The position numbers and the translations under genes were made by a program. From Aphanothece sacrum FPU1 (GTDB lineage Bacteria; Cyanobacteriota; Cyanobacteriia; Cyanobacteriales; Microcystaceae), in assembly GCF_003864295.1 (NCBI RefSeq), contig NZ_BDQK01000001.1, positions 372,001 to 436,000 of the forward strand: 64,000 nucleotides of DNA, given 5' to 3'. The notes under the pieces were generated by a model. The model made no database searches. It was not told where the DNA came from and saw nothing but the letters and a program-made list of their open reading frames with translations. Positions 1-64,000 of this stretch are shown piece after piece; the stretch's first letter is position 1, and each line of letters starts with the position of its first letter.

Positions 1-101
1 GTATTTATTACTATTGACTTATTTTTAAATAAGAACTATTCTAACTTAAGTGGCGAAAGCCCAAATAAAGATGAAGTTCATACTATTAATGTGAGGTAAA
101 C

Positions 102-674
102 ATGGCTGTAATCGATCGCGTACCTGATGTAGTATTTAAGACCCGTGTTCGTGATGAGTCTGTTGGTGGGTCTAACCCTTATCGTTGGCAAGATCTGACC
201 ACTCAAGAGATTTTTGGCGGCAAAAAAGTAATTGTGTTCTCTCTCCCTGGAGCTTTCACTCCTACCTGTTCTTCTAATCATTTACCTCGTTATGAAGAGT
301 TATACGCAGAATTTCAATCTCTAGGGGTTGATAAAATCGTTTGTATCTCTGTTAATGATGCGTTTGTGATGTTTAAATGGGGTCAACAACAAGAAGCTAA
401 AAATGTCTTTTTGTTACCCGATGGTGCTGGAGAATTTACCCGCAAAATGGGTATGTTAGTAGATAAATCTAACATTGGTTTTGGAATGCGTTCTTGGCGT
501 TATTCCATGTTAGTTAATGATGGCAACATTGAAAAACTTTTTGTTGAACCTGGTTTTTCTGATAATTGTGCCACTGATCCCTTTGAAGTATCTGACGCTG
601 ATACTATGTTAGCTTATCTCAAAGGAACTCAACCTGGAGGGGTTTCTGCTCCTCGTTTAGCTTTTGTTGGTTAA
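102..674 (+). CDS. Type II peroxiredoxin
   Basis: A 190-residue thiol peroxidase expected to reduce H2O2 and alkyl hydroperoxides in the cytosol with glutaredoxin, glutathione or thioredoxin as reductant. The peroxidatic-cysteine motif [12 protein letters not shown] is visible around residues 49-60 and is diagnostic of the AhpC/TSA type II (Prx5-like) family. The length fits cyanobacterial PrxII, which carries a short C-terminal tail after the thioredoxin fold. GAGG lies about 8 bases before the ATG and fixes the start. The gene is monocistronic, with a strong hairpin 26 bases after the stop. Confidence 0.93.
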
Positions 675-699
675 ATTAACAATCTTTGATTGAGATAGG

Positions 700-730
700 A
701 GGAAGGGAAAATCAAATCCCTTCCTTATTC
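700..730 (+). terminator. Intrinsic terminator after the peroxiredoxin gene
   Basis: A perfect 9-bp stem (700-708 AGGAAGGGA pairing with 717-725 TCCCTTCCT) with an 8-base loop is followed by a T-rich stretch. The T-run is interrupted, so termination efficiency is uncertain. Confidence 0.6.
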
Positions 731-757
731 ATTTTTGTTCTAGATAAAGAAACTGGT

Positions 758-806
758 GGCTCTCCCGTACCTGTGGTGATAAGTAAAGCTTATAATTCGT
801 AGGGTG
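758..806 (+). repeat. Dispersed repeat family A, truncated copy
   Basis: This stretch begins GGCTCTCCCGTACCTGTGG and runs through TAAAGCTTATAATTCGTAGGG. The same sequence recurs at 15071-15124 (interrupted, continuing at 15262) and in reverse at 27301-27410. This copy has only the left half of the 110-base unit. It lies between the peroxiredoxin terminator and the LON-domain gene, with no coding potential. Confidence 0.7.
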
Positions 807-900
807 AGCAAATATGTCCTGACGCTATTGTACCCGCTTATCTAACCGCAGAAAATCGGCTAAAATATATAAATAACAGCCTACCCACACCATTAATAAC

Positions 901-1539
901 ATGACACCTTCATCCCTTGCTGTGAGAGAACTTCCCCTATTTCCCTTACCTGAAGTGGTTTTATTTCCTGGACGGCCCCTTCCCCTCCATATCTTTGAAT
1001 TTCGTTATCGTATGATGATGAATACTATCTTGGAAGATGACCGCCGTTTTGGTATATTAATGGTAGATCCCGTTAACGGTGAAATTGCCAAGGTTGGCTG
1101 CTGTGCGGAAGTTATTCGCTTTCAACGTTTACCTGATGATCGCATGAAAATCCTCACTATGGGACAACAAAGATTTCGGGTACTTGACTACGTGCGCGAA
1201 AAGCCTTATAGAATAGGATTAGTCGAATGGATTGAAGATAAACCCCCAACTATTAATCTTCGTCCCTTAGCTCAAGAAGTCGAGCAACTATTACGAGATG
1301 TGGTTCATCTTTCGGCTAAGTTAACTGACCAAAAAATTGAATTACCCGAAGATTTACCCGAACTTGCAGTAGAATTATCCTATTGGGTGGCAGGAAATCT
1401 CTATGGAGTCGCACCAGAACAACAGTCTCTCTTAGAAATGCAAGATACTGTCGCTCGTTTACAACGGGAGGCAGAAATTTTGACTTCTACTCGTAACCAT
1501 TTAGCTGCTCGTACCGCTCTTAAAGATGTCTTAAATTAA
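901..1539 (+). CDS. LON N-terminal substrate-binding domain protein
   Basis: A 212-residue protein consisting of the LON N-terminal (PUA-like) domain only. The typical opening ELPLFPLPEVVLFPG is at residues 10-24, followed by HIFEFRYRMM. It lacks the AAA+ and protease domains of Lon, so it is not a protease. Such stand-alone domains are widespread in cyanobacteria and presumably bind peptides or substrates; the specific role is unknown. The C-terminal third (about residues 150-205) is helical. It ends one base before the stop of the convergent pheA gene. Confidence 0.88.
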   Translation: MTPSSLAVRELPLFPLPEVVLFPGRPLPLHIFEFRYRMMMNTILEDDRRFGILMVDPVNGEIAKVGCCAEVIRFQRLPDDRMKILTMGQQRFRVLDYVREKPYRIGLVEWIEDKPPTINLRPLAQEVEQLLRDVVHLSAKLTDQKIELPEDLPELAVELSYWVAGNLYGVAPEQQSLLEMQDTVARLQREAEILTSTRNHLAARTALKDVLN

Positions 1540-1540
1540 G

Positions 1541-2407
1541 CTAAAGTCGGTCAATATCCGCTTGTGTAAACGATACCACAGAGTAACTGCCAAATATTTT
1601 TAATACTTCTGTATAACCAGCTAATTCCTTTAAAGCGTCTGGAATACAGTCATTTTCTGTACTTCCTTCTAAATCAAGAAAAAAGAGATATTCTCCTAGT
1701 GATCGCTTAGTAGGACGAGATTCAATTCTACTTAAATTAATGTGTCTTCTAGCTAAGACCTCTAAGGGTTTGACTAGCACACCTGGCACATTTTCAGGTA
1801 CACTAAACGCTAAAGAAACTCTACTTTGTCCCCTAGTTGTCGGAGTTCTTTCTAATACCCAAAATCGAGTACAATTATCGGGGTAGTCATTAATATGATT
1901 GGCCAAAATTGGCAAATCATACAACTTTGACGCACGAGGGGCCGCGATCGCACCAGAAGTTGGTTGTAGATTAATTTCTGAGAGTGCTTCTGTGGTAGAA
2001 TTAGTAGGAATTAGGCTCACAGAAGGTAGATGTCGCTCTAACCAGCTTTGACATTGAGCCAAAGCTTGGGGATGGGAATAAACGGTTTTAATCCCTTCTA
2101 GAGAGCTTCCCCGTGACAATAAGGCATGGGAGATGGGTAAAACTAGCTCTTGTTGAATTTTGAGGTCATCTAACTGCCATAGGGTATCTAGGGTAGTCGC
2201 AACACTGCCCTCTGTGGAATTTTCAACTGGGACGACGGCCCTTTGGGTTTCTCCTTTAGCTACTGCAAACAAAGTTTGAGCAATGCTAGGACAAGGACAT
2301 AATATGGATTTTTGTCCCTGTTGTTGTTCTAACCAATGAGCATAAGCGATCGCGGCTGTTTCTGCGTTGGTTCCCGTCGGGCCAAGGTGAGCTAAGGAAA
2401 TCACCAT
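1541..2407 (-). CDS. pheA: Prephenate dehydratase
   Basis: Converts prephenate to phenylpyruvate in phenylalanine synthesis. The N-terminal periplasmic-binding-like catalytic domain starts with AHLGPTGTNAETAA and contains the TRFWVLE motif near residue 180. A C-terminal ACT domain, with ESRPTKRSLGEYLFFLD at about 235-251, supplies phenylalanine feedback control. There is no chorismate mutase domain, as usual in cyanobacteria. I place the start at the ATG at 2407; an in-frame TTG two codons upstream is possible. The gene is convergent with the LON-domain gene. Confidence 0.93.
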   Translation of the reverse strand: MVISLAHLGPTGTNAETAAIAYAHWLEQQQGQKSILCPCPSIAQTLFAVAKGETQRAVVPVENSTEGSVATTLDTLWQLDDLKIQQELVLPISHALLSRGSSLEGIKTVYSHPQALAQCQSWLERHLPSVSLIPTNSTTEALSEINLQPTSGAIAAPRASKLYDLPILANHINDYPDNCTRFWVLERTPTTRGQSRVSLAFSVPENVPGVLVKPLEVLARRHINLSRIESRPTKRSLGEYLFFLDLEGSTENDCIPDALKELAGYTEVLKIFGSYSVVSFTQADIDRL

Positions 2408-2460
2408 AAACAATATTATAAACAGGATTTCTCATTATCCATCATATCAGTTAAATAGGC

Positions 2461-2670
2461 ACATAAAATCAATTACACAAAACATTGTAGGGGCGGGTTT
2501 TTTACATAAATCAATGATTCTCACAAAAAAGTTCAATAAACCCGCCCTGGGTTTTTTACATAAATCAATGATTCTCACAAAAAAGTTCAATAAACCCGCC
2601 CTGGGTTTTTTACATAAATCAATGATTCTCACAAAAAAGTTCAATAAACCCGCCCTGGTTGTATAACTTG
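2461..2670. repeat. 54-bp palindromic unit repeated three times in tandem
   Basis: Three identical 54-bp units occupy 2495-2548, 2549-2602 and 2603-2656. Each starts GGGTTTTTTACATAAATC and ends AATAAACCCGCCCT, so unit ends can pair (CGGGTTT with AAACCCG). A homologous single unit with the same flanks lies at about 34938-35014, so the array is a local expansion of a dispersed element. There are no spacers, so it is not a CRISPR array. The apparent 18-residue peptide repeat in one reading frame results from the 54-bp period and is not a gene. The rest of the 2408-2859 gap is AT-rich and presumably holds the promoters of pheA and the DUF1997 gene. Confidence 0.9.
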
Positions 2671-2859
2671 ACAAATTATTGATAATAAAAAACATTAAAA
2701 AGCTTATTTTGTCAATATTTTGCTCATAAATCTTAATTTAAGGGCAAAAGCTTGGCCTAATTCCCCACAAAACGGTATGATCACCGAATCTACTATATCG
2801 ATTCTTTAAGAATTGTGAAGTAAAATTAAATTAGAGACACAATTTGTAACAAGTTATCT

Positions 2860-3453
2860 ATGGAAGTTTGTTTTACTGCCACTGAATCTATCTCATTAAT
2901 GGTCGAAGATCCCCTAGTTTCTATTCAACATTATCTCAGACAACCGCAAAGATTAGTCAAAGCGATCGCCGATCCCCAATTAATGGAACAGTTGTCTGAA
3001 TTGCAATTTCGTCTAAAGATGCGTCCTCTCAATTTTATGGACATTTATCACTTTCAACCCACAGTTATTTTAGGGGTTTGGACAGATGGAAAAGGGAGAG
3101 TTTATTTAAGATCCGAAGGCTGTGAAATACGTGGAATTGACTATATTAATAATCGATTTTCTTTAAAACTAAAAGGACAACTTATTCCCGAAGAAAGTCA
3201 AGGCAAAACTTACTTACAAGGAAAAGCAAATTTAGAAGTAAAAGTTTCCTTACCTCCTGTATTATGGTTAACCCCCAAACCCTTATTAGAAGTAACTGGA
3301 AATGGACTTTTAAAGAGTGTCTTAGTAAGAATAAAACAAAGATTAGTTACTCAACTTCTCCATGATTATCATCATTGGATGAATGAATATTACTTACAAG
3401 AAACTCCTTTTGAAAATCAACTAACTACCTCAATTAATTCTGTCCCCAGTTGA
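2860..3453 (+). CDS. DUF1997 family protein
   Basis: A 197-residue soluble protein resembling the DUF1997 family found in cyanobacteria and plastids, whose function is not established. Typical stretches include FRLKMRPLNFMD and VILGVWTDGKGRVYLRSEGCEIRG in the first half, followed by alternating beta-strand-like segments and LTPKPLLEVTGNGLL. No signal peptide or membrane segment is seen. The start lacks a clear ribosome-binding site; an internal ATG at 2899 is an alternative. Its 3' end overlaps the end of the convergent rnhB by 24 bases. Confidence 0.72.
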   Translation: MEVCFTATESISLMVEDPLVSIQHYLRQPQRLVKAIADPQLMEQLSELQFRLKMRPLNFMDIYHFQPTVILGVWTDGKGRVYLRSEGCEIRGIDYINNRFSLKLKGQLIPEESQGKTYLQGKANLEVKVSLPPVLWLTPKPLLEVTGNGLLKSVLVRIKQRLVTQLLHDYHHWMNEYYLQETPFENQLTTSINSVPS

Positions 3454-4068
3454 TATAGAACAAGGACGAAAAGAAAGACGATGATGCCAAGAGGGGCCAT
3501 ATTTTTGTAAAGCTAAACGATGTTTTTGGGTTCCATAACCCTTATTATTAGCCAGATCATACTGAGGGTATTTACTATCTAAACGAACCATTAAATCATC
3601 TCGCCAAACTTTAGCAATAATACTGGCCGCCGCAATAATAGCAAAGCGGCGATCGCCACCAATAATTGTTTTTTGAACAACAGTAACATCAGGAATTTTT
3701 TGATTACCATCCACTAAACAAAGTTCTGGTTTAACTATTAGCTTGTTTATCCCTCTTTTCATGGCTAATAGAGTAGCTTGTAAAATATTAATGCGATCAA
3801 TTTCCTTAACAGAAGCATAGCTAATTTGATAAGTGTTAGCTAATATTTTGATTTTTTCTGATAATTCTTTGCGTTTTTTTGGGGATAATTGTTTACTATC
3901 CTTGACCCCTATTTCTATCAAATTATCCAACTGAGAAACAGGCATTACCACCACACCAACGACTACAGGGCCAAATAATGCACCTCGTCCTACTTCATCA
4001 ACTCCAGCAATTAAGTCCTCCGGATCAAAGATATTTTCCCTGATTTGAGCATCAGTTGTGATCAGCAT
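3430..4068 (-). CDS. rnhB: Ribonuclease HII
   Basis: Cleaves the RNA strand of RNA/DNA hybrids and removes misincorporated ribonucleotides. The signature AGVDEVGRGALFGPVV is at residues 22-37, with the first catalytic acidic pair Asp-Glu in DEVGRG. KDSKQLSPKKR and the later ASIIAKVWRDD motif complete the family pattern. At 212 residues it has the normal length. It is codirectional with rne, about 540 bases downstream of the rne stop, and overlaps the 3' end of the DUF1997 gene tail to tail. Confidence 0.95.
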   Translation of the reverse strand: MLITTDAQIRENIFDPEDLIAGVDEVGRGALFGPVVVGVVVMPVSQLDNLIEIGVKDSKQLSPKKRKELSEKIKILANTYQISYASVKEIDRINILQATLLAMKRGINKLIVKPELCLVDGNQKIPDVTVVQKTIIGGDRRFAIIAAASIIAKVWRDDLMVRLDSKYPQYDLANNKGYGTQKHRLALQKYGPSWHHRLSFRPCSISTGDRIN

Positions 4069-4071
4069 TAA

Positions 4072-4272
4072 CTAATAATATACCATTCCTTCAATCACGT
4101 CAAATCGATTAAAATATAGACGATTTTCCTTATATTTATCGTCTAAAGAACAGCTTAACCAAATCGCTTTTCCCAAAGCCACATAAGGAGTTGAGTAAAA
4201 TTCATCTACATCATGTAATCTGATGTAAATATTAGGTTGATCGCTCCTCACCAAATTCCAATAATAAACCAT
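4072..4272 (-). CDS. Small hypothetical protein
   Basis: A 66-residue open frame directly upstream of rnhB (3-base gap) on the same strand. The composition is protein-like (aromatic-rich, YFNRFDVIEG near the C-terminus), but I recognise no family. No convincing ribosome-binding site precedes the ATG. It could be a small conserved cyanobacterial gene or the remnant of a longer one; a spurious frame is not excluded. Confidence 0.35.
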   Translation of the reverse strand: MVYYWNLVRSDQPNIYIRLHDVDEFYSTPYVALGKAIWLSCSLDDKYKENRLYFNRFDVIEGMVYY

Positions 4273-4606
4273 AAAGTTGAATTCCGATGATTGAGGCTAT
4301 TGAATCAAGTTGCCAGTTAGTAGTCAAAAAAGTTATATTAATTGACTAACTATCCGAGTATAGAATCTCTGTGGATTTTCGGAGGCAAAATGCTCAAATT
4401 TGTAATAGATCTTTGGGAAATTTTTTAAACTGTAATCACTCGTTAAGAAATCTCTAATCAGTCAATTATGGTTTATTTAGAGCTTTTTACTGTCTGATGC
4501 ACGAATTATCTCTCAATTATCCTTTTGTGTTAAATCAAAAACCTTAAAATTTAGTATTATATTGTTACAAAATAGTGGGGTGGGCAATGCCCACCTACCG
4601 TTATTT
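4273..4606. other. Intergenic region with short hairpin repeat after rne
   Basis: No credible gene is present. Its notable feature is a perfect hairpin GGTGGGC (4579-4585) / GCCCACC (4589-4595), the core of a common cyanobacterial dispersed palindrome. It starts 12 bases beyond the rne stop and may stabilise or end the rne transcript, although no T-run follows on the minus strand. The rest is AT-rich. Confidence 0.5.
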
Positions 4607-6556
4607 TCAGGTTCCCGCAGCAGAAGAACGACGACGACGACGACGAATAATAGGACGTTCAGTTTCACTTTCCATCCCAGCAGAAGGGATAAAATTATCT
4701 TCAGCTCGTTCCTCATCTAATTCTATATCTGATTCTAGAGATTCAGGTATGATCATCGGTTCTGGCACGACTTGCGCCACTTCCTCTGGTATTTCTAACT
4801 CTACTTCTACATCTTCTTTTTGTCTAGACTCGACAGACTTAATTGAAACAAAAACCGATTTAGGGTCTTTAAATTCTCGTTCCACCCGCACTAAAGGAGA
4901 AATACCCATTAACGCATACACATCTTGTTCTAGGGGAGTCATTTCCACCGAAACTCTTTCTATTGGCACTTCTTCCCGACGGATATGACGTTGTATACGC
5001 TCTTTCTTCGGTTCTATCTCTGGTTCTGGCTCATACTCGATTTCTTTAACCCCCAAAGGTGTAATAACTTTTTGGATAGGTTCTTCTTTAATTACCGGCC
5101 CCGGTGGTTGACGACGACGACGACGACGATTATTCGCCGCCATACTTTGTTCTTGATAACTCGGATGGTTCAGTAAATCTAATTGACGGGGAGTATCATT
5201 AAAATCATCGTCATAGACAGATTCTCCAAAGGGTTCACCGAGATCGATGGGTTTCTCCATGGGTTTAGAAATAGCCACAGGAGGAGTAGTAGCAGTGGCT
5301 TCTAGGGCGATTAACTCAGTTTCTCCAGGAAGATGAACTAAATGGCCCAACCCCCCACAAGTGGGACAAGCTTGACCAAATAATTCGTAAATATTTTTCC
5401 CTTGACGCTTGCGAGTCAGTTCTACTAAACCTAACTCAGACAATTGAGCGATTTGCGGTCTAGCTTTGTCAGCTTTGAGAGTTTGATTAAAATGTTCTAA
5501 GAGTTTGAGTTGATCGCGCCTGGTGTCCATATCAATAAAATCCACAATGACCACCCCACCAATGTTGCGTAAACGCAGTTGACGGGCGATTTCTGTAGCT
5601 GCTTCACTATTTGTCCAAAGTACGGTTTCTCGCGCCGTTGCTGAACGGGTAAAGGAACCTGAGTTTACATCAACGACCGTTAATGCTTCAGTTGGTTCAA
5701 TAATGATGTAACCGCCAGAGGGTAAATCTACTCTCGGTTTGAGGGCTTCTCGTACCGCCGCATTGACCCGGAAATAATCCAAAATAGACAAGGTTTCTCG
5801 ATGATGGTCAATAAAGACCCCTTCAGGAGGTTTACCTCCACTCCAAGACATTATATGCTGTTTAACCCGTTTAACCGCCGCTTGAGAGTCTACTACAATG
5901 CGATTCACATCCCCACTGTACATATCCCGTAAGACTCGTTGAATGAAATCATCATCCCGGTTGAGCAAAGAGGGGGGACGAGTAGAGCTACCTTGTAGTT
6001 GAACAGACTCCCATTGTCGTTGGAGAAATTCTAAGTCCTCCATAATGGCTTCTTCGGCTTTACCTTCTGCTTCTGTTCGTACAAGTAAACCCATTCCGGC
6101 CGGTTTAATTAAGATAGCAAGGGCCCGTAAGCGACTTCGTTCATCTTCACTGCGAATGCGTCTCGAAAGATTAACCCCTTTACCATAGGGCATTAAGACT
6201 AAATAACGTCCAGGTAAGGTAATATTGCCGGTTAACCTCGGCCCCTTATTGCCTGTAGGTTCTTTCATTACTTGAACCAGGACTTTTTGTTGCGGGCTTA
6301 ATAATTCAGTGATCGCTCCAGCCGTTTTTTTTAAGCGCAAGGGCCCCAAATCAGTGACATGAATAAATCCGTTACGTTCCGCATCTCCAATATTCACAAA
6401 CGCTGCGTCAATACCTGGAATAACGTTTTCGACAACTCCTAAGTAAATATCGCTGACTTGTTGGTTCCCTGTCGCTACTACTAATTCTTGAATTTGATCT
6501 TCCCAGAAAACAGCAGCAATGTGGTGTTGCTCTGCGATAATAATTTGCTTTGGCAT
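4607..6556 (-). CDS. rne: Ribonuclease E/G
   Basis: Main endoribonuclease of mRNA decay and RNA processing. In the 649 residues I see an S1 domain at about 36-120, the DNase I-like catalytic core with metal-binding Asp296 (VVDVNSGSF) and Asp339 (IVDFIDMD), and the zinc-link CPTCGG at 397-402. The tail is short and disordered, as in cyanobacteria, with arginine clusters near residue 480 and at the extreme C-terminus (RRRRRRSSAAGT). In Anabaena the equivalent C-terminal arginine motif binds PNPase. GAGGGAA precedes the ATG. A long untranslated leader upstream suggests post-transcriptional autoregulation. Confidence 0.96.
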   Translation of the reverse strand: MPKQIIIAEQHHIAAVFWEDQIQELVVATGNQQVSDIYLGVVENVIPGIDAAFVNIGDAERNGFIHVTDLGPLRLKKTAGAITELLSPQQKVLVQVMKEPTGNKGPRLTGNITLPGRYLVLMPYGKGVNLSRRIRSEDERSRLRALAILIKPAGMGLLVRTEAEGKAEEAIMEDLEFLQRQWESVQLQGSSTRPPSLLNRDDDFIQRVLRDMYSGDVNRIVVDSQAAVKRVKQHIMSWSGGKPPEGVFIDHHRETLSILDYFRVNAAVREALKPRVDLPSGGYIIIEPTEALTVVDVNSGSFTRSATARETVLWTNSEAATEIARQLRLRNIGGVVIVDFIDMDTRRDQLKLLEHFNQTLKADKARPQIAQLSELGLVELTRKRQGKNIYELFGQACPTCGGLGHLVHLPGETELIALEATATTPPVAISKPMEKPIDLGEPFGESVYDDDFNDTPRQLDLLNHPSYQEQSMAANNRRRRRRQPPGPVIKEEPIQKVITPLGVKEIEYEPEPEIEPKKERIQRHIRREEVPIERVSVEMTPLEQDVYALMGISPLVRVEREFKDPKSVFVSIKSVESRQKEDVEVELEIPEEVAQVVPEPMIIPESLESDIELDEERAEDNFIPSAGMESETERPIIRRRRRRSSAAGT

Positions 6557-7114
6557 TCAATTCCCTCAAAATTTTGTAACGGACGATGACACTTAACGAA
6601 ATCTAGTGTCTGTCAATTGAATTAGGCAAAAACTGTCAAATTAATCAATCCTATTGACTTCAGGTCAATTCCCAATGAAAAGGTATTCCTACTCATCTTT
6701 ATCCTGACATCCTAACCTGCTTTCGCTATTAGATTAAGCTGACCTATCCCGTCTGAGGAGATGTCTCGCTGGGAAAGGGTGTATCTCTACCCATGTCGAA
6801 AAACGAGAATAGTTATGGACTATACAACAAACCCCTCAGCTATAAAGTGTGCTAGAACTAGCTTTTATTTAAGATGTTTTTTAGACGGATAAGTTGAGAA
6901 CAACAACCAAAAAAATACATAAAGGTTTTATTGGTTTTTTTGAGCGAGGTCACTAACTCACGCAAGTTAATTAAGTTGTGTTACTAAAACATCGCCCTAG
7001 CTAAATTAAGGGACATTAACCTTCTTTGGTGGCCACCATAAAGGGGGGAGGCACAACTTTAAATTGTTTTAACCTGAATATAAACTGAACGGCTCACTTC
7101 TGACAAGGGAGAAA
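6557..7114 (-). promoter_or_regulatory. Long leader/promoter region of rne
   Basis: This 558-base gap between rne and the desulfurase gene has no credible frame. The part nearest rne contains several possible hairpins, including ATTGAC/GTCAAT around 6655-6672 and GGGT/ACCC around 6777-6795, within a structured G/C-richer island at 6710-6800. Long 5' leaders that mediate feedback by RNase E itself are known for cyanobacterial and enterobacterial rne. That this one does so is inference. The distal part (about 6900-7114) lies downstream of the desulfurase stop. Confidence 0.45.
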
Positions 7115-8290
7115 CTACGGAATTTTCGTCATTACCCTCCCTTGTCGCAAAGATTTGATGGTGGCAAGGGTTGATTGTGCCACTCGCTCAATGTCTTCTG
7201 ATGTGGTAAATCGTCCTAACCCAAAACGCAAGGAAGCATAAGCTAGAGACTCATCATGTCCTAATGCAGTTAGAACGTGAGAGGGGGCAGTAACTGTTGA
7301 TGAACAGGCTGACCCTGATGACAACGCCACGATTGATTGTAACCCTAATAACAGGGCTGAGCCGTCAACTCCGGCGACACTGATATTAAGATTACCAGCT
7401 AATCGTTGTGTTCCATGACCATTAAGATAAATGTCGTCTAGTTCTGATAATTGTTTCCACAGGCGATCGCGTAATTGTTCTTGTCGTTGTAACTCCCAGT
7501 CCATTTCTGCGATCGCTAGATCGACGGCTTTAGCAAACCCGACAATTTGGGGTGTATATAAGGTTCCTGATCGCATTCCTCTTTCTTGTCCTCCGCCGTG
7601 TAATTGAGCGGCTAAACGGACTCTAGGGTTACGACGACGAACATATAAGGCCCCGATCCCTTTCGGCCCATAAACTTTATGAGCAGTTAAGGATAGCAAA
7701 TCTATGTTTAATCTTAGCACATCGAGGGGGATTTTGCCAAGAGCTTGCGCTCCATCACTATGAAATAATACGTTATGATTATGACAAATTTCTCCTATTT
7801 TTTCTAAGGGTTGAATGACTCCAATTTCGTTATTGGCGGCCATAACTGAGACTAAAATTGTGTTGGTACGAATAGTTTTTTCTAAGAGTTGTAAGTCAAT
7901 TAATCCATCTTTTTTGACAGGTAAAAAAGTAATTTCAAATCCTAATGTTTCTAAATAATGGCAGGGGTCTAATACGGCTCGATGTTCTGTTTGAACGGTA
8001 ATAATATGTTTACCTTGATGAAAATAAGTCTCTGCTACTCCTTTAATGGCTAAGTTATTTGCTTCAGTTGCCCCACTGGTAAAAACTATTTCTTCGGGGC
8101 TACAATTAATTGCATTAGCAATAGTTTCTCTAGCTTTTTTTATTCCTGCTTCTGCTTCCCATCCATACATATGAGTAATACTCGAAGCGTTGCCAAAGTA
8201 TTCGGTAAAGTAGGGTAACATGGCAGATAGTACCCGTTCGTCCATTGGGGTTGTAGCGTGACAGTCTAAATAAATTGGTCGTTGAGACAT
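7115..8290 (-). CDS. Cysteine desulfurase (NifS/IscS-like)
   Basis: A PLP enzyme that takes sulfur from cysteine for iron-sulfur cluster and thio-cofactor assembly. The PLP lysine is Lys205 in LTAHKVYGPKG and the sulfur-accepting cysteine is Cys329 in SSGSACSS, a group I (IscS/NifS) arrangement. HGGGQERGMRSGT at 231-243 is also typical. The 391-residue length is normal. A SufE-type sulfur acceptor is encoded about 0.7 kb upstream on the same strand, but SufE usually partners SufS, so a functional pair is not assured. Confidence 0.93.
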   Translation of the reverse strand: MSQRPIYLDCHATTPMDERVLSAMLPYFTEYFGNASSITHMYGWEAEAGIKKARETIANAINCSPEEIVFTSGATEANNLAIKGVAETYFHQGKHIITVQTEHRAVLDPCHYLETLGFEITFLPVKKDGLIDLQLLEKTIRTNTILVSVMAANNEIGVIQPLEKIGEICHNHNVLFHSDGAQALGKIPLDVLRLNIDLLSLTAHKVYGPKGIGALYVRRRNPRVRLAAQLHGGGQERGMRSGTLYTPQIVGFAKAVDLAIAEMDWELQRQEQLRDRLWKQLSELDDIYLNGHGTQRLAGNLNISVAGVDGSALLLGLQSIVALSSGSACSSTVTAPSHVLTALGHDESLAYASLRFGLGRFTTSEDIERVAQSTLATIKSLRQGRVMTKIP

Positions 8291-8355
8291 AAGGGTTTTA
8301 GGTGTAGGGAAAAAATATACTCTTCCTTGGTTTCAACTTAAGGTAATATCCTTAA

Positions 8356-8613
8356 TTAGTAATGAAATCGACAGGAAACAATTATAACATCTTCATCTGT
8401 AATACTATAAACTAAGCGATGTTCATCTGTAATACGTCGTGACCACAAACCTGATAACTCATATTTTAAAGCTTCTGGTTTTCCTAAACCAGAGAAGGGA
8501 TCTCGTTGAATATCTTTGATTAGGGTAAGGATTTTAGCGTAAATTTTCTTATCTTCTACTGCCCATTTGTTAAACTCATCAAAACCTCGCGCTAAAAAGG
8601 CAATTTTTCTCAT
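8356..8613 (-). CDS. yoeB: YoeB-family mRNA interferase toxin
   Basis: An 85-residue RelE/YoeB-fold ribosome-dependent endoribonuclease. The C-terminal half has the YoeB hallmark GLWSRRITDEHRLVYSI followed by the terminal SCRFHY, which carry the catalytic Glu, Arg, His and Tyr residues of the family. It overlaps the upstream antitoxin gene by 4 bases (ATGA), the usual translationally coupled order. Length and motifs appear intact, so the toxin is probably functional. Confidence 0.92.
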   Translation of the reverse strand: MRKIAFLARGFDEFNKWAVEDKKIYAKILTLIKDIQRDPFSGLGKPEALKYELSGLWSRRITDEHRLVYSITDEDVIIVSCRFHY

Positions 8614-8849
8614 AATTTTGCAGGATCAACATAAATATAGTTCTGAGGTTGTTTTAGTTCTTCTAATGCTTCCATCAGATTATGGCGATTTGCTTCTGTG
8701 GACAATAAATATTCTGTTTCTTCTACTTCTTTTTGCGGTTGTTCATTAACTAATAAGATTGCTTCGACAATAGTTCCTTCAGGTAAATCTAAGGTAGGCA
8801 AATCAAGTTTACCGTTTTTAATTGTTACTTTGTATTTAAAAGCATTCAT
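8610..8849 (-). CDS. Antitoxin of the YoeB pair
   Basis: A 79-residue protein that should neutralise the downstream YoeB-like toxin. The N-terminus (KYKVTIKNGKLDLPTLDLPEG) resembles an AbrB/DUF2281-like strand-rich DNA-binding region rather than a classical Phd/YefM fold. The C-terminus has EYLLSTEANRHNLMEALEEL, like YefM toxin-binding tails. The chimera-like layout is common for cyanobacterial partners of YoeB. The stop overlaps the toxin start by 4 bases. Confidence 0.82.
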   Translation of the reverse strand: MNAFKYKVTIKNGKLDLPTLDLPEGTIVEAILLVNEQPQKEVEETEYLLSTEANRHNLMEALEELKQPQNYIYVDPAKL

Positions 8850-8970
8850 GATTTGAGTTAATATCTATGGATTCTTCTATTATACAATAGTAACTGACAA
8901 ATAAACATTTAATTATTTTTAAGGTGATCGCTTGAATATTACCTGTTCCTATTTTCTAATCGACAAACAG

Positions 8971-9399
8971 TCATAATTCAAATCCTAATGCTTTCTTTTT
9001 CATTAACTGAAAAATGTTATAAAATCCATTAGCACGAGAAGGAGTCAAACTAACTTGTAAGCCAGTTTCTTCGATAAAATCAGGAGTAACCTGTAAAATT
9101 TCTTCAGTAGTTAAACCGTTTAATCCCTCAATTAATAAAGCAACTAAACCTTTAACTAATTGAGCATCTGAATCACCTTGATACCAAATTTTACCATCTT
9201 TTAATTCCGCAGTAATATATACTTGAGAGACACAACCTTGTACTTTATTTTCAGTAATTTTTCCCTCTTCTGGCATGGGGTCTAATTTTTTAGCATACCA
9301 AAGTAATTGTTCATACTTCTTTTTAGGGTCAGATCTTTTTTTGAATTTCTCAACAATTTGTTCTAGGTTGGCCGGTAATGTAGAGTTAGATGATGACAT
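8971..9399 (-). CDS. sufE: Sulfur-acceptor protein SufE
   Basis: Accepts persulfide from a cysteine desulfurase and passes sulfur to the SUF scaffold. The acceptor is Cys56 in VQGCVSQVY, and the family features RSDPKKKYEQLLWYAKKL and GLVALLIEGLNGLT are clear. At 142 residues it is full length, with no BolA-like extension. It is separated from the toxin-antitoxin pair by 121 bases. Confidence 0.94.
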   Translation of the reverse strand: MSSSNSTLPANLEQIVEKFKKRSDPKKKYEQLLWYAKKLDPMPEEGKITENKVQGCVSQVYITAELKDGKIWYQGDSDAQLVKGLVALLIEGLNGLTTEEILQVTPDFIEETGLQVSLTPSRANGFYNIFQLMKKKALGFEL

Positions 9400-9739
9400 A
9401 ATTCAGACTTTCACAAAAACTAATAACATCAAGAACTGATCAGACTAATCTTTGATTGACTAGCATAATCTATTCTTCTCACCTTATAATAATAGCAAAA
9501 AATCAACCGAATATCAAATATTAATTTGATTGATTATTTCTTATAAACATTAAAACATCATAAATTTATCAAGCTATTGTTAAATTAGAACATATCATTA
9601 TCATAAAAATAAGAATATTGGCAATATATTGATTAATATTAGTAATAAATCAAACCTTCTGAATAAAAAGTCAACCAATGTAGAGGCTTAATTTTATTAA
9701 ACCTTACTCACTGAATAACTATAATAACTGGAGAAAAAA
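9400..9739. other. AT-rich intergenic region between sufE and hypD
   Basis: A divergent promoter region of 340 bases, very AT-rich, with no open frame of credible composition. A short palindrome TCAAATATTAATTTGA lies near 9510-9530. No RNA gene was recognised. Confidence 0.5.
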
Positions 9740-10846
9740 ATGAAATTTGTTGATGAATATAGAGATGGTAATCTAGCCCAACAATACGCCCAAAAAATCG
9801 CCCAAATTACCAGCCAACCTTGGAAGATCATGGAGATTTGTGGCGGACAGACCCATTCTATTGTTAAATATGGCATAGATGCCTTGTTACCCAAAGAAAT
9901 CACTCTCATTCATGGTCCAGGTTGTCCCGTATGTGTCACTCCCATAGAATTAATAGATAGTGCCTTAAAAATTGCCAGTTTACCTAATGTTATTTTTTGT
10001 TCTTTTGGGGATATGTTAAGAGTACCTGGAAGCGAAAAAGATTTACTAACAATTAAAGCCGCAGGAGGAGATATTCGTATTGTTTATTCTCCCTTAGATA
10101 GCCTAAAAATTGCTCAAGAAAACCCCAATAAACAAGTAGTTTTCTTTGCCGTGGGATTTGAAACTACTGCACCGGCAACCGCTATGACAGTATATCAAGC
10201 GTCACAAGTAAACCTTGACAATTTTACCCTATTAGTATCTCACGTATTAGTTCCCCCGGCCATGGAAGCCATTTTATCAGCCCCCAACTGTCAAGTACAA
10301 GGATTTTTAGCGGCCGGTCATGTGTGTACCGTCATGGGCTACAGTGATTATGAACCCCTAGCCCAAAAATACAGTGTTCCCTTGATTGTGACAGGATTTG
10401 AACCCATTGACATTTTGCAAGGGATTTACCTGTGTCTGCAACAACTAGAATCAGGACAAACCACCTGCGAAAATCAATATATTCGCTCGGTACAACCTCA
10501 AGGAAATATATTAGCCCAACAACTAATACAAGATATTTTTGAAATTGTTCCCCGTACCTGGAGAGGCATTGGCGAGATTGAGAGAAGTGGATTAGGATTA
10601 GCCCCAAAATATGCAAAATATGATGCCATAGAAAGATTTAAAGAGGAATTAGCCCCCATGGCCCCCTCATCAGTCCCCGAAATATGTATCAGTGGAGAAA
10701 TCATGCAAGGGTACAAAAAACCTCATGATTGTCCGGCTTTTGGTGGAGAGTGTACCCCAGAACATCCATTAGGGGCCCCTATGGTATCCTCTGAAGGAGC
10801 TTGTGCTGCTTACTATCGCTATCGCCATTATGAGGTTGGGGTTTAG
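9740..10846 (+). CDS. hypD: Hydrogenase maturation factor HypD
   Basis: An iron-sulfur scaffold protein that with HypC assembles the Fe(CN)2CO centre of [NiFe] hydrogenases. Conserved cysteine motifs are visible: [13 protein letters not shown] and [11 protein letters not shown] in the N-terminal half, GHVCTVMGY in the middle, and the C-terminal cluster [28 protein letters not shown]. It is full length at 368 residues. GGAG lies upstream of the ATG. No other hyp or hydrogenase gene is in the window, so the rest of the maturation set must lie elsewhere. Confidence 0.96.
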
Positions 10847-10998
10847 GTGTTGGGTAAAATGCCCCAAAACCCTTAAGCTGAGAGCCTTCCGTACCCCCTA
10901 CTCCCTACCCCCTAACCCCTTCTTCCTGAAAGCAAATGTTAAAAAGTATTAAGAAACAATAGCGAATGTCAACGCAATGCCTCAAAATAATTGGGTCA

Positions 10999-11100
10999 GG
11001 TTGCTAAACAACCCGTTAAGTTGAAGACACCCAATAGAACACCCTTTTGGTGTAAAATAACAACTTAACAGCATCTAAATTTCTTTTTTTGGGAGGAATC
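10999..11100 (+). promoter_or_regulatory. apcA leader with nested stem-loops and Shine-Dalgarno
   Basis: The sequence before apcA holds GGTTG-CTAAA-CAACC (10999-11013). Next comes an inverted repeat GTTAAGTTG (11015-11023) / CAACTTAAC (11061-11069) that encloses a smaller stem ACACC (11039-11043) / GGTGT (11049-11053). GGGAGGA follows shortly before the apcA ATG. This is presumably the 5' leader of the highly expressed apc mRNA; whether the stems regulate or stabilise it is inference. Confidence 0.5.
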
Positions 11101-11105
11101 CATCA

Positions 11106-11591
11106 ATGAGTATCGTCACGAAATCAATCGTGAATGCTGATGCGGAAGCTCGCTACCTCAGCCCCGGCGAACTTGATAGAATCAAAGCCTTCGTTACTGG
11201 CGGTTCTAGTCGTTTACGCATTGCTGAAACCCTAACTGGTGCGCGCGAAAGTATTGTTAAACAAGCTGGCGATCGCCTATTCCAGAAACGTCCTGATGTG
11301 GTTTCCCCTGGTGGAAATGCTTACGGCGAAGATATGACAGCGACTTGTCTACGGGATATGGATTACTACCTACGCCTTGTTACCTATGGAGTAGTAGCAG
11401 GTGATGTTACCCCCATCCAAGAAATCGGCTTAGTTGGCGCACGGGAAATGTACAAATCCCTAGGAACTGATGTAGGCGCAGTTGCTCAAAGCGTCCGTGA
11501 AATGAAAGAAGTAGCAACAGGCATGATGTCTGCTGATGATGCGGCTGAAGCTGGATCTTACTTCGACTATGTTATCGGTGCTATGAGCTAA
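11106..11591 (+). CDS. apcA: Allophycocyanin alpha subunit
   Basis: Phycobilisome core chromoprotein, 161 residues. The phycocyanobilin-attachment cysteine is Cys81 in [13 protein letters not shown], and the N-terminus ([20 protein letters not shown]) is typical of ApcA. It forms (alpha-beta)3 trimers with ApcB in the phycobilisome core on the thylakoid surface and passes energy towards the photosystems. A strong GGAGGA ribosome-binding site precedes it. It is first in the apcA-apcB-apcC cluster. Confidence 0.98.
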
Positions 11592-11682
11592 GACGAGTAT
11601 TCCTAATGACTCGTTGAGTATAAGCTTTTCTGTATTATTCGTAAGATCTTTCAAGACTAGGCAAGATTAAGGAAACACAATC

Positions 11683-12168
11683 ATGCAAGACGCAATTACC
11701 TCTGTTATCAATTCCGCCGACGTTCAAGGCAAATACCTTGATGGTTCTGCTATAGACAAACTCAAAGGCTATTTCGCCACTGGTGAACTCCGTGTTCGCG
11801 CTGCTGGTGTAATTAGTGCTAACGCAGCAGCGATTGTTAAAGAAGCTGTAGCTAAATCTTTGTTGTACTCTGATGTCACCCGTCCCGGTGGCAATATGTA
11901 CACCACCCGTCGCTACGCTGCTTGTATTCGTGACCTCGACTACTACCTACGCTATGCTACCTATGCTATGTTAGCTGGCGATCCTTCCATCCTTGATGAG
12001 CGTGTTCTCAACGGATTAAAAGAAACCTATAATTCTTTAGGCGTTCCAGTTTCTAGCACTGTTCAAGCAATCAATGCTATGAAAGAAGTTACCGCTAGTT
12101 TAGTCGGTGCTGCTGCTGGAAAAGAAATGGGTGTCTATTTTGACTACATTTGCTCTGGCTTAAGCTAG
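11683..12168 (+). CDS. apcB: Allophycocyanin beta subunit
   Basis: Partner of ApcA in core trimers, 161 residues. The chromophore cysteine is Cys81 ([12 protein letters not shown]). Asn71 in RPGGN is at the position that is gamma-N-methylated in beta subunits. It lies 91 bases after apcA with AAGGA before the start, consistent with cotranscription. Confidence 0.98.
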
Positions 12169-12396
12169 GACTAATGACCTAAACAACTAATTAAGGGTTG
12201 TTGATGAGAGGTGCGGGAAGTCTAGAGTGAGTGCTAGGTGGTTAAAGGCTTGGTCTTTGTTGGTAAAGATGAGTTTTGACGAACTAGTATTGACTCATGA
12301 CTCCCGACCTTTGCCATATCTACAATTTGTGTAATTAAAAAAGATAACCTTACGGATAGTAAGGATAATGTCAATAAATTTCGGAGAACTCAACCT

Positions 12397-12600
12397 ATGC
12401 GGATGTTTAAAGTCACAGCTTGCGTACCGAGTCAAACAAGAATTCGGACTCAACGAGAATTACAAAATACATATTTCACTAAGTTAGTTCCTTACGATAA
12501 CTGGTTTCAGGAACAACAACGGATCATGAAAATGGGCGGTAAAATTGTCAAAGTACAATTAGCAACTGGCAAACCGGGAACCAATGCAGGCTTACTATAG
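12397..12600 (+). CDS. apcC: Phycobilisome small core linker
   Basis: A 67-residue linker (the 7.8-kDa type) that caps allophycocyanin trimers in the core cylinder. MRMFKVTACVPSQTRIRTQRELQNTYFTKLV is the CpcD-like linker fold. It starts 228 bases after apcB; that spacer contains a hairpin around AACCTTA/TAAGG (about 12347-12363) that may adjust apcC stoichiometry or mark an RNA processing site. GGAG precedes the ATG, and a strong terminator follows. Confidence 0.97.
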   Translation: MRMFKVTACVPSQTRIRTQRELQNTYFTKLVPYDNWFQEQQRIMKMGGKIVKVQLATGKPGTNAGLL

Positions 12601-12630
12601 CCATAAGAACTGATGAATGTTTAACTCAGG

Positions 12631-12662
12631 CAAAAAGAGGTCAATGGGGGCCTCTTTTTGTT
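12631..12662 (+). terminator. Intrinsic terminator of the apc cluster
   Basis: A perfect 10-bp stem CAAAAAGAGG (12631-12640) / CCTCTTTTTG (12651-12660), with a 10-base loop, gives a T-run within and after the 3' arm. It lies 30 bases after the apcC stop. Confidence 0.88.
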
Positions 12663-12755
12663 GATGAATAAAATTTTCTCCTGTGATGATAATAAATGAG
12701 AAAGATTTGGGAATACTAATAAAAAATAGCCTATCCTTACCGAGTTAGCTATCTC

Positions 12756-15050
12756 ATGGTATTATCTAACGATTCGAGTCACTCCTTATCATCCTTTGGC
12801 AATCAACTGATTCAATCAGGTTATATCACGCTGCCTCGAATGCAGCAAGCTTGGGTTGAATCACACCAATCGGGTCGTCCTTTACTCGAAACTCTGCAAC
12901 AAATTACTGGCAAACCTCTTCCCTCAAGCTTACTAGAGGAATACAAACAACAACATTTATTTACTCTAAAAGTTTTTCATGGAATTGAGTTTATTGATCT
13001 AGGAAGTGAATCTATTGATCCTGAGCAAATAGACTATTTAATTAAATCCTTTATTCCTGTTGATATTTGTTATCGTTATCAATTAATACCCCTAAAAACT
13101 GCTCAAGAAACGACGGATTCTTTATTAGTGGCGATGGTTAATCCTAGTCATGAGGAAGCCCAAGAAAAGGTAACAGAGATATTATCTAGCCACAATATGA
13201 CATGGCAGCGAGTGGGAATTATCTTAGAAGATTTTGAACAGTTAATTGAGCCATACGTCCCTGAAAAGCCAGTTTCTCAAAAGTGCGTCGAAAGGAATCA
13301 CGATAGGACTATTGTTGATCTTACAGAAGTCTTGGAAGATACGGCCCCTCCTATTCCTAAATCGTCACCCGAAGAATTATCTAAGCTCAATGAAGCTCAA
13401 GCAACGCCCGTAGTCACCTTGGTCAATAAACTCTTAGCCAAAGCGGTAGAAGGAAAAGCCACAGCTATTCACCTTGAACCGGAAGAAAATTTCCTGAGTA
13501 TCCGTTGTCGTCAGGGGGAAACTTTGCAACCACTGATTGATCCTTTGCCGAAAAAGGTAGCCGGGCCAATTATATCTCGCTTAAAACTGATGGCAGAGTT
13601 AGATATTAACGAAGATACCATTGCCCAAAAAGGTCGCATTCGTAAAAGCGGTGGCGGGCGTACTATTTACTTTTTTGTTGAAACTTTCCCCACTTTCTAC
13701 GGGGAAAAGGTTATTGTTCGCGTTTTAGATAGTGCTATTAAGCCTCTAAGTTTGTTGGAGTTAATGCCTGATGTATCAGTCAGAATGGCTTTTGAGGATA
13801 TGGCCCGTCTCTGCGAAGGGTTATTATTAGTTACGGGAGCAACTTCTAAAAATTTAGTTTCTCTGCTCTATGGTCTTTTGTCTGAGCAAAATCCACAGGA
13901 AAGGAAGATAGGGACGGTAGAAGAATCTTTGCGCCATATTCTCCCTGGAATTAATCAAATAGAGGTAGATTCTCATGAACCAACCGATTATTTACCCATT
14001 TTGCAATCTTTCGAGCAAGAAGATCTCGATGTGGTGATGGTTGATAGTTTATCAGATGCTTCTGTTGTGGAAACGGTGGTAGAGAGAACTTCTCGAAATT
14101 GTCTGATTCTTGCTAGTTTAGAGGCTTCTGATGGAGCTAGTGCGATCGCCCATTTGAGTCAACAGGTTTCTCCTGCACTGTTAGCTGATAGTTTGATCGG
14201 GGTTGTTCATGAACATACTTTGCGTCGTCTTTGTCCCACTTGTCGTAGCATTTATGAGCCTAGTTTAGCAAATTTAACTAGATTTGCCATTCCTGAAACC
14301 GAGAAAAACTCAATTTATCAGGCCCGTTGTTTAAATGAGGAAGCAGTTGAACAAGCAAGACTTAAAGGACGACTTTGCCGACAATGCAATGGTCAGGGTT
14401 ATCATGGATATGTTAAGCTTTATGAAGTTATTGAAATAACACCTTCCCTTAAACAGGCGATGCTTTCGCATTCGCGCAGTGAGACAGGGCAAGAAGTAGA
14501 TAGAGAAACTTCCTTGCAAGAGGCTATCTTACAAAGTCATAAAATATCTCCTATTTCGGCGGGACTTGAATTAGTGTATCAGGGGCAAACCAGTTTAGAA
14601 GAATTAGTTCAATTTTTGCCTAATCACTCACAAGAAACGATGGTTAATGATGATTTTACTCTGTTACCTGTGTATGTTACTCGAAGACTCGAAGCCTTAG
14701 AAAAACTTTTATTGGCCGTGACTCAAGAGTTTTACCAACTTAAAGAGGCACTGCAACCGATTACTATCTCTAATGAGGAGAAAAAACCTATTGCTTCTCT
14801 ACTTGATGAACCGTCATTTGAAGAGGATAAAAGATGGGAGGAGTTTGACAAAGATTTCGATGGTACTCAAGAAACAATTACGGGAGAATTTTTCTGTTAT
14901 GAGGAGTTAAGTGATCCCGGAGAATGGGATGAACTTAAACGAGAATTAGAACCAGATAAAGAAACAATTGCGATTAATTTTCCTCAAGCTCATATTTCGG
15001 AAAATGTTGATTTTTTTAATCCTTTTAATTCGGTTCCTGATCCTTGGTAA
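12756..15050 (+). CDS. PilB/GspE-like protein with degenerate ATPase motifs
   Basis: A 764-residue relative of type IV pilus extension ATPases. Residues about 1-165 form an MshEN/GspE N-terminal region, 205-330 match the PilB N2 domain, and 350-540 match the ATPase core, including the zinc-binding pair CPTC...CRQC. The Walker A position reads GATSKNLVS at 361-369 where PilB has GPTGSGKTTT, so the P-loop glycines and the catalytic Lys/Thr are missing. The Walker B and Asp-box area (LDVVMVDSLSD) is also altered. It is therefore probably a non-hydrolysing paralogue, perhaps regulatory or structural for the pilus motor. An acidic C-terminal tail of about 180 residues is extra. The prepilin cluster follows on the opposite strand. 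Confidence 0.8.
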   Translation: MVLSNDSSHSLSSFGNQLIQSGYITLPRMQQAWVESHQSGRPLLETLQQITGKPLPSSLLEEYKQQHLFTLKVFHGIEFIDLGSESIDPEQIDYLIKSFIPVDICYRYQLIPLKTAQETTDSLLVAMVNPSHEEAQEKVTEILSSHNMTWQRVGIILEDFEQLIEPYVPEKPVSQKCVERNHDRTIVDLTEVLEDTAPPIPKSSPEELSKLNEAQATPVVTLVNKLLAKAVEGKATAIHLEPEENFLSIRCRQGETLQPLIDPLPKKVAGPIISRLKLMAELDINEDTIAQKGRIRKSGGGRTIYFFVETFPTFYGEKVIVRVLDSAIKPLSLLELMPDVSVRMAFEDMARLCEGLLLVTGATSKNLVSLLYGLLSEQNPQERKIGTVEESLRHILPGINQIEVDSHEPTDYLPILQSFEQEDLDVVMVDSLSDASVVETVVERTSRNCLILASLEASDGASAIAHLSQQVSPALLADSLIGVVHEHTLRRLCPTCRSIYEPSLANLTRFAIPETEKNSIYQARCLNEEAVEQARLKGRLCRQCNGQGYHGYVKLYEVIEITPSLKQAMLSHSRSETGQEVDRETSLQEAILQSHKISPISAGLELVYQGQTSLEELVQFLPNHSQETMVNDDFTLLPVYVTRRLEALEKLLLAVTQEFYQLKEALQPITISNEEKKPIASLLDEPSFEEDKRWEEFDKDFDGTQETITGEFFCYEELSDPGEWDELKRELEPDKETIAINFPQAHISENVDFFNPFNSVPDPW

Positions 15051-15070
15051 TTAGAAATAGAATCAGATGG

Positions 15071-15310
15071 GATCTCCTGTATCTGTGGTGATAAGTAAAG
15101 CTTATAATTCGTAGGCTGGGTTAGCCTGCATTATTCATGAACTGCCAAAACCCTGATTATGAGGGCATCTCAAAAAACAGACTGTTTTTTAGCTAGATCG
15201 CTAAATTTTGCTCCTACCAAGGCTTTTGAGGATTTTCCGAAATTTTCATGAATAATGCAGGTTAGACGCGGCTATGATTTTGATCGGAAAACTTATAACT
15301 TATAACACAA
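15071..15310. repeat. Dispersed repeat family A, copy split by an inserted element
   Basis: The left half (15071-15124, CTGTGGTGATAAGTAAAGC and onward) and the right half (from 15262, TTAGACGCGGCTATGATTTT) join to give the same sequence as the reverse of 27301-27410. They are separated by a 137-bp insertion. The rest of the gap to 15495 contains no gene; it is the shared 3' region of two convergent transcripts. Confidence 0.8.
15125..15261. mobile_element. 137-bp MITE-like element with TTAG duplication
   Basis: The ends are perfect inverted repeats (CCTGCATTATTCATGAA at 15125-15141 and its reverse complement at 15245-15261). The insertion interrupts repeat family A exactly between two copies of TTAG (15121-15124 and 15262-15265), the expected target-site duplication. 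An internal near-palindrome of A and T runs (AAAAACAG/CTGTTTTT) lies around 15172-15190. It encodes nothing and would depend on a transposase elsewhere; a YTAR-like 4-bp target resembles some IS5-family elements, which is only a suggestion. Confidence 0.85.
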
Positions 15311-15495
15311 GAATTAATGGCACTTAGTCTCCATAAAAACCCTTATTATCAGTGAGAATAAAACGCTATAAAGCTGATCAGGACGACAATATAACATTTG
15401 TTGTCGCCCCGTCAGATAAAAAACTCATACTTCAAGTAAGAAAAGAATAAAAAAACACTCCGATTATTCTTATCATAAAGATAGTATTTTTGGGT

Positions 15496-16914
15496 TTATG
15501 GAAGCAGTTCCACTAAGAAAATAGTATCGTCAAGAACAGGATCTGTCTCTTGTGTAATTACCTGTGTAACCTTGCCGTTGACAATCTCAGGACTAATAAC
15601 TTGTTTACTAAGTTCAGCAAAATAAACAACTTGGTTATCAGCTAGTTTAAGATTGTTTCCCGTACTATCTAATAGACCCTTACCTTGTAGTATGGTTTTT
15701 GCCGTTGCTAGAGCAGTTGTGTCTTTAATAATAGATGATAGGGATTCTCCATTAGTACCGTAGACGATTTCCCGTTGAGTCTTATTAATGTCACCAGTTG
15801 TTATCTCTAAATATCCAGTAGGATCACAACCAGAAGTATTATCTTCACTAACGGTAAATTTAACAATCGTAGTGGGTATCATCGGCAGAGCGGTAGTGCC
15901 TCCGTCTTTATAGGCTGTCGGGGAATTTCCTAAATCCATTGTCTGTACACTGGTAACTTTAACATCTTCTTTTCCACTTACTCCTGGTTGACAGGGTAAA
16001 TTAGTACTTAAAATGGTAATTTTTAGATTACCTTTTTCATTGGGATAAAGCCCACCAGGAAGAAGGGAGTAGTCAGGAAACTTGAGTCCAACTGCACCGT
16101 CGGCACGTGATCGGGCAAAAACTTGAGTAACGACATCGTAGTTAAATTTACTCCGATAGCGAGACTGTTCAATCTTAGAAGCCATCTTATCCATTTGCTG
16201 TTGGTTAGAAGTAGTAGCTTGGGTATGTACTTCAGCTAACTGTCCATCGTCTCTGACACAAATAAAAAACCCTTTAACATCTGCGTCTGACTGAGGAATA
16301 CGATACCAGTTTTTAGTAGCATCAGTTGATTTAGTGTCAGAGGTTTTCAAAACTGAATTTTTGCACTTTTTCTTATTTGAATCAACGGTTTGAGCTACCA
16401 TATCAATCAGAACATTGCCTTTCCAATCTCCTGGTTCCTTGTTGGAAGAATAAGTACCAGTGCTGAGTAACCCAGGCCCCCAACGACGAATCACAAGAGG
16501 GCCACGCCAAGGACTTGCAGAGGTTTCTATATAATAAATAACCCGTTCAGCAATTCCTGGAATTTTGAGGACGAGAATAGGTTGTCTGGAGTCACCGGTT
16601 TGATACTTAAAACTAGGAGCGATCGTGTCAAGTCCTGTTTTATCTATTGCACCTGTACTGGTCATTATATTGTCATTTTCAATCATAGAAGCGTTACGAA
16701 TTTCTTCTGAGATAAATGCTCCTGCACGGTTACTATCATATTGCATCTCTCCGGTAGCATTGGCCATTTTATTTTCTCGTAAAATGGTTACTAAACCAAA
16801 TCCGGCTGCTCCTACTACGACTAAAGTTAGGGCAGCCGCTATCATTAATTCCGCTAGAGTCCAACCAGCAGAACGACGTTTTTTTTGTAACAGTTGTAAG
16901 TAAATTTTAAGCAT
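15496..16914 (-). CDS. PilW-like minor prepilin
   Basis: A 472-residue secreted pseudopilin. The leader ends KKRRSAG at residue 17, followed by WTLAELMIAAALTLVVVGAAG. This gives the type III signal peptide cleavage site with Glu at +5 for PilD processing and a membrane/assembly helix at about 18-40. The long globular part has scattered cysteines and resembles PilW or HpsC-type large pseudopilins. It is last in a four-gene minus-strand cluster, 15 bases after the GspH-like gene. Likely role: minor pilin at the tip or base of a type IV pilus or pilus-like secretion system. Confidence 0.82.
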   Translation of the reverse strand: MLKIYLQLLQKKRRSAGWTLAELMIAAALTLVVVGAAGFGLVTILRENKMANATGEMQYDSNRAGAFISEEIRNASMIENDNIMTSTGAIDKTGLDTIAPSFKYQTGDSRQPILVLKIPGIAERVIYYIETSASPWRGPLVIRRWGPGLLSTGTYSSNKEPGDWKGNVLIDMVAQTVDSNKKKCKNSVLKTSDTKSTDATKNWYRIPQSDADVKGFFICVRDDGQLAEVHTQATTSNQQQMDKMASKIEQSRYRSKFNYDVVTQVFARSRADGAVGLKFPDYSLLPGGLYPNEKGNLKITILSTNLPCQPGVSGKEDVKVTSVQTMDLGNSPTAYKDGGTTALPMIPTTIVKFTVSEDNTSGCDPTGYLEITTGDINKTQREIVYGTNGESLSSIIKDTTALATAKTILQGKGLLDSTGNNLKLADNQVVYFAELSKQVISPEIVNGKVTQVITQETDPVLDDTIFLVELLP

Positions 16915-16929
16915 AATTTTGTCCTTTTT

Positions 16930-17493
16930 TTATGAATTAGTTGTACAATTGTCGGCTGTAACAGAAGAAGTGGTATCACCCTTATAAACACCTCTCCTCA
17001 TAATTCCTAAGCCATCACTAATGACTAAACATTGTTTTTCCCCTTTACCTTTTTCCGTTTGAATGACAATAGTTCCTGAATCAGCTAGGGTAGTATTCCC
17101 TTTATAAGAAAAGGAAACAGTGCTAGGTGTAAGATTATGTTTCATCACCACACCTGTGGGAAGTTGCTTATTAGTAGACGCTAAACAACCCGCATCTTGA
17201 GGAACACTATCAATGGTGGGAGGAGTAACGGAATTATCAAATTTAATTGTGCATTTTTGACCTCGACGAATAGCTTGTCCTTGAGCATCCTGTAAGGCAC
17301 TATAAACCTGATCTACAGCTTGTTTTACCCTGTTTCCTTGTAACATTCCCATCATGCTAGGAGTAGCAATACCTGCTAAAATTCCAGCAATAACGGTAAC
17401 AATAGAAATTTCAAATAAGGTCATGCCACAGTTAGGCTTCTTATTTGCATTCGTTAACAGCAGCAGGTATAAATTCTGTATAATTTTCCGCAA
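16930..17493 (-). CDS. GspH/FimT-like minor prepilin
   Basis: The prepilin motif NCG|MTLFEISIVTVIAGILAG is intact (Glu at +5), followed by VKQAVDQVYSALQDAQGQAIRRGQ, typical of GspH/FimT proteins. An in-frame ATG at 17571 would give an implausibly long leader and a 131-base overlap with the upstream gene. I prefer the TTG at 17493, which gives a 23-residue leader (MRKIIQNLYLLLL...) like those of the two neighbouring prepilins and leaves a 53-base overlap. AAGGAA lies about 13 bases before it. The start is therefore tentative. Confidence 0.75.
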   Translation of the reverse strand: MRKIIQNLYLLLLTNANKKPNCGMTLFEISIVTVIAGILAGIATPSMMGMLQGNRVKQAVDQVYSALQDAQGQAIRRGQKCTIKFDNSVTPPTIDSVPQDAGCLASTNKQLPTGVVMKHNLTPSTVSFSYKGNTTLADSGTIVIQTEKGKGEKQCLVISDGLGIMRRGVYKGDTTSSVTADNCTTNS

Positions 17494-18178
17494 TAATTGA
17501 GGTTTTTCCTTCGATATCATCGGCCAATAGATCTTTGTCCACATCGGTTTGTTTTGTGTTGGTTGAAACATAGGGTTCTCCTATTCGATAGGTAATTTGG
17601 ACTACGTCATAGTTCCTTCCGTTATAGTTGTCAGTCGTGGCAATACGAACAAGACGATAGTTTTTATTAAGTAACTGACGTTCGCCAACAACTTGTACTG
17701 TGACTTTTTTTGCCGTTGTGGTGCCATAGTAGTTTACGTTAACCCAGTCGGCTGTTTTATCACTTTTAAATACCGTATTGCCATTACTGTCAACTTTATA
17801 AGTTTGTAAGGAAATTCCATCAGTAAAAGATGTTGAGTAGGTGGTATTATTTAAAGCCGTAATTAGTTTGCCACCAAATTTATTAGTTGCATTAGCAGTA
17901 GTGGGCATAAGGTAACATATACTTTTAGTCACACCTAAGTTACTAAGTGTTGCATTAGAGGCAACTGCTTGAACCATTTCCACATCTTCTTGAACCCAAA
18001 AATTGGCTTGAGATTCCCTTTCCGCTTTGACTTGCAAAATGGCATTGATCGCCATTGCTTGTAGGGTTCCCATAATAAAGGCAGAAGTTACCAAAATTGA
18101 TACTAAGACTTCAAATAAACTGAAACCTTCGTTTTTCTTCGCTGATTTTTTAAGTAAAAAAAGCCATACTTTCAACAT
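17441..18178 (-). CDS. PilV-like minor prepilin
   Basis: A 245-residue pseudopilin. The short basic leader MLKVWLFLLKKSAKKNEG is cleaved before FSLFEVLVSILVTSAFIMGTLQ, with Glu at +5. The leader closely resembles that of the PilW-like neighbour (MLKIYLQLL), suggesting shared ancestry or co-adaptation. It overlaps the GspH-like gene. A perfect CRP-type palindrome lies 82 bases before its ATG. Confidence 0.82.
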   Translation of the reverse strand: MLKVWLFLLKKSAKKNEGFSLFEVLVSILVTSAFIMGTLQAMAINAILQVKAERESQANFWVQEDVEMVQAVASNATLSNLGVTKSICYLMPTTANATNKFGGKLITALNNTTYSTSFTDGISLQTYKVDSNGNTVFKSDKTADWVNVNYYGTTTAKKVTVQVVGERQLLNKNYRLVRIATTDNYNGRNYDVVQITYRIGEPYVSTNTKQTDVDKDLLADDIEGKTSIIAENYTEFIPAAVNECK

Positions 18179-18259
18179 AAAAATTCCTTTTTACCTCTTT
18201 ATTTCTCAAGTATGAAGGGATCAGATCACCTCTGTCTGTGAGTTGGGTCAGGGGTTTTG

Positions 18260-18275
18260 TGTGATCGAAATCACA
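18260..18275. promoter_or_regulatory. CRP/SyCRP1-type binding site TGTGATCGAAATCACA
   Basis: A perfect match to the TGTGA-N6-TCACA consensus bound by enterobacterial CRP and cyanobacterial SyCRP1. It lies in the 120-base gap between the large pilin-like gene and the PilV-like gene, so it could control the three downstream prepilins. No mRNA start is visible, so activation versus repression cannot be told. SyCRP1 is known to affect pilin-like operons and motility in Synechocystis. Confidence 0.72.
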
Positions 18276-18298
18276 TTAAGGGCATTGAGATAGATAGA

Positions 18299-20164
18299 TT
18301 ATTTACACTTGTCTGGTTCGCTGCCAAACTCGCAAGTAGCATAGCTAGAGGGCGAACTAAGGGTTACGTCGGGCATTCCTTTGGGGATACCAACACCGAG
18401 TTCTGTCCATTTACCCGTTTGTGCCACTAAAGACCCACTTTGACTATTGGATGAGCATTGATTAGTCTTATTCCACGTTTTCACCCAAATTGTTCCCTTG
18501 ACACCTCCTTTACCACTGCCACCACCATTAACTCCCGCGTCATAACCAGGGGCAAATATGAAGCCCTCAAATTGATTATTCCCGTTTAAGCAAATGTTAC
18601 CCGTCCCAGCACGACCAAAAAGCTGGAAATCTGTTGCTTTACACAGATCAGCACTTTTACCTGTGCAACTATGACTGACATCACCCCCTTTCTCTAAATT
18701 GCCTGTAAGGTGAAAAATAACTTTCTGACGTTTGTTATCATCGCTGACAGTATTAACAGTTGCAGTACCCGTAATAGAGGTGATCTCATACTCATAAACA
18801 CAAATGGTTGTGCCATTGACGGTTTCTGTTTTTGTGGGTAAATCCCCTAATCCGGGAAATACCTCCCCTGTGCTATCATTTTTTCCGCAGGTCGTACCAC
18901 CGATAGTTGGGGCGGTAGTTCCTGTTGTACCAGTTCCTGTAGTTCCGGTAGTTCCGGTAGTTCCTGTAGTTCCGGTAGTTCCTGTAGTTCCGGTAGTTCC
19001 TGTAATTCCTGTAGTTCCTGTAGTTCCTGTAGTTCCATTGCCACTATTGCCATTTCTGGCAGCTAGAACAACATCTCCGAAAATACTTTTAACCGCTTGG
19101 TCTACAAACCGATCCATAATACGAGCAATGGTTGAAAAAGCACTGTTATTAGAGTTACTGGTCTTATTACCATTACCATTACCATTACCACTACCATTAC
19201 CACTACCATTACCACTACCACCAACCGTAATCCCTCTTTGATCAGCAAATTTGGTATCAGTCATGAAACCAGCCGTTATGGCAGGTAAATCAGGAAAATC
19301 ATAGGCGACAATAAGGGGTTCTTTAAAAGTAGTTCCACTGGGGATATCTCCATCACTGATGGCTTTGGTTGTTCCTGCAACTACATTAGCTTTAATCTCA
19401 GTCATGGCGGTATCAATTTGCGTTTGAGTCTTCCCACCAAGATCACAATCACTCAGCCAAATATTGGCCGCAAATAAGTTTTTATTTCCGCCAGATTTTT
19501 CCGTATCTCCTTGTTTAATCCATAATCCCGGAACATCACTATCATCTAACTGATTTTTATTTACAGGGATTTCTACTACTACCTGACTCGGAGCTTCTTT
19601 AATATTATTGGTGTTACCCGTCGTATTAGCAACCCCTTGCACTATTAATTTACCCAGTCCTGGAATTTGATTAGGTTTAGTGTAACTAATCATTGTATAT
19701 TCGCCTTGGGTGGGATCATCAGGATTAATCTGTTGCGGGGTCTTATTAGCAAAGGAAATAATGCGATCTTGTGTGGCTGTTTTTGCCGTATCTACCGCAG
19801 TTGCATCACCTGCATTTTGAATTTCACAACTACTATTACTTGCTGTCTGAAAGTCTTTGCCAATGTCTTCGGCGGTATCTTTAACATTAAGCCAATCAAC
19901 ACTATTATATTCAGCTAAGAATTTATTTTGACTCAATAGTTGTTGAATTTGGGTAACAGCAACTCCGGCGGTACTTACCCCTTGTGCTTTGGCTTTTTGG
20001 GCTAAAACTTTTGTTTGTTGGCTTTGGCCTCTAATCATCATTGCGACACCAGTTACCGCCATAACTAAACCAATGGTTAAACAGAAAGCTAAGGCAAATC
20101 CTTTAGGACTGCGTTGAGAGATACGAGTGAGATAAATAAGAGTCAGTTTGTATGGATTATTCAT
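18299..20164 (-). CDS. Large PilX/HpsA-like pseudopilin with repeat tract
   Basis: A 621-residue protein. After the leader (ISQRSPKG, residues 15-22) comes FALAFCLTIGLVMAVTGVAMM, a pilin-like helix, but the +5 residue is Phe rather than Glu, as in some PilX/HpsA-type proteins. The body contains an Asn/Gly-rich tract (about 312-335) and a Gly-Thr-Thr tract (about 377-417), then a cysteine-containing C-terminal domain. It heads the four-gene minor-pilin cluster. The layout resembles Synechocystis pilA9-slr2018 or the hps pseudopilin genes of filamentous cyanobacteria; this comparison is from memory and is inference. Confidence 0.72.
   Translation of the reverse strand: MNNPYKLTLIYLTRISQRSPKGFALAFCLTIGLVMAVTGVAMMIRGQSQQTKVLAQKAKAQGVSTAGVAVTQIQQLLSQNKFLAEYNSVDWLNVKDTAEDIGKDFQTASNSSCEIQNAGDATAVDTAKTATQDRIISFANKTPQQINPDDPTQGEYTMISYTKPNQIPGLGKLIVQGVANTTGNTNNIKEAPSQVVVEIPVNKNQLDDSDVPGLWIKQGDTEKSGGNKNLFAANIWLSDCDLGGKTQTQIDTAMTEIKANVVAGTTKAISDGDIPSGTTFKEPLIVAYDFPDLPAITAGFMTDTKFADQRGITVGGSGNGSGNGSGNGNGNGNKTSNSNNSAFSTIARIMDRFVDQAVKSIFGDVVLAARNGNSGNGTTGTTGTTGITGTTGTTGTTGTTGTTGTTGTTGTGTTGTTAPTIGGTTCGKNDSTGEVFPGLGDLPTKTETVNGTTICVYEYEITSITGTATVNTVSDDNKRQKVIFHLTGNLEKGGDVSHSCTGKSADLCKATDFQLFGRAGTGNICLNGNNQFEGFIFAPGYDAGVNGGGSGKGGVKGTIWVKTWNKTNQCSSNSQSGSLVAQTGKWTELGVGIPKGMPDVTLSSPSSYATCEFGSEPDKCK
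18915..19230. repeat. Intragenic short tandem repeats in the large pseudopilin gene
   Basis: At 18915-19035 a 9-base unit (variants of TTCCTGTAG/TTCCGGTAG) is repeated about a dozen times and encodes the Gly-Thr-Thr tract. At 19160-19230 a second array (ACCATTACC/ACCACTACC) encodes the Asn/Gly/Ser tract. Both keep the frame because the units are multiples of three. Such arrays change length by slippage. Confidence 0.85.
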
Positions 20165-20555
20165 GGGTCAATTCTAATTTTTATTATAGAAAACCAGTCA
20201 GTATTTAGGTAAGGATTAATGAGCTTTGTGTTAGTCAAATCCTCACCTAGATAGAGTTTTGTCTATTGTGGGATACTTGATCACAAAAAGCTGTGACTAA
20301 AATTATGATCATTTTGGGATCTCAATCCCGTATTTATTATTCCCATTTATTATTAAAAAAGTAACAGTGTTTTTACGGAATTAAAATTAGAACAAATAAG
20401 TAAGTAGGGGATCATAAATAAACGAATGTTTTTAGTAGGTTCTCTAAAGGGCTTGAAAGCTTTGTCTAATAATGGCTAAAGCCATCACTACCAACTTTTA
20501 TATCGTGACTTTAATGTAGAATTAACAATAGCGACTACAACAACACCATAAAGTC
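20165..20555. other. Divergent promoter region between pseudopilin and DUF928 genes
   Basis: A 391-base AT-rich spacer without genes. TCACA and TGTGA half-sites occur near 20282-20303 but in outward orientation, so they do not form a CRP site. No riboswitch or RNA gene was recognised. Confidence 0.4.
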
Positions 20556-21308
20556 ATGAATAGTATTAAAACACTAAAGTCTTTGGCTATTTTCACTATC
20601 ACCTTATCATCAACTGTGTTAGGATTTTTTCCATTGTCTTTAGTCTCATCTAGTGTATCGAATGCCCAAGAAATTAGCTTGAATTTTCCACCAACGGGAA
20701 ACAGAGGGGCCCCCAAAAAAACAGCAGGAGGAGGAACCCGTAGTGATGATATTTCCTGTATTACTAACCAAGAAGGAGAATTACCTTTAGTTGCTTTAAT
20801 GCCTAATCGAGATAATCAAGCAAAGACAGCAACTTCTACTCCTACATTATACTGGTATATACCGACAACAAAGGCAACTCAAGGAGAATTTGTTATAGTT
20901 GATGATAATAATCAGGAGGTTTACCAAACTCAGTTTACTTTACCTAATCGTCCTGGAATTATCAAATTAGAAATTACTAATAAAGCTTCTCTTAAACCAG
21001 GTAAAACCTATACTTGGTCTTTTATGATTATCTGTGATTCTAGTTATCGAAATAGGGATAAATATATAGAGGGAGCGATAGAATATGTTAAGCTTGATCC
21101 TCAATTAGAAACTCAGATTAAAAATACTTCTTCTTCTTTAGCAAAAGCTCAATTATATGCTCAATCTAACCTGTGGAATGAAACTTTACAAGCTATCATT
21201 GAAACACGAGATAAAAATCTTTTAGAATGGCAGGAATTAATGAAATCTGTGGGATTAGAAAAGCTAGTAGATAAGCCTTTTATCGAATGTTGTCAAATAA
21301 AAAATTAA
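20556..21308 (+). CDS. DUF928 family exported protein
   Basis: A 250-residue protein with an N-terminal signal peptide (hydrophobic to about residue 38, possible cleavage after SNAQ) followed by PPTGNRGAPKKTAGGGTR, a DUF928 hallmark. The folded part has LYWYIPTTKATQGEFVI and LKPGKTYTWSFMIICD. The function of the family is unknown; it is almost confined to cyanobacteria and is often near CHASE2 or CHAT-domain genes. Here a CHASE2 cyclase follows 61 bases downstream, after a strong palindrome. Confidence 0.82.
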   Translation: MNSIKTLKSLAIFTITLSSTVLGFFPLSLVSSSVSNAQEISLNFPPTGNRGAPKKTAGGGTRSDDISCITNQEGELPLVALMPNRDNQAKTATSTPTLYWYIPTTKATQGEFVIVDDNNQEVYQTQFTLPNRPGIIKLEITNKASLKPGKTYTWSFMIICDSSYRNRDKYIEGAIEYVKLDPQLETQIKNTSSSLAKAQLYAQSNLWNETLQAIIETRDKNLLEWQELMKSVGLEKLVDKPFIECCQIKN

Positions 21309-21314
21309 GTTATT

Positions 21315-21346
21315 TAGTAGGAGTAATTCATGAATTACTCCTACTA
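21315..21346. terminator. Perfect 32-bp palindrome after the DUF928 gene
   Basis: TAGTAGGAGTAATTCA at 21315-21330 is followed directly by its exact reverse complement. It lies 6 bases after the stop and could act as a transcript-end hairpin. It belongs to the same dispersed family as 31155-31178. Confidence 0.65.
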
Positions 21347-21369
21347 TTTATTTACTATTTATCTACACT

Positions 21370-23622
21370 ATGTGGAAAAAATTAAAACAGTTTTTTTGGC
21401 AAAGTCGGGGGGTGTGGATAGGGACTCCTACTGTAGCCTCATTAGTGATTATTTTGCGTTTAATGGGAGTTTTGCAAGGGTGGGAATGGGATTTATTTGA
21501 TTTTTATATGAAATCTCGTCCCCCCGAAACTAAAGATAATCGTATTGCCATTATTGGTATTGATGAAAATGACTTAAATCATCTCAATGAATCTATTATT
21601 ACTGACGCAGTTTTAGCCGAATTATTAGAAAAGATAAAAAGTCAAAAACCGAGGGCTATTGGACTTGATATTTATCGAGATTTACCTGTTCCTCCTGGTC
21701 ATAATTCCTTAGTTAATATATTTAAGTCTACCCCTAATTTAGTAGGTATTCAAAAAGTAGCTGGAGAGATGGGACGAGAGACAGTTGCACCTCCTCTTGT
21801 ATTGAAAGATAAGGGACAAGTTGGGGCCAATGATTTGATTTTTGATGCAGATAACCAAGTACGACGGGGATTAATTTCTTTAGATACTACGTCAAGAGAA
21901 ACTATATATAGTTTTAGTTTACATTTAGCCCTTCATTATTTAGAAAAAGAAAATATTAGTCCCGAAATATTAGAAGGAACTGATAATTGGAAACTGGGAA
22001 AAACAGTTTTTTATCCCTTAAACCCTAATGAAGGAAGTTATATTCGCACTGATGCAGGAGGATATCAAGTATTAATTAATTATCGAGGGGGCGATCGCAC
22101 TTTTGAAACCGTTTCTATGACAGATATTTTAGAGAATAAAGTACCTCCTAATTGGGGACGCGATCGTGTTATTTTGATTGGTAAAGTAGGAGAAAGTTTT
22201 AAAGATTTATTTTTTACTCCTTATAGTAGCGGATTGATTGGTTTACCTGAACCAATTGCCGGGGTAGAAATTCATGCTAATTTGACCAGTCAGTTAATTA
22301 GTGCGGCCCTAGAAGGTCGTCCCCTGTTTAAAAGTTGGCCAGATCCGTTAGAATACCTGTGGATCATTTTTTGGTCGGGGGTTGGGGCCACTCTCAGTTG
22401 GCAATTTCGCTATGCAGAAGGAGTTAAATATCTATCTGGGAAGCGATGGGGTAGTATTATCGGGGCCGGTGGGGTTTTAGGGGTCAGTACCTATCTCGCT
22501 TTTCTTAATGGTTGGTGGTTGCCTGTTGTGCCTCCTTTTCTTAGTTTAGCAGGTTCAACGATGGCTATTACTGCTTATGTGGCCCGAACGGCCGGAGAAA
22601 TTCGCAAAACTTTTGGACGTTATCTTACTGATCAAGTGGTGGCTAATTTATTAGAAAATCCTGCTGGGTTAAAGATGGGAGGAGAGAGAAAAAAAATAAC
22701 TATTCTTACTTCTGATTTAAGGGGATTTACGGCCATATCAGAACGTTTGCAACCGGAAGAAGTGGTCAAAATTCTTAACTTTTATTTAGGCCATATGGCA
22801 GAAATTATCACCACTTATCAAGGAACTATTGATGAATTTATGGGAGATGGAATTCTGGTATTATTTGGGGCCCCAACTTCTCAAGAAGATGAGGCACAAC
22901 GGGCCGTTGCTTGTGGGGTTGCTATGCAGTTAGCCATGAAACCTATTAATGAACAGATGAAACAGTGGGATTTACCTAAATTAGAGATGGGTATTGGCAT
23001 TAATACAGGAGAGGTGGTTGTGGGGAATATTGGGTCAGAAAAACGGACTAAATATGGGATAGTAGGATCTCAAGTTAATTTAACTTATCGCATTGAATCT
23101 TATACTCTTGGGGGACAGATTTTGATTTCTGAATCTACTTTAGCAGAAGCAGGATCAATGATAATAATTGAGTCAGAAAAAAAAGTAAAACCTAAAGGAG
23201 TACAAGAACCAATTTCTATTTATGAAGTTGGGGGAATTCAAGGAGACTATAATCTGTTTCTACCGAAAGACAATGAGATTTTCTTATCAGTTACTCAAGA
23301 TATTCCTCTGCAATATAGTATTTTATCAGGAAAAGATATCAAAGAGAGAGTTTATCAAGGAAATTTAGTTCAATTATCTGATAATGGAGGAATGATTCAT
23401 TGTAATCATAATGACCCAGAAGGGTTTCCTTGTGGGATGACCAATATTAAGATAAATTTATTTATTTCATCAGAATTTTCGATAATTAATGAAGATGTTT
23501 ATGCTAAAGTGTTAGAGAAATCTAGTCATAATAGTGGGTTTTATATTCGCTTTACAGCTAAACCCCCAGAAGTTTCTAAGCAATTAGAACTCATTTATCA
23601 AGCTTTGCAATCTAATCAATAA
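21370..23622 (+). CDS. CHASE2-domain class III nucleotide cyclase
   Basis: A 750-residue membrane receptor cyclase. A first helix (about 18-36) is followed by an extracytoplasmic CHASE2 sensor (about 40-320), three membrane helices (about 328-403) and a class III cyclase domain (about 440-600). Metal ligands Asp449 (SDLRGF) and Asp493 (FMGDG) and transition-state Asn570 and Arg574 are present. The purine-selecting positions read Glu489 and Ser567 instead of Lys and Asp/Thr, which suggests guanylyl rather than adenylyl specificity. The C-terminal region (about 645-735) has RVYQGNLVQLSDNGG, loosely PilZ-like. It probably begins a module with the following MBL-fold and cNMP-binding genes. Confidence 0.88.
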   Translation: MWKKLKQFFWQSRGVWIGTPTVASLVIILRLMGVLQGWEWDLFDFYMKSRPPETKDNRIAIIGIDENDLNHLNESIITDAVLAELLEKIKSQKPRAIGLDIYRDLPVPPGHNSLVNIFKSTPNLVGIQKVAGEMGRETVAPPLVLKDKGQVGANDLIFDADNQVRRGLISLDTTSRETIYSFSLHLALHYLEKENISPEILEGTDNWKLGKTVFYPLNPNEGSYIRTDAGGYQVLINYRGGDRTFETVSMTDILENKVPPNWGRDRVILIGKVGESFKDLFFTPYSSGLIGLPEPIAGVEIHANLTSQLISAALEGRPLFKSWPDPLEYLWIIFWSGVGATLSWQFRYAEGVKYLSGKRWGSIIGAGGVLGVSTYLAFLNGWWLPVVPPFLSLAGSTMAITAYVARTAGEIRKTFGRYLTDQVVANLLENPAGLKMGGERKKITILTSDLRGFTAISERLQPEEVVKILNFYLGHMAEIITTYQGTIDEFMGDGILVLFGAPTSQEDEAQRAVACGVAMQLAMKPINEQMKQWDLPKLEMGIGINTGEVVVGNIGSEKRTKYGIVGSQVNLTYRIESYTLGGQILISESTLAEAGSMIIIESEKKVKPKGVQEPISIYEVGGIQGDYNLFLPKDNEIFLSVTQDIPLQYSILSGKDIKERVYQGNLVQLSDNGGMIHCNHNDPEGFPCGMTNIKINLFISSEFSIINEDVYAKVLEKSSHNSGFYIRFTAKPPEVSKQLELIYQALQSNQ

Positions 23623-23623
23623 T

Positions 23624-23763
23624 GTAAGTTGCTAGTTACTCATATTATGGAGATTGAGCCTCCCTAACCCCCCTTATTAAGGGAAGAATAGAAGATAAAG
23701 TCCCCCCTTTTTAATGGTTATTTAGGAGGATCTAAAATGCTAAACTTATAACTAGCAACTTAC
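23624..23763. mobile_element. 140-bp inverted-repeat element after the cyclase gene
   Basis: Terminal inverted repeats of 15 bases (GTAAGTTGCTAGTTA at 23624-23638 and its complement at 23749-23763) bound a non-coding core with CCTCCCTAACCCCCC and GTCCCCCC blocks, common in cyanobacterial dispersed repeats. The left end begins one base after the cyclase stop. No clear target duplication is visible. Confidence 0.6.
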
Positions 23764-23807
23764 GTTCAATAGATTGTTAATTTATTATTAATCAAGATGG
23801 TTTTGTG

Positions 23808-24602
23808 ATGACACAGTTACTATTTTTAGGATCAGGTTCCGCTTTTACTGTTGGTGCAGATAACTTTCATTCTAACATTTTATTGATAACTGAATCAGGA
23901 AAAAAAATGTTAATTGATTGTGGTTCAGATATTAGATTTTCTTTGCATAAAGCAGGGTTTTCTCATCGAGATATTACTGATATTTATATTAGTCATTTAC
24001 ATTCGGATCATGTGGGAGGTTTAGAATTTGTTGGGTTTACTACTAAATTTGATCCTTGTTGTAATCAACCAAATCTTTATTTAAAACAAGACATTGCTGA
24101 TGAAATTTGGACAAATACTTTATCAGGTGGAATGACATCAATTGAAGGAGAAATAGCTAATATACATAGCTTTTTTAATATCTATCCAATTGAGAAAAAT
24201 GGTTTTATTTGGCACAATATAAAATTTGACTTAATCAAAGTTACTCATATTAATAATGGGAAATTTATCATGCCTACATATGGCTTATTTTTTAACCTTA
24301 ATGGGACTAACATATTTTTAACTACTGATACTCAATTTTGTTATGAAGAAGTAAAAGAACTCTACGAAAAATCTGATTTAATTTTTCATGATTGTGAAAT
24401 TTCTAAATATCCCACTCCTGTTCATGCACATTATGAAGATTTAGTCAATTTACCCATTAGTATTAAACAAAAAATGTGGCTTTATGGTTATCAACCAGGG
24501 GAATTACCACTAGCAGAAAAAGACGGATTTTTAGGTTTTGTTAAACGGGGGCAAATATTTAATTTTCAAGAAATAAACCAGCATTTGCTTAAATATCAAT
24601 AA
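23808..24602 (+). CDS. MBL-fold metallohydrolase
   Basis: A 264-residue metallo-beta-lactamase-fold enzyme of the RNase Z / cyclic-nucleotide phosphodiesterase type. GSGSAF at the N-terminus, DCG at about 38-40, HLHSDHVGG giving two-metal ligands His64, His66, Asp68 and His69 (counted from the GTG one codon upstream), and the later TTDTQF, FHDCEI and HAHYEDL supply the remaining ligands. The flexible arm of true RNase Z is not obvious. Its position between a cyclase and a cNMP-binding protein suggests it may hydrolyse a cyclic nucleotide; this is inference. I prefer the ATG at 23808 over the overlapping GTG at 23805. Confidence 0.83.
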   Translation: MTQLLFLGSGSAFTVGADNFHSNILLITESGKKMLIDCGSDIRFSLHKAGFSHRDITDIYISHLHSDHVGGLEFVGFTTKFDPCCNQPNLYLKQDIADEIWTNTLSGGMTSIEGEIANIHSFFNIYPIEKNGFIWHNIKFDLIKVTHINNGKFIMPTYGLFFNLNGTNIFLTTDTQFCYEEVKELYEKSDLIFHDCEISKYPTPVHAHYEDLVNLPISIKQKMWLYGYQPGELPLAEKDGFLGFVKRGQIFNFQEINQHLLKYQ

Positions 24603-24632
24603 ATAAGAAAGATTTGTGAGGAGTGTTTTATT

Positions 24633-25256
24633 GTGTTTAATGTAGTAGACGGATTAACTCAAATAAACAAAGTTTTGGAAAATATTAAATTTCCTATTGG
24701 AACTAATGAAATTTCTCTAATTTACTGGTTGCAAATAGTTTTTTATTTAATTTTTATTGTTGTTTTAACTAATTATTTTAATCGAATTCTGAATCTAAAT
24801 CTACATATTAGAAAAATAATTGAAATCGGCAAATTGAAAAAATTAAAAGAATCTGATATCGTATTCCGAGAAAATGATCCAGGTGATGCTTTTTATGTTA
24901 TCCTTGAAGGATCAGTGGAAATTTTTACAAAAAAATTAGGAAAAACCCTAGCTATTTTACAAACGGGCAATTTTTTTGGAGAACTTGCCTTAATCTTAGG
25001 AATTCGTCGTAGTGCGACAGTAAAAGCATTAGAAGATACCTTATTATTTTCTATTAATAGTAAACAGTTTGAAAAGATTTTAAGAGACAATTCTATTCTA
25101 CATGAATTAATTATTCAGGAATTAGCCAAAAATCAAGAAGAACTTCACAAAAGACGAGAAGAATTGCGAAAACACGGGTTATTAACATCAGATGAAGAAA
25201 ATACCCATATTGTGGCTTGGCTTCGGAAACGTTTAAATAATATATTAAATTTTTAG
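24633..25256 (+). CDS. Membrane-anchored cyclic nucleotide-binding protein
   Basis: A 207-residue protein with one hydrophobic helix (about 28-47), a CNB domain (about 62-150) and a charged helix (about 155-185) rich in Glu and Arg. The phosphate-binding cassette FFGELALILGIRRSATV has the Glu117 and Arg126 expected for cNMP binding. There is no HTH domain, so it is not a CRP regulator. The GTG start is supported by GAGGAG 9 bases before it. It lies 30 bases after the MBL-fold gene. It probably senses the product of a neighbouring cyclase at the membrane; the output is unknown. Confidence 0.85.
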   Translation: MFNVVDGLTQINKVLENIKFPIGTNEISLIYWLQIVFYLIFIVVLTNYFNRILNLNLHIRKIIEIGKLKKLKESDIVFRENDPGDAFYVILEGSVEIFTKKLGKTLAILQTGNFFGELALILGIRRSATVKALEDTLLFSINSKQFEKILRDNSILHELIIQELAKNQEELHKRREELRKHGLLTSDEENTHIVAWLRKRLNNILNF

Positions 25257-25266
25257 ATTAAAATCT

Positions 25267-26250
25267 TTAATATTTAATGGCATTAGCTTGTAGAAATACT
25301 CCTAAATCTTCAAATGTAATCCCATAGGTAATGGTCGGGTTATCATATCCTTTTAGTTTCACCGTATATTGATTAAAAATACTTTTAGTTTGTTCTAAAT
25401 CAGCCAAATATTGATAAGTTTGCTCCCCAACAGCAATATCTAACCCTAATTCTTTCGTAGCAGATTCTAGACGAAAAGCAGCATTTACCGTATCCCCAAT
25501 AGCAGTATAATCAGGATGATCCCCACTGCCCGTATTTCCCACCATCGCATAACCTGTATTAATTCCTACCCCAATAGCTAATTCAAAAGGGACGGGATAT
25601 TGTTGACTTAAACGACGAGTCATTTTATTAATATTTCTGACAGCTTGAAAAATATGCATAATATCAGCTTGATTAACAGTTTCTTGACCATGAAACCAAA
25701 TAGCCATCACCGCATCACCAATATATTTATCTACCCAACTTCCCGATTGACGAATAATATTTCCTGATTCACGAAACCAATTACCTATCAAAGAAGATAA
25801 GATCTTGTCATCAAGTTGTCTAGCTAAGGTAGTAAAGTTACGCATATCTACTACCATGACAGAGGTGAGACGACGTTCATGTAAAACAACTGTGTCTCGT
25901 TCTATGGTATTTCTATTATAATCCGTAGAGCGATCGGGTAAGGAACTATAAAAGTCTACTTCTGTCTTCCCAAAGGTAATTTGATCTCCATTGTGTAGGG
26001 TGACAGGAATTGTCACTCGACGACCATTTACAAATGTTCCATTACTACTTCCTAAATCAATCAAAAAAAATTCACCCGTTTCCGTCGATTGTAAAATCGC
26101 ATGATTACGGGAAATAGAGTAATCACCAATGACAAAATCATTCTCTTTGTCACGGCCAATCGTCCAATAATTTCTCCCAACTAAGGGAAAATTGCGATCA
26201 CCTTTAGCACTATGTAACAGTAAATGGGGGGGGATTCCTAGCTTTTTCAC
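25267..26250 (-). CDS. FHA-domain class III adenylate cyclase
   Basis: A 327-residue soluble protein. An FHA phosphothreonine-binding domain (about 10-99, with GR at 32-33, SRNHA and SSNGTFVNG) precedes a class III cyclase domain (about 125-300). Metal ligands are Asp135 (VVDMRNF) and Asp179 (YIGDA). Purine-selecting Lys175 and Asp253 and transition-state Asn256 and Arg260 are all present, as in adenylyl cyclases. It is convergent with the CNB gene, with stops about 10 bases apart. The FHA domain suggests regulation by Ser/Thr kinases. Confidence 0.9.
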   Translation of the reverse strand: MKKLGIPPHLLLHSAKGDRNFPLVGRNYWTIGRDKENDFVIGDYSISRNHAILQSTETGEFFLIDLGSSNGTFVNGRRVTIPVTLHNGDQITFGKTEVDFYSSLPDRSTDYNRNTIERDTVVLHERRLTSVMVVDMRNFTTLARQLDDKILSSLIGNWFRESGNIIRQSGSWVDKYIGDAVMAIWFHGQETVNQADIMHIFQAVRNINKMTRRLSQQYPVPFELAIGVGINTGYAMVGNTGSGDHPDYTAIGDTVNAAFRLESATKELGLDIAVGEQTYQYLADLEQTKSIFNQYTVKLKGYDNPTITYGITFEDLGVFLQANAIKY

Positions 26251-26313
26251 GGGTGTCTAAGCAGTCACAGCATGACTATAATAATCATTAAACGTCTGCT
26301 GAGACTGATTCTC

Positions 26314-27036
26314 TTAAGCAAGAGTGGCAGCAACCCAAAACAGACTGTCCACTAAGATTGTACTCAAAACTGCCCCTGCAAATGCCCACCAATGTTGTTG
26401 GGGTTTCTGCATCGCCCATAAACTAATGCCTAAGAGAATATTGACTAAGACAATGGCCCAACTTATGCCCCAAGGGGTTTGTACTTGGGCTAAAGCGGCT
26501 TGAAAAATCGGTGTAGCTAAGATGGGGTCAACCTGCATCAGTTGTCGCCAATGAGGAATTAATCCAGTTAAGTAAAAATACCCATCTGTTACTGCTGTCC
26601 CTAATAATGACCCCAGATAAAAGAAGTGACCAATTTTGCCCCAACCTCGCCACAGTCCCCAAATAGCCACAGGAACCCCGATGGATTCTAAGGGAAGATG
26701 GATTAAGGGTTCCCAACGTAACCACCCCCAATACAGGGAACCGGCCAACCAACTCCAACTAAACCCTAAGAGTAAATCTCCCCATACATGGGTTTTTTCT
26801 CGTTTCATCAGCCATTGGGCTAACCATATCCAACCCAGAGTCATTAATAGACTGATTTCGGGGTAAAAGCGCACTAATGGAGCTTCGATGAAGACGGGAA
26901 CTGACACTAAAAATCCTGCCCCTAAAAACATTCGCCAGGTTGGGGACACTCGACGGGTTATCTCAAGCGGTTTTAGAGTCTCTACCCCTGGGGAGGTAAA
27001 AACATCGGTAGAAACGGTAGAAGGGGATGAAATCAA
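26314..27036 (-). CDS. DUF3120 integral membrane protein
   Basis: A 240-residue, Trp-rich membrane protein with five or six hydrophobic segments (MFLGAGFLVSVPVFIEAPLV, SLLMTLGWIWLAQWL, LLLGFSWSWLAGSLYWGWL and others). This pattern matches DUF3120, a cyanobacterium-specific family of unknown function. The last helix ends ILVDSLFWVAATLA. It stands alone between two oppositely placed intergenic regions. Confidence 0.78.
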   Translation of the reverse strand: MISSPSTVSTDVFTSPGVETLKPLEITRRVSPTWRMFLGAGFLVSVPVFIEAPLVRFYPEISLLMTLGWIWLAQWLMKREKTHVWGDLLLGFSWSWLAGSLYWGWLRWEPLIHLPLESIGVPVAIWGLWRGWGKIGHFFYLGSLLGTAVTDGYFYLTGLIPHWRQLMQVDPILATPIFQAALAQVQTPWGISWAIVLVNILLGISLWAMQKPQQHWWAFAGAVLSTILVDSLFWVAATLA

Positions 27037-27300
27037 CGTTTTGTTAACCTAAATCGATTTATGAGAGCTTTCTTTACTTTACTTAACTTATCGCAAAATT
27101 TCTTTTTGAAGTGTATCCCCCCTGGGGGCATATTGATCATCCTAGCAAATTATCCCAGGTGAGTCAAGGGAAATTATGGCAGAAATTAAAGAGATTTTAG
27201 ATCAATAAACGAATATTTGAGTTAATTTGTATAATTAGGCTATCAATCTCAATCGCTTATCAACGAGAGAACACAATGATTTAGGAAAAACAGAGAATGA

Positions 27301-27410
27301 GGGTTACGACGCGCCTTTAAACTTATGAGTTTTTCATCAAAATCATAGCCGCGTCTAACCCACCCTACGAATTATAAGCTTTACTTATCACCACAGGTAC
27401 GGGAGAGCCG
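27301..27410 (-). repeat. Dispersed repeat family A, longest copy
   Basis: The reverse strand reads from CTCCCGTACCTGTGGTG to GGCGCGTCGTAACCC. It contains an imperfect inverted repeat, GGTTAGACGCG against CGCGTCGTAACC. It matches 758-806 and the two halves at 15071-15124 and 15262 onward. It lies in the 561-base gap between DUF3120 and htrA, which otherwise holds only the tRNA gene and AT-rich sequence. Confidence 0.8.
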
Positions 27411-27425
27411 TCCTAATTATTAAAA

Positions 27426-27507
27426 TGCGGATAGCGAGACTTGAACTCGCACGACGTAAGCCACACGCCCCTCAAGCGTGCGTGTCTACCAATTCCACCA
27501 CATCCGC
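27426..27507 (-). tRNA. tRNA-Leu (GAG)
   Basis: The minus strand folds as a class II tRNA. The acceptor stem GCGGATG pairs with TATCCGC and is followed by discriminator A. The D-arm region is TGGTGGAATTGGTAGACAC, the anticodon stem CACGC/GCGTG encloses loop TTGAGGG (anticodon GAG), and a long variable arm precedes the T-loop GTTCAAGTC. CCA is not encoded. Confidence 0.95.
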
Positions 27508-27705
27508 GTTATAGCCATTGACAATTATAGCATAACCAAATACAAAAAAACAAGAGTTTTTTTAAGATTTCCCAATCCGTTTGAGAATTAGGGGTAAATG
27601 AGCAACAAAATATTAAAACAAGACACAAGAGTTGACTCGTTGTCAGAAAACTTTGTCATAATCTTGAATAGGGAACCCCTGTCATTATTAGAGAAGCCAA
27701 GTGTC

Positions 27706-28911
27706 ATGAATATTACTATAAAACAATTAGGGATCTACGTCGGATTATTAACCTTAGGGGGTGGCTTAGGGGTTTGGGGTAGTAAATATTTGAGTGAGTC
27801 TTCATCAACACAGACGGCTGAAACTACCCCGGTGGTTCCCAGTCCGATCAAATCTTTCCCCTTTGCTTCTACAACTTCAACCCAAGATGATAACTTAAAT
27901 TTTATTGCTAAAGTTGCCCAAAAAGTTGGCCCGGCCGTCGTGCGAATTGATGCGGCCCGAGAAGTATCTGATAATGTTCCTGAAGCCTTTGAGCATCATT
28001 TTTTCCGTCGTTTTTTTGGGGAAGAATCTCCCATGCCGAAAGAACATATTGAACGGGGTACTGGTTCAGGGTTTATTCTCAGTTCTGATGGCAAGTTATT
28101 AACCAATGCTCATGTAGTGGAAGGGACAAAACAAGTTAAAGTCACCCTCAAAGATGGTCAAGTGTATCAGGGAGAGGTCATTGGTATTGATCCCATGACT
28201 GATGTAGCAGTGGTCAAAATTAATGCTAAGAATCTGCCAACGGTTGATTTAGGGCAAACAGAAGCCTTACAAGCGGGGGAATGGGCGATCGCTATTGGCA
28301 ACCCGTTAGGACTGGATAATACGGTAACAGTGGGCATTATTAGTGCGTTGGGACGTTCCAGTTCAGAGGTGGGGGTTCCTGATAAACGAGTGAGATTTAT
28401 TCAAACAGATGCAGCGATTAATCCTGGTAATTCTGGCGGCCCCCTCCTCAATTCTCAAGGACAAGTTATCGGTATTAATACGGCCATTCGGGCTGATGCT
28501 CAAGGGTTAGGGTTTGCTATACCCATAGAAACGGCTCAACGGGTGGCCGAGCAGTTATTATCGAAGGGAATGGCTGAGCATCCTTATCTGGGTATTCATA
28601 TGGTCACGTTAACCCCAGAAATGCAAAAGGAACTCAATGAGGATCAAAAATTAAATTTTAAAGTAGCTCAAAATCAAGGAGTTTTAGTTATTCGTGTGAT
28701 GAATAATTCTCCGGCTGAGAAAGGGGGTTTGAAACCAGGGGATGTTATTTTAAAAGTGGGAAATCAAGCTGTTAAAACTGCTTCTGATGTGCAACAACAA
28801 GTTGAAGTCAGTCGGATTAAAGAGCCATTAGAAGTGTTTTTTATTCGGGAGGGACAAACTCAAAAATTAACGATTTATCCTGAAAAATTTCCTGCCACAG
28901 AATCTCAATAA
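27706..28911 (+). CDS. HtrA/Deg-family serine protease
   Basis: A membrane-anchored or periplasmic quality-control protease of the S1C family. Numbered from an upstream in-frame ATG (27598), the triad is His172 (TNAHVVEG), Asp202 (MTDVAVVK) and Ser279 (NPGNSGGPL), followed by one PDZ domain at about 320-425. The single PDZ matches cyanobacterial HhoA/HhoB/HtrA. I place the start at 27706, where MNITIKQLGIYVGLLTLGGG gives an immediate membrane anchor; the 36 extra upstream residues look untranslated. Which of the three Deg paralogues it is cannot be decided here. Confidence 0.9.
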   Translation: MNITIKQLGIYVGLLTLGGGLGVWGSKYLSESSSTQTAETTPVVPSPIKSFPFASTTSTQDDNLNFIAKVAQKVGPAVVRIDAAREVSDNVPEAFEHHFFRRFFGEESPMPKEHIERGTGSGFILSSDGKLLTNAHVVEGTKQVKVTLKDGQVYQGEVIGIDPMTDVAVVKINAKNLPTVDLGQTEALQAGEWAIAIGNPLGLDNTVTVGIISALGRSSSEVGVPDKRVRFIQTDAAINPGNSGGPLLNSQGQVIGINTAIRADAQGLGFAIPIETAQRVAEQLLSKGMAEHPYLGIHMVTLTPEMQKELNEDQKLNFKVAQNQGVLVIRVMNNSPAEKGGLKPGDVILKVGNQAVKTASDVQQQVEVSRIKEPLEVFFIREGQTQKLTIYPEKFPATESQ

Positions 28912-28942
28912 ATTATGAATTATGAATTATGAATTATGAATT
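28911..28942. repeat. Four tandem AATTATG heptamers
   Basis: The 7-base unit AATTATG is repeated four times (28911-28938) and followed by AATT, starting on the last base of the htrA stop codon. It is a simple slippage repeat. Confidence 0.85.
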
Positions 28943-28958
28943 CTCCACTTAGTATTTA

Positions 28959-29218
28959 GTCTGCGAAGGCGGACTTTATTTTTGTAGAATCAGGCTTGAA
29001 CCTGTTATTAATTATTAATTTAGCATAGTAAGCCCAGTAGAAGCAACATGGGTTCTACCGGACAAGTTATGCTAAATTATTACAAATGATAGACCTTAAC
29101 TCGTTCATAGTTAAGCTATACAAACAAAGGTTGCCTACACAATCTATAATGAGCGTCCGCGCAGGCGGACTTAGTCTTTATAGGATCAGACTTGAGTCTG
29201 TCATTAATTATTAATTTA
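28959..29218. repeat. Pair of 64-bp direct repeats around an imperfect palindrome
   Basis: Copies at 28959-29022 and 29155-29218 both run from GTCYGCG-AGGCGGACTT to TTAATTATTAATTTA with scattered differences. Between them, 29022-29080 forms an imperfect hairpin (TAGCATA with TATGCTA; GTAGAA with TTCTAC). A fragment of this palindrome (TTCTAC-GGAC and TTATGCTAAATTAT) recurs at about 50123-50155. All are non-coding. Confidence 0.7.
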
Positions 29219-29721
29219 TAGCAATCGCTAGGGCGATTAGGACATAGAATAGAGAAAGACCCTTAAACTTTTCTTCTCTATGGCTAAACCCTACAGTTAT
29301 GACCTGCGCCAGAAAGTCATTAATGCGGTCTCGCTGCGCGAGTGCGAAAGCACCGAGCTTGATGGACTCAAAAAGAGTGAAGCAAGCGAACTATTCAACA
29401 TTAGTCGTAATACCATAGATTTATGGCTGAAGCGTCTTAAAGAAACAGGAGACTTCGCTAGACAGAAATTCTCTGAAGAAATAGCTAGATATAAACCTGA
29501 GCAAAGAGTTTATATAGATGAGGCGGGCATGGATAATAGAGAAGATTATGGCTATGGTTATAATGAAAGAGGAAAACGTTTTTATGCATTAATAAAATTG
29601 AGCGATGCTGGTCATGGTTAAAGAGTCGAATTCGTAAAAAAATTAGTCAGTTTGACTGTCTCCGGGATGCCATGGAAGATGTGCTTCGCACAGTGTCCTA
29701 ACCGCCTTGGCGGTTGCTATA
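29217..29721 (+). mobile_element. Internally deleted IS630-family element
   Basis: Both ends are preserved as 28-base imperfect inverted repeats, starting TATAGCAATCGC at 29217 and ending in the complement of TATAGCAACCGC at 29721, beginning and ending in TA as expected for TA-targeting IS630/Tc1 elements. The body keeps only the first part and the last codons of the transposase. At about 505 bp it is roughly half the usual length, so it is a non-autonomous, MITE-like derivative. Confidence 0.82.
29280..29701 (+). pseudogene. IS630 transposase remnant
   Basis: The first 113 codons start MAKPYSYDLRQKVINAV, the IS630 HTH region (SEASELFNISRNTIDLWLKRLKETG). They then jump directly to the catalytic-core opening VYIDEAGMDNREDYGYGYNERGKR, where YIDEAG holds the first DDE Asp. 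The frame ends in TAA at 29619. The true C-terminus (KSRIRKKISQFDCLRDAMEDV) follows in another frame to 29701. At least two internal deletions have removed most of the HTH-DDE linker and the catalytic core, so it is non-functional. Confidence 0.85.
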
Positions 29722-29722
29722 T

Positions 29723-29875
29723 ATGTGGATTATTGCTCGTATTAGTAGTAGAAAGGCCAGAATCAAGAATCCACTAGGTGAGCAATTGGGGGCTAAATGG
29801 GATGAGTTAACCCGTGATGGGGTCGCCTTTGGGAAAGATGCGGGTAAGCTAAAACGCATTTACAATGCGTTTTAG
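29723..29875 (+). pseudogene. Possible gene remnant abutting the IS630 element
   Basis: A 50-codon frame (MWIIARISSRKARIKNP...LKRIYNAF) starts at the IS boundary and has protein-like composition. It may be the 3' end of a gene cut off by the IS630 insertion or by deletion, but I do not recognise a family and find no 5' half on the other side. Its last codons coincide with a perfect 12-bp hairpin (29849-29860 / 29864-29875). Confidence 0.35.
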
Positions 29876-30053
29876 CAAGGCAAAAGGCAAAAAGCAAAAG
29901 GCTTTCATGGAAGAGGATTATAGCTTTTTTCTTGCATTTGACCAATAAACAGTTTAAATGCACAACAGCTTATGAGAGTTGAGTTCTTAGCTAATCGAGC
30001 CTTATTTCAGAGGTTGAGAGACGAAATCGTTTTTTAATGTAGATAATCAAAGA

Positions 30054-30078
30054 CCCCTGAGTTACAGGGGCCTTTTTG
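30054..30078 (+). terminator. Hairpin with T-run upstream of the DHOD-like gene
   Basis: CCCCTG (30054-30059) pairs with CAGGGG (30065-30070), followed by CCTTTTTG. The stretch 29876-30053 before it has no recognisable gene, only purine-rich AAAAGGC reiterations. The terminator could end a transcript reading through from the htrA/IS region. Confidence 0.6.
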
Positions 30079-30130
30079 TCAGCAAAATAAAGTAGTGTAG
30101 ATAAATAGTCAAATATTGGGAACTTTAAAG

Positions 30131-31141
30131 ATGAATTTAACAACGACCTATCTAGGATTAACATTAAAATCTCCAATTGTGGTAGGGTCTTGCGCTCCCT
30201 TGACAGAAGACATCGATAATCTAAAACGCATGGAAGATTCAGGAGCCGCAGCCGTTGTCCTGCACTCATTTTTTGAAGAACAATTACGACAAGAAAGACT
30301 AGAATTACATCACCATTTAACCTATGGAACAGAAAGTTTTGCGGAAGCTTTGACTTATTTTCCTGAACCCCAAATTTTTCATGTCGGTTCCCAAGAATAT
30401 TTAAACCATATTCGCAAAGCCAAAGAAATAGTTGATATTCCTATTATTGCCAGTTTAAATGGTTCTACATTGGGAGGTTGGTTAGATTATTCCCAACAAA
30501 TTGAACAAGCAGGGGCTGATGCCCTAGAATTAAATATCTACTATGTTCCTACAGATTTAGATATTCCAGGAGGTGAAGTTGAACAAAATTATATTGATAT
30601 CTTAAAAGCTGTCAAATCTGCCATTAATATCCCTATTGCTATCAAAGTTAGTCCCTATTTTAGTAACACTGCTAATATGGCGAAAAGATTAGCTGAAGCG
30701 GGGGCCGATGGCTTAGTCTTATTTAACCGTTTCTATCAACCTGATATTGACTTAGATAACCTAGAAGTCTATCCGAATGTTCTTTTAAGTACCCCTCAAG
30801 CGATGCGTCTTCCTATGCGTTGGATTGCTATTTTATATGGACGCATAGAAGCTGACTTAGCTGCTACCAGTGGCATTCATCATCCGGCAGATGTGCTAAA
30901 AATGGTCATGGCCGGGGCAAAAGTCACCCAAGTGGTAAGTGCCTTATTACGTCATGGTATCGGCTATTTAGGAACCTTAGAGGATGGTATCTGGCGTTGG
31001 ATGGAAGAACACGAATATGAGTCTATCGAGCAAATGCAAGGGAGTCTGAGTCAATTACATTGTCCTGATCCTAGTGCCTTTGAACGAGTACAGTATATGA
31101 AAGCTTTACAAACTTATGCCCCCATCTGGCAAGTTCGCTAA
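30131..31141 (+). CDS. Dihydroorotate dehydrogenase-like protein
   Basis: A 336-residue FMN-dependent TIM-barrel protein of the DHOD/PreA superfamily. It opens LTTTYLGLTLKSPIVVGSCAPL and contains SLNGSTLGGWLDYSQQIEQAGADALELN and IAIKVSPYFSN. The C-terminus has MVMAGAKVTQVVSALLRHG. The normal DHOD catalytic Cys/Ser loop is not evident, and true PyrD is usually elsewhere, so the substrate is uncertain. Related cyanobacterial genes are often near nifJ. The ATG at 30131 is preferred; an upstream ATG 5 codons earlier is possible. Confidence 0.85.
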   Translation: MNLTTTYLGLTLKSPIVVGSCAPLTEDIDNLKRMEDSGAAAVVLHSFFEEQLRQERLELHHHLTYGTESFAEALTYFPEPQIFHVGSQEYLNHIRKAKEIVDIPIIASLNGSTLGGWLDYSQQIEQAGADALELNIYYVPTDLDIPGGEVEQNYIDILKAVKSAINIPIAIKVSPYFSNTANMAKRLAEAGADGLVLFNRFYQPDIDLDNLEVYPNVLLSTPQAMRLPMRWIAILYGRIEADLAATSGIHHPADVLKMVMAGAKVTQVVSALLRHGIGYLGTLEDGIWRWMEEHEYESIEQMQGSLSQLHCPDPSAFERVQYMKALQTYAPIWQVR

Positions 31142-31154
31142 ACCCAAATTTATT

Positions 31155-31178
31155 AGGGGCAATTCATAAATTGCCCCT
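31155..31178. terminator. Bidirectional hairpin between convergent genes
   Basis: A perfect 10-bp stem AGGGGCAATT / AATTGCCCCT with loop CATA lies between the DHOD-like stop and the convergent Uma2 stop. It is the same palindrome family as 21315-21346, with paired base changes in the arms. Confidence 0.7.
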
Positions 31179-31185
31179 ACTTCCC

Positions 31186-31872
31186 CTAAAGTTCCCCGAA
31201 TTGTTGGCGATACTGCTCTAATTTAGCTTCCATCTCCAATAACTGCTGTTTCACTGCCTCTTTTTCCTCTATTTCCCGTCGTAACTGGGTTTGGGTTTGT
31301 TGTAAAGCGATCGCTAATTCGTCGGGAATTAAGAGTTTTTCTTGAGTATCTTCCCGATAAAATCCAATTAACTCTCCTTCTACTGCTAAGCGCAATTTTA
31401 AAGGTTGACTGCGATGATCCTCAATTAATTCATAACTATCATTTCTGAGACGATATCCCCTTAATTTCTCAGAGATCCATTCTCCTTTAGGATCAAATAA
31501 CCAATATTCTGTGACCCCTAACTGTTCATAAATTCCCTTTTTAAATTCGAGATCTTGATTTTTAGTTCCAGGAGAAGTCATCTCAAATATTACTTGAGGA
31601 ACTTTTCCTTCTTCCCAAATTTTATAATTATCTCTCCCTCCTGGTTCTACATCAAAAATTACCATGACATCCGGTGCAACCCGCATCTTAGGAAAACCCT
31701 GACTATAATAGAGAAATTGATTAGCCAGTACCGTTGCTGGTTGACCGACTAAATACTGTTTGAGTACCTCTAGGGTGGTTAAAATAGCATATAGATGAAG
31801 ATAAGTTTCCGCCATGGGTTCTCCATCGGAACTGGCATAGATAATTTCTGTTTTTGAGATAGTTTTTATCAT
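31186..31872 (-). CDS. Uma2-family (DUF820) protein
   Basis: A 228-residue protein with the PD-(D/E)XK nuclease-like Uma2 fold. MRVAPDVMVIFDVEPG, PQVIFEMTSPGTKNQDL and the YWLFDPKGEW strand form the putative active-site layout. A C-terminal coiled coil (about 185-225, LRREIEEKEAVKQQLLEME) is common in the family. Uma2 genes are strongly expanded in cyanobacteria and their biological role is unsettled. Two more intact members and a remnant are at 57-58.7 kb. Confidence 0.88.
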   Translation of the reverse strand: MIKTISKTEIIYASSDGEPMAETYLHLYAILTTLEVLKQYLVGQPATVLANQFLYYSQGFPKMRVAPDVMVIFDVEPGGRDNYKIWEEGKVPQVIFEMTSPGTKNQDLEFKKGIYEQLGVTEYWLFDPKGEWISEKLRGYRLRNDSYELIEDHRSQPLKLRLAVEGELIGFYREDTQEKLLIPDELAIALQQTQTQLRREIEEKEAVKQQLLEMEAKLEQYRQQFGEL

Positions 31873-31917
31873 GAAACTCCTGATGTTTTCTCGCCAACAC
31901 TCCTATAATAACCCTTA

Positions 31918-33225
31918 CTAGAGTAAACTCTTAGCTTTTAATTGTAAATAACGATTGACTAATTGGTCACTAATTTGATTGGCCGGTGCATCTAATACTA
32001 ATACTCCTTGTTGTTTTAATTTGGCAAAAGCAACTTGACGCTGAGATAATAAATCTAAGGCAACAGCACGCTGATAAGCTTCATCAACTTTTATCGTAGA
32101 AGTATGAGCAATACTATCAACTTGAGGATCTCTTAAGGCAATACAAAAAGGTAAATAACGGGGGGTTAATTTTCCCATGGCTGATAATAATTCTGCTGAC
32201 GCAGTGGTATCAATAATATCCGTAATTAATACTACCAAAGCGCGACGACTTTGTTGTTGTACTAACTGAGAAACTGTTCCCACATAATCTGGTTCTAATA
32301 AGACAGGTTGAATGGGGCTTAAACGTTCTAAAAAAATGGATAATTGATGTTGTCCTCGTTGCGGTGGTATCCAGGTCAAAACTTGTTTATCAAATACTCC
32401 AATACCGACTTTATCTCCTCGATGTAACCCCGCTAATGCTAAAGATAAAGTAGCATTTAATCCCCAGTCGAATCGTTTTAAACCTTGTACTTGAGATGTC
32501 ATTAATCTACCCCGATCTAATAAGATAATTAAAGTCTGTTCTTTTTCGGGTTCTAATACTCTAATAAAGGGACGATTTCGCCTTGCAGTTGCTTTCCAGT
32601 CTATTAACCGTATATCATCTCCTTTATTGTATTCTTGTAACTCAGAAAATTCGGTTCCTATCCCGAACCTTCTCCCTTGACGCATACTTCCTGTATTCTC
32701 TAAGGTAAGACGAATAGACAGCGATCGCAAACCGATTAAATCAGGATAAATAAAAACTTTTTGTTCTGCTTTAATTGTCCAAGAATACCAAGCTAATTTC
32801 CATTTTCCTAACTGTTTTACTTGAATATTACCCCAGGTATATTCCCCCCTCTGATTGGGCTTAATCGTATAAGTAACTTCTTGAGTAATATGAGGTTGTA
32901 AAATTATTTTTAAGGTTGTTTGTGATACTAAAAAATCTAGAGGATAGTCATCTTTAATAATAATTTGGGCATTTTGATTATGATTTTTAATAACCAATTC
33001 AACTAAATTATCTCTACCAATGGATAAACGATGTAAGGGTTTACGAGTAATTTGTACACAATAAGATTTTACTTGTTGACTATCCAAAATGGCTAAAATT
33101 AGGATAATACTATCAAAAATCAGGATCAAAGGAAGAGTAAATTGAGAATTAAAAATAATGGCTAAAAATAAAGCAATTACTATTCCAAATAGTAAATATA
33201 TATATAGTTTAATTGAAGGAATCAT
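31918..33225 (-). CDS. DUF58 domain protein
   Basis: A 435-residue protein with two N-terminal membrane helices (about 7-48). A beta-rich region follows, then the DUF58 signature at about 190-235 (GRRFGIGTEFSELQEYNKGDDIRLIDWKATAR), then a vWA-like domain (TLIILLDRGRLM near 230-245). DUF58 proteins normally work with MoxR AAA ATPases, and one is encoded directly upstream (14-base gap). The substrate is unknown; metal-insertion or assembly chaperoning is the usual hypothesis. Confidence 0.9.
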   Translation of the reverse strand: MIPSIKLYIYLLFGIVIALFLAIIFNSQFTLPLILIFDSIILILAILDSQQVKSYCVQITRKPLHRLSIGRDNLVELVIKNHNQNAQIIIKDDYPLDFLVSQTTLKIILQPHITQEVTYTIKPNQRGEYTWGNIQVKQLGKWKLAWYSWTIKAEQKVFIYPDLIGLRSLSIRLTLENTGSMRQGRRFGIGTEFSELQEYNKGDDIRLIDWKATARRNRPFIRVLEPEKEQTLIILLDRGRLMTSQVQGLKRFDWGLNATLSLALAGLHRGDKVGIGVFDKQVLTWIPPQRGQHQLSIFLERLSPIQPVLLEPDYVGTVSQLVQQQSRRALVVLITDIIDTTASAELLSAMGKLTPRYLPFCIALRDPQVDSIAHTSTIKVDEAYQRAVALDLLSQRQVAFAKLKQQGVLVLDAPANQISDQLVNRYLQLKAKSLL

Positions 33226-33239
33226 ATTAATTATCAGGG

Positions 33240-34190
33240 TTATCTAGGGACAGGAACTTGTTTGAGTAATGAAGTAATAACAGTATCAATTTTGATACCA
33301 TCTAATTGTGATTCTGGTTTCAAAATTAGACGATGACGTAATAAAGGAGAGGCAATATTTTTTACATCATCAGGGGTAACATAATCTCGTTGGGAAAACC
33401 AAGCTTGTGCTTTACTTGTTTGTAACCAAGCAACAGTTGCCCTGGGAGAAACCCCTAATTCTAAATCAGGATGTTGACGGGTTTTTTCAACTAGATTAAG
33501 AATATAATCAATAATCTTATCATCAACTTTTATAGATTGAATTTGTTGACGTGCTTGCAGAATATCTGCTACTGTAGCAATAGGTTCTAGTTGCTCTAAA
33601 TCTATTTTTTTACCCTTAAAACCTTCTTGAAAATTAAGTAACATTTGTTTAGATGCTTCTAGGGATGGATAATCAAGAATTAACTTAAACAAAAAACGAT
33701 CTAATTGTGCTTCTGGTAAGGGATAAGTTCCTTCAAATTCTAAAGGATTTTGTGTTGCTGCTACCCAAAATAAAGGAGATAAAACTAAAGTTTCACCATC
33801 TAAAGTTACTTGCTGTTCTTCCATCGCTTCTAAGAGTGCAGATTGAGTTTTTGGAGGAGTCCGGTTAATTTCATCTGCGAGTAATATTTCTGTAAAAATA
33901 GGTCCTTTTTGTAAAGTAAAAGTACGACTACTAAGGTCAAAAATATTAGTTCCTAAGATATCTGAAGGGAGAATATCAGGAGTTAATTGAACTCGTTTAA
34001 ATTCTGCTTTAATTAATTTAGATAAGACTTTAACCAAGAGAGTTTTTCCCGTTCCTGGAACACCTTCAAGAATAATATGACCTCCACTGAGAAATGCGAC
34101 TAATAGTTGTTTGATGACGAGAGGTTGTCCTACAATAATTTTGTTAAGATTTTGACTAAGCTTGATTAAGGTTTCTGATGTAATTGTCAT
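33240..34190 (-). CDS. MoxR-family AAA+ ATPase
   Basis: A 316-residue chaperone-type ATPase. Walker A GVPGTGKT is at 43-50, Walker B ILLADEIN at about 102-109 and the sensor region WVAATQNPLEFEGTYPLPEAQLDRF near 140-165; the AAA lid follows to the C-terminus. It lies between the ABC ATPase gene (10-base gap) and the DUF58 gene, indicating one operon. Confidence 0.94.
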   Translation of the reverse strand: MTITSETLIKLSQNLNKIIVGQPLVIKQLLVAFLSGGHIILEGVPGTGKTLLVKVLSKLIKAEFKRVQLTPDILPSDILGTNIFDLSSRTFTLQKGPIFTEILLADEINRTPPKTQSALLEAMEEQQVTLDGETLVLSPLFWVAATQNPLEFEGTYPLPEAQLDRFLFKLILDYPSLEASKQMLLNFQEGFKGKKIDLEQLEPIATVADILQARQQIQSIKVDDKIIDYILNLVEKTRQHPDLELGVSPRATVAWLQTSKAQAWFSQRDYVTPDDVKNIASPLLRHRLILKPESQLDGIKIDTVITSLLKQVPVPR

Positions 34191-34200
34191 AATATTATGA

Positions 34201-34872
34201 TTAATTAATAATTTTTCCTTGACGTAATGTTAAAATACGATCAGTAAATTGATCAACCATTATTTTTTGATGATTCACCATAATAATTGTGGTCAAATTA
34301 TTTTGACTTAAACTAATTAACTTTTCGATTAATTGATAAGCGCGATCACTATCTAAAGCAGAAGTCGGTTCATCTAATAATAATAATTTAGGTTGCATGA
34401 TCAACCCTCGCGCCATACTTACGATTTGTCGTTGTCCAAGAGATAATTGTAACTCATTGCGAGTTAACCAATTATCAGGAATAGATAAATGCGATCGCCA
34501 TTGTTCAAGACGTTGTTCAATCTCAGTTTGAGGTAGTTTTTGTAATAGGAGAGGATAAGTAAGGGTTTCTTCTACCGTCATCCCTAATAATTTGGGTTCT
34601 TGAGGCACTAAAACAACCTGTTGACGTAATTTAATAGAGGGGATATTAATTAAAAATTGACCATCAAATTCTATTAAACCAGAGGAGGGATCTTGTAAAC
34701 GGTTAATCAGACGTAATAGGGTAGTTTTTCCGGCCCCAGACTGCCCCATAATTCCCAAGCGATCACCTAAATTAAGACTAAAAGAAATTTCCTCCAACAA
34801 AGAAATTTTTCCTAGAGAATCACTTAAACTAACGTCCGATAATCGTAATAATGGTGTATTTTGTTCCTTCAT
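34201..34872 (-). CDS. ABC transporter ATP-binding protein
   Basis: A 223-residue stand-alone nucleotide-binding subunit. Walker A GQSGAGKTT is at 43-51, the signature LSLGQRQ at 143-149, Walker B LLLLDEPTSALD at 163-174 and the H-loop MVNHQK near residue 200. Overall it resembles the FetA/STAR1-like group of small ABC ATPases, which pair with a FetB-type permease, but no permease is adjacent. It is first in the ABC-MoxR-DUF58 operon. Confidence 0.88.
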   Translation of the reverse strand: MKEQNTPLLRLSDVSLSDSLGKISLLEEISFSLNLGDRLGIMGQSGAGKTTLLRLINRLQDPSSGLIEFDGQFLINIPSIKLRQQVVLVPQEPKLLGMTVEETLTYPLLLQKLPQTEIEQRLEQWRSHLSIPDNWLTRNELQLSLGQRQIVSMARGLIMQPKLLLLDEPTSALDSDRAYQLIEKLISLSQNNLTTIIMVNHQKIMVDQFTDRILTLRQGKIIN

Positions 34873-34937
34873 TAGATCTCTTACAAAAATAAGTTTTTTT
34901 TGCCATTATTTATCATAATAAGTACAGCTAGGGCTAG

Positions 34938-35014
34938 TTTATTGAGTTTTTTAGTGAGAATCATGGAGTTATGTAAAAAACCCGCCCCTACAAATTTTAT
35001 GTAATTAATTTTGT
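34938..35014 (-). repeat. Single copy of the 54-bp palindromic element
   Basis: From TTTATTGAGTTTTTTAGTGAG through TGTAAAAAACCCGCCCCTACA to AATTAATTTTGT, this matches the complement of the array at 2461-2656 including its flank. It shows the unexpanded state of the element, between the ABC-ATPase promoter and the 3' end of ccmP. Confidence 0.75.
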
Positions 35015-35033
35015 CTACCTACTTAGAAAAGAT

Positions 35034-35675
35034 TTATTCTGATTTTTGTTCAGTAGGTAAAACTCTCCCAGGAACATTTTCTAAAGACTCTAATAGTGCT
35101 TGGGAACCGGCAATAATATCTCGTTCTTCACCCCCTAAATAAAGTCTTCCAAAGCTACCAATAGCCGAAACCTGTAAAATATTAATTAGAGCCGCTTTTT
35201 CAGCCTCATTAGCCGCTAAAGCAGCATAAGCGGCCGGTTGAACTTCCAAGACATAAAGAGTTTGTCCGGCCAAAATCATTTGTCCGCGTCGGCTACGATT
35301 AATTAATTGAGCTTGATAAGCATCGATATTACGGATAATTTGACTAGAAACCACTTGAGGTTTGAGACAATCTTGTTGACTGACCCCTAAAGCTGATAAA
35401 ATAGCTTTTCCGGCTGCTCGCACTTCCCCTTGATTGCTAGAATGAATTTCTAAGAGTCCATAGAGACGTTCAACAAATTGTACTCCCGGACGCACAACTG
35501 CCGATTTTAAGGCCACATCTGTAATACGATTGATTTCGATACCTGGAGAAATTTCAATCCAGAGAGAAGCATCTCCAGGAAGAGGTAAAAATCCTAACGC
35601 GACGGTTCCAATATAGGCAGCGTGTTGAGATTGTAAACGATCTAAGTACACATAACTGCGTAGTTCAACTCCCAA
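35034..35675 (-). CDS. ccmP: Carboxysome shell protein CcmP (tandem BMC domain)
   Basis: A 213-residue protein of two fused bacterial-microcompartment domains that forms trimers with a large gated pore in the beta-carboxysome shell. [15 protein letters not shown] is the typical N-terminus, and the pore residues Glu69-Arg70 ([12 protein letters not shown]) are at the positions described for CcmP. The length also matches CcmP rather than CcmO. The start codon is TTG (35673-35675), supported by AGGAG 9 bases upstream. It lies apart from any ccmKLMN cluster, as is usual. Confidence 0.9.
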
Positions 35676-36131
35676 AGTTTAATTCTCCTATACAATTTGA
35701 GTCTAAACCACATTACCGGAAATTTGGGTTTAAGGTTCCCCGTCTCGAAAAGGAGCGGCTTTATATGGTGTATGATATTAAGGATAGCGGATAGGGTAAT
35801 CAACCGCTTCAAAAACCCAGTCATCGAAGGATGAACGAACCTTGAAAACGGAACATATAGGGTTCTGATGGGAAAAGCACCATTAGGTAAAATAGGCTGA
35901 GGAGTGTCAATTTATCCCAAATTACAATAAATTACTGAAAAGCTTAATGATCCCAGGTCTAGGAATAAAAGAGGGAATTAAACAATCAGTGCGATCGCGG
36001 ATCTTGTAGTGCGATCGCTGACGAGTGTAGGTTGGGTTGAGGTAACGAAACCCAACATGATCCTTCCTTATCATATACATTTAATAGTTGAGCGTTACAA
36101 TTGAAAATATCAATCTCATCCCTTAACTAAA
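35676..36131. other. Divergent intergenic region with HIP1 sites and a hairpin repeat
   Basis: A 456-base spacer between ccmP and the toxin-antitoxin pair. AGTGCGATCGC occurs twice within about 30 bases (near 35989-36020), each with a HIP1 octamer. GTTGGGTT (36031-36038) / AACCCAAC (36049-36056) is a dispersed cyanobacterial palindrome. The ccmP promoter should lie in 35690-35900; no gene or RNA was recognised. Confidence 0.5.
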
Positions 36132-36398
36132 ATGACGATCAAAGAATTGCTATTACTCGAAATTGATAATACTTCCAACGAAATACTAGAAGACATATTT
36201 AACTTCTTAAAATCACTCAAAACAACACCTAAACAACCCATAGCTACCTATAGAGAACTATTAGAACGCATCGATTACCTAGAGGCGGTTGTAGGTATTC
36301 GCAAAGGTTTAGAAGAATTTGAACAAGGTAAAGGAATTCCAGCCGATCAAGCATTGTTAAGCCTACAAAACAAATTTAATATTCCTCCACGCCAATGA
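36132..36398 (+). CDS. Antitoxin of the ParE/RelE-type pair
   Basis: An 88-residue protein beginning MTIKELLLLEIDNTSNEILEDIFNFLKSL. This amphipathic helical N-terminus is found in many cyanobacterial antitoxin-like proteins. The C-terminus (VVGIRKGLEEFEQGKGIPADQAL) resembles regions of RHH-type antitoxins that bind ParE. The call rests mainly on its 4-base ATGA overlap with a downstream toxin gene. Confidence 0.75.
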   Translation: MTIKELLLLEIDNTSNEILEDIFNFLKSLKTTPKQPIATYRELLERIDYLEAVVGIRKGLEEFEQGKGIPADQALLSLQNKFNIPPRQ

Positions 36399-36712
36399 TT
36401 TATAATGTTTTCATTGAGCCAACCGCTTTTCAAGAAATTGAAACATCCTATCGGTGGATGTGCGATAATCTGAGTGCTGAAGTTGCCAATAATTGGTATT
36501 ACGAACTTCAAGATGCGATAACTTCTCTGCAAAAATTTCCCTTACGATGTGGCATAGCACCAGAGGCGGATGTAATTGGTCGTGAAATTCGACAACTGTG
36601 GGTTGGAAAACGAAGAAAATATCGGGTTTTGTTTGTTATTGAAGAAAATGTTATAGCAATTCTTCATGTTCGCCACAGTCACCAATCCTATCTCACGGAA
36701 GAATCGGACTAA
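36395..36712 (+). CDS. ParE/RelE-family toxin
   Basis: A 105-residue RelE/ParE-fold toxin. The motifs AFQEIETSYRWMCDN, a central basic strand (REIRQLWVGKRRKYRVLFVI) and the terminal VIAILHVRHSHQ are typical. It lacks the RelE/YoeB catalytic C-terminal Tyr/His pattern, so whether it acts on gyrase (ParE) or mRNA (RelE) is undecided. It is translationally coupled to the upstream antitoxin. Confidence 0.87.
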   Translation: MIYNVFIEPTAFQEIETSYRWMCDNLSAEVANNWYYELQDAITSLQKFPLRCGIAPEADVIGREIRQLWVGKRRKYRVLFVIEENVIAILHVRHSHQSYLTEESD

Positions 36713-36713
36713 C

Positions 36714-36944
36714 CTACCCTACTATTAGAGAAAGGGGAAGGGTGGGAAAGGTTTTAATTCCTATTGTCGCACCATGGGCTATCCCACAGTTCACCCCACT
36801 GGTTAACCCTAATGCTAAGGGAGTGGTCACAGGGACATCCGCTTCCCCAGTTAAACCTGCTTCTTTAACAATCCCTGCCATTTTATAAGCATTAATCGGA
36901 TTTGCTCGTGGAATGGTAATAGTCCGTTCTCCATTCGTCATCAT
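36714..36944 (-). CDS. Small hypothetical protein
   Basis: A frame of about 76 codons from the ATG at 36944, convergent with the toxin gene (stops abut). The sequence (TITIPRANPINAYKMAGIVKEAGLTG and HGATIGI) has protein-like composition and no low-complexity bias, but I recognise no family. The ribosome-binding site is weak. It may be a real small gene or the 3' remnant of a larger one. Confidence 0.35.
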   Translation of the reverse strand: MMTNGERTITIPRANPINAYKMAGIVKEAGLTGEADVPVTTPLALGLTSGVNCGIAHGATIGIKTFPTLPLSLIVG

Positions 36945-37006
36945 ATCACCCAAAACCAGACTAATGAGCTTAAAATAGAAAGGTTGTGCATTAATTATTA
37001 TTTACT

Positions 37007-37186
37007 ATGGCTGTTCCTAAGAAGAAAACCTCTAACACCAAGCGCGATCAACGTAAAGCGCATTGGAAACGTAAAGCTGCTCTAGAAGCCCAAAAAGCCC
37101 TATCTTTGGGTAAATCTATTTTAACTGGTCGCTCCAATAGCTTTGTCTATCCTCAAGAAGAAGAAGAAAGCGAAAACGAAGAATAA
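37007..37186 (+). CDS. rpmF: 50S ribosomal protein L32
   Basis: A 59-residue protein starting [20 protein letters not shown], the L32 signature, with the acidic C-terminal tail (EEEESENEE) typical of cyanobacterial and plastid L32. It lacks the zinc-binding cysteine pairs of some bacterial L32 proteins. It is monocistronic and followed by a strong hairpin shared with gcvT. Confidence 0.95.
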
Positions 37187-37190
37187 ATCC

Positions 37191-37224
37191 ATTGTAGGGG
37201 TCAACGGCCATTGATCCCTACAAT
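37191..37224. terminator. Bidirectional terminator between rpmF and gcvT
   Basis: A perfect 9-bp stem ATTGTAGGG (37191-37199) / CCCTACAAT (37216-37224) lies between the convergent stops. Its GTAGGG ends resemble a dispersed cyanobacterial palindrome. Confidence 0.7.
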
Positions 37225-37231
37225 TTATGAT

Positions 37232-38359
37232 TTAAGGTCGAGTAGAACAACGATAAAAGGGTTTTTTGACTACCGTAGCGGGGTAATATTTGCCGCGAAT
37301 TTCTACATCAACGGTTTGTCCGATTTTACCTAAAGCTTTGGGAACATATGCTAAAGCGATCGCTTTGCCGACGGTTGGACATAAAGTACCACTGGTAACT
37401 TCTCCAACGACTTGACCATCGGATAAGATAGGATAACCATGACGGGCAATATGTCGTCCTTCCATCTCTAACCCGACTAAGCGACGGGAGACACCATTAG
37501 CTTTTTGTTGTTCTAAAATATTACGTCCAATAAATTCGCCTTTACTGTTGAGATGAACTAACCATTTTAAATCTGCTTCTAAAGGAGTGGTTTTTTCGTC
37601 CATATCTTGACCATAGAGACACATAGCGGCTTCTAAACGTAATGTATCTCGCGCACCTAGTCCACAAGGGGTAACATCAGCTTTTAAGAGCGATCTCCAG
37701 AGGGATTTTCCTACATCTGGATCAAGCATAATTTCAAAGCCATCTTCTCCGGTATAACCAGTACGAGCAATAAAAGCAGGTTGTCCTAATACTTTGGTTT
37801 CTAGATGACCAAAAAATTTAATTTGACTAAGATCTTCTGTTACTAAAGGTTGTAATTTTTCTAGACTTTGGGGTCCTTGAATAGCGATTAAAACTTTTTG
37901 TTCTGATAAATCAGTTAAGGTAACGGCAGTGTTTTCTAGATGAGACAATAACCAAGTTTTATCTTTTTCTTTGGTTGCCGCATTAACAATGATCATCCCT
38001 CGTTGTTCTGCTGTATTTGCCTCCCCCTGATAATAAACAATGATGTCATCAATAACACCTCCATCGGGGTTGAGGAGGACTGTATATTGAGCTTGTCCGG
38101 GTTTTAGGCGTTCTAAATCTGAAGGAACGAGTAATTGTAAGGCTTTGATTAAGTCTTGACCTTGAAGGGCAAATTTCCCCATGTGAGAGATATCAAACAT
38201 CCCTACAGCCTTTCGGACTGCCTCATGTTCTTGCTTGAGTCCACTAAATTGAACGGGCATTTCCCAACCGGAAAATTCTGTCATTCGGGCTTTGCTTTCA
38301 ACTATCAGATCAAATAGGGGGGTACGAGAAAGGGTAACAGAAGATTCTGATTTGGCCAC
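37232..38359 (-). CDS. gcvT: Aminomethyltransferase (glycine cleavage T protein)
   Basis: Transfers the methylene group of glycine to tetrahydrofolate in the glycine cleavage system, part of photorespiration in cyanobacteria. Clear motifs are MPVQFSGLKQEHEAVRKAVGMFDISHMGK at about 35-63, FIARTGYTGEDGFEI in the middle, GLGARDTLRLEAAMCLYGQDM, and the C-terminal beta-barrel region with EVTSGTLCPTVGKAIALAYV. Full length at 375 residues. No gcvH or gcvP is adjacent. Confidence 0.96.
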   Translation of the reverse strand: MAKSESSVTLSRTPLFDLIVESKARMTEFSGWEMPVQFSGLKQEHEAVRKAVGMFDISHMGKFALQGQDLIKALQLLVPSDLERLKPGQAQYTVLLNPDGGVIDDIIVYYQGEANTAEQRGMIIVNAATKEKDKTWLLSHLENTAVTLTDLSEQKVLIAIQGPQSLEKLQPLVTEDLSQIKFFGHLETKVLGQPAFIARTGYTGEDGFEIMLDPDVGKSLWRSLLKADVTPCGLGARDTLRLEAAMCLYGQDMDEKTTPLEADLKWLVHLNSKGEFIGRNILEQQKANGVSRRLVGLEMEGRHIARHGYPILSDGQVVGEVTSGTLCPTVGKAIALAYVPKALGKIGQTVDVEIRGKYYPATVVKKPFYRCSTRP

Positions 38360-38410
38360 GGTTTCTTAAGTAAAATAACTCATCAATATTTTACTGTATT
38401 TGATCGCGTT

Positions 38411-38812
38411 CTAAGATTCTAAGCGAATATTTTGACCCGTTCCATCGGTTCTATATACCCAATTTTTACTGCCATCACTCACCACAATGCGCCATCCCTC
38501 TACTAAAGCTTGGGTACAAAATTCATCTGGTTTAGCCAAACCTAAACAGCCATCTGACCAAGTTTTAGCTTCATTTTCCTGAATTTTTAGCTGATTTACC
38601 CCAATTCCTGTATTTTTTGATATGTCCTGAGTCACAGCGTCAAGGACTGTAATAGGAGGTTTAGCTTGATTCATAACAGATTCTTGATTGTCCTGATTTT
38701 TTTTAGCAGATAAAGGTAAAGAATTGGTTAACGATGACTGACATCCCCAACAACTTATCCAAACCAACAAACAAACAGACAAGCAAAATTGTTTCATAAT
38801 CTCATTCCTCAA
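38411..38812 (-). CDS. Putative lipoprotein
   Basis: A 133-residue exported protein. The N-terminus (MKQFCLSVCLLVWISCWGCQSS, from an internal Met) is a signal peptide with cysteines at a lipobox-like position, although the box is not canonical. The C-terminal domain has WSDGCLGLAKPDEFCTQALVEGWRIVVSDG and WVYRTDGTGQNIRLE, a conserved cyanobacterial motif set of unknown function. It is divergent from the next gene, with a 65-base gap. Confidence 0.72.
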   Translation of the reverse strand: MRNEIMKQFCLSVCLLVWISCWGCQSSLTNSLPLSAKKNQDNQESVMNQAKPPITVLDAVTQDISKNTGIGVNQLKIQENEAKTWSDGCLGLAKPDEFCTQALVEGWRIVVSDGSKNWVYRTDGTGQNIRLES

Positions 38813-38877
38813 ATTTTTTGCTCTTAGGTGTATAATTTACTCTCACTTTTGGGAATTCTTAAGATATCAAGACATCT

Positions 38878-39657
38878 TTGCCCATCCTCCCTATGTCTTC
38901 TCTTTGGTTTTTCACTCAACCGTTGTTAGCTCAAACTACAGAAAATTCGCCTTCTATTTTTATCACTCCCCATACTGACTCAAAAAGCCCCACTGAACCG
39001 ATTTGGATGGTTAGCACGATAACACTGTTAGTTATCATAACCGGTCTCATTATCTATGGTAACTGGCAACTCACTCAAATGACTAAAGCTCTTAATTTTG
39101 AAAAATTTAAAAATAAAGATTTAAAAAAAAAATTAAAATTAGCTTTAGTAACTATCAGAAAAATGGAAGAAAATCCCGATCTTATTCATGCAAGGGAATT
39201 TAACCTTGATTATTTAAGGATGCGAATGGATGAAGAAGTATTTCATTATGTGGTTGTTAATCAAATTAAACTGAAAGTAACACAATTGATGGGGACAGCA
39301 TTACGACCCAGTACAGATAAAGTCCAAGCTGGAGTGATTACTGGAGGACGGCCCATTGACGAAAATTTCGACGTTACTTATGAAATAGAAACCCAAGAAG
39401 GAAAATGGAATAAAGGGATTTTATTTCGTATTCAAATTAAATTAACTAAATTACCTAAGCAGTCAAGTTCTAATAGCGTTCATCAAATTATTGAATGTAT
39501 TGAAACCTTTTTAGCCCCTAATCTAAATCAAAAAAATTGGCAGCCAGCAATTCATGGTCAGATTGTCTCTATGAATTGGGATCAAAAAGCTAAACCGACT
39601 CCTTTATTAGTGTTAGAACAATCAGAAGAAGGTATCAATCTCAGTAATATTGTGTGA
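38878..39657 (+). CDS. Conserved hypothetical membrane protein
   Basis: A 259-residue protein with one clear transmembrane helix at about 42-62 (IWMVSTITLLVIITGLIIYG). A basic coiled segment (MTKALNFEKFKNKDLKKKLKLALVTIRKMEENPD) follows, then a soluble domain with NLDYLRMRMDEEVFHYVVVNQIK. It looks like a conserved cyanobacterial protein, but I cannot assign a function. The helix plus basic juxtamembrane region suggests a cytosolic domain tethered to a membrane. Confidence 0.65.
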   Translation: MPILPMSSLWFFTQPLLAQTTENSPSIFITPHTDSKSPTEPIWMVSTITLLVIITGLIIYGNWQLTQMTKALNFEKFKNKDLKKKLKLALVTIRKMEENPDLIHAREFNLDYLRMRMDEEVFHYVVVNQIKLKVTQLMGTALRPSTDKVQAGVITGGRPIDENFDVTYEIETQEGKWNKGILFRIQIKLTKLPKQSSSNSVHQIIECIETFLAPNLNQKNWQPAIHGQIVSMNWDQKAKPTPLLVLEQSEEGINLSNIV

Positions 39658-39674
39658 GACTTCAGAAGTTAGTT

Positions 39675-41372
39675 TTAGGATTTAACTTTAAAAGCTGAAA
39701 TTTCAGTTTGTAATCCTTGAGCCGCATCGTCTAATTGTTCTAATACAAGATGAGTATCATGCAAAGAATAAGCCGTTTGTTCAGACCCTTCACTTAACTG
39801 TTCCATCGCCTCTCGAATGTGCCGCGCGCTTCGAGATTGTTCTTCCATGCTTTTACTTACTAATTCAAAACGAGGGTTAATCCGTTGTACTTGTTCGATC
39901 ACTTGAGCAATTTTATGACTAATATTTCCTACATCTTGCACACTACTACTAACTTCTTTATTAAATTTATCCATTTCCATAACTCCTGTAGAAACTGCAG
40001 ATTGCATTTCTTTAACCATCTGTTCAATTTCTAAAGTAGCGACAGCAGTTTGATCAGCTAAACGACGAATTTCTCTAGCAACTACGGCAAAACCAGCCCC
40101 ATATTCTCCCGCTTTTTCTGCTTCAATTGCAGCATTAAGAGATAATAAGTTAGTTTGATCAGCTACTTTAGTAATGGTTAAAACCACACTATTAATATTA
40201 TGTGCTTTTTCACTCATTACCCCTAATTTAGAAGCAATAGAAGTAGTTGCTTCTGCTAGTTGACGCATGGTGGTTTCCATGCTACCTAACTCAGTTTGTC
40301 CTTGACTTGCTGCTTGGGCCGTTCCTTGAGATAACTCAGTAATTTGTTCCATTGTTTTGACTAATTCTTCAGAAGTATTAGCAATTTCTTGAGCGGTTGC
40401 TGTTACCTCATTAGTCGAAGCGATTTGTTCAGTTAAAGTAGCTTCTAATTGTTTTCTAGAAGCAGCCATTTGTGTCGTAGAACTGGTAATGGAAATACCA
40501 GATTGTTGCACCTTAGAAATCAATCCATTGAGGTTATTTATCATGGTTTTTAAGGCTTCTAATAATTGACCGATTTCGTCATTAGAAGTTATCTCAACTT
40601 GAGTCGTGAGATTACCTTCAGAGACTTGTTCGGCAATTTTTACGGCTTTCCCTAAAGAAATTGCAATACTACGAGTCATCCAATAACCTAACCCTAAAAT
40701 AGCGATAATGCTGGTAAGAAAAATGATAGAAACAAGGGTGACTGTAGTTTGTGTATGCTTTTGAGCTAATTGGGCAGAATTTTGTGAAAAACTGACCACT
40801 TGTTGTAACAAACTGGTATTTTCTGTCTTAAGTTTTTCTTGTAAAACTTGCAGATCATTGGCTGCTAATTTAGCTTTTGCTATTTCATTGGTATTAAGTA
40901 ATCTAAAAAGTTCATTAGCTTTATTACTAAATAAAATATAATTTTGCTGATAATCATTTAAGGTATGACCAATTTCTTGAAAATTTTGCTTTTCTGTTTC
41001 ATTTATTGCACTATTAAGTTGTTCTCCAATTAAACTTTGGGCTTTCTCAATCGCTACATTAACAAGATTTTCTTTGTCTCCAAATTCATCTTTAGCTTGA
41101 TTAAAACTTCCTTGATCAAATTTACCATTAGTCTGATTAATTCCTAGTCTAAAAGCTTGCTCAAAGTTCACTACTTGAGCTAATTGATTTTCCTGCATTT
41201 GAATCAGATTTTGGATCAAATTGAGATCCTTTTCTGCCATATTTTTGACTTCGACATTTAGATTAGACATTCCCACTCTAGTAATAACAGCCCCAACGGA
41301 CATACTAACTGCTGAAAAAATTAGTAAGCCGAGTAATTTAGATTCAATGGTCAGTGATTTGCGAGTCTTCAT
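39675..41372 (-). CDS. Methyl-accepting chemotaxis protein (WspA-like)
   Basis: A 565-residue receptor. Membrane helices at about 13-35 and 212-233 bracket a helical (four-helix-bundle type) sensor domain. HAMP is at about 234-287 and a signalling domain follows to the end. The hairpin tip reads NLLSLNAAIEAEKAGEYGAGFAVVAREIRRLADQTAVATLEIEQMVKEMQSAVS, closely resembling WspA receptors for surface sensing. It follows cheR with a 5-base gap in a cheW-cheR-mcp operon. No ligand can be inferred. Confidence 0.92.
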   Translation of the reverse strand: MKTRKSLTIESKLLGLLIFSAVSMSVGAVITRVGMSNLNVEVKNMAEKDLNLIQNLIQMQENQLAQVVNFEQAFRLGINQTNGKFDQGSFNQAKDEFGDKENLVNVAIEKAQSLIGEQLNSAINETEKQNFQEIGHTLNDYQQNYILFSNKANELFRLLNTNEIAKAKLAANDLQVLQEKLKTENTSLLQQVVSFSQNSAQLAQKHTQTTVTLVSIIFLTSIIAILGLGYWMTRSIAISLGKAVKIAEQVSEGNLTTQVEITSNDEIGQLLEALKTMINNLNGLISKVQQSGISITSSTTQMAASRKQLEATLTEQIASTNEVTATAQEIANTSEELVKTMEQITELSQGTAQAASQGQTELGSMETTMRQLAEATTSIASKLGVMSEKAHNINSVVLTITKVADQTNLLSLNAAIEAEKAGEYGAGFAVVAREIRRLADQTAVATLEIEQMVKEMQSAVSTGVMEMDKFNKEVSSSVQDVGNISHKIAQVIEQVQRINPRFELVSKSMEEQSRSARHIREAMEQLSEGSEQTAYSLHDTHLVLEQLDDAAQGLQTEISAFKVKS

Positions 41373-41377
41373 AATAT

Positions 41378-42595
41378 TTAATCTCCGTCATTTTCTAGTC
41401 GTTGAATTCGATTTTTTAGCACTGCTGCTCCTTTAATATCTCCTTGACTTTCCCTCAATAAAGCTAAATGTAATAAAGCTTCACGATCATTGGGCTTAAG
41501 GTAAATTGCTTTTTGAAAATATCGCTGTGCTTGTTCAATTTGTCCTTGCGCTTGATAGATTTCTCCTAGTAATAAATAAGCTGAGGCATCAATCGGAGAT
41601 CTTTGCAGATGACGTTGACATTCCTGAGTTGCTTCTTCTAATTGTCCTTGATTAGCCAGTTTTTGCGCTGTTTCTAAGGTAGAAATTTTATAATCCATTT
41701 TACTTTTTTGAGCTATAATCGGTTGACTCAGGGGAGACTTGAATCGGATCTGGGGTTTCTCAGAGGTTTGAAGAATTTTTTGTTTGATATCAGGAGTATT
41801 CAGGATTTTTTGGTAAGCAAAAGCTGATGGATGAGCCACAAAGCGCAAAGAAGGGGATTTAATCAGAGTTGTTTCCACTGCTCCGACAAACAGTAACCCT
41901 CCTTCACATAATAAACGTTCTAAAGTTTCGAGCGCACGATTTCGAGCATTAGTATCTAAATAAATCAGTAAATGACGACAAAAAATTATCTGATAAGATG
42001 GCAGAGTCGGCAACCAAACAGAAAACAAATTTTTCTGAGTAAACGTTACTTGATGGCGAACTTCTTGACAAATTTGTGAACCATCTTTAACCGGATAAAA
42101 AAATTTATCATGTTCTACCCAATCATGAGAGCGAAAGGAATTATTGCCATAGATTCCTTGTTTTGCTTTGATTAAAGCTTCTTGACTTATATCCATACCA
42201 TCAATGTGAAATTGTTGTGGTTTTAATGGAGTATCAAGTAAAGTTATGGCAATCGAATAAGGTTCCTCTCCCGTCGAACAAGGTATACTCAAAACCCGTA
42301 ATTTTTTGTAGGGATTATGGGGCAACCAATCCGTGTTAACGTGGTGACGTAGCAAAGAAAAAGCCTCTCGATGTCGAAAAAACCAAGTTTCTCGAATCAC
42401 AATTTGTTCCACCAGATTTTGCAGTTCTTCGGGAGATGTTTGTAACCGTTTTAGATAGCTACTAAGCTCATTTAACTGACAAGCTTTTTGACGCATAGCG
42501 ATCGCTTTTCTCAAATGGCGATCGCTAACTTTGGGCATTTCCCACCCCATTTTTTGGGTGAGTAACTTCTCAATGGCTGTTTTTTCCTGACTCAT
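41378..42595 (-). CDS. CheR methyltransferase with C-terminal TPR (WspC-like)
   Basis: A 405-residue chemoreceptor glutamate methyltransferase. The N-terminal CheR domain is followed by the SAM-binding core (LSIPCSTGEEPYSIAITLLD near 100-120; FCRHLLIYLD near 205-215). TPR repeats occupy about 305-395 (LANQGQLEEATQECQRHLQRSPIDASAYLLLGEIYQAQGQ). CheR fused to TPR is the WspC arrangement. It should methylate the receptor encoded directly downstream. Confidence 0.92.
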   Translation of the reverse strand: MSQEKTAIEKLLTQKMGWEMPKVSDRHLRKAIAMRQKACQLNELSSYLKRLQTSPEELQNLVEQIVIRETWFFRHREAFSLLRHHVNTDWLPHNPYKKLRVLSIPCSTGEEPYSIAITLLDTPLKPQQFHIDGMDISQEALIKAKQGIYGNNSFRSHDWVEHDKFFYPVKDGSQICQEVRHQVTFTQKNLFSVWLPTLPSYQIIFCRHLLIYLDTNARNRALETLERLLCEGGLLFVGAVETTLIKSPSLRFVAHPSAFAYQKILNTPDIKQKILQTSEKPQIRFKSPLSQPIIAQKSKMDYKISTLETAQKLANQGQLEEATQECQRHLQRSPIDASAYLLLGEIYQAQGQIEQAQRYFQKAIYLKPNDREALLHLALLRESQGDIKGAAVLKNRIQRLENDGD

Positions 42596-42596
42596 G

Positions 42597-43073
42597 TTAG
42601 TTAGACCGATTTTCAGGTAATAACCATGCCCGTTGTGAGTCGGATAATAATTCTTCGACTCGTAATCTTTGAATCATTCCCTGTTGTTCGGGAATCATTT
42701 CTCCTAAATAAGGGGTAGAATTGGAGGATAATTCCGCAGGAATTAATTCGCTTTCTGGTTTATACAGGGTATCTGTCACTCTTTCTGCGACTAATCCTAG
42801 ATACCGGGTAGTGCCGTTGGGCATGGGATAATTAACCATCATAATTCTTGTACTAAGACAACGACGACAGCAATCGCCCCTAATTATGAAGCATAAATCA
42901 ATCGCCGGAACAATTTTACCCCGATAATTAAAGACTCCAGCCACATATTCAGGAGCTTGATATAGCTTTTTTAACAAGACTTGGGGGATAATTTCTACTA
43001 CCTGTTTACAGTCAATGGCATATTTTTCATCACCGAGATGGAATAGGAGTAACAACATAAGAGGGTTTGGCAA
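42597..43073 (-). CDS. CheW-like adaptor protein
   Basis: A 158-residue CheW domain (LFHLGDEKYAIDCKQVVEIIP, then AGVFNYRGKIVPAIDLCFIIRG) that would couple the receptor to a CheA kinase. The longest frame starts with TTG; an ATG five codons inside (43058) is an alternative and still leaves a complete domain. It is first in the cheW-cheR-mcp operon, one base before cheR. No cheA, cheB or diguanylate cyclase (WspE/F/R equivalents) is adjacent. Confidence 0.9.
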   Translation of the reverse strand: MPNPLMLLLLFHLGDEKYAIDCKQVVEIIPQVLLKKLYQAPEYVAGVFNYRGKIVPAIDLCFIIRGDCCRRCLSTRIMMVNYPMPNGTTRYLGLVAERVTDTLYKPESELIPAELSSNSTPYLGEMIPEQQGMIQRLRVEELLSDSQRAWLLPENRSN

Positions 43074-43416
43074 TGAGTCTTAAAGAAAGTAGGGAGTAGG
43101 GGAAGTTGGGGGCTGAATTGATGTTCATTGAATTGCTTCTGTTTTTAATTTTACTGCCAAAATTGGACTCATTTCTCTAACTTAAGGATTAAATGTGAAA
43201 ATTTTTCAACAATTTAATTGTTTTTTTGATTATTGTCCCTAACCCAAACTTGATTATCTCAAAACTTGGCCCTTATTATTAATTTAAATCTATCGGGCTT
43301 GTCCCCTTTTTACACAAGATTAATTTTTTTGTCTAGTCTCATCGAAAGGTAACTTTTTTGAGACAATCAAGAGGGAGAAATCTATACAGTGATTATCGCA
43401 GAATTAATCGCCAATT
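43074..43416. other. Divergent promoter region between cheW and acs
   Basis: A 343-base AT-rich spacer. GAGGGAGAAA near 43370 precedes acs by about 46 bases. No repeat of known family, RNA gene or operator was recognised. Confidence 0.4.
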
Positions 43417-45408
43417 ATGTCAGAAACAACCATCGAATCTATCTTACAAGAAACCCGGCTATTTTATCCTCCCTCTGAATTTGCCCAAGAAGCCGAGATC
43501 AACAGCTTAAAAGCTTATGAAGAACACTATGCCGAAGCTAAGGCTGATCCCCAAGCATTTTGGGCAAAACTAGCCCAAAAAGAATTACATTGGTTCAAGA
43601 AATGGGATCAAGTTCTCGACTGGCAACCTCCCTTTGCTAAATGGTTTGTCGGAGGCAAACTTAACATCTCTTATAATTGTCTAGATCGACACTTGACTAC
43701 CCCCAGACGCAATAAAGCAGCCATTATCTGGGAAGGAGAACCCGGCGACTCTCGCACCTTAACCTATGCTCAACTCCATCGGGAAGTCTGTCAATTTGCT
43801 AACTCGATGAAACAGTTAGGAGTTAAAAAAGGCGATCGCGTGGGTATCTATATGCCTATGATCCCAGAAGCAGCGATCGCCATGTTAGCTTGCGCTCGCA
43901 TTGGTGCGCCTCATAGTGTGGTTTTTGGCGGATTTAGCGCAGAAGCTCTCAAAGATCGCTTAGAAGATGCTCAAGCTAAGCTTGTTATCACGGCTGATGG
44001 GGGTTTTCGTAAGGATAAAGCTGTTCCTCTCAAAGCGCAAGTAGATTTAGCTCTAGAACATGGGGCCCCTACCGTCGAAAATGTGATTGTGGTTCAACGT
44101 ACTAAAGAACCAATTACTATGGTAGAAGGACGGGATCATTGGTGGCACGATCTCCAAAAAACCTCATCCCCACACTGTCCGGCGGAAATTATGGATAGTG
44201 AAGATACTCTGTTTATTCTCTATACCAGTGGTAGCACAGGAAAACCCAAAGGTGTGGTACATACTACCGGAGGATATAATCTCTACACCCACATGACCAG
44301 TAAATGGGTCTTTGATCTCAAGGAAACTGATGTATACTGGTGTACGGCTGATGTAGGCTGGATCACAGGTCATAGTTATATTGTCTATGGCCCTCTGTCT
44401 AATGGGGCCACAAGTTTAATGTATGAGGGGGCCCCCCGTGCTTCTAACCCTGGTTGTTTCTGGGATGTGATCGAAAAATATGGAGTCAATATTTTCTATA
44501 CTGCTCCGACAGCAATTCGCGCTTTTATTAAAATGGGAGAAGATATCCCGAATGCTCGTGATCTCTCCTCTTTGCGTCTTTTAGGAACTGTTGGCGAACC
44601 CATTAACCCTGAAGCTTGGATGTGGTATCATCGCGTCATTGGTGCAGAACGCTGTCCCATTGTGGATACTTGGTGGCAAACGGAAACCGGAGGAATCATG
44701 GTAACAGCTTTACCTGGAGCCATTCCCACTAAACCTGGCTCAGCTACTCGTCCTTTTCCTGGCATTATAGTTGATGTGGTCGATAAACAGGGTAATCCTG
44801 TCCCTGATAATACGGGAGGGTATTTGGTGGTTAAATATCCTTGGCCAAGTATGTTACGCACGGTTTATGGCAACCCTGAACGTTTTCGCAAAACCTATTG
44901 GGAAGAAATTCCTCATATTGATGGACAACCTGTTTATTTTGCCGGAGATAGTGTCCGTCGGGATGAAGATGGCTATTTTTGGATTATGGGACGGGTGGAT
45001 GATGTCATGAATGTGGCAGGTCATCGCTTAGGTTCAATGGAGTTAGAATCAGCTTTAAAGTCTCATCCTGGGGTCGCTGAGTCTGGTGTGATCGGTATCC
45101 CTGATGAGATCAAAGGAGAGGAGATCGTAGCTTTTGTGATCTTAAAAAATGATTTTAGTCCCTCTGATGATTTAGTCAAGGAATTAAAACAGCACGTGAT
45201 GGAAGAAATTGGTGCGATCGCTCGTCCAGGAGAAATTTACTTTACGGATGTTTTACCGAAGACTCGTTCGGGTAAAATTGTCCGTCGCTTTTTACGTCAA
45301 ATAGCGGCCGGACAAGAAATTGTCGGTGATAGAAGCACTGTGGAAGATCCCACTGTTTTAGATAAGTTAGAAGCAGAAATCCGTGAAAAACACCCTAAAG
45401 TTGGATAA
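43417..45408 (+). CDS. acs: Acetyl-CoA synthetase
   Basis: Activates acetate to acetyl-CoA through acetyl-AMP. The 663-residue enzyme shows the AMP-binding motif [21 protein letters not shown] near 265-285, the WWQTETGG motif, and the C-terminal [15 protein letters not shown] with the catalytic lysine that is the usual acetylation site. Full length and apparently monocistronic. Confidence 0.97.
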
Positions 45409-45506
45409 GTTGAATTGATCTTTCGGGTTTGTCGAGGTAACTGATAAATCGTCTCCACAAACCCTAAACTCCTTGTTCTAAACCCCGCACCTAATACCCT
45501 ACCGTT

Positions 45507-46097
45507 ATGATTCAACTTCTATCCTTTCTCCAACAAGCAGTTAATTTTGGGGTTCATCATGCTACTGAGCAACCTCCTTCAGAAACTTTAACAAAGGCTT
45601 TATTAGATGCAGAAAAAACCGCTAAAAAAGTTAAGCCTCATTATACACCAGAACAATTACAAGGAACTTGGCGACTCTGTTTTATTACGGGAACAAAAAA
45701 AGCGCAAAAACAGGCAGAAATAGTTCTGAAATCCGGGCGTTATCTTCCTAGTTGGGCTAAAATTGAACTTACTTATCAGACTAAAAATGAGTCTATTTTT
45801 CCTGAGTTAGACACCCTAACTAATTCCATTGAATGCGGTGGATTTCATTTAATATTAGCTGGGCCAGCTAAATTTATTAACATTAAAAATATTCTTGCTT
45901 TTGATTTTACTAAATTAACCTTAAAATTCGGAGGAATGACTCTATATAATGGTAACATTCCGAGCGGTAAACAAAGAGAAAATAAATTTTATCATTCTAG
46001 TCTTAGTCAACAAGCTTTTTTCTCCTATTTCTTAATTGAAGATAATCTCATTGCTGCTAGAGGAAAAGGAGGAGGTTTAGCTCTTTGGGGACGATAA
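45507..46097 (+). CDS. Fibrillin/PAP-family protein
   Basis: A 196-residue protein resembling plastid-lipid-associated proteins (fibrillins). LQGTWRLCFITGTKKAQ near residues 50-66 and the terminal LIAARGKGGGLALWGR match the lipocalin-like family pattern. It probably acts in thylakoid or lipid-droplet stress protection, as in other cyanobacteria. It lies upstream of ndhL with a 66-base gap. Confidence 0.75.
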   Translation: MIQLLSFLQQAVNFGVHHATEQPPSETLTKALLDAEKTAKKVKPHYTPEQLQGTWRLCFITGTKKAQKQAEIVLKSGRYLPSWAKIELTYQTKNESIFPELDTLTNSIECGGFHLILAGPAKFINIKNILAFDFTKLTLKFGGMTLYNGNIPSGKQRENKFYHSSLSQQAFFSYFLIEDNLIAARGKGGGLALWGR

Positions 46098-46163
46098 GAA
46101 TCTAAAAGATAAGGGAACGGTTTATGATATAAAAAGTATAATGTCAAAAAACGTGAAAGGAAA

Positions 46164-46406
46164 ATGGATATTACTACCCTACTGACACAAGATACCCTGA
46201 TCGCGGCCTTACTCTACCTAACTTTAAGTGTTCTATATCTTTTGATTCTTCCTGGATTTGTCTATTTTTACCTGAAAACTCGTTGGTATGTAGCCAGTTC
46301 CTTTGAACGCGGGTTTATGTACTTCCTGATGTTCTTCTTTTTCCCAGGAGTCCTACTTTTAAGTCCTTTTTTGAATTTTCGCCCTAAACGTCGTCAATTA
46401 ATCTAG
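46164..46406 (+). CDS. ndhL: NAD(P)H-quinone oxidoreductase subunit L
   Basis: An 80-residue small membrane subunit of the cyanobacterial NDH-1 complex, needed for its stability. Two hydrophobic segments ([26 protein letters not shown] and [21 protein letters not shown]) and the basic C-terminus PKRRQLI are typical. The ndhL-DUF3007-trpA order is conserved in cyanobacteria. Confidence 0.95.
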
Positions 46407-46427
46407 AATACAACTTATAGACCCATC

Positions 46428-46724
46428 ATGAGACGAATTGATGTCATAGCCATTGGCTTCGGGGTATTTATCGCCGGAGGGGTCGTCTATATGTTGTTTC
46501 AGGCAGTTGGATTTGACCAAATATCCGCCGGAATCTGGAGTCAAGCTTTATTAGTAGGGGGTTTAGTGGTCTGGACACTGACCTATTTGTTACGAGTTGC
46601 GGGTCAAAAAATGACTTACAATCAACAGATACAAGACTACAAAGATGCTGTCTTGCAAAAAAGCTTAGACGAGATGACCCCAGAAGAACTCGAAAAGCTA
46701 CAAAAAGAAATTGAACAACAATGA
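46428..46724 (+). CDS. DUF3007 family membrane protein
   Basis: A 98-residue protein with two hydrophobic helices ([22 protein letters not shown] and [20 protein letters not shown]) followed by a charged soluble tail ([35 protein letters not shown]). This is the DUF3007 layout. The function is unknown; constant linkage to ndhL suggests an NDH-1 role. It overlaps trpA by 4 bases (ATGA). Confidence 0.9.
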
Positions 46725-47536
46725 TAACCTCGGTTTCCGACTGTTTCCAAGCTTTGCGCGATCGCGGCGAATGTGCATTAATTCCTTTTATAACCGCAGG
46801 TGATCCCGATTTAGAGACTACTGCCAAGGCCTTACGACTTCTAGATGTTTCGGGAGCCGATATAATTGAGTTAGGGGTTCCCTATTCTGATCCTTTAGCA
46901 GATGGCCCAGTTATCCAAGCAGCGGCCACTCGCGCTTTGGGTCGAGGGGTTAAATTAGAAGATGTCTTAGCGATCGTCAAAGAGGTCAACCAAGACATTA
47001 AAACCCCGATTATTCTGTTTACTTACTACAATCCTATTTTTTATCGGGGAATTGAAGCTTTTCTGCAACAAATTAAAGCAGTTGGGGTACAGGGTCTAGT
47101 AGTGCCTGATTTGCCCCTAGAAGAAGCTTCAAACCTCTTAAAACCTGCTAGTGAGATGGGGATTGAAGTTACCTTATTAGTGGCTCCTACGAGTCCCTTA
47201 GAACGAATAAAAGCGATCGCTGCTCAATCTCAAGGGTTTATTTATTTGGTGAGTGTTACAGGGGTAACGGGAATGCGCACCCAAGTGGCCGCCAGAGTTG
47301 AAGATTTAATCACTAATTTACGTCAAGTGACGGATAAACCCATTGGGGTAGGTTTTGGCATTTCTCAAGCTCAACAGGCTTTACAGGTCAAAAAATGGGG
47401 AGCAGATGGGGTGATTGTAGGGAGTGCGATGGTTCAAAGATTAGCCGAAGGGACACCCGAAGAAGGGTTAAAAGCGGTGGGAGAATTTTGTCGGACTCTT
47501 AAACAAGCACTGATTGACACTCCTACTGTATTTTAG
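46721..47536 (+). CDS. trpA: Tryptophan synthase alpha chain
   Basis: Cleaves indole-3-glycerol phosphate to indole, which is channelled to TrpB. TIM-barrel protein of 271 residues. Catalytic Glu50 ([12 protein letters not shown]) and Asp61 (LADGPVIQ) are present, as are the phosphate-binding GVTGMR and GFGIS motifs. It is translationally coupled to the DUF3007 gene. Confidence 0.97.
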
Positions 47537-47589
47537 TCCACCAAAATCCTTCTGTCGAACTCAGGTCATTGAAAATTTTTGGTCAAAGG

Positions 47590-49296
47590 TCAAAGGGACA
47601 CTTTGAGCGATCGCAATCTATTTAAAGCAGCAGCTAATTCAAAGCGACGAAAGAACACTAAATCACCTTGAGGAAACTCACTAATACAATCTAATCCCTC
47701 AGAGGCAATATCAGCCATAACTTTATCTAAAATCTTGGATAAGGTACATTGACCCTTCATATAAGTATTTTTAGCATAGATAAGGGCTGCCGCGATCGCC
47801 CGTAATTGTCCAGTTTCCACAATTTGTTCTACTGCTGTTAAATCAATTTCCTCTGTCCCAAACCCCACCTCATCTACATCTCTTACCTTAACTTTAACTG
47901 CCTTATGCCCTCTACTGGGGTCAATACTCTCAGATAAGGGCATTCTAGGGGTAATTTTCCCAAAAGTGTCCCCCCCTTCCCACAAACGCTCATTTAAGTG
48001 CTGTTGAGCAATCAATTTAGCTTGTTTGGTCACTTCTTCGGGCTGAAAATTATTCATGGTGATGACTGTATCGGCCACCTCAAAATAATCCCCACTGCCT
48101 CCCATCACCAAAATAGTAGACACCCCATAATCTGTATAAAGTTGCCTGATTTTATCAATTAAGGGGGTAATTGGTTCTTTTTCTTTACTAATTAATTGTT
48201 GCATCCGGCGATCGCGGATCATGAAATTAGTGGCGGCCGTATCTTCATCTATAAATAAGACTTTGGCCCCAACTTCTAAAGCTTCTATGATATTAGCCGC
48301 TTGAGACGTACTGCCACTAGCATTAGTAGTAGAAAAATTGTCCGTTGAACGTCCTTGAGGTAACTGATTAATAAAGGGAGAAATATTGACTCCAACAATA
48401 CTACGCCCATCTTCAGCCCTAATTTTAACCCCTGTTGGCTCACTAATCACAAATTCTCTGCCATCTTCGGGAATATGATTATAAACTCCCAATTCTAAAG
48501 CCCGTAATAAGGTAGATTTGCCATGATATCCACCCCCAACAATGAGAGTAATGCCTTGAGGAATGCCCATTCCTTCAATTAAACCCCGATTTGGACAATT
48601 AAAACTCACTTCTAGGGATTTTGGGGATTGAAAGGGGATGGCCTCCGTTTCTAAGGGACGGGCATCTACCCCACTGCGACGGGGTAAAATAGAGCCATTA
48701 GCCACAAATTCCACTAAACCCCGTTTTCCTAATTCTTGCCGTAACCAGTCGGCATCTTCAACGGTTTCTACCTGTTTTCGTAACGCTTCTGGGTTCAAGG
48801 CGGAATATTTCAAGGCCCGATCAACAATTTCCGGGATATCCTCACATAACATCTGGGCCGCTTGACGACCCAAAATTGTACGTCCTCGGGCCGGAAGTCC
48901 TACAAAAAAGCGGATTTCTAGGTTTCCTTCTCTAACAAAAGCGGCGGTACGTTTTAAGATTTCTTGTCCGACAGAAACAATGGCAATAAGTCCACTTTTT
49001 CCTGTCCCCCGATGACTACTAATTTGACGGGCAACTTGGTCAAATTGTCGGATAAGATAGTCTTCTAGACCTAAAGTTCGACTAGGGGACTGATAAAGAC
49101 TAGGAGGAAATTGGGCTACAAATGCCGGAATTTTTAGGATAATTTTACTAGGAGAGGCGAAGGGATCACTTTGAACATGATCAATAATTAGGATAAAATC
49201 CTGAAATTGATAACTCCCTTTGATGTCTTGATAAGCTTTATAACCTCGTCCATCTAAGGCTAAAAGTTGATTATAGAGGGTTTGCTCATTGGACAT
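47590..49296 (-). CDS. ABC-class ATPase (COG3044/MRB1590-like)
   Basis: A 568-residue soluble P-loop ATPase. The Walker A motif GGGYHGKSTLLRALELGVYNHIPEDGRE near 252-280 and Walker B VLFIDEDTAATNFMIRD near 345-361 match the predicted ABC-class ATPase family COG3044. This family includes the trypanosomal RNA-editing protein MRB1590, which binds RNA. There is no membrane domain or transporter partner. The bacterial role is not established; nucleic-acid binding is likely. Confidence 0.88.
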   Translation of the reverse strand: MSNEQTLYNQLLALDGRGYKAYQDIKGSYQFQDFILIIDHVQSDPFASPSKIILKIPAFVAQFPPSLYQSPSRTLGLEDYLIRQFDQVARQISSHRGTGKSGLIAIVSVGQEILKRTAAFVREGNLEIRFFVGLPARGRTILGRQAAQMLCEDIPEIVDRALKYSALNPEALRKQVETVEDADWLRQELGKRGLVEFVANGSILPRRSGVDARPLETEAIPFQSPKSLEVSFNCPNRGLIEGMGIPQGITLIVGGGYHGKSTLLRALELGVYNHIPEDGREFVISEPTGVKIRAEDGRSIVGVNISPFINQLPQGRSTDNFSTTNASGSTSQAANIIEALEVGAKVLFIDEDTAATNFMIRDRRMQQLISKEKEPITPLIDKIRQLYTDYGVSTILVMGGSGDYFEVADTVITMNNFQPEEVTKQAKLIAQQHLNERLWEGGDTFGKITPRMPLSESIDPSRGHKAVKVKVRDVDEVGFGTEEIDLTAVEQIVETGQLRAIAAALIYAKNTYMKGQCTLSKILDKVMADIASEGLDCISEFPQGDLVFFRRFELAAALNRLRSLKVSL

Positions 49297-49415
49297 ACTT
49301 ATTTATAATAAAACGTTAAATATCAAGGCTTAATGGTATTTATTTTAAAGTTAAAGGAACATTACCGCAATTTAGGGAACCAAGTGCCGTAACTCATCAG
49401 TTATCATCTTCTCGT

Positions 49416-49441
49416 GATGGGTTACGCTGCGCTAACCCATC
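49416..49441. repeat. Dispersed palindrome GATGGGTTA / TAACCCATC
   Basis: A perfect 9-bp inverted repeat with an 8-base spacer (CGCTGCGC), continued by CTAC on the right. It is one of several GTAGG...CCTAC palindromes in the window. The remainder of 49297-49586 is an AT-rich divergent spacer. Confidence 0.65.
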
Positions 49442-49586
49442 CTACTACAATCATTAACTAATGAACTTTTTGGGCTTAAGTTGACACCAATGCATGATAT
49501 TACAACCCTACTAAACTGACCATAAGATGGCTATTTTATGTTATGTTAAGTTTTGTAAAGGTTCTAAGCTTAGCAGGGGAAATACG

Positions 49587-50057
49587 ATGAATTTGGTAAT
49601 TCCAGAAACGGTGAAATTCTGGTCACAGTTTGGTCATCCCATTCTGATGTGGGTGTTGTTAGGGTTAACGGTTTATGCGTTGTATTCAGGTATTCAGTGG
49701 CGCAGAACTCGTACGGCGGACAAAGATACTCGAAAAGAGTTAATTCAAAAAGATTTTCGCACAAAACACTATCAAATTGGGTCACTTTTATTGGCGTTGA
49801 TGGTATTAGGAACTATTGGCGGCATGGCAGTTACTTATATTAACAATGGTAAGTTATTTTTTGGGCCTCATCTGTTAGTGGGTTTATCCATGACGGGACT
49901 TATAGCCATATCGGCTGCTTTAATTCCTTTGATGCAAAAAGGTAACGAATTTGCTCGTTATACTCATATTACCTTAAATGTTACTTTGTTGGGTTTATTT
50001 ACTTGGCAAGCGGTAACAGGTATGGAAATTGTTCAAAAAATTCTTAGCAAATTATAA
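49587..50057 (+). CDS. DUF4079 membrane protein
   Basis: A 156-residue protein with four hydrophobic helices (HPILMWVLLGLTVYALYSG, YQIGSLLLALMVLGTIGGMAVTY, LFFGPHLLVGLSMTGLIAISAALI and LNVTLLGLFTWQAVTGM). This four-helix layout is DUF4079, a cyanobacterial/plastid family related to cytochrome b561-like folds. His residues in helices 1-3 could bind haem, which is inference. The ATG at 49587 is chosen for the AGGGG before it; the frame is open 20 codons further upstream. Confidence 0.8.
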   Translation: MNLVIPETVKFWSQFGHPILMWVLLGLTVYALYSGIQWRRTRTADKDTRKELIQKDFRTKHYQIGSLLLALMVLGTIGGMAVTYINNGKLFFGPHLLVGLSMTGLIAISAALIPLMQKGNEFARYTHITLNVTLLGLFTWQAVTGMEIVQKILSKL

Positions 50058-50071
50058 GGGCAATTTTTATA

Positions 50072-50101
50072 AGGGGTGTAATAGTTTACGCCTCTTTTTT
50101 T
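50072..50101 (+). terminator. Intrinsic terminator after the DUF4079 gene
   Basis: A 10-bp stem with two G-T pairs (50072-50081 with 50086-50095), loop TAGT, is followed by a run of T starting at 50095. It ends 14 bases after the stop codon. Confidence 0.75.
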
Positions 50102-50165
50102 AATCTCTATATATCAAACTTTATGGTTCTACAGGACTTATTATGCTAAATTATCAGTTTTGAAC

Positions 50166-52919
50166 TCATTTCAATGTTTGAACATTAATATTTCGTCCTT
50201 CCCTAAGAACAATTCTTTCCCCATAAGTCAGTAATTTATCCAGGGTATTGAGTCTATTTTCCCACACCTGAAACTGATAAGGTTGACGAATTTTATATTG
50301 TCCCATAGCTATAGAAAATTGTTGCTGAAATTGACTCAAAGCCTTTCTCGCAGCGATTAAATGTTGTGACGATGGTTCATTAGCTAATTGATTTAAGGCA
50401 TTGCCTAAATTACCTTTTTGTTGATTCCAAACAGTTAAACGAACAGGTGCAATTACTAATTGTTGATTATTAAGTAAAAAATTCCACTCCTGTTCTAATG
50501 CTTGATACCTTCCCACTGCTGCTTTAAAAGGTTGACGATAGGGTAAAGCTTGAGAGGTTTTAGGGGTTTGAGTACGACTTAACAACGTTTGTAGAGAAGG
50601 GGTTAAATTTTCGGCGGCAAAGAGGGCAAAACCTCCTCCTGGCATATTACGAATTAACTGTAATTGATCGATGGTTACGGAGTCAGGAACTTTTAATAAA
50701 CGTAAACCCGGAACCACTAAAGCTGAACCCGATAAAGATTTATCAAATAAGGGTTGAGTCCGTTCTTCTAAACGATCTGTATCTAAAGCATAGGTCATCA
50801 AAACAATCATATCTACCCAACCACGACTGATCCATTCTTCCCAATTTTGTTGCAGTCGAAAAAGGCGATCGCGTTGTTCAATAGGAAATACGGAAGCTGA
50901 CACAATTAAATCAGGTCGTTTTCGTTTGAGTTGTGTGGCAGCATTAGCGACAAAACTATCTACTTGACGCACGCGAAACCCTGTCCACTGGTTCCATAAA
51001 GGATGTCCAGGAGAAATTTCAATCGGATCAACCCCAGTGATATCTTTAAATAAGGCGCGCGAAGCTTTACTATAACCAAAGGTTTGATTAAGTTGGGGTT
51101 GTTGGAAAGGATAACGAATATAGTCAAATTGAATCCCGTCTACATCATAATTACTAACAATTTCATCAAAAAGAGAGAGTAAATATTGCTGAACTTTGGG
51201 ATTAGCTGGATCAAGAAATGCCTTTTTGAATTGTGGTCCTTTATCAAAAAAATTCCCTTCTTGATCCGTAATACCCCAATCAGGATTACGAGATAGTACG
51301 GGACCTAAATAATCTATAGGTTGTTCTAATACTTTATTATGCCCTTGATTGGCTGCCCCAAAAACCCACACCCAAGCGTGTATTTCCATTCCCCGTTCAT
51401 GGGCTAATTTAATTGCCACTTTCAGAGGGTCCCAACCTTTGGTTAAGGGGTTTTGTTCCGGGGCCACACGACTCGGATAAATGGGATAGCTGGCGTTAAC
51501 TGTTTCAATAAAGACTGTATTAATGCCTGATTGGGCCATTCTGTCAAAAATCACTGCTAAATCGGCTTCTGAACTATTTTTGACGATAGTTCCCCTATCT
51601 AACCACATGGCCCTGATTTCCGGTTGAGCAAATTGGCGATCGGTAGGATAATTATCCCAAAGACTACGACGCGCTTTTAACCATACTTGTCGCCCTTGCT
51701 CATATTGTTGTTGGTTAATCAGTTGATAAAATTGGTTTAAACTTTGTTTGGCTTCAATGAGGGTTTGATGGGACTGATGAACAACGTCTGAGGGCTTAGT
51801 TTGAGGGGGATCTAAGGGCTGTTGGGTCAGTTTAAGGGAAGATCTATCTAAACCGCTATTGCTGGCTTCTGTGGCTAAAAGAGTGCTTTCAAAACGAGCA
51901 ATAAGATTTTCCAGTTCTTCTCCCATGGTCTTAGCTTGCGTCACTGATATAGCAGAAGGAACTGCGGTATTATTCAATGGTTTAGGACTGGAGGCAACAG
52001 TAGGAGCAACAGGACGAGAAGATTGAGGAAATGATGGGTTAGGAGTTTCTATCGGTGGAGTAGGAGTTGCTGGCGATGGAGTGTTAGGGATATATTGTTG
52101 AGGTAGAATGGGAAAAGGTTCGGTTTTTTGGTTAGAATTAGGGTTACAAGGGGTAATTTCTGCTGCTCCAGGAATGGAAAGTTGACTATTTTGATTAACC
52201 CCATAGCGATTTAAAGCTGTTTGTAACCAAGCCGTATCAAAGGCTGCTGAAGTGACGCTATCTACTCCCCAACGCCAGCCTAAAAAGATAGTATTGTCTT
52301 TGAGAAGAACGGCAGGAGGTTTGCCTTGGGTTTGCCAAACCGCAGCAGCTTGGGTATTAATGGCAGTGGGAATGATTACACCCCCAATGAAGGTGGCAGT
52401 TAATTTTGAGGTTGTGGGGGGACTCAGTTGAGCTTTTTCTAAGAGTTTCAGGGTTGAGGGGGAGGAGTTGGGATAGCCCCAATAAGCACCAAATAGCGAT
52501 CGCAGTTGGGTTTTAACTTCTAATTCTGATAAACTTCCGGTGGGGCCACTAACAATGACTTTTCCTCCTTTTCCCATCCAGGTTTCGAGGGTATCTGCTT
52601 GTTGTCCGGTGATTTGTTCGACATTGGGCAAAAATAATACTCGAATATCCCCTAAATCTTGCGTTGTTTCCCAGTTAGCTGACTCAATTACACAAAATTG
52701 CATACCTGTGGCTAAAAGGCGATTTCTGATGGATGTCCATTGTTGCGCGTTTTCTGGACTTTTGACCACACCAACTCTACCCAGGAAAGCATAGGCAGGA
52801 CAGATAAATACTGTTAAGGGTAGAAAACTACATAATAGTCTGACTAAAGATTTTGAGGGAAATCTTAGAAAGTTTAGGTAATTTATTTTTTGGGTGATCA
52901 ATTTTGTTTTCCTCAACAC
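50166..52919 (-). CDS. Family 10-like glycosyl hydrolase (GHL10)
   Basis: A 917-residue exported protein. A signal peptide or membrane anchor is at about 22-46 (LVRLLCSFLPLTVFICPAYA). A Rossmann-like domain follows to about 225 (RVLFLPNVEQITGQQ, GGKVIVSGPTG), then a Pro/Ser/Thr-rich linker (about 270-325). The GHL10 TIM-barrel domain spans about 435-740 (REIRAMWLD, WDPLKVAIKLAHERGMEIHAWVWVFG, DGIQFDYIRYP with the likely catalytic Asp). A helical C-terminus follows. Such proteins probably act on cell-wall or surface polysaccharides; the substrate is unknown. Confidence 0.85.
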   Translation of the reverse strand: MLRKTKLITQKINYLNFLRFPSKSLVRLLCSFLPLTVFICPAYAFLGRVGVVKSPENAQQWTSIRNRLLATGMQFCVIESANWETTQDLGDIRVLFLPNVEQITGQQADTLETWMGKGGKVIVSGPTGSLSELEVKTQLRSLFGAYWGYPNSSPSTLKLLEKAQLSPPTTSKLTATFIGGVIIPTAINTQAAAVWQTQGKPPAVLLKDNTIFLGWRWGVDSVTSAAFDTAWLQTALNRYGVNQNSQLSIPGAAEITPCNPNSNQKTEPFPILPQQYIPNTPSPATPTPPIETPNPSFPQSSRPVAPTVASSPKPLNNTAVPSAISVTQAKTMGEELENLIARFESTLLATEASNSGLDRSSLKLTQQPLDPPQTKPSDVVHQSHQTLIEAKQSLNQFYQLINQQQYEQGRQVWLKARRSLWDNYPTDRQFAQPEIRAMWLDRGTIVKNSSEADLAVIFDRMAQSGINTVFIETVNASYPIYPSRVAPEQNPLTKGWDPLKVAIKLAHERGMEIHAWVWVFGAANQGHNKVLEQPIDYLGPVLSRNPDWGITDQEGNFFDKGPQFKKAFLDPANPKVQQYLLSLFDEIVSNYDVDGIQFDYIRYPFQQPQLNQTFGYSKASRALFKDITGVDPIEISPGHPLWNQWTGFRVRQVDSFVANAATQLKRKRPDLIVSASVFPIEQRDRLFRLQQNWEEWISRGWVDMIVLMTYALDTDRLEERTQPLFDKSLSGSALVVPGLRLLKVPDSVTIDQLQLIRNMPGGGFALFAAENLTPSLQTLLSRTQTPKTSQALPYRQPFKAAVGRYQALEQEWNFLLNNQQLVIAPVRLTVWNQQKGNLGNALNQLANEPSSQHLIAARKALSQFQQQFSIAMGQYKIRQPYQFQVWENRLNTLDKLLTYGERIVLREGRNINVQTLK

Positions 52920-53058
52920 AACACTCTCCTTATCTGTGACGTTCTCCCGACCTTATCCGCAAGCGGTATAACGGGGGCTTCTAAATTGGGTTATCGGTCT
53001 TTCCCAGATTTCCGTTCGCTTATTGTATCTTAAAAAGACTATAACAATTCTCGTAGTG

Positions 53059-54048
53059 ATGAAATACACGATGGTGAAAAATCTTCAGGGAAAAGTGGCT
53101 TTAGTTACGGGAGCAACTAGAGGGATCGGTAAGGGTATTGCTATTGGTTTAGGGGAAGCAGGGGCAACGGTTTATATTACGGGTCGCTCTCTTAATACCT
53201 CTGATAATAGTATTTCTGGGACTCTTTTAGCAACCCAACAAGCTGTAATTGAAGCGGGTGGTCTGTGTATTCCCGTTCAAGTAGACCATAGTGATGATGA
53301 GCAGATACGGTTACTATTTGAACGTATTAAAACTGAACAAAATGGACAACTTGATATCTTGGTGAATAATGTTTTTTCAGGAGTAAAAGCTATCGCTGAT
53401 GCCTATGGCCAACCGTTTTGGCAACAGGAACCAATTCTTTGGGATACTATCAATAATGTTGGTCTTCGTAGTCACTATATTGCTAGTATTTTTGCTGCTC
53501 GTCTGATGAGTTCACGTCAACAAGGACTAATATGTACTATTTCTTCTTGGGGGGGACTGTCCTATATTTTTGGGGCTGCTTATGGAGTAGGAAAAGCTGC
53601 CTGTGATCGTTTGGCCGCAGATATGGCCATCGAATTAAAACCTGATAATATTACCTCGGTTTCTCTGTGGCCAGGAATTGTGGGAACTGAACAGATGTTT
53701 AAATTTGCTGAGAATATGAAGATTCAAGATCAGCAAAAGCCTCAAAATTCCGCAATTCAAGAACATTACAATTGGGAAACGCCTTTGTTTACTGGGCGAG
53801 TTATTGCTGCTTTAGCACAGCAACAAGATACCATGAATCTAACAGGTAAAGTGCAGATTGTCGCCGAATTAGCTCAACGCTATCAAATCGTTGATGAAGA
53901 GGGTAAGCGTCCGGTTTCCTTACGTTCTATGCGTTTTATTGTGCCTTCTGCTATCCCTGCTTTTAAAAAGTATGCTTGGCTTATTCCCGACTTCAAAATA
54001 CCTTGGTTTATTTTGCAATGGACAATGCTCCAATCTCCTAAAATTTAA
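53059..54048 (+). CDS. Short-chain dehydrogenase/reductase (DHRS1-like)
   Basis: An SDR oxidoreductase. The nucleotide-binding motif GATRGIGKGIA is near the N-terminus, LVNNVFSG is the NNAG-equivalent, ISS the catalytic Ser region and YGVGKAA the Tyr-xxx-Lys pair. The pattern LVNNVFSGVKAI and the extended C-terminus match the DHRS1-like group. The first ATG of the frame with sensible context is 53059; an earlier in-frame start at 53023 adds 12 residues of no family character. The substrate is unknown. Confidence 0.9.
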   Translation: MKYTMVKNLQGKVALVTGATRGIGKGIAIGLGEAGATVYITGRSLNTSDNSISGTLLATQQAVIEAGGLCIPVQVDHSDDEQIRLLFERIKTEQNGQLDILVNNVFSGVKAIADAYGQPFWQQEPILWDTINNVGLRSHYIASIFAARLMSSRQQGLICTISSWGGLSYIFGAAYGVGKAACDRLAADMAIELKPDNITSVSLWPGIVGTEQMFKFAENMKIQDQQKPQNSAIQEHYNWETPLFTGRVIAALAQQQDTMNLTGKVQIVAELAQRYQIVDEEGKRPVSLRSMRFIVPSAIPAFKKYAWLIPDFKIPWFILQWTMLQSPKI

Positions 54049-54089
54049 CAGTAAGTTAACTTGATGTTTCTTCGGAATTAGGGAGTATG

Positions 54090-55577
54090 TCAATGTGCCA
54101 GCTTTTTTTCAACTAATTGACTGGTTAATTTAGGGTCAGCCCGTCCATTAGTTTTCTTCATTACTTGTCCCACAAAAAAGCCTTTTAAGTTAGTTCTTCC
54201 ATTGCGGAATTTTTCGACTTCTGATGCGTTAGCTGCTATAATTTCATCAACAATTTTTTCAAGTTCCCCCGGATCAGAAATTTGAGTTAGTCCTTTTTTG
54301 TCAATAATCTTTTTAGGTGAACCGCCTTTTTCTAACAACTCTGGTAGAATATCTTTAGCAATTTTACCGCTAATAGTTCCCGTTTCAATTAATTTCACTA
54401 ATTCCCCTAAATTATCAGGTTTAAGTGCAATTTCAGGAATAGTTAATTTGTTATTATTTAAGTAAGCCGCAATATCTTGAGTTACCCAATTAGCCACTAA
54501 TTTCGCATCTGCACCTGTTGCTAATGCTGCTTCATAATATTGGGCAACTTCTCGATCATCTGTCAAGACACGAGCATCATAAGCAGATAGTCCAAATTCC
54601 TGTTCATAACGGGTTCTTTTTTTGGCGGGAAGTTCAGGTAATTCCTTTTTCCATGCTTCTAATTGTTCTTGAGAAACTTCAAGAGGAGGGAGATCAGGTT
54701 CTGGGAAATATCGATAGTCGCTTGACCCTTCTTTTTTCCGCATACTGATAGTTTGTTGGGTATTTTCATCCCACAAACGAGTTTCTTGATAGATTGGTTG
54801 ATCATTGGTGATAGCTTCAATTTGTCGCTCTATTTCGTATTCTATCGCCCTTTGAATGGCATTAAAGGAATTCATATTTTTAATTTCTACCTTGGTGCCG
54901 AATTTTTCTTGTCCTACGGGACGCACAGAAATATTCACATCACAACGCAATGATCCTTCTTGCATATTACCGTCACCAATGCCTAAATAACGCACTATAC
55001 GGCGCAATTCTTGAGCGTATTCGGCAGCTTCTTGTCCGGTGCGTAAATCTGGTTCTGAGACAATTTCTAATAAAGGAACTCCTGTGCGATTAAAGTCTAC
55101 TAAAGAATGGGTTGATCCGGCTAAGCGATCGCTACCTGCATGGACTAATTTTCCTGCATCTTCTTCCATGTGTAAACGGGTAATGCCGATAGTTTTTCGA
55201 GTAATCTCTTTAGTTTTTTTATCCACTAATTCTATTTCGAGAAACCCGTTTTCTACGATGGGTAAATCGAATTGAGAAATTTGATAATTTTTAGGTAAGT
55301 CAGGATAAAAATATTGTTTTCGGTCGAATTTACTGTAAGGGGCAATAGTAGCATTAATGGCTAAGCCTAATTTAACGGCTGAAGCTAATACTTGTTCATT
55401 GAGAACAGGTAAAACGCCAGGATAACCTAAACAAACGGGACAGACGTTAGTATTAGGAGGACTATCAAACTTGGTAGAACAATGACAGAATATCTTACTA
55501 GCGGTGTTAAGTTGACAGTGGGTTTCTAGTCCAATAATGGCTTCGTATTCGATTTTGACGGGTGTTGCGGTAGTCAT
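54090..55577 (-). CDS. gatB: Asp-tRNA(Asn)/Glu-tRNA(Gln) amidotransferase subunit B
   Basis: Makes Gln-tRNA(Gln) from Glu-tRNA(Gln) with GatA and GatC, essential in cyanobacteria, which lack GlnRS. The kinase-like core shows IGLETHCQLNTASKIFC, TNVCPVCLGYPGVLPVLN and YFYPDLPKNYQISQ. The YqeY/tail domain ends KTNGRADPKLTSQLVEKKL. Full length at 495 residues. gatA and gatC are not adjacent. Confidence 0.97.
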   Translation of the reverse strand: MTTATPVKIEYEAIIGLETHCQLNTASKIFCHCSTKFDSPPNTNVCPVCLGYPGVLPVLNEQVLASAVKLGLAINATIAPYSKFDRKQYFYPDLPKNYQISQFDLPIVENGFLEIELVDKKTKEITRKTIGITRLHMEEDAGKLVHAGSDRLAGSTHSLVDFNRTGVPLLEIVSEPDLRTGQEAAEYAQELRRIVRYLGIGDGNMQEGSLRCDVNISVRPVGQEKFGTKVEIKNMNSFNAIQRAIEYEIERQIEAITNDQPIYQETRLWDENTQQTISMRKKEGSSDYRYFPEPDLPPLEVSQEQLEAWKKELPELPAKKRTRYEQEFGLSAYDARVLTDDREVAQYYEAALATGADAKLVANWVTQDIAAYLNNNKLTIPEIALKPDNLGELVKLIETGTISGKIAKDILPELLEKGGSPKKIIDKKGLTQISDPGELEKIVDEIIAANASEVEKFRNGRTNLKGFFVGQVMKKTNGRADPKLTSQLVEKKLAH

Positions 55578-55852
55578 GGACGCTCTTTTATATAAAGCTT
55601 AACGTTTTCTCTGCTCTATTCTAACTTATTAGTCGATTATAATTAATAAAGCTCAAACTAATTTTGTCAATTTTAGCATCTGAGAACCAAGAATCTCTAA
55701 ATCATCTGTAAAAGTGGAACGGGTATCTTGCCTGTTAATTAGATAATTGAAGTCAAAGAAATTAAATTATTTTGAAAAGTATTAGATTATACTAAAAATC
55801 ATTAATTAATATTATATATTTATAGCTAAATTTACTTTAAAATTATTAGCTT

Positions 55853-56968
55853 ATGTCTTCACTTAAAGAAAATAAAAATATTAGTCAGATTGAAAATAAA
55901 AATAACTTTTTAGAAAAAATAGAATCCTATTTAAAAAATTTTGTTGAACCTGTTGCATCAGAGATAGATCAATCACCTGATGCTTTAAGAACGGCTTTAC
56001 AAGGATTAATTAATTATTCATTACTATCTGTAAAAATTCCAAAATTTTGGGGAGGGTTAGAATTAGATACTGAAACTTTTTATCTTTTTCAACAATTAAT
56101 TTCTCGTTATTCTGGTGCATTAGCTTTTTTACAAGTTCAACATCAAGGGGCAGTTAGTGCTATTATTTCCAGTCAAAATGAGAGCTTAAAACAGCAGTAT
56201 TTACCTCAAATAGTCCAAAATAAATTACTTTGTGGTTTAGGGTTTTCTCAGTTACGACGCAAGGGAGAACCAATGATTACAGCAACCCCTATTGATGGAG
56301 GATATGAAATTAATGGAACTGTACCTTGGCTCACTGGATTTGATTTTTTTGATGTTTTTTTATTAGGAGCAAATCTTGATGATGGTCAAGAAATTAGAGG
56401 GATAGTACCCTTTTCTCAATACTCTGACAATACAGGAAGTAAAATTACTTTTAGTGAGCCAATGAAATTAGGGGCGATGCAATCAACCAATACGGTAAGT
56501 GCCACTTTTAAAAATTGGTTTTTATCCTCAGAAAATGTTGTTTCTATTGCCCAAGCAGAGACAATTCATGAAAATGATAAAAAGGTGGTTCTTTATCCCA
56601 GTTTCTTAATCTTAGGATGTGCTAAAGCAGGTCTTGATATTATGGAAAAAGTCGCCCAAACCAAACAATTAGATTTTATTCAAGAAGGGTTCGAGCATCT
56701 CAATGAAGAATTCAATCATTGTCAAGAAAAAATTAAGGAAGCTATTAAAATTAAGTTTCGTTATTTTGAGGATGATTTACAATTAAGAGTATGGGCAATA
56801 AATCTGGCTCAAAGATGTACAAAAGCCGCAGTAACCGTATCTAGTGGGGCAGCAAATTATTATGATCACCCTGCTCAAAGAGTGTATCGAGAAGCCTTAG
56901 TATTTACCGTTTTTGGTCAAACAACTGATATAATGAAAGCCACTTTAGAACAATTGATGTACAATTAA
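55853..56968 (+). CDS. Acyl-CoA dehydrogenase family protein
   Basis: A 371-residue flavoprotein of the acyl-CoA dehydrogenase superfamily. The helical N-terminal domain includes LQGLINYSLLSVKIPKFWGGLELD. The middle beta domain has FSQLRRKGEPMITATPIDGGYEINGTVPWLTG, and the C-terminal helices end AANYYDHPAQRVYREALVFTVFGQT. The catalytic Glu of fatty acyl-CoA dehydrogenases is not evident, and cyanobacteria generally lack beta-oxidation, so the substrate is uncertain. Its last 27 codons are duplicated 870 bases downstream. Confidence 0.85.
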   Translation: MSSLKENKNISQIENKNNFLEKIESYLKNFVEPVASEIDQSPDALRTALQGLINYSLLSVKIPKFWGGLELDTETFYLFQQLISRYSGALAFLQVQHQGAVSAIISSQNESLKQQYLPQIVQNKLLCGLGFSQLRRKGEPMITATPIDGGYEINGTVPWLTGFDFFDVFLLGANLDDGQEIRGIVPFSQYSDNTGSKITFSEPMKLGAMQSTNTVSATFKNWFLSSENVVSIAQAETIHENDKKVVLYPSFLILGCAKAGLDIMEKVAQTKQLDFIQEGFEHLNEEFNHCQEKIKEAIKIKFRYFEDDLQLRVWAINLAQRCTKAAVTVSSGAANYYDHPAQRVYREALVFTVFGQTTDIMKATLEQLMYN

Positions 56969-57009
56969 AATACTATTTTCAATCATAATTTTGAGTTGTT
57001 GTTATTACT

Positions 57010-57741
57010 ATGTATCAAACCGATGACCTAAATTATCACAAAAAAGTCCTTCCAACCATGTATGAGCTAAAGAGTGAAGACCCGGAGGAACCAGGTTTGC
57101 CTGACGAATTTCATAACTTTCAACCCCACCTACTAAGAAAGACATTTCATCCTACTAATTATTCTCCCGATGAAATGTTTATTGCTATCGATATGAACCT
57201 TTATTATGATGTACGTCATACAGGTTGGTATAAGCGTCCCGACTGGTTTGCTGTGATAGGAGTTGATCGTCTTTATGAACAACAGGATATGAGGTTAAGT
57301 TATCTGGTCTGGCAAGAAGGAGTTAATCCCTTTGTGGTGGTAGAATTACTATCACCAGGAACGGAAAAAGAAGACTTAGGACAAACCTTACGAAAAGCCG
57401 AACAACCCCCGACAAAATGGGAAGTTTATGAGCAGATTTTACGAGTTCCCTATTATATTGTTTTTGACCGTTATACTGATAATTTAAGAGGTTTTCAGTT
57501 AACCGGAAGTCGCTACACAGAATTAGAATTAATTGAACCTCGAATCTGGATGGAAGATATTGGTTTAGGGTTAGGACTTTGGCAAGGTTGTTATGAGGGG
57601 ATTGAAAGACTATGGTTACGTTGGTATGATGGTCAAGGAAACTGGATTTCTACCCCTGAAGAAATAGCTGAAAAAGAAAGACAGCGTGCTGACAGATTAG
57701 CTCAAAAATTACTTGATCTCGGTATTGATTTAGAAGACTAA
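57010..57741 (+). CDS. Uma2-family protein, copy 1 of a tandem duplication
   Basis: A 243-residue Uma2 (DUF820) protein. GWYKRPDWFAVIGVDR, NPFVVVELLSPGTEKEDLG and YYIVFDRYTDNLRGFQL form the PD-(D/E)XK-like core. A short coiled C-terminus (EKERQRADRLAQKLLDLGIDLED) follows. The core is nearly identical to the gene 870 bases downstream. Confidence 0.88.
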   Translation: MYQTDDLNYHKKVLPTMYELKSEDPEEPGLPDEFHNFQPHLLRKTFHPTNYSPDEMFIAIDMNLYYDVRHTGWYKRPDWFAVIGVDRLYEQQDMRLSYLVWQEGVNPFVVVELLSPGTEKEDLGQTLRKAEQPPTKWEVYEQILRVPYYIVFDRYTDNLRGFQLTGSRYTELELIEPRIWMEDIGLGLGLWQGCYEGIERLWLRWYDGQGNWISTPEEIAEKERQRADRLAQKLLDLGIDLED

Positions 57742-57757
57742 TATTATAATTAATCAT

Positions 57758-57838
57758 CGAGAAGCTTTAGTATTTAAAGTTTTTGGTCAAACTACTGATA
57801 TAATGAGAGCCACTTTAGAACAATTGATGTACAATTAA
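57758..57838 (+). pseudogene. Duplicated 3' fragment of the acyl-CoA dehydrogenase gene
   Basis: The 26 codons REALVFKVFGQTTDIMRATLEQLMYN plus stop repeat the end of the gene at 55853-56968 with a few changes. They are the leading edge of the tandem duplication, whose offset is exactly 870 bases. Without the rest of the gene this is a relic. Confidence 0.92.
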
Positions 57839-57879
57839 AATACTATTTTCAATCATAATTTTGAGTTGTTGTTATTACT

Positions 57880-58674
57880 ATGTATCAAACTGATGACCTA
57901 AATTATCACAAAAAAGTCCTTCCAACCATGTATGATCTCAAGAGTGAAGACCCGGAGGAACCAGGTTTGCCTGACGAATTTCATAACTTTCAACCCCACC
58001 TACTAAGAAAGACATTTCATCCTGTTAATTATTCTCCCGATGAAATGTTTATTGCTATCGATATGAACCTTTATTATGATGTGCGTCATACAGGTTGGTA
58101 TAAGCGTCCCGACTGGTTTGCTGTGGTAGGAGTTGATCGTCTTTATGAACAACAGGATATGAGGTTAAGTTATCTGGTCTGGCAAGAAGGAGTTAATCCC
58201 TTTGTGGTGGTAGAATTACTATCACCAGGAACGGAAAAAGAAGACTTAGGACAAACCTTACGAAAAGCCGAACAACCTCCCACAAAATGGGAAGTTTATG
58301 AGCAGATTTTACGGGTTCCCTATTATATTGTTTTTGACCGTTATACTGATAAATTAAGAGCTTTTCAGTTAACCGGAAGTCGCTACACAGAATTAGAATT
58401 AATTGAACCTCGAATCTGGATGGAAGATATTGGTTTAGGGTTAGGACTTTGGCAAGGTTGTTATGAGGGGATTGAAAGACTATGGTTACGTTGGTATGAT
58501 GGTCAAGGAAACTGGATTTCTACCCCTGAAGAAATAGCTCAACAGGAAAGGCAGCGTGCTGAAAACGAAAGACAGCGTGCTGAAAACGAAAGGCAGCGTG
58601 CTGAAAACGAAAGGCAGCGTGCTGACAGATTAGCTCAAAAATTACTTGATCTCGGTATTGATTTAGAAGACTAA
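57880..58674 (+). CDS. Uma2-family protein, copy 2 with expanded heptad repeats
   Basis: A 264-residue protein nearly identical to copy 1 over the first 220 residues. It then has three extra copies of the heptad RQRAENE, which lengthen the predicted C-terminal coiled coil by 21 residues before the shared ending RQRADRLAQKLLDLGIDLED. The active-site layout is unchanged. Both copies are in frame and probably expressed from duplicated upstream sequence. Confidence 0.88.
   Translation: MYQTDDLNYHKKVLPTMYDLKSEDPEEPGLPDEFHNFQPHLLRKTFHPVNYSPDEMFIAIDMNLYYDVRHTGWYKRPDWFAVVGVDRLYEQQDMRLSYLVWQEGVNPFVVVELLSPGTEKEDLGQTLRKAEQPPTKWEVYEQILRVPYYIVFDRYTDKLRAFQLTGSRYTELELIEPRIWMEDIGLGLGLWQGCYEGIERLWLRWYDGQGNWISTPEEIAQQERQRAENERQRAENERQRAENERQRADRLAQKLLDLGIDLED
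58552..58626 (+). repeat. Three 21-bp tandem repeats in Uma2 copy 2
   Basis: Units at 58552-58572, 58573-58593 and 58594-58614 begin CAGCGTGCTGAAAACGAAAG, followed by a partial unit. They are nearly identical and keep the reading frame and heptad phase. Copy 1 has a single partial unit, so the expansion followed or accompanied the gene duplication. Confidence 0.92.
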
Positions 58675-58689
58675 TATTGTAATTAATCA

Positions 58690-58793
58690 AGCGTCAAACT
58701 TCCTCCTGATTTAGTCGTAGAAGTGGATATTACCCATACAGATAAGGAACTTAAAATTAAAACTTTATCTTTATTTCCACAATCAATTCATAC
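58690..58793 (+). pseudogene. Uma2 gene remnant
   Basis: The frame reading SVKLPPDLVVEVDITHTDKELKIKTLSLFP contains the Uma2 core motif PPDLVVEVDIT without a start or the rest of the fold. It directly follows the tandem duplication. It is probably the surviving middle of a third, more divergent Uma2 gene. Confidence 0.65.
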
Positions 58794-58897
58794 TATAGCA
58801 TTTCCATTTGAGATGTTGATGTGGAATGGGTATCTTGCCCATCACAGGCAAGATGTGGCGTGCTACAATTATTTATGTTTCAAATGAAAACACTATA
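58794..58897. mobile_element. 104-bp imperfect inverted-repeat element
   Basis: Ends TATAGCATTTCCATTTGAGA and the complement of TATAGTGTTTTCATTTGAAA (right end at 58897) pair over about 20 bases. Inside is the hairpin ATCTTGCC (58832-58839) / GGCAAGAT (58847-58854), a common cyanobacterial dispersed motif also half-present near 55713-55735. Non-coding. Confidence 0.5.
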
Positions 58898-58920
58898 ACA
58901 AAAATTTGAACTATCTTCTT

Positions 58921-59730
58921 TTAAGGTTTATATTTCCTCCCAGTAGCCAAAAATACTCTTGGAATATTAAGAATATTACGAGGGGGATTTTTATCAATAT
59001 AGCGTCCAAAATGAGCTTTTTCATCCCCTGGTTCCACTACGGATACCGTCCAACCATAATCATTAAATAAGACTTCCGGTTCATCAAAACCAGAACGCCA
59101 AGTTTTCATAACTTTACTATCCCCTTCTAATGATTTCTTGTTAACTAAGTCAGCACCTAAATAACTATTTATAGCACTTACATCTGAAATATTTTTCAGG
59201 AGTTGATAAACTTCCATTTCAGTTAAGTAATATAACAGACCTTCTAATAACCAAATAGAAGGTTGGTCTTGGCAATATCCCGATTCTAATAATAAATGAA
59301 TCCAAGGAAATCGTAAATCAGCTTTAATTGTATGGCGATGACTTTTAGGAGAAATATCTTTGAGAATAGCATTTTTATGTTCTAAAACTTCTGCTTGATC
59401 AATTTCATAAATATGACTATTTTCTGGTAAATTTAAACGAAATGCTCTAGTATCCATTCCTGCACCTAAAATAACTATTTGATGACATTGAGATACTGAA
59501 TTAATTATAAAATCATCAAAAAAACGGGTACGAACAGGAATATAATGACTATTTTTTTTAGTGTTTGTGACAATGTCTTTATCTCGTTTTAAAAGTTCAA
59601 ATGTTTCTTCTCCTGCTAATTGTCTGGCAAAAGGGTCTTCAAACAGACGGTCTTCCCGCTCATTTTCTATAGCACGTCCAGCAGCCATGAATAGGGAAGT
59701 AAGGGAGACAAGTTTTTTGATTTCAGACAT
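58921..59730 (-). CDS. Class I SAM-dependent methyltransferase (PPM/LCM-like)
   Basis: A 269-residue methyltransferase of the leucine-carboxyl-methyltransferase-like O-methyltransferase family. SAM-binding motif IVILGAGMDTRAFRLNLPEN is near 84-103, with YEIDQAEVLEHKNAIL after it and WLLEGLLYYLTEMEVYQLL near 160-178. Related genes methylate small molecules or polyketides; no biosynthetic cluster is adjacent. The substrate is unknown. Confidence 0.87.
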   Translation of the reverse strand: MSEIKKLVSLTSLFMAAGRAIENEREDRLFEDPFARQLAGEETFELLKRDKDIVTNTKKNSHYIPVRTRFFDDFIINSVSQCHQIVILGAGMDTRAFRLNLPENSHIYEIDQAEVLEHKNAILKDISPKSHRHTIKADLRFPWIHLLLESGYCQDQPSIWLLEGLLYYLTEMEVYQLLKNISDVSAINSYLGADLVNKKSLEGDSKVMKTWRSGFDEPEVLFNDYGWTVSVVEPGDEKAHFGRYIDKNPPRNILNIPRVFLATGRKYKP

Positions 59731-59865
59731 AAGTAATTTAGATGTTGTGGTTTTATTTTTTTTAGGGAATTAAATTAATTATAGAAAAAATGTTGCGTGA
59801 TTGGTTAAAAACGATTATTCTTAAGGAAGATGAAAATTAAATTATCAAGGTGAAGGAGTTAAATA

Positions 59866-60156
59866 ATGAATGCAGTAGAATTATTTAAAAGATCCATAGG
59901 AAAGTGGGAAGGTCGTCGTTGGTATGTTTATGATAATGGTGACAAAATAGTCCGCTACACCCAATTTAGCAATGAAGTGATCTCCACCGAACAATTTCTA
60001 TTTCCAGAAGGTATTTCAGTCACTCATTCATTCAAAGTCTGGAATGTGACAGAAGGAAAATTAGAGAATGAAATGACAACAGTTCTTCATTCATCTTTCC
60101 GCCCTCATGGAGACTCTCGCTACATCGGTACTCCGATTAGCGATGAGAGGAAATGA
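59866..60156 (+). pseudogene. 3'-truncated CpcS/CpeS-like bilin lyase
   Basis: The first about 84 residues (MNAVELFKRSIGKWEGRRWYV, EQFLFPEGISVTHSFKVWN) resemble the N-terminal half of CpcS/CpeS-type chromophore lyases, which are about 170-200 residues long. The sequence then enters the hairpin at 60118-60142 and stops in unrelated sequence after 96 residues. The barrel of the family would be incomplete, so it is likely non-functional. GGAG precedes the start. The family call is tentative. Confidence 0.55.
60118..60142. repeat. Hairpin element, copy 1 (flanking iscB, 3' side)
   Basis: CGCTA-C-ATCGG-TACT-CCGAT-TAGCG folds as a 10-bp stem with one bulged C. The copy at 61651-61675 is identical except for two positions that change together (CGCTA/TAGCG to CGTTA/TAACG), so the stem is preserved. 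It lies at the point where the CpcS-like gene loses similarity. Confidence 0.85.
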
Positions 60157-60166
60157 GGGGCAAGGT

Positions 60167-61444
60167 CTATGTCGCATAAGAATAACCATCCTTTTTGTGA
60201 ATATGCGTACAGTTTTTATAACTAATACCTTGGATTAATCCATTAGGACTAGATATATTAAAACTACCTATTGATCGGACAGCAACACGACCAACATAAG
60301 TCCCTATTTTTTTACCTTTAGTTACAACAGCTTTTACGATATCTCCTGTTTGAAAACCTTTAATGAATTTGAATCTAGGAACATATCTAGAAGGAAAACC
60401 ATATTTATCGGTTCTGCAAGATTGTCTAGTTCCATGACCTGTTGCTTTAATTAATAATGGTTTATTAGTTAACACTTTTAAAGTATCAACTATTCCTACA
60501 CAAGCTGCATCAATCCAGTGTTGTTTTGGTAAATTTAATCGTGTTCTATTAAATTTAGTTTTACCTCCTGATCCTGTAGTTATGGGTAAACCTGTGTTTT
60601 TTAAAGCATTAAATAATGTCCATCTGGTAGAATTAACAGCAACAGCATCTTTTAAGGGACGTTTCGCTTGTGATAAAATACGCTTTAAAACATCAGGTTT
60701 TTTAGCTAAAAATACATTAATATCTTTAGTTCCTTTTTTGAGATTACATGATTCACAAGCTAAACATAAATTACTTATTCTATTTGTACCTCCTTTGGCT
60801 TTAGGATGAATGTGTTCAACTTGTAAAGGGACATTTTCTATTGAACAATAAGAACATTTTCTGTCCCATTTGTTTAATAAATACTCTCTTACCTCGTAAC
60901 CAACTAATTCACCTTGTTGATATTCTACTCCTGATATTTCAGGATTTTCTAATTGTTGTAAGTCAAATCTTACCAATTCTTGAGAAATACCAACAATAGG
61001 AGCGAACTTAATTAGTTTTTTAATCCAAGTTAAAGTAGTATCTACTCTATGTTGTAAGGAAGGAGCTAACCAACATGAAGGTTTTTTTCTATTAAGAAAT
61101 CTAGCTTGACGATAACGAGTTTTACGACTACGACGACCGCGACGTAATGATCTCCTTGATTCTAAACTATCTTTAATAGTTGAACCACGATGAGAAAGTT
61201 CAGCACCAAATATAACTTTATCCCCTTGAACTAAAGCAATACCAGTTGTTTGAGAACCAGGATCTATTTTAATTTCTATTGGTTCAATTACAACATCGAG
61301 AATTTCTTTTTTTAAGACAATAGTAAAAGGATATTGTCTAAATATTGCTGCATTTTTACTTTTTAATAGTTTTCTGGCTACTGACGGATGACAAGGGTTT
61401 AATGGTTGTTTGTTTGAATCAATTACTAACACATAATTTGACAT
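60167..61444 (-). CDS. iscB: IscB RNA-guided nuclease (RuvC-HNH, OMEGA system)
   Basis: A Cas9-related nuclease of about 425 residues (residue numbers below count 13 more, from an upstream in-frame start at 61483). It has a PLMP domain (VLVIDSNKQPLNPCHPSVARKLL), RuvC-I with Asp74 (IKIDPGSQTTG) and an arginine-rich bridge helix (RRSLRRGRRSRKTRYRQARF). RuvC-II follows with Glu169 (SQELVRFD), then an HNH domain with Cys210/Cys213, His224 (VEHIHPKAKGG) and Cys243/Cys246, and RuvC-III with His322/Asp325 (HWIDAA). All catalytic residues are present. GGAGAGG about 6 bases before the ATG at 61444 fixes the start; the upstream frame lies in the presumed omega-RNA. No TnpA transposase is adjacent. Confidence 0.93.
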   Translation of the reverse strand: MSNYVLVIDSNKQPLNPCHPSVARKLLKSKNAAIFRQYPFTIVLKKEILDVVIEPIEIKIDPGSQTTGIALVQGDKVIFGAELSHRGSTIKDSLESRRSLRRGRRSRKTRYRQARFLNRKKPSCWLAPSLQHRVDTTLTWIKKLIKFAPIVGISQELVRFDLQQLENPEISGVEYQQGELVGYEVREYLLNKWDRKCSYCSIENVPLQVEHIHPKAKGGTNRISNLCLACESCNLKKGTKDINVFLAKKPDVLKRILSQAKRPLKDAVAVNSTRWTLFNALKNTGLPITTGSGGKTKFNRTRLNLPKQHWIDAACVGIVDTLKVLTNKPLLIKATGHGTRQSCRTDKYGFPSRYVPRFKFIKGFQTGDIVKAVVTKGKKIGTYVGRVAVRSIGSFNISSPNGLIQGISYKNCTHIHKKDGYSYAT

Positions 61445-61650
61445 TACTGCCTCTCCATTACTGGGTAAAGTTAGCTTCGACAATGTTATTTAAGCTTTTT
61501 AAATTAGTAACACTTCCTTAACCCTTTAAAGATGTTTAATTACTAATGACAGAGCAGGGGACTAGCTTCGCATCCGCAAGGTGTCGTGACAAAAATAACG
61601 TAGTATACTAGATACTTAGTCTGGTCAACTTAGGCTATATTTCAAGCCCC
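61445..61650 (-). ncRNA. Candidate omega-RNA of the iscB locus
   Basis: IscB guide RNAs are encoded directly upstream of the gene. Here 206 non-coding bases carry long-range pairing ATTAGTAA (61540-61547 on the minus strand) with TTACTAAT (61503-61510), a hairpin AGTAT-CTAGT-ATACT near 61600-61615 and a GC-rich island (about 61553-61595). In known loci the guide lies at the 5' end and derives from flanking DNA, which here would be the hairpin at 61651-61675. The 5' and 3' ends are inferred, not seen. Confidence 0.6.
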
Positions 61651-62094
61651 CGTTACATCGGTACTCCGATTAACGGTGGGTTGTTGACCTACCCAGTCTC
61701 CTTTTTTATCCCCATAAACTGAACCACTACTAATATAAATAATTTGTTTGACCGTCTGATTATTACTCAATGCAGTCACAAGATTTTTAGACGTTGGTAA
61801 ATAGGTTTTGCCATAAGTTTCTGCATCAACTTGATGATCACTAATAGGGGCAACACTTACTAAAATAGTATCTTGATTCTCAATCACTGATTCTATTGCC
61901 GAGAGATTATCTCCTGTCAAAATAATTGTTTGATCGGTAAATTTTTCTAGTTCTGAAACTTTCTCCTCTCTGGTGGTAGTTCCTGTGACAAAATGTCCTT
62001 GTTGATGCCAATAACTGGCCGCTGCTTTTCCCACATAACCACAACCAATCACCGCTATTTTATCTAATTGTTTCTTTTCTTTCTGTTCTGTCAT
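61642..62094 (-). pseudogene. 3'-truncated NAD-dependent epimerase (YeeZ-like)
   Basis: The 150-residue frame begins with a Rossmann fold (KIAVIGCGYVGKAAASYWHQQGH) and reaches IIYISSGSVYGDKKGDWV, after which similarity to the NAD(P)-dependent epimerase family ends. The family is usually about 270-290 residues, so the substrate half is missing. The last about 15 residues are encoded by the hairpin element. Probably non-functional. Confidence 0.8.
61651..61675. repeat. Hairpin element, copy 2 (flanking iscB, 5' side)
   Basis: CGTTA-C-ATCGG-TACT-CCGAT-TAACG, the compensatory variant of the copy at 60118-60142. It coincides with the 3' truncation of the epimerase-like gene and with the position where the omega-RNA guide would be taken. 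Confidence 0.85.
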
Positions 62095-62599
62095 TAGGTA
62101 TAAGTATAAGTGATAATTAATTCTAAGACTTTTCTCATTTAAAAGGGGATACTCTCAACCTTAAATTAATCAATTATCAATTGTCAATTGTTAATTAGCA
62201 AGTTTCCCTATTTAACCCCTGCTTAACTTATCATTCAAGTCCAAACGATTTAATATTCTTATCTAAAAAGCTTCGTTACAAAACTTAATCGATGATCACT
62301 TTTGGGAGATTTTGCCAAAATTTGACCCATCATGGCATTTTGCATATTTTCGTGATAAACTAATGATAGTGAAAACTGGCCTACTTGTAACCATTGCCAT
62401 AAAAATAGCTTGAAATCCTATCTATACCGTAGTTTCAGTTTTATACCTATCCTGTGATCGCGGCTAAATAAACCCCTTGACTTAACTATTTTTAATTAAT
62501 ACTTTTGTCTTGTAAATAAGATTTATAAAGTGCGCTTGACAAAAAACGAACTTTTGTATAATAACTCTAAAAAGTTAGCCCACATAATTCATCACCTCC
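62095..62599. other. Intergenic region with promoter-like motif
   Basis: A 505-base spacer without genes between tadA and the truncated epimerase. On the plus strand TTGACA (62536-62541) and TATAAT (62557-62562) lie 15 bases apart, a spacing slightly short of optimal, yet nothing is encoded downstream except antisense of tadA. CACCCCATCACCCCATCACCCC just before the tadA stop is a short tandem repeat. Confidence 0.4.
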
Positions 62600-63103
62600 T
62601 CACCCCATCACCCCATCACCCCCCACTCTTTTTTGTCTAAACCAATCTTGTAACTGTTGACGACATTCTCGTTCTCGAATACCAGAGATAACGGATAAAC
62701 GATGATTAGAAGCCATACTATCGGGTAAGTTTAGCACAGTGCGAATCGTCCCCGATTTAGGATCATCGACCCCATAGACAAGTAAACCTAGACGAGCTTG
62801 AATAATTGCTCCACTGCACATAGGACAGGGTTCTAAGGTTACGTAAAGGGTACAGTGGTTTAAATGCCACGATTGTAATATTTGACTTGCAGCACGCATA
62901 GCAAGGATTTCTGCATGAGCAGTGGGATCTTTGTCTCTTTCCTTGCGATTTGCCCCTGTAGCGATTAAATTATTTTGATTATCGACAATAACTGCTCCTA
63001 CGGGTACATCTCCTGACTCTCCTGCTGTTTGAGCGATCGCTAATGCTTCTCCCATCCAATGATAATAATTGTCATAAGCAAGCTTATGAAAATAGTTAAA
63101 CAT
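62600..63103 (-). CDS. tadA: tRNA-specific adenosine deaminase
   Basis: Deaminates the wobble adenosine of tRNA-Arg(ACG) to inosine. Zinc and catalytic motifs HAE (74-76) and PCPMC (103-107) are present, with proton-shuttle Glu76, numbered from an upstream in-frame TTG (63136). The ATG at 63103 gives a more typical N-terminus (MFNYFHKLAYDNYYHWMGEALAIAQ) and is preferred. Confidence 0.93.
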   Translation of the reverse strand: MFNYFHKLAYDNYYHWMGEALAIAQTAGESGDVPVGAVIVDNQNNLIATGANRKERDKDPTAHAEILAMRAASQILQSWHLNHCTLYVTLEPCPMCSGAIIQARLGLLVYGVDDPKSGTIRTVLNLPDSMASNHRLSVISGIRERECRQQLQDWFRQKRVGGDGVMG

Positions 63104-63406
63104 CTTGAGGGGTTTTGTTATTGTCAATTTGAGCAAGATTGAGAAAAATTTTGAAATTGATAATGATTGGCATTAATTGTCTAAAAATGTATAGTTTTGT
63201 CACATTTCTTGTACGATAATGAGCCGACAAAGTTACCATTAGTATGATACTTTTAGAATACATTGCCTTATTTTATGAATCAAAAACTGATGATAAGTTA
63301 GTTGGGTGAAAATCGGCGTGGTTGTGAAAACCAAATAAGAATTGGGACAAGTAGCATTCGCATCATCACTCAATATTTGTAAATTATCTATTTGGAGACA
63401 AGATCT

Positions 63407-64000
63407 ATGAGTAGCTTTCTAACAATTAAACAAGCTGCCGAAATTTTGGGTGTTAGCACCAAAACCGTTCGACGATGGGATCAAAATGGAAAAATTAGCT
63501 CTATTCGTACCCCTGGAGGACATCGACGCTTTAAGAGCAATGAGTTATTAAATAATACGACAAAAGCAAGTGCTACCATTGGTTATGCCAGAATTAACCC
63601 TAACCAGTCTGAAGAACAACTTAATCAGCAAGTTTTCAAACTGCAAACTTATTGCCAAGAAAGAGGCTGGAATTGCGAAATTATCAATGACTGTGGTAGT
63701 GGTGTTGACTATTCTAGTAAAGGACTTATTCGCTTAATTAAGTTAATTTGTCATCATAAACTAGAACGATTAGTGCTAAGTCATAAAGATCGACTTTTAA
63801 CATTAGGGGCAGATTTAGTATTTACCCTCTGTGAAATTTTTGGTGTAGAAGTCGTCATCATTAATAGTACCGATGAAGTTGCCTTAGAAGATGATTTAAC
63901 CAACGATTTACAAGATATCATCCAGTTGTTTAATACTCGTGTCTATGGTTCTCGTAACTCCCACAACACTCACTTAGTCAAACAACTACAACAGATTACC
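63407..64000 (+). CDS. IS607-type HTH/serine-recombinase-like protein, catalytic residues lost (partial)
   Basis: 198 codons, open at the window end. A MerR-like HTH with SLTIKQAAEILGVSTKTVRRWDQNGKI and RTPGGHRRF (residues 4-42) is followed by a resolvase domain (about 56-185). The nucleophile position of the YARVS motif reads YARIN (Asn64), and the DRLxRFG motif reads DRLLTLG (Thr132 instead of Arg). The protein probably cannot catalyse strand exchange and may act as a DNA-binding regulator or be a decaying transposase. The frame is clean and GGAG precedes the ATG. No tnpB is visible. Confidence 0.82.
   Translation, partial: MSSFLTIKQAAEILGVSTKTVRRWDQNGKISSIRTPGGHRRFKSNELLNNTTKASATIGYARINPNQSEEQLNQQVFKLQTYCQERGWNCEIINDCGSGVDYSSKGLIRLIKLICHHKLERLVLSHKDRLLTLGADLVFTLCEIFGVEVVIINSTDEVALEDDLTNDLQDIIQLFNTRVYGSRNSHNTHLVKQLQQIT

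Follow-up and report, generated by a model that had tools for sequence, protein, structure and literature searches.

Relatives of the anti-Pycsar enzyme Apyc1 have been found in bacteria, where Hobbs et al. (2022) left their role open, and in Apyc1 itself an HxHxDH motif binds Zn while E74 has a catalytic role (PMC9117128). In cyanobacteria, Slr2100 was named by a 2014 review as the only known cGMP phosphodiesterase (PMC4284465), and according to a 2023 review few bacterial cGMP targets have been identified, cyanobacteria being no different (PMC10117731). The cyanobacterial cyclase Cya2 is converted to an adenylyl cyclase by the single exchange E488K (PMC5995499), and CHASE2 and DUF928 proteins have been reported among five closely placed genes of one species, NOSP7 (PMC5587647). 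The DUF928-CHASE2 pair is therefore already in print, while no title or abstract opening among the open-licence PMC papers listed by our searches describes the operon DUF928-cyclase-MBL. Here we analyse such a locus in a window of 64,000 nucleotides from Aphanothece sacrum FPU1 (the window being that whole stretch of DNA), and propose that it is a cGMP operon.

Gene layout of the locus

On the plus strand, a gene for a DUF928 protein (20556..21308; PF06051, 176 bits), whose N-terminus by eye resembles a signal peptide, precedes that of a CHASE2 cyclase, predicted to be a guanylyl cyclase of the Cya2 type (21370..23622; PF05226 225 bits, PF00211 88 bits). These are followed on the same strand by an Apyc1-family MBL-fold protein, a predicted cyclic-nucleotide phosphodiesterase (23805..24602; PF23023), and by a CNB protein that is a pore-less bCNG derivative (24633..25256; PF00027, 80 bits). 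A convergent gene on the minus strand encodes an FHA domain with a class III cyclase (25267..26250; PF00498 and PF00211), 10 nt stop to stop from the CNB gene. The first-pass annotation had grouped the last four genes into one cyclic-nucleotide cluster, and all four open reading frames are present where it placed them; the 30 nt between the MBL stop and the CNB gene and the intact Glu/Arg cassette of the CNB domain (Glu117 and Arg126 in GELALILGIRRSATVKA) are likewise as it described.

Two intergenic elements interrupt the series. Between DUF928 and the cyclase, a palindrome of 14 pairs followed by a T-rich tail (21315..21346, plus strand), present in one copy in the window, is either terminator-like or a repeat, and terminator-like sites are not enriched in the region (4 versus a mean of 4.6 in shuffles). 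The gap of 182 nt between the cyclase and MBL genes consists mostly of a repeat-like stretch of 146 nt (23621..23766, no strand assigned), so that the two genes probably once lay about 36 nt apart; this stretch has 18-nt inverted ends that are 94% complementary, and the genome contains four more partial matches to it at other places (76-84% identity). We infer a shared transcript for the operon genes, which the two elements may split in this genome.

The convergent FHA cyclase, which the first-pass annotation had counted as the second cyclase of the module, abuts the CNB gene but lies on the opposite strand and carries an adenylyl-type signature (DKYIGD, YTAIGDTVN), the Lys and Thr of which we take to be the adenylyl-type positions. 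Moreover, the other 34 MBL loci show no FHA match in the neighbourhoods displayed, some of these displays stopping right after the MBL gene. We give almost no credence to its membership in the module, and it is probably an accidental neighbour outside the unit.

The MBL protein belongs to the Apyc1 family

The MBL protein matches PF23023 (Anti-Pycsar_Apyc1) with 93.1 bits (cut-off 50), its residues 1-256 aligning to positions 1-248 of the 250 in the profile. Its predicted ligand and catalytic residues are H64, H66, D68, H69, E74, H148, D175 and H207, including the motif H64-x-H66-x-D68-H69. The best sequence matches in the PDB are three Apyc1 structures (7u2r, 7u2s and 7t28), and the AF2 model of the protein (pLDDT 89.7) gives Z scores of 32.1 (7u2r), 31.3 and 28.8 to these three, whereas no other MBL fold exceeds 24.9. 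Metal ligands and E74 are kept at 34 of 35 MBL loci; the exception is a cyclase-linked MBL protein (L054) from which three of the metal ligands are gone. When the window's MBL protein is aligned to the three Apyc1 chains, the position of Y112, a residue contributed in Apyc1 by the opposing protomer, is not certain. Since Apyc1 enzymes are reported to be unselective while their relative YhfI prefers cAMP and cGMP (PMC9117128), the substrate preference of the MBL protein cannot be read off its sequence.

Matches in mobile elements comprise 39 phage records, all from Bacillus phages and 27.6-31.9% identical among the 15 of the 39 that were listed, and 11 plasmid records (24-40% identity). A phage or plasmid origin of the MBL gene was considered and rejected, as no close mobile copy is present in the phage and plasmid collections.

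MBL folds are versatile, and the protein could act on another substrate (RNA 3' ends, a lactone or a cyclic phosphate), with its adjacency to the cyclase reflecting mere co-inheritance; at four of the 35 MBL loci (L041, L050, L052 and L142) the stretch read lacks a CHASE2 cyclase, and the RNase Z model TIGR02651 gives the protein 62.6 bits. That score, however, is far below the cut-off of 292.95, the same genome has a separate RNase Z (373.7 bits), and the closest solved structures are Apyc1 phosphodiesterases. The identification as RNase Z was thus rejected, an RNase Z-type activity, raised in the first-pass annotation as the alternative to its own proposal, is unlikely, and we consider the broader possibility of a different substrate quite improbable.

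The cyclase carries guanine-type residues

The CHASE2 sensor (aa 23-340) and the class III catalytic domain (aa 441-595) are both present in the cyclase, the latter with the metal-binding Asp 449 and 493, a guanine-type Glu489 (codon 22834-22836), Gly563, Asn570 and Arg574. The closest natural relative in the PDB is Cya2 (2w01, 283 bits), to which the segment GTIDEFMGDG aligns with Glu at the position of E488; the top PDB match, 6fht, is an engineered fusion with Lys at this position, in contrast to the Glu of 2w01 and the window. By its residues the cyclase is probably a Cya2-type guanylyl cyclase, and the signal cGMP.

Conservation of the cyclase-MBL neighbourhood

Among the 35 distinct loci whose MBL protein is 51-100% identical to that of the window (loci below 51% being left out), 31 have a CHASE2 cyclase beside the MBL gene, which is more than chance would give, and at 30 of these 31 the cyclase is the gene immediately upstream, in the same orientation and 2-182 nt away. 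The distances of the two proteins are strongly correlated (Mantel r 0.83, with 0 of 9999 permutations as high), a pattern that vertical descent alone would also produce; the 32 rows of this comparison include one duplicate, L136, which is the same region as L026 and was dropped from the counts of 35 and 31. Within the order of the window the neighbourhood occurs in six families, and outside these in records whose titles name Leptolyngbyaceae and Pseudanabaenales; it thus extends beyond close relatives, confinement to which would have refuted the proposal of the first-pass annotation. Among more distant relatives, two from Magnetococcales (40-42% identity) and five from the same phylum have no cyclase directly beside the MBL gene, one of the five (L056) having a cyclase about 2 kb away; in genome G029 the cyclase is about 2 kb from the MBL gene on the other strand, and there are four further distant MBL matches.

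The two base-reading positions hold Glu and Gly in 31/31 MBL-linked cyclases versus 12 of 20 chosen MBL-less CHASE2 cyclases (L090-L109, hand-picked from the upper part of the list and not random, two of them from one genome and L105, L108 and L109 from genomes with an MBL gene elsewhere). As these 12 share the Cya2-type signature, the MBL neighbour is optional. DUF928 is found within three genes of the cyclase at 27 of the 31 MBL-linked loci and beside it at 18 of the 20 MBL-less ones, and its product is a possible periplasmic partner of the CHASE2 sensor.

The CNB protein derives from a bCNG channel

The bCNG channels, reportedly described by Caldwell in 2010, belong to the MscS superfamily and carry a C-terminal CNB domain. 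In the window's CNB protein (model pLDDT 76), TM1 (aa 8-57, 24654-24803) is joined directly to a CNB domain with C-terminal tail (aa 56-206); this part matches an HMM built from 33 bCNG sequences over positions 337-487 (221.6 bits), while positions 59-336, i.e., TM2, the TM3 pore and the beta and C-terminal MscS domains, are missing. Neither PF21088 nor PF00924 (MscS pore helices and beta-domain) was found in it; in five relatives scanned PF00924 is over its cut-off in all, and PF21088 is over in two, just under in two and not listed for the fifth. By this alignment the protein is a derivative of an MscS-CNB (bCNG) channel from which about 278 residues, including the pore, were lost in frame, so that it would be at most a membrane-tethered cGMP receptor or buffer.

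A full-length bCNG gene is in the cluster in 8 of 34 relatives, and beside the cyclase at 7/31 MBL-linked versus 0/20 MBL-less loci (p 0.034); at four of the 20 MBL-less loci (L097, L101-L103), frames that match CNB but not MscS are present on the opposite strand, two genes away from the cyclase. Across genomes, bCNG co-occurs with MBL both in the family (16/18 MBL genomes versus 2/32 others) and in a draw from the phylum (10/15 versus 20/371), the two sets having five family genomes in common and nine genomes being counted as MBL-less because their sole MBL match is a distant one. Counted by genus within the family, five have both, one MBL only, one bCNG only and seven neither (p 0.026; the co-occurrence p-values ignore kinship). 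The first-pass annotation's view that this gene senses the nucleotide thus holds as far as the protein stems from a channel found in the cluster at several loci, but its pore is lost here.

As to an intact bCNG elsewhere in the window's genome, the search across the family returned only the window copy at E<=1e-30. Eight places in that genome, the window's included, match CNB domains; of the two others that were opened, one encodes a CNB protein in a frame of 466 codons (438 aa, by eye resembling a phosphatase) and the second a short CNB protein. In other genomes, the channel gene of G396:C6 is cut by a contig end, that of G406 is split into two frames, and G312 has a 167-codon frame matching bCNG model positions 328-487 only, the 5 kb read around it giving no other match; among these cases G312 comes closest to the truncation in the window, though with no TM1 match. 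The bCNG tree, a rapid reconstruction whose sole support measure is SH-aLRT, includes the MBL-adjacent channels as nine rows from eight loci. The residue after the PBC Arg is Thr or Ser in the 33 readable of 42 full-length rows and Ser in the window, and we take this hydroxyl, from work on PKG and CNG channels, to be compatible with cGMP and not diagnostic. The CNB domain may bind cGMP.

Somewhat short of even odds, the cyclase and MBL protein could be a working cGMP unit and the window's CNB gene a decaying leftover without function. The missing pore, beta and C-terminal MscS domains are consistent with this, as are an end branch of 0.45 (median 0.1), a PBC motif RRSAT versus PRTA or PRSA in the readable relatives (33 of 42 rows), the lack of any other TM1-CNB fusion among the bCNG matches of the phylum draw and the family, and the split gene of G406 and CNB-only frame of G312, which point to pore loss and decay elsewhere too. 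However, the frame is open without a stop and has GGAG 9 nt before its start codon, the cassette Glu and Arg and the C-terminal tail are kept, the gene sits 30 nt behind MBL, and end branches of at least the same length (0.45-0.82) occur in five of the full-length channels.

A TM helix plus CNB is also the layout of PycTM, and the locus could be read as a Pycsar-like anti-phage system in which a cyclic pyrimidine is made on infection, the TM-CNB effector damages the membrane and the Apyc1-like enzyme keeps the system from activating itself. The MBL family takes its name from its action against Pycsar, host regulation of which was raised as a possibility by Hobbs et al. (PMC9117128), and PADLOC profiles match the cyclase (PycC, 81 bits) and the CNB protein (TIR effectors, 57-59 bits). 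What these profiles match, however, are the cyclase and CNB domains in general, and the FHA cyclase reaches a similar 79 bits. The cyclase is a close Cya2 relative whose guanine-type Glu and Gly speak, as a signature only, against a pyrimidine-specific product, the CNB protein is channel-derived, no plasmid or phage record has a close MBL copy, and cyclase and MBL distances are congruent, all of which makes a Pycsar-like role highly improbable.

A putative cGMP operon

The reading that we favour, with a probability of roughly 0.6, is a cGMP operon of DUF928, CHASE2 guanylyl cyclase and Apyc1-family phosphodiesterase, sometimes with a channel, here pore-less. A signal from outside would be received by the DUF928 protein and by the CHASE2 domain, which is extracytoplasmic, the Cya2-type catalytic domain would turn GTP into cGMP, and the co-encoded MBL protein would hydrolyse cGMP, or perhaps cyclic nucleotides generally, to 5'-NMP, by which it would both fix the basal level and terminate the signal. 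Where a relative has an MscS-CNB channel in the cluster as well, this channel, presumably opened by cGMP, would complete a make/break/gate circuit. Of the first-pass annotation, the claim that the cluster makes and breaks a cyclic nucleotide is well supported at the sequence level by the Apyc1-family MBL protein, the predicted cGMP product and the conserved neighbourhood.

The persistence of cyclase and Apyc1 relative together in many cyanobacteria suggests a role for this bacterial 'anti-immune' enzyme, and the conserved guanylyl cyclase neighbourhood makes that role directly testable. Cya2-type cyclases gain a candidate off-enzyme in the MBL protein and a candidate target in the channel. More tentatively, and with the balance slightly against us, we propose a one-operon cGMP relay in which the signal is made by the CHASE2 cyclase, removed by the Apyc1-family enzyme and read by an MscS-type cyclic-nucleotide-gated channel that seems to have been recruited on more than one occasion. 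Such a relay would be the bacterial equivalent of the three components used in animal vision, namely cyclase, phosphodiesterase and channel; the window's channel would be cut to a tethered cGMP-binding domain. If this is true, the family that includes phage Apyc1 has a normal function in host cells, the turnover of cGMP.

Comparison with known systems

Apyc1 (phages Bsp38 and SBSphiJ, Paenibacillus) shares with the window MBL protein whole-length homology (26-30% identity in structural alignment), HxHxDH and E74, but the latter is encoded by a cellular gene clustered with a predicted guanylyl cyclase and not by a phage counter-defence gene. Cya2 (sll0646, Synechocystis PCC 6803) has the same CHASE2-TM-GC architecture and Glu at position 488, whereas the window cyclase has its own candidate phosphodiesterase gene behind it. 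The bCNG channels resemble the CNB protein in a CNB region up to 63% identical, a recognisable TM1 and the C-terminal tail, in contrast to which the window copy is without TM2, the TM3 pore and the beta and C-terminal MscS domains. Finally, Pycsar (PycC with PycTM or PycTIR) likewise places a class III cyclase near a TM-helix CNB protein, while the window has a guanine-type CHASE2 cyclase, a CNB protein of channel descent and a predicted phosphodiesterase within the cluster.

The cyclase–MBL locus

The four open reading frames placed side by side by the first-pass annotation are present as it stated: a CHASE2 cyclase (21370–23622, plus strand), an MBL-fold protein (23805–24602, plus), a CNB protein (24633–25256, plus) and an FHA cyclase (25267–26250, minus). 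They are preceded by a DUF928 gene (20556–21308, plus). The 4.49 Mb genome (20 contigs) encodes three class III cyclase domains above the Pfam cut-off, i.e., these two cyclases and a 588-aa protein with the AC-type motif DKFIGD. A repeat-like stretch of 146 nt with 18-nt inverted ends (23621–23766) lies immediately after the CHASE2 cyclase stop, with four more partial matches in the genome. Elsewhere in the window are an IS630-type transposase fragment (29280–29621) and a minus-strand cluster of proteins that look pilin-like by eye (16930–20164), one of them containing an extended tract of TGT-type residue repeats.

Conservation of the cyclase–MBL pair

At a threshold of at least 51% identity, 35 MBL loci were counted including the window (16 genes in 15 of 386 phylum-draw genomes, seven loci on named contigs and 13 more from 50 family genomes, minus one duplicate, L026 and L136 sharing one MBL region of a Crocosphaera record), and the relatives of the window locus are cyanobacteria. 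A CHASE2 cyclase adjoins the MBL gene in 31 of the 35 (all except L041, L050, L052 and L142). In 30 of these the cyclase immediately precedes MBL, in the same orientation; in the remaining one, L141, it sits behind DUF928. Of the 31 linked loci, 27 have DUF928 no more than three genes from the cyclase; the misses are L040, L132, L138 and L135, the last with only 0.9 kb of upstream sequence. DUF928 also adjoins the cyclase in 18 of 20 CHASE2 cyclase loci without an MBL neighbour, which were chosen by hand rather than drawn at random. Distances among the MBL proteins track those among the cyclases (Mantel r 0.83), a pattern also expected from joint vertical descent. In one linked locus the CHASE2 cyclase gene consists of two overlapping frames (L137:5970–8212).

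Predicted nucleotide specificity of the cyclases

Both the CHASE2 and the catalytic domain of the window's CHASE2 cyclase are clear in Pfam. Among natural proteins in the PDB, the catalytic domain matches Cya2 of Synechocystis best (2w01, 283 bits). Ranked first overall is 6fht, an engineered Cya2 fusion that carries Lys where 2w01 and the window protein (Glu489) have Glu. At the corresponding position of Cya2, the substitution E488K yields an adenylyl cyclase (PMC5995499). Glu and Gly occupy the base-reading positions in all 31 MBL-linked cyclases, as opposed to 12 of the 20 chosen loci without MBL. Among CHASE2 cyclases, the Glu is replaced by Lys (three) or Asp (two) in L091, L099, L105, L108 and L109, none of which has an MBL neighbour.

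The FHA cyclase carries the motifs DKYIGD and YTAIGDTVN, whose Lys and Thr are typical of adenylyl cyclases. Since one enzyme has the Cya2-type Glu and the other this Lys/Thr pair, different nucleotides are predicted as their products. The ~130 C-terminal residues of the CHASE2 cyclase (23230–23619) have no Pfam match; a PilZ-like appearance is a mere impression by eye.

An Apyc1-family MBL enzyme

The window MBL protein passes the Anti-Pycsar_Apyc1 profile PF23023 with 93.1 bits (cut-off 50), and three Apyc1 structures are its only PDB matches at E ≤ 1e-15. Its AlphaFold2 model, built from 28 sequences (pLDDT 89.7), superposes on 7u2r with Z 32.1 and rmsd 1.7 Å over 239 residues, compared with Z 24.7 for YhfI and at most 23.0 for RNase Z-type structures; a separate RNase Z is encoded in the same genome (373.7 bits). 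According to Hobbs et al. (PMC9117128), Apyc1 cleaves all cNMPs, the related YhfI prefers cAMP and cGMP, Apyc1 relatives exist in bacteria, and those of the host may have a part in regulating Pycsar or cNMP signalling of other kinds. The enzyme of this operon probably serves a host role. Metal ligands are lost in a single copy among the 35 loci (L054:9228–10013, beside a Cya2-type cyclase), where three are replaced (N64, K69 and S148), and this enzyme may be dead; a second, intact copy in that genome, L041, lies next to a bCNG channel.

A channel in some operons and its remnant in the window

The window CNB domain is 38–63% identical to the C-termini of mostly ~490-aa proteins (matches at E ≤ 1e-30), and the five of these that were scanned all combine an MscS channel with a CNB domain, as in bCNG channels. 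When the window protein is aligned to an HMM built from 33 bCNG proteins, residues 8–57 match positions 9–58 (19.7 bits) and residues 56–206 match positions 337–487 (221.6 bits), with no match in between; on its own, the N-terminal part reaches 33.0 bits (maximum of 500 shuffles, 8.1). The window gene carries an in-frame deletion of ~278 residues that left TM1 fused to the CNB domain, and the model has a single helix (29–65), TM1 continuing into the CNB domain (pLDDT 76, pTM 0.50). No other TM1–CNB fusion was found among the bCNG matches of the phylum draw and family genomes; other irregular copies are a gene split into MscS and CNB parts in two frames (G406, L149:7175–8618), a CNB-only fragment covering model positions 328–487 (G312, L157:1776–2276) and a gene ending at a contig end (G396:C6). 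The window copy has a terminal branch of 0.45 (median 0.1), a length reached or exceeded in five full-length channels, and its PBC has drifted; it retains an open frame, GGAG ahead of the start and the Glu/Arg cassette. This pore-less remnant could be a cGMP-binding receptor or buffer, or be decaying.

A full-length bCNG gene lies directly downstream of MBL in L041, L042 (two genes), L044 and L130–L133; in L134 it lies ahead of DUF928. This gives at least 8 of 34 relatives, as some contigs stop behind MBL. None of the 20 chosen loci without MBL has an MscS–CNB gene in the stretch of neighbourhood covered; L097 and L101–L103 have a CNB-match ORF without MscS match, two genes off on the opposite strand. 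In L139 an MscS channel without CNB domain (7003–8658) directly follows MBL. With bCNG called at E ≤ 1e-30, its co-occurrence with MBL is strong when counted by genome: it is present in 16 of 18 MBL genomes versus 2 of 32 others in the family, and for the phylum draw the figures are 10 of 15 versus 20 of 371. These comparisons ignore kinship and have five genomes in common; by genus within the family, p is 0.026. In a quick channel tree, a branch with SH-aLRT 98 has all nine MBL-adjacent channels on one side and the window copy, with ten other sequences, on the other. This implies either two or more origins of the neighbourhood or the exchange of an old paralogue.

A putative cGMP make-and-break operon

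The neighbourhood first proposed as a signalling module holds up as real and conserved, and reads more specifically as a probable cGMP make-and-break operon. An outside signal would be taken in via DUF928 and CHASE2, the cyclase would then produce cGMP, the MBL enzyme would remove it, and the bCNG channel, where the operon has one, would be opened by it. Every part belongs to a known family. Searches of open-licence PMC papers did not turn up the same gene combination; the DUF928–CHASE2 neighbourhood has already been noted for one species (PMC5587647).
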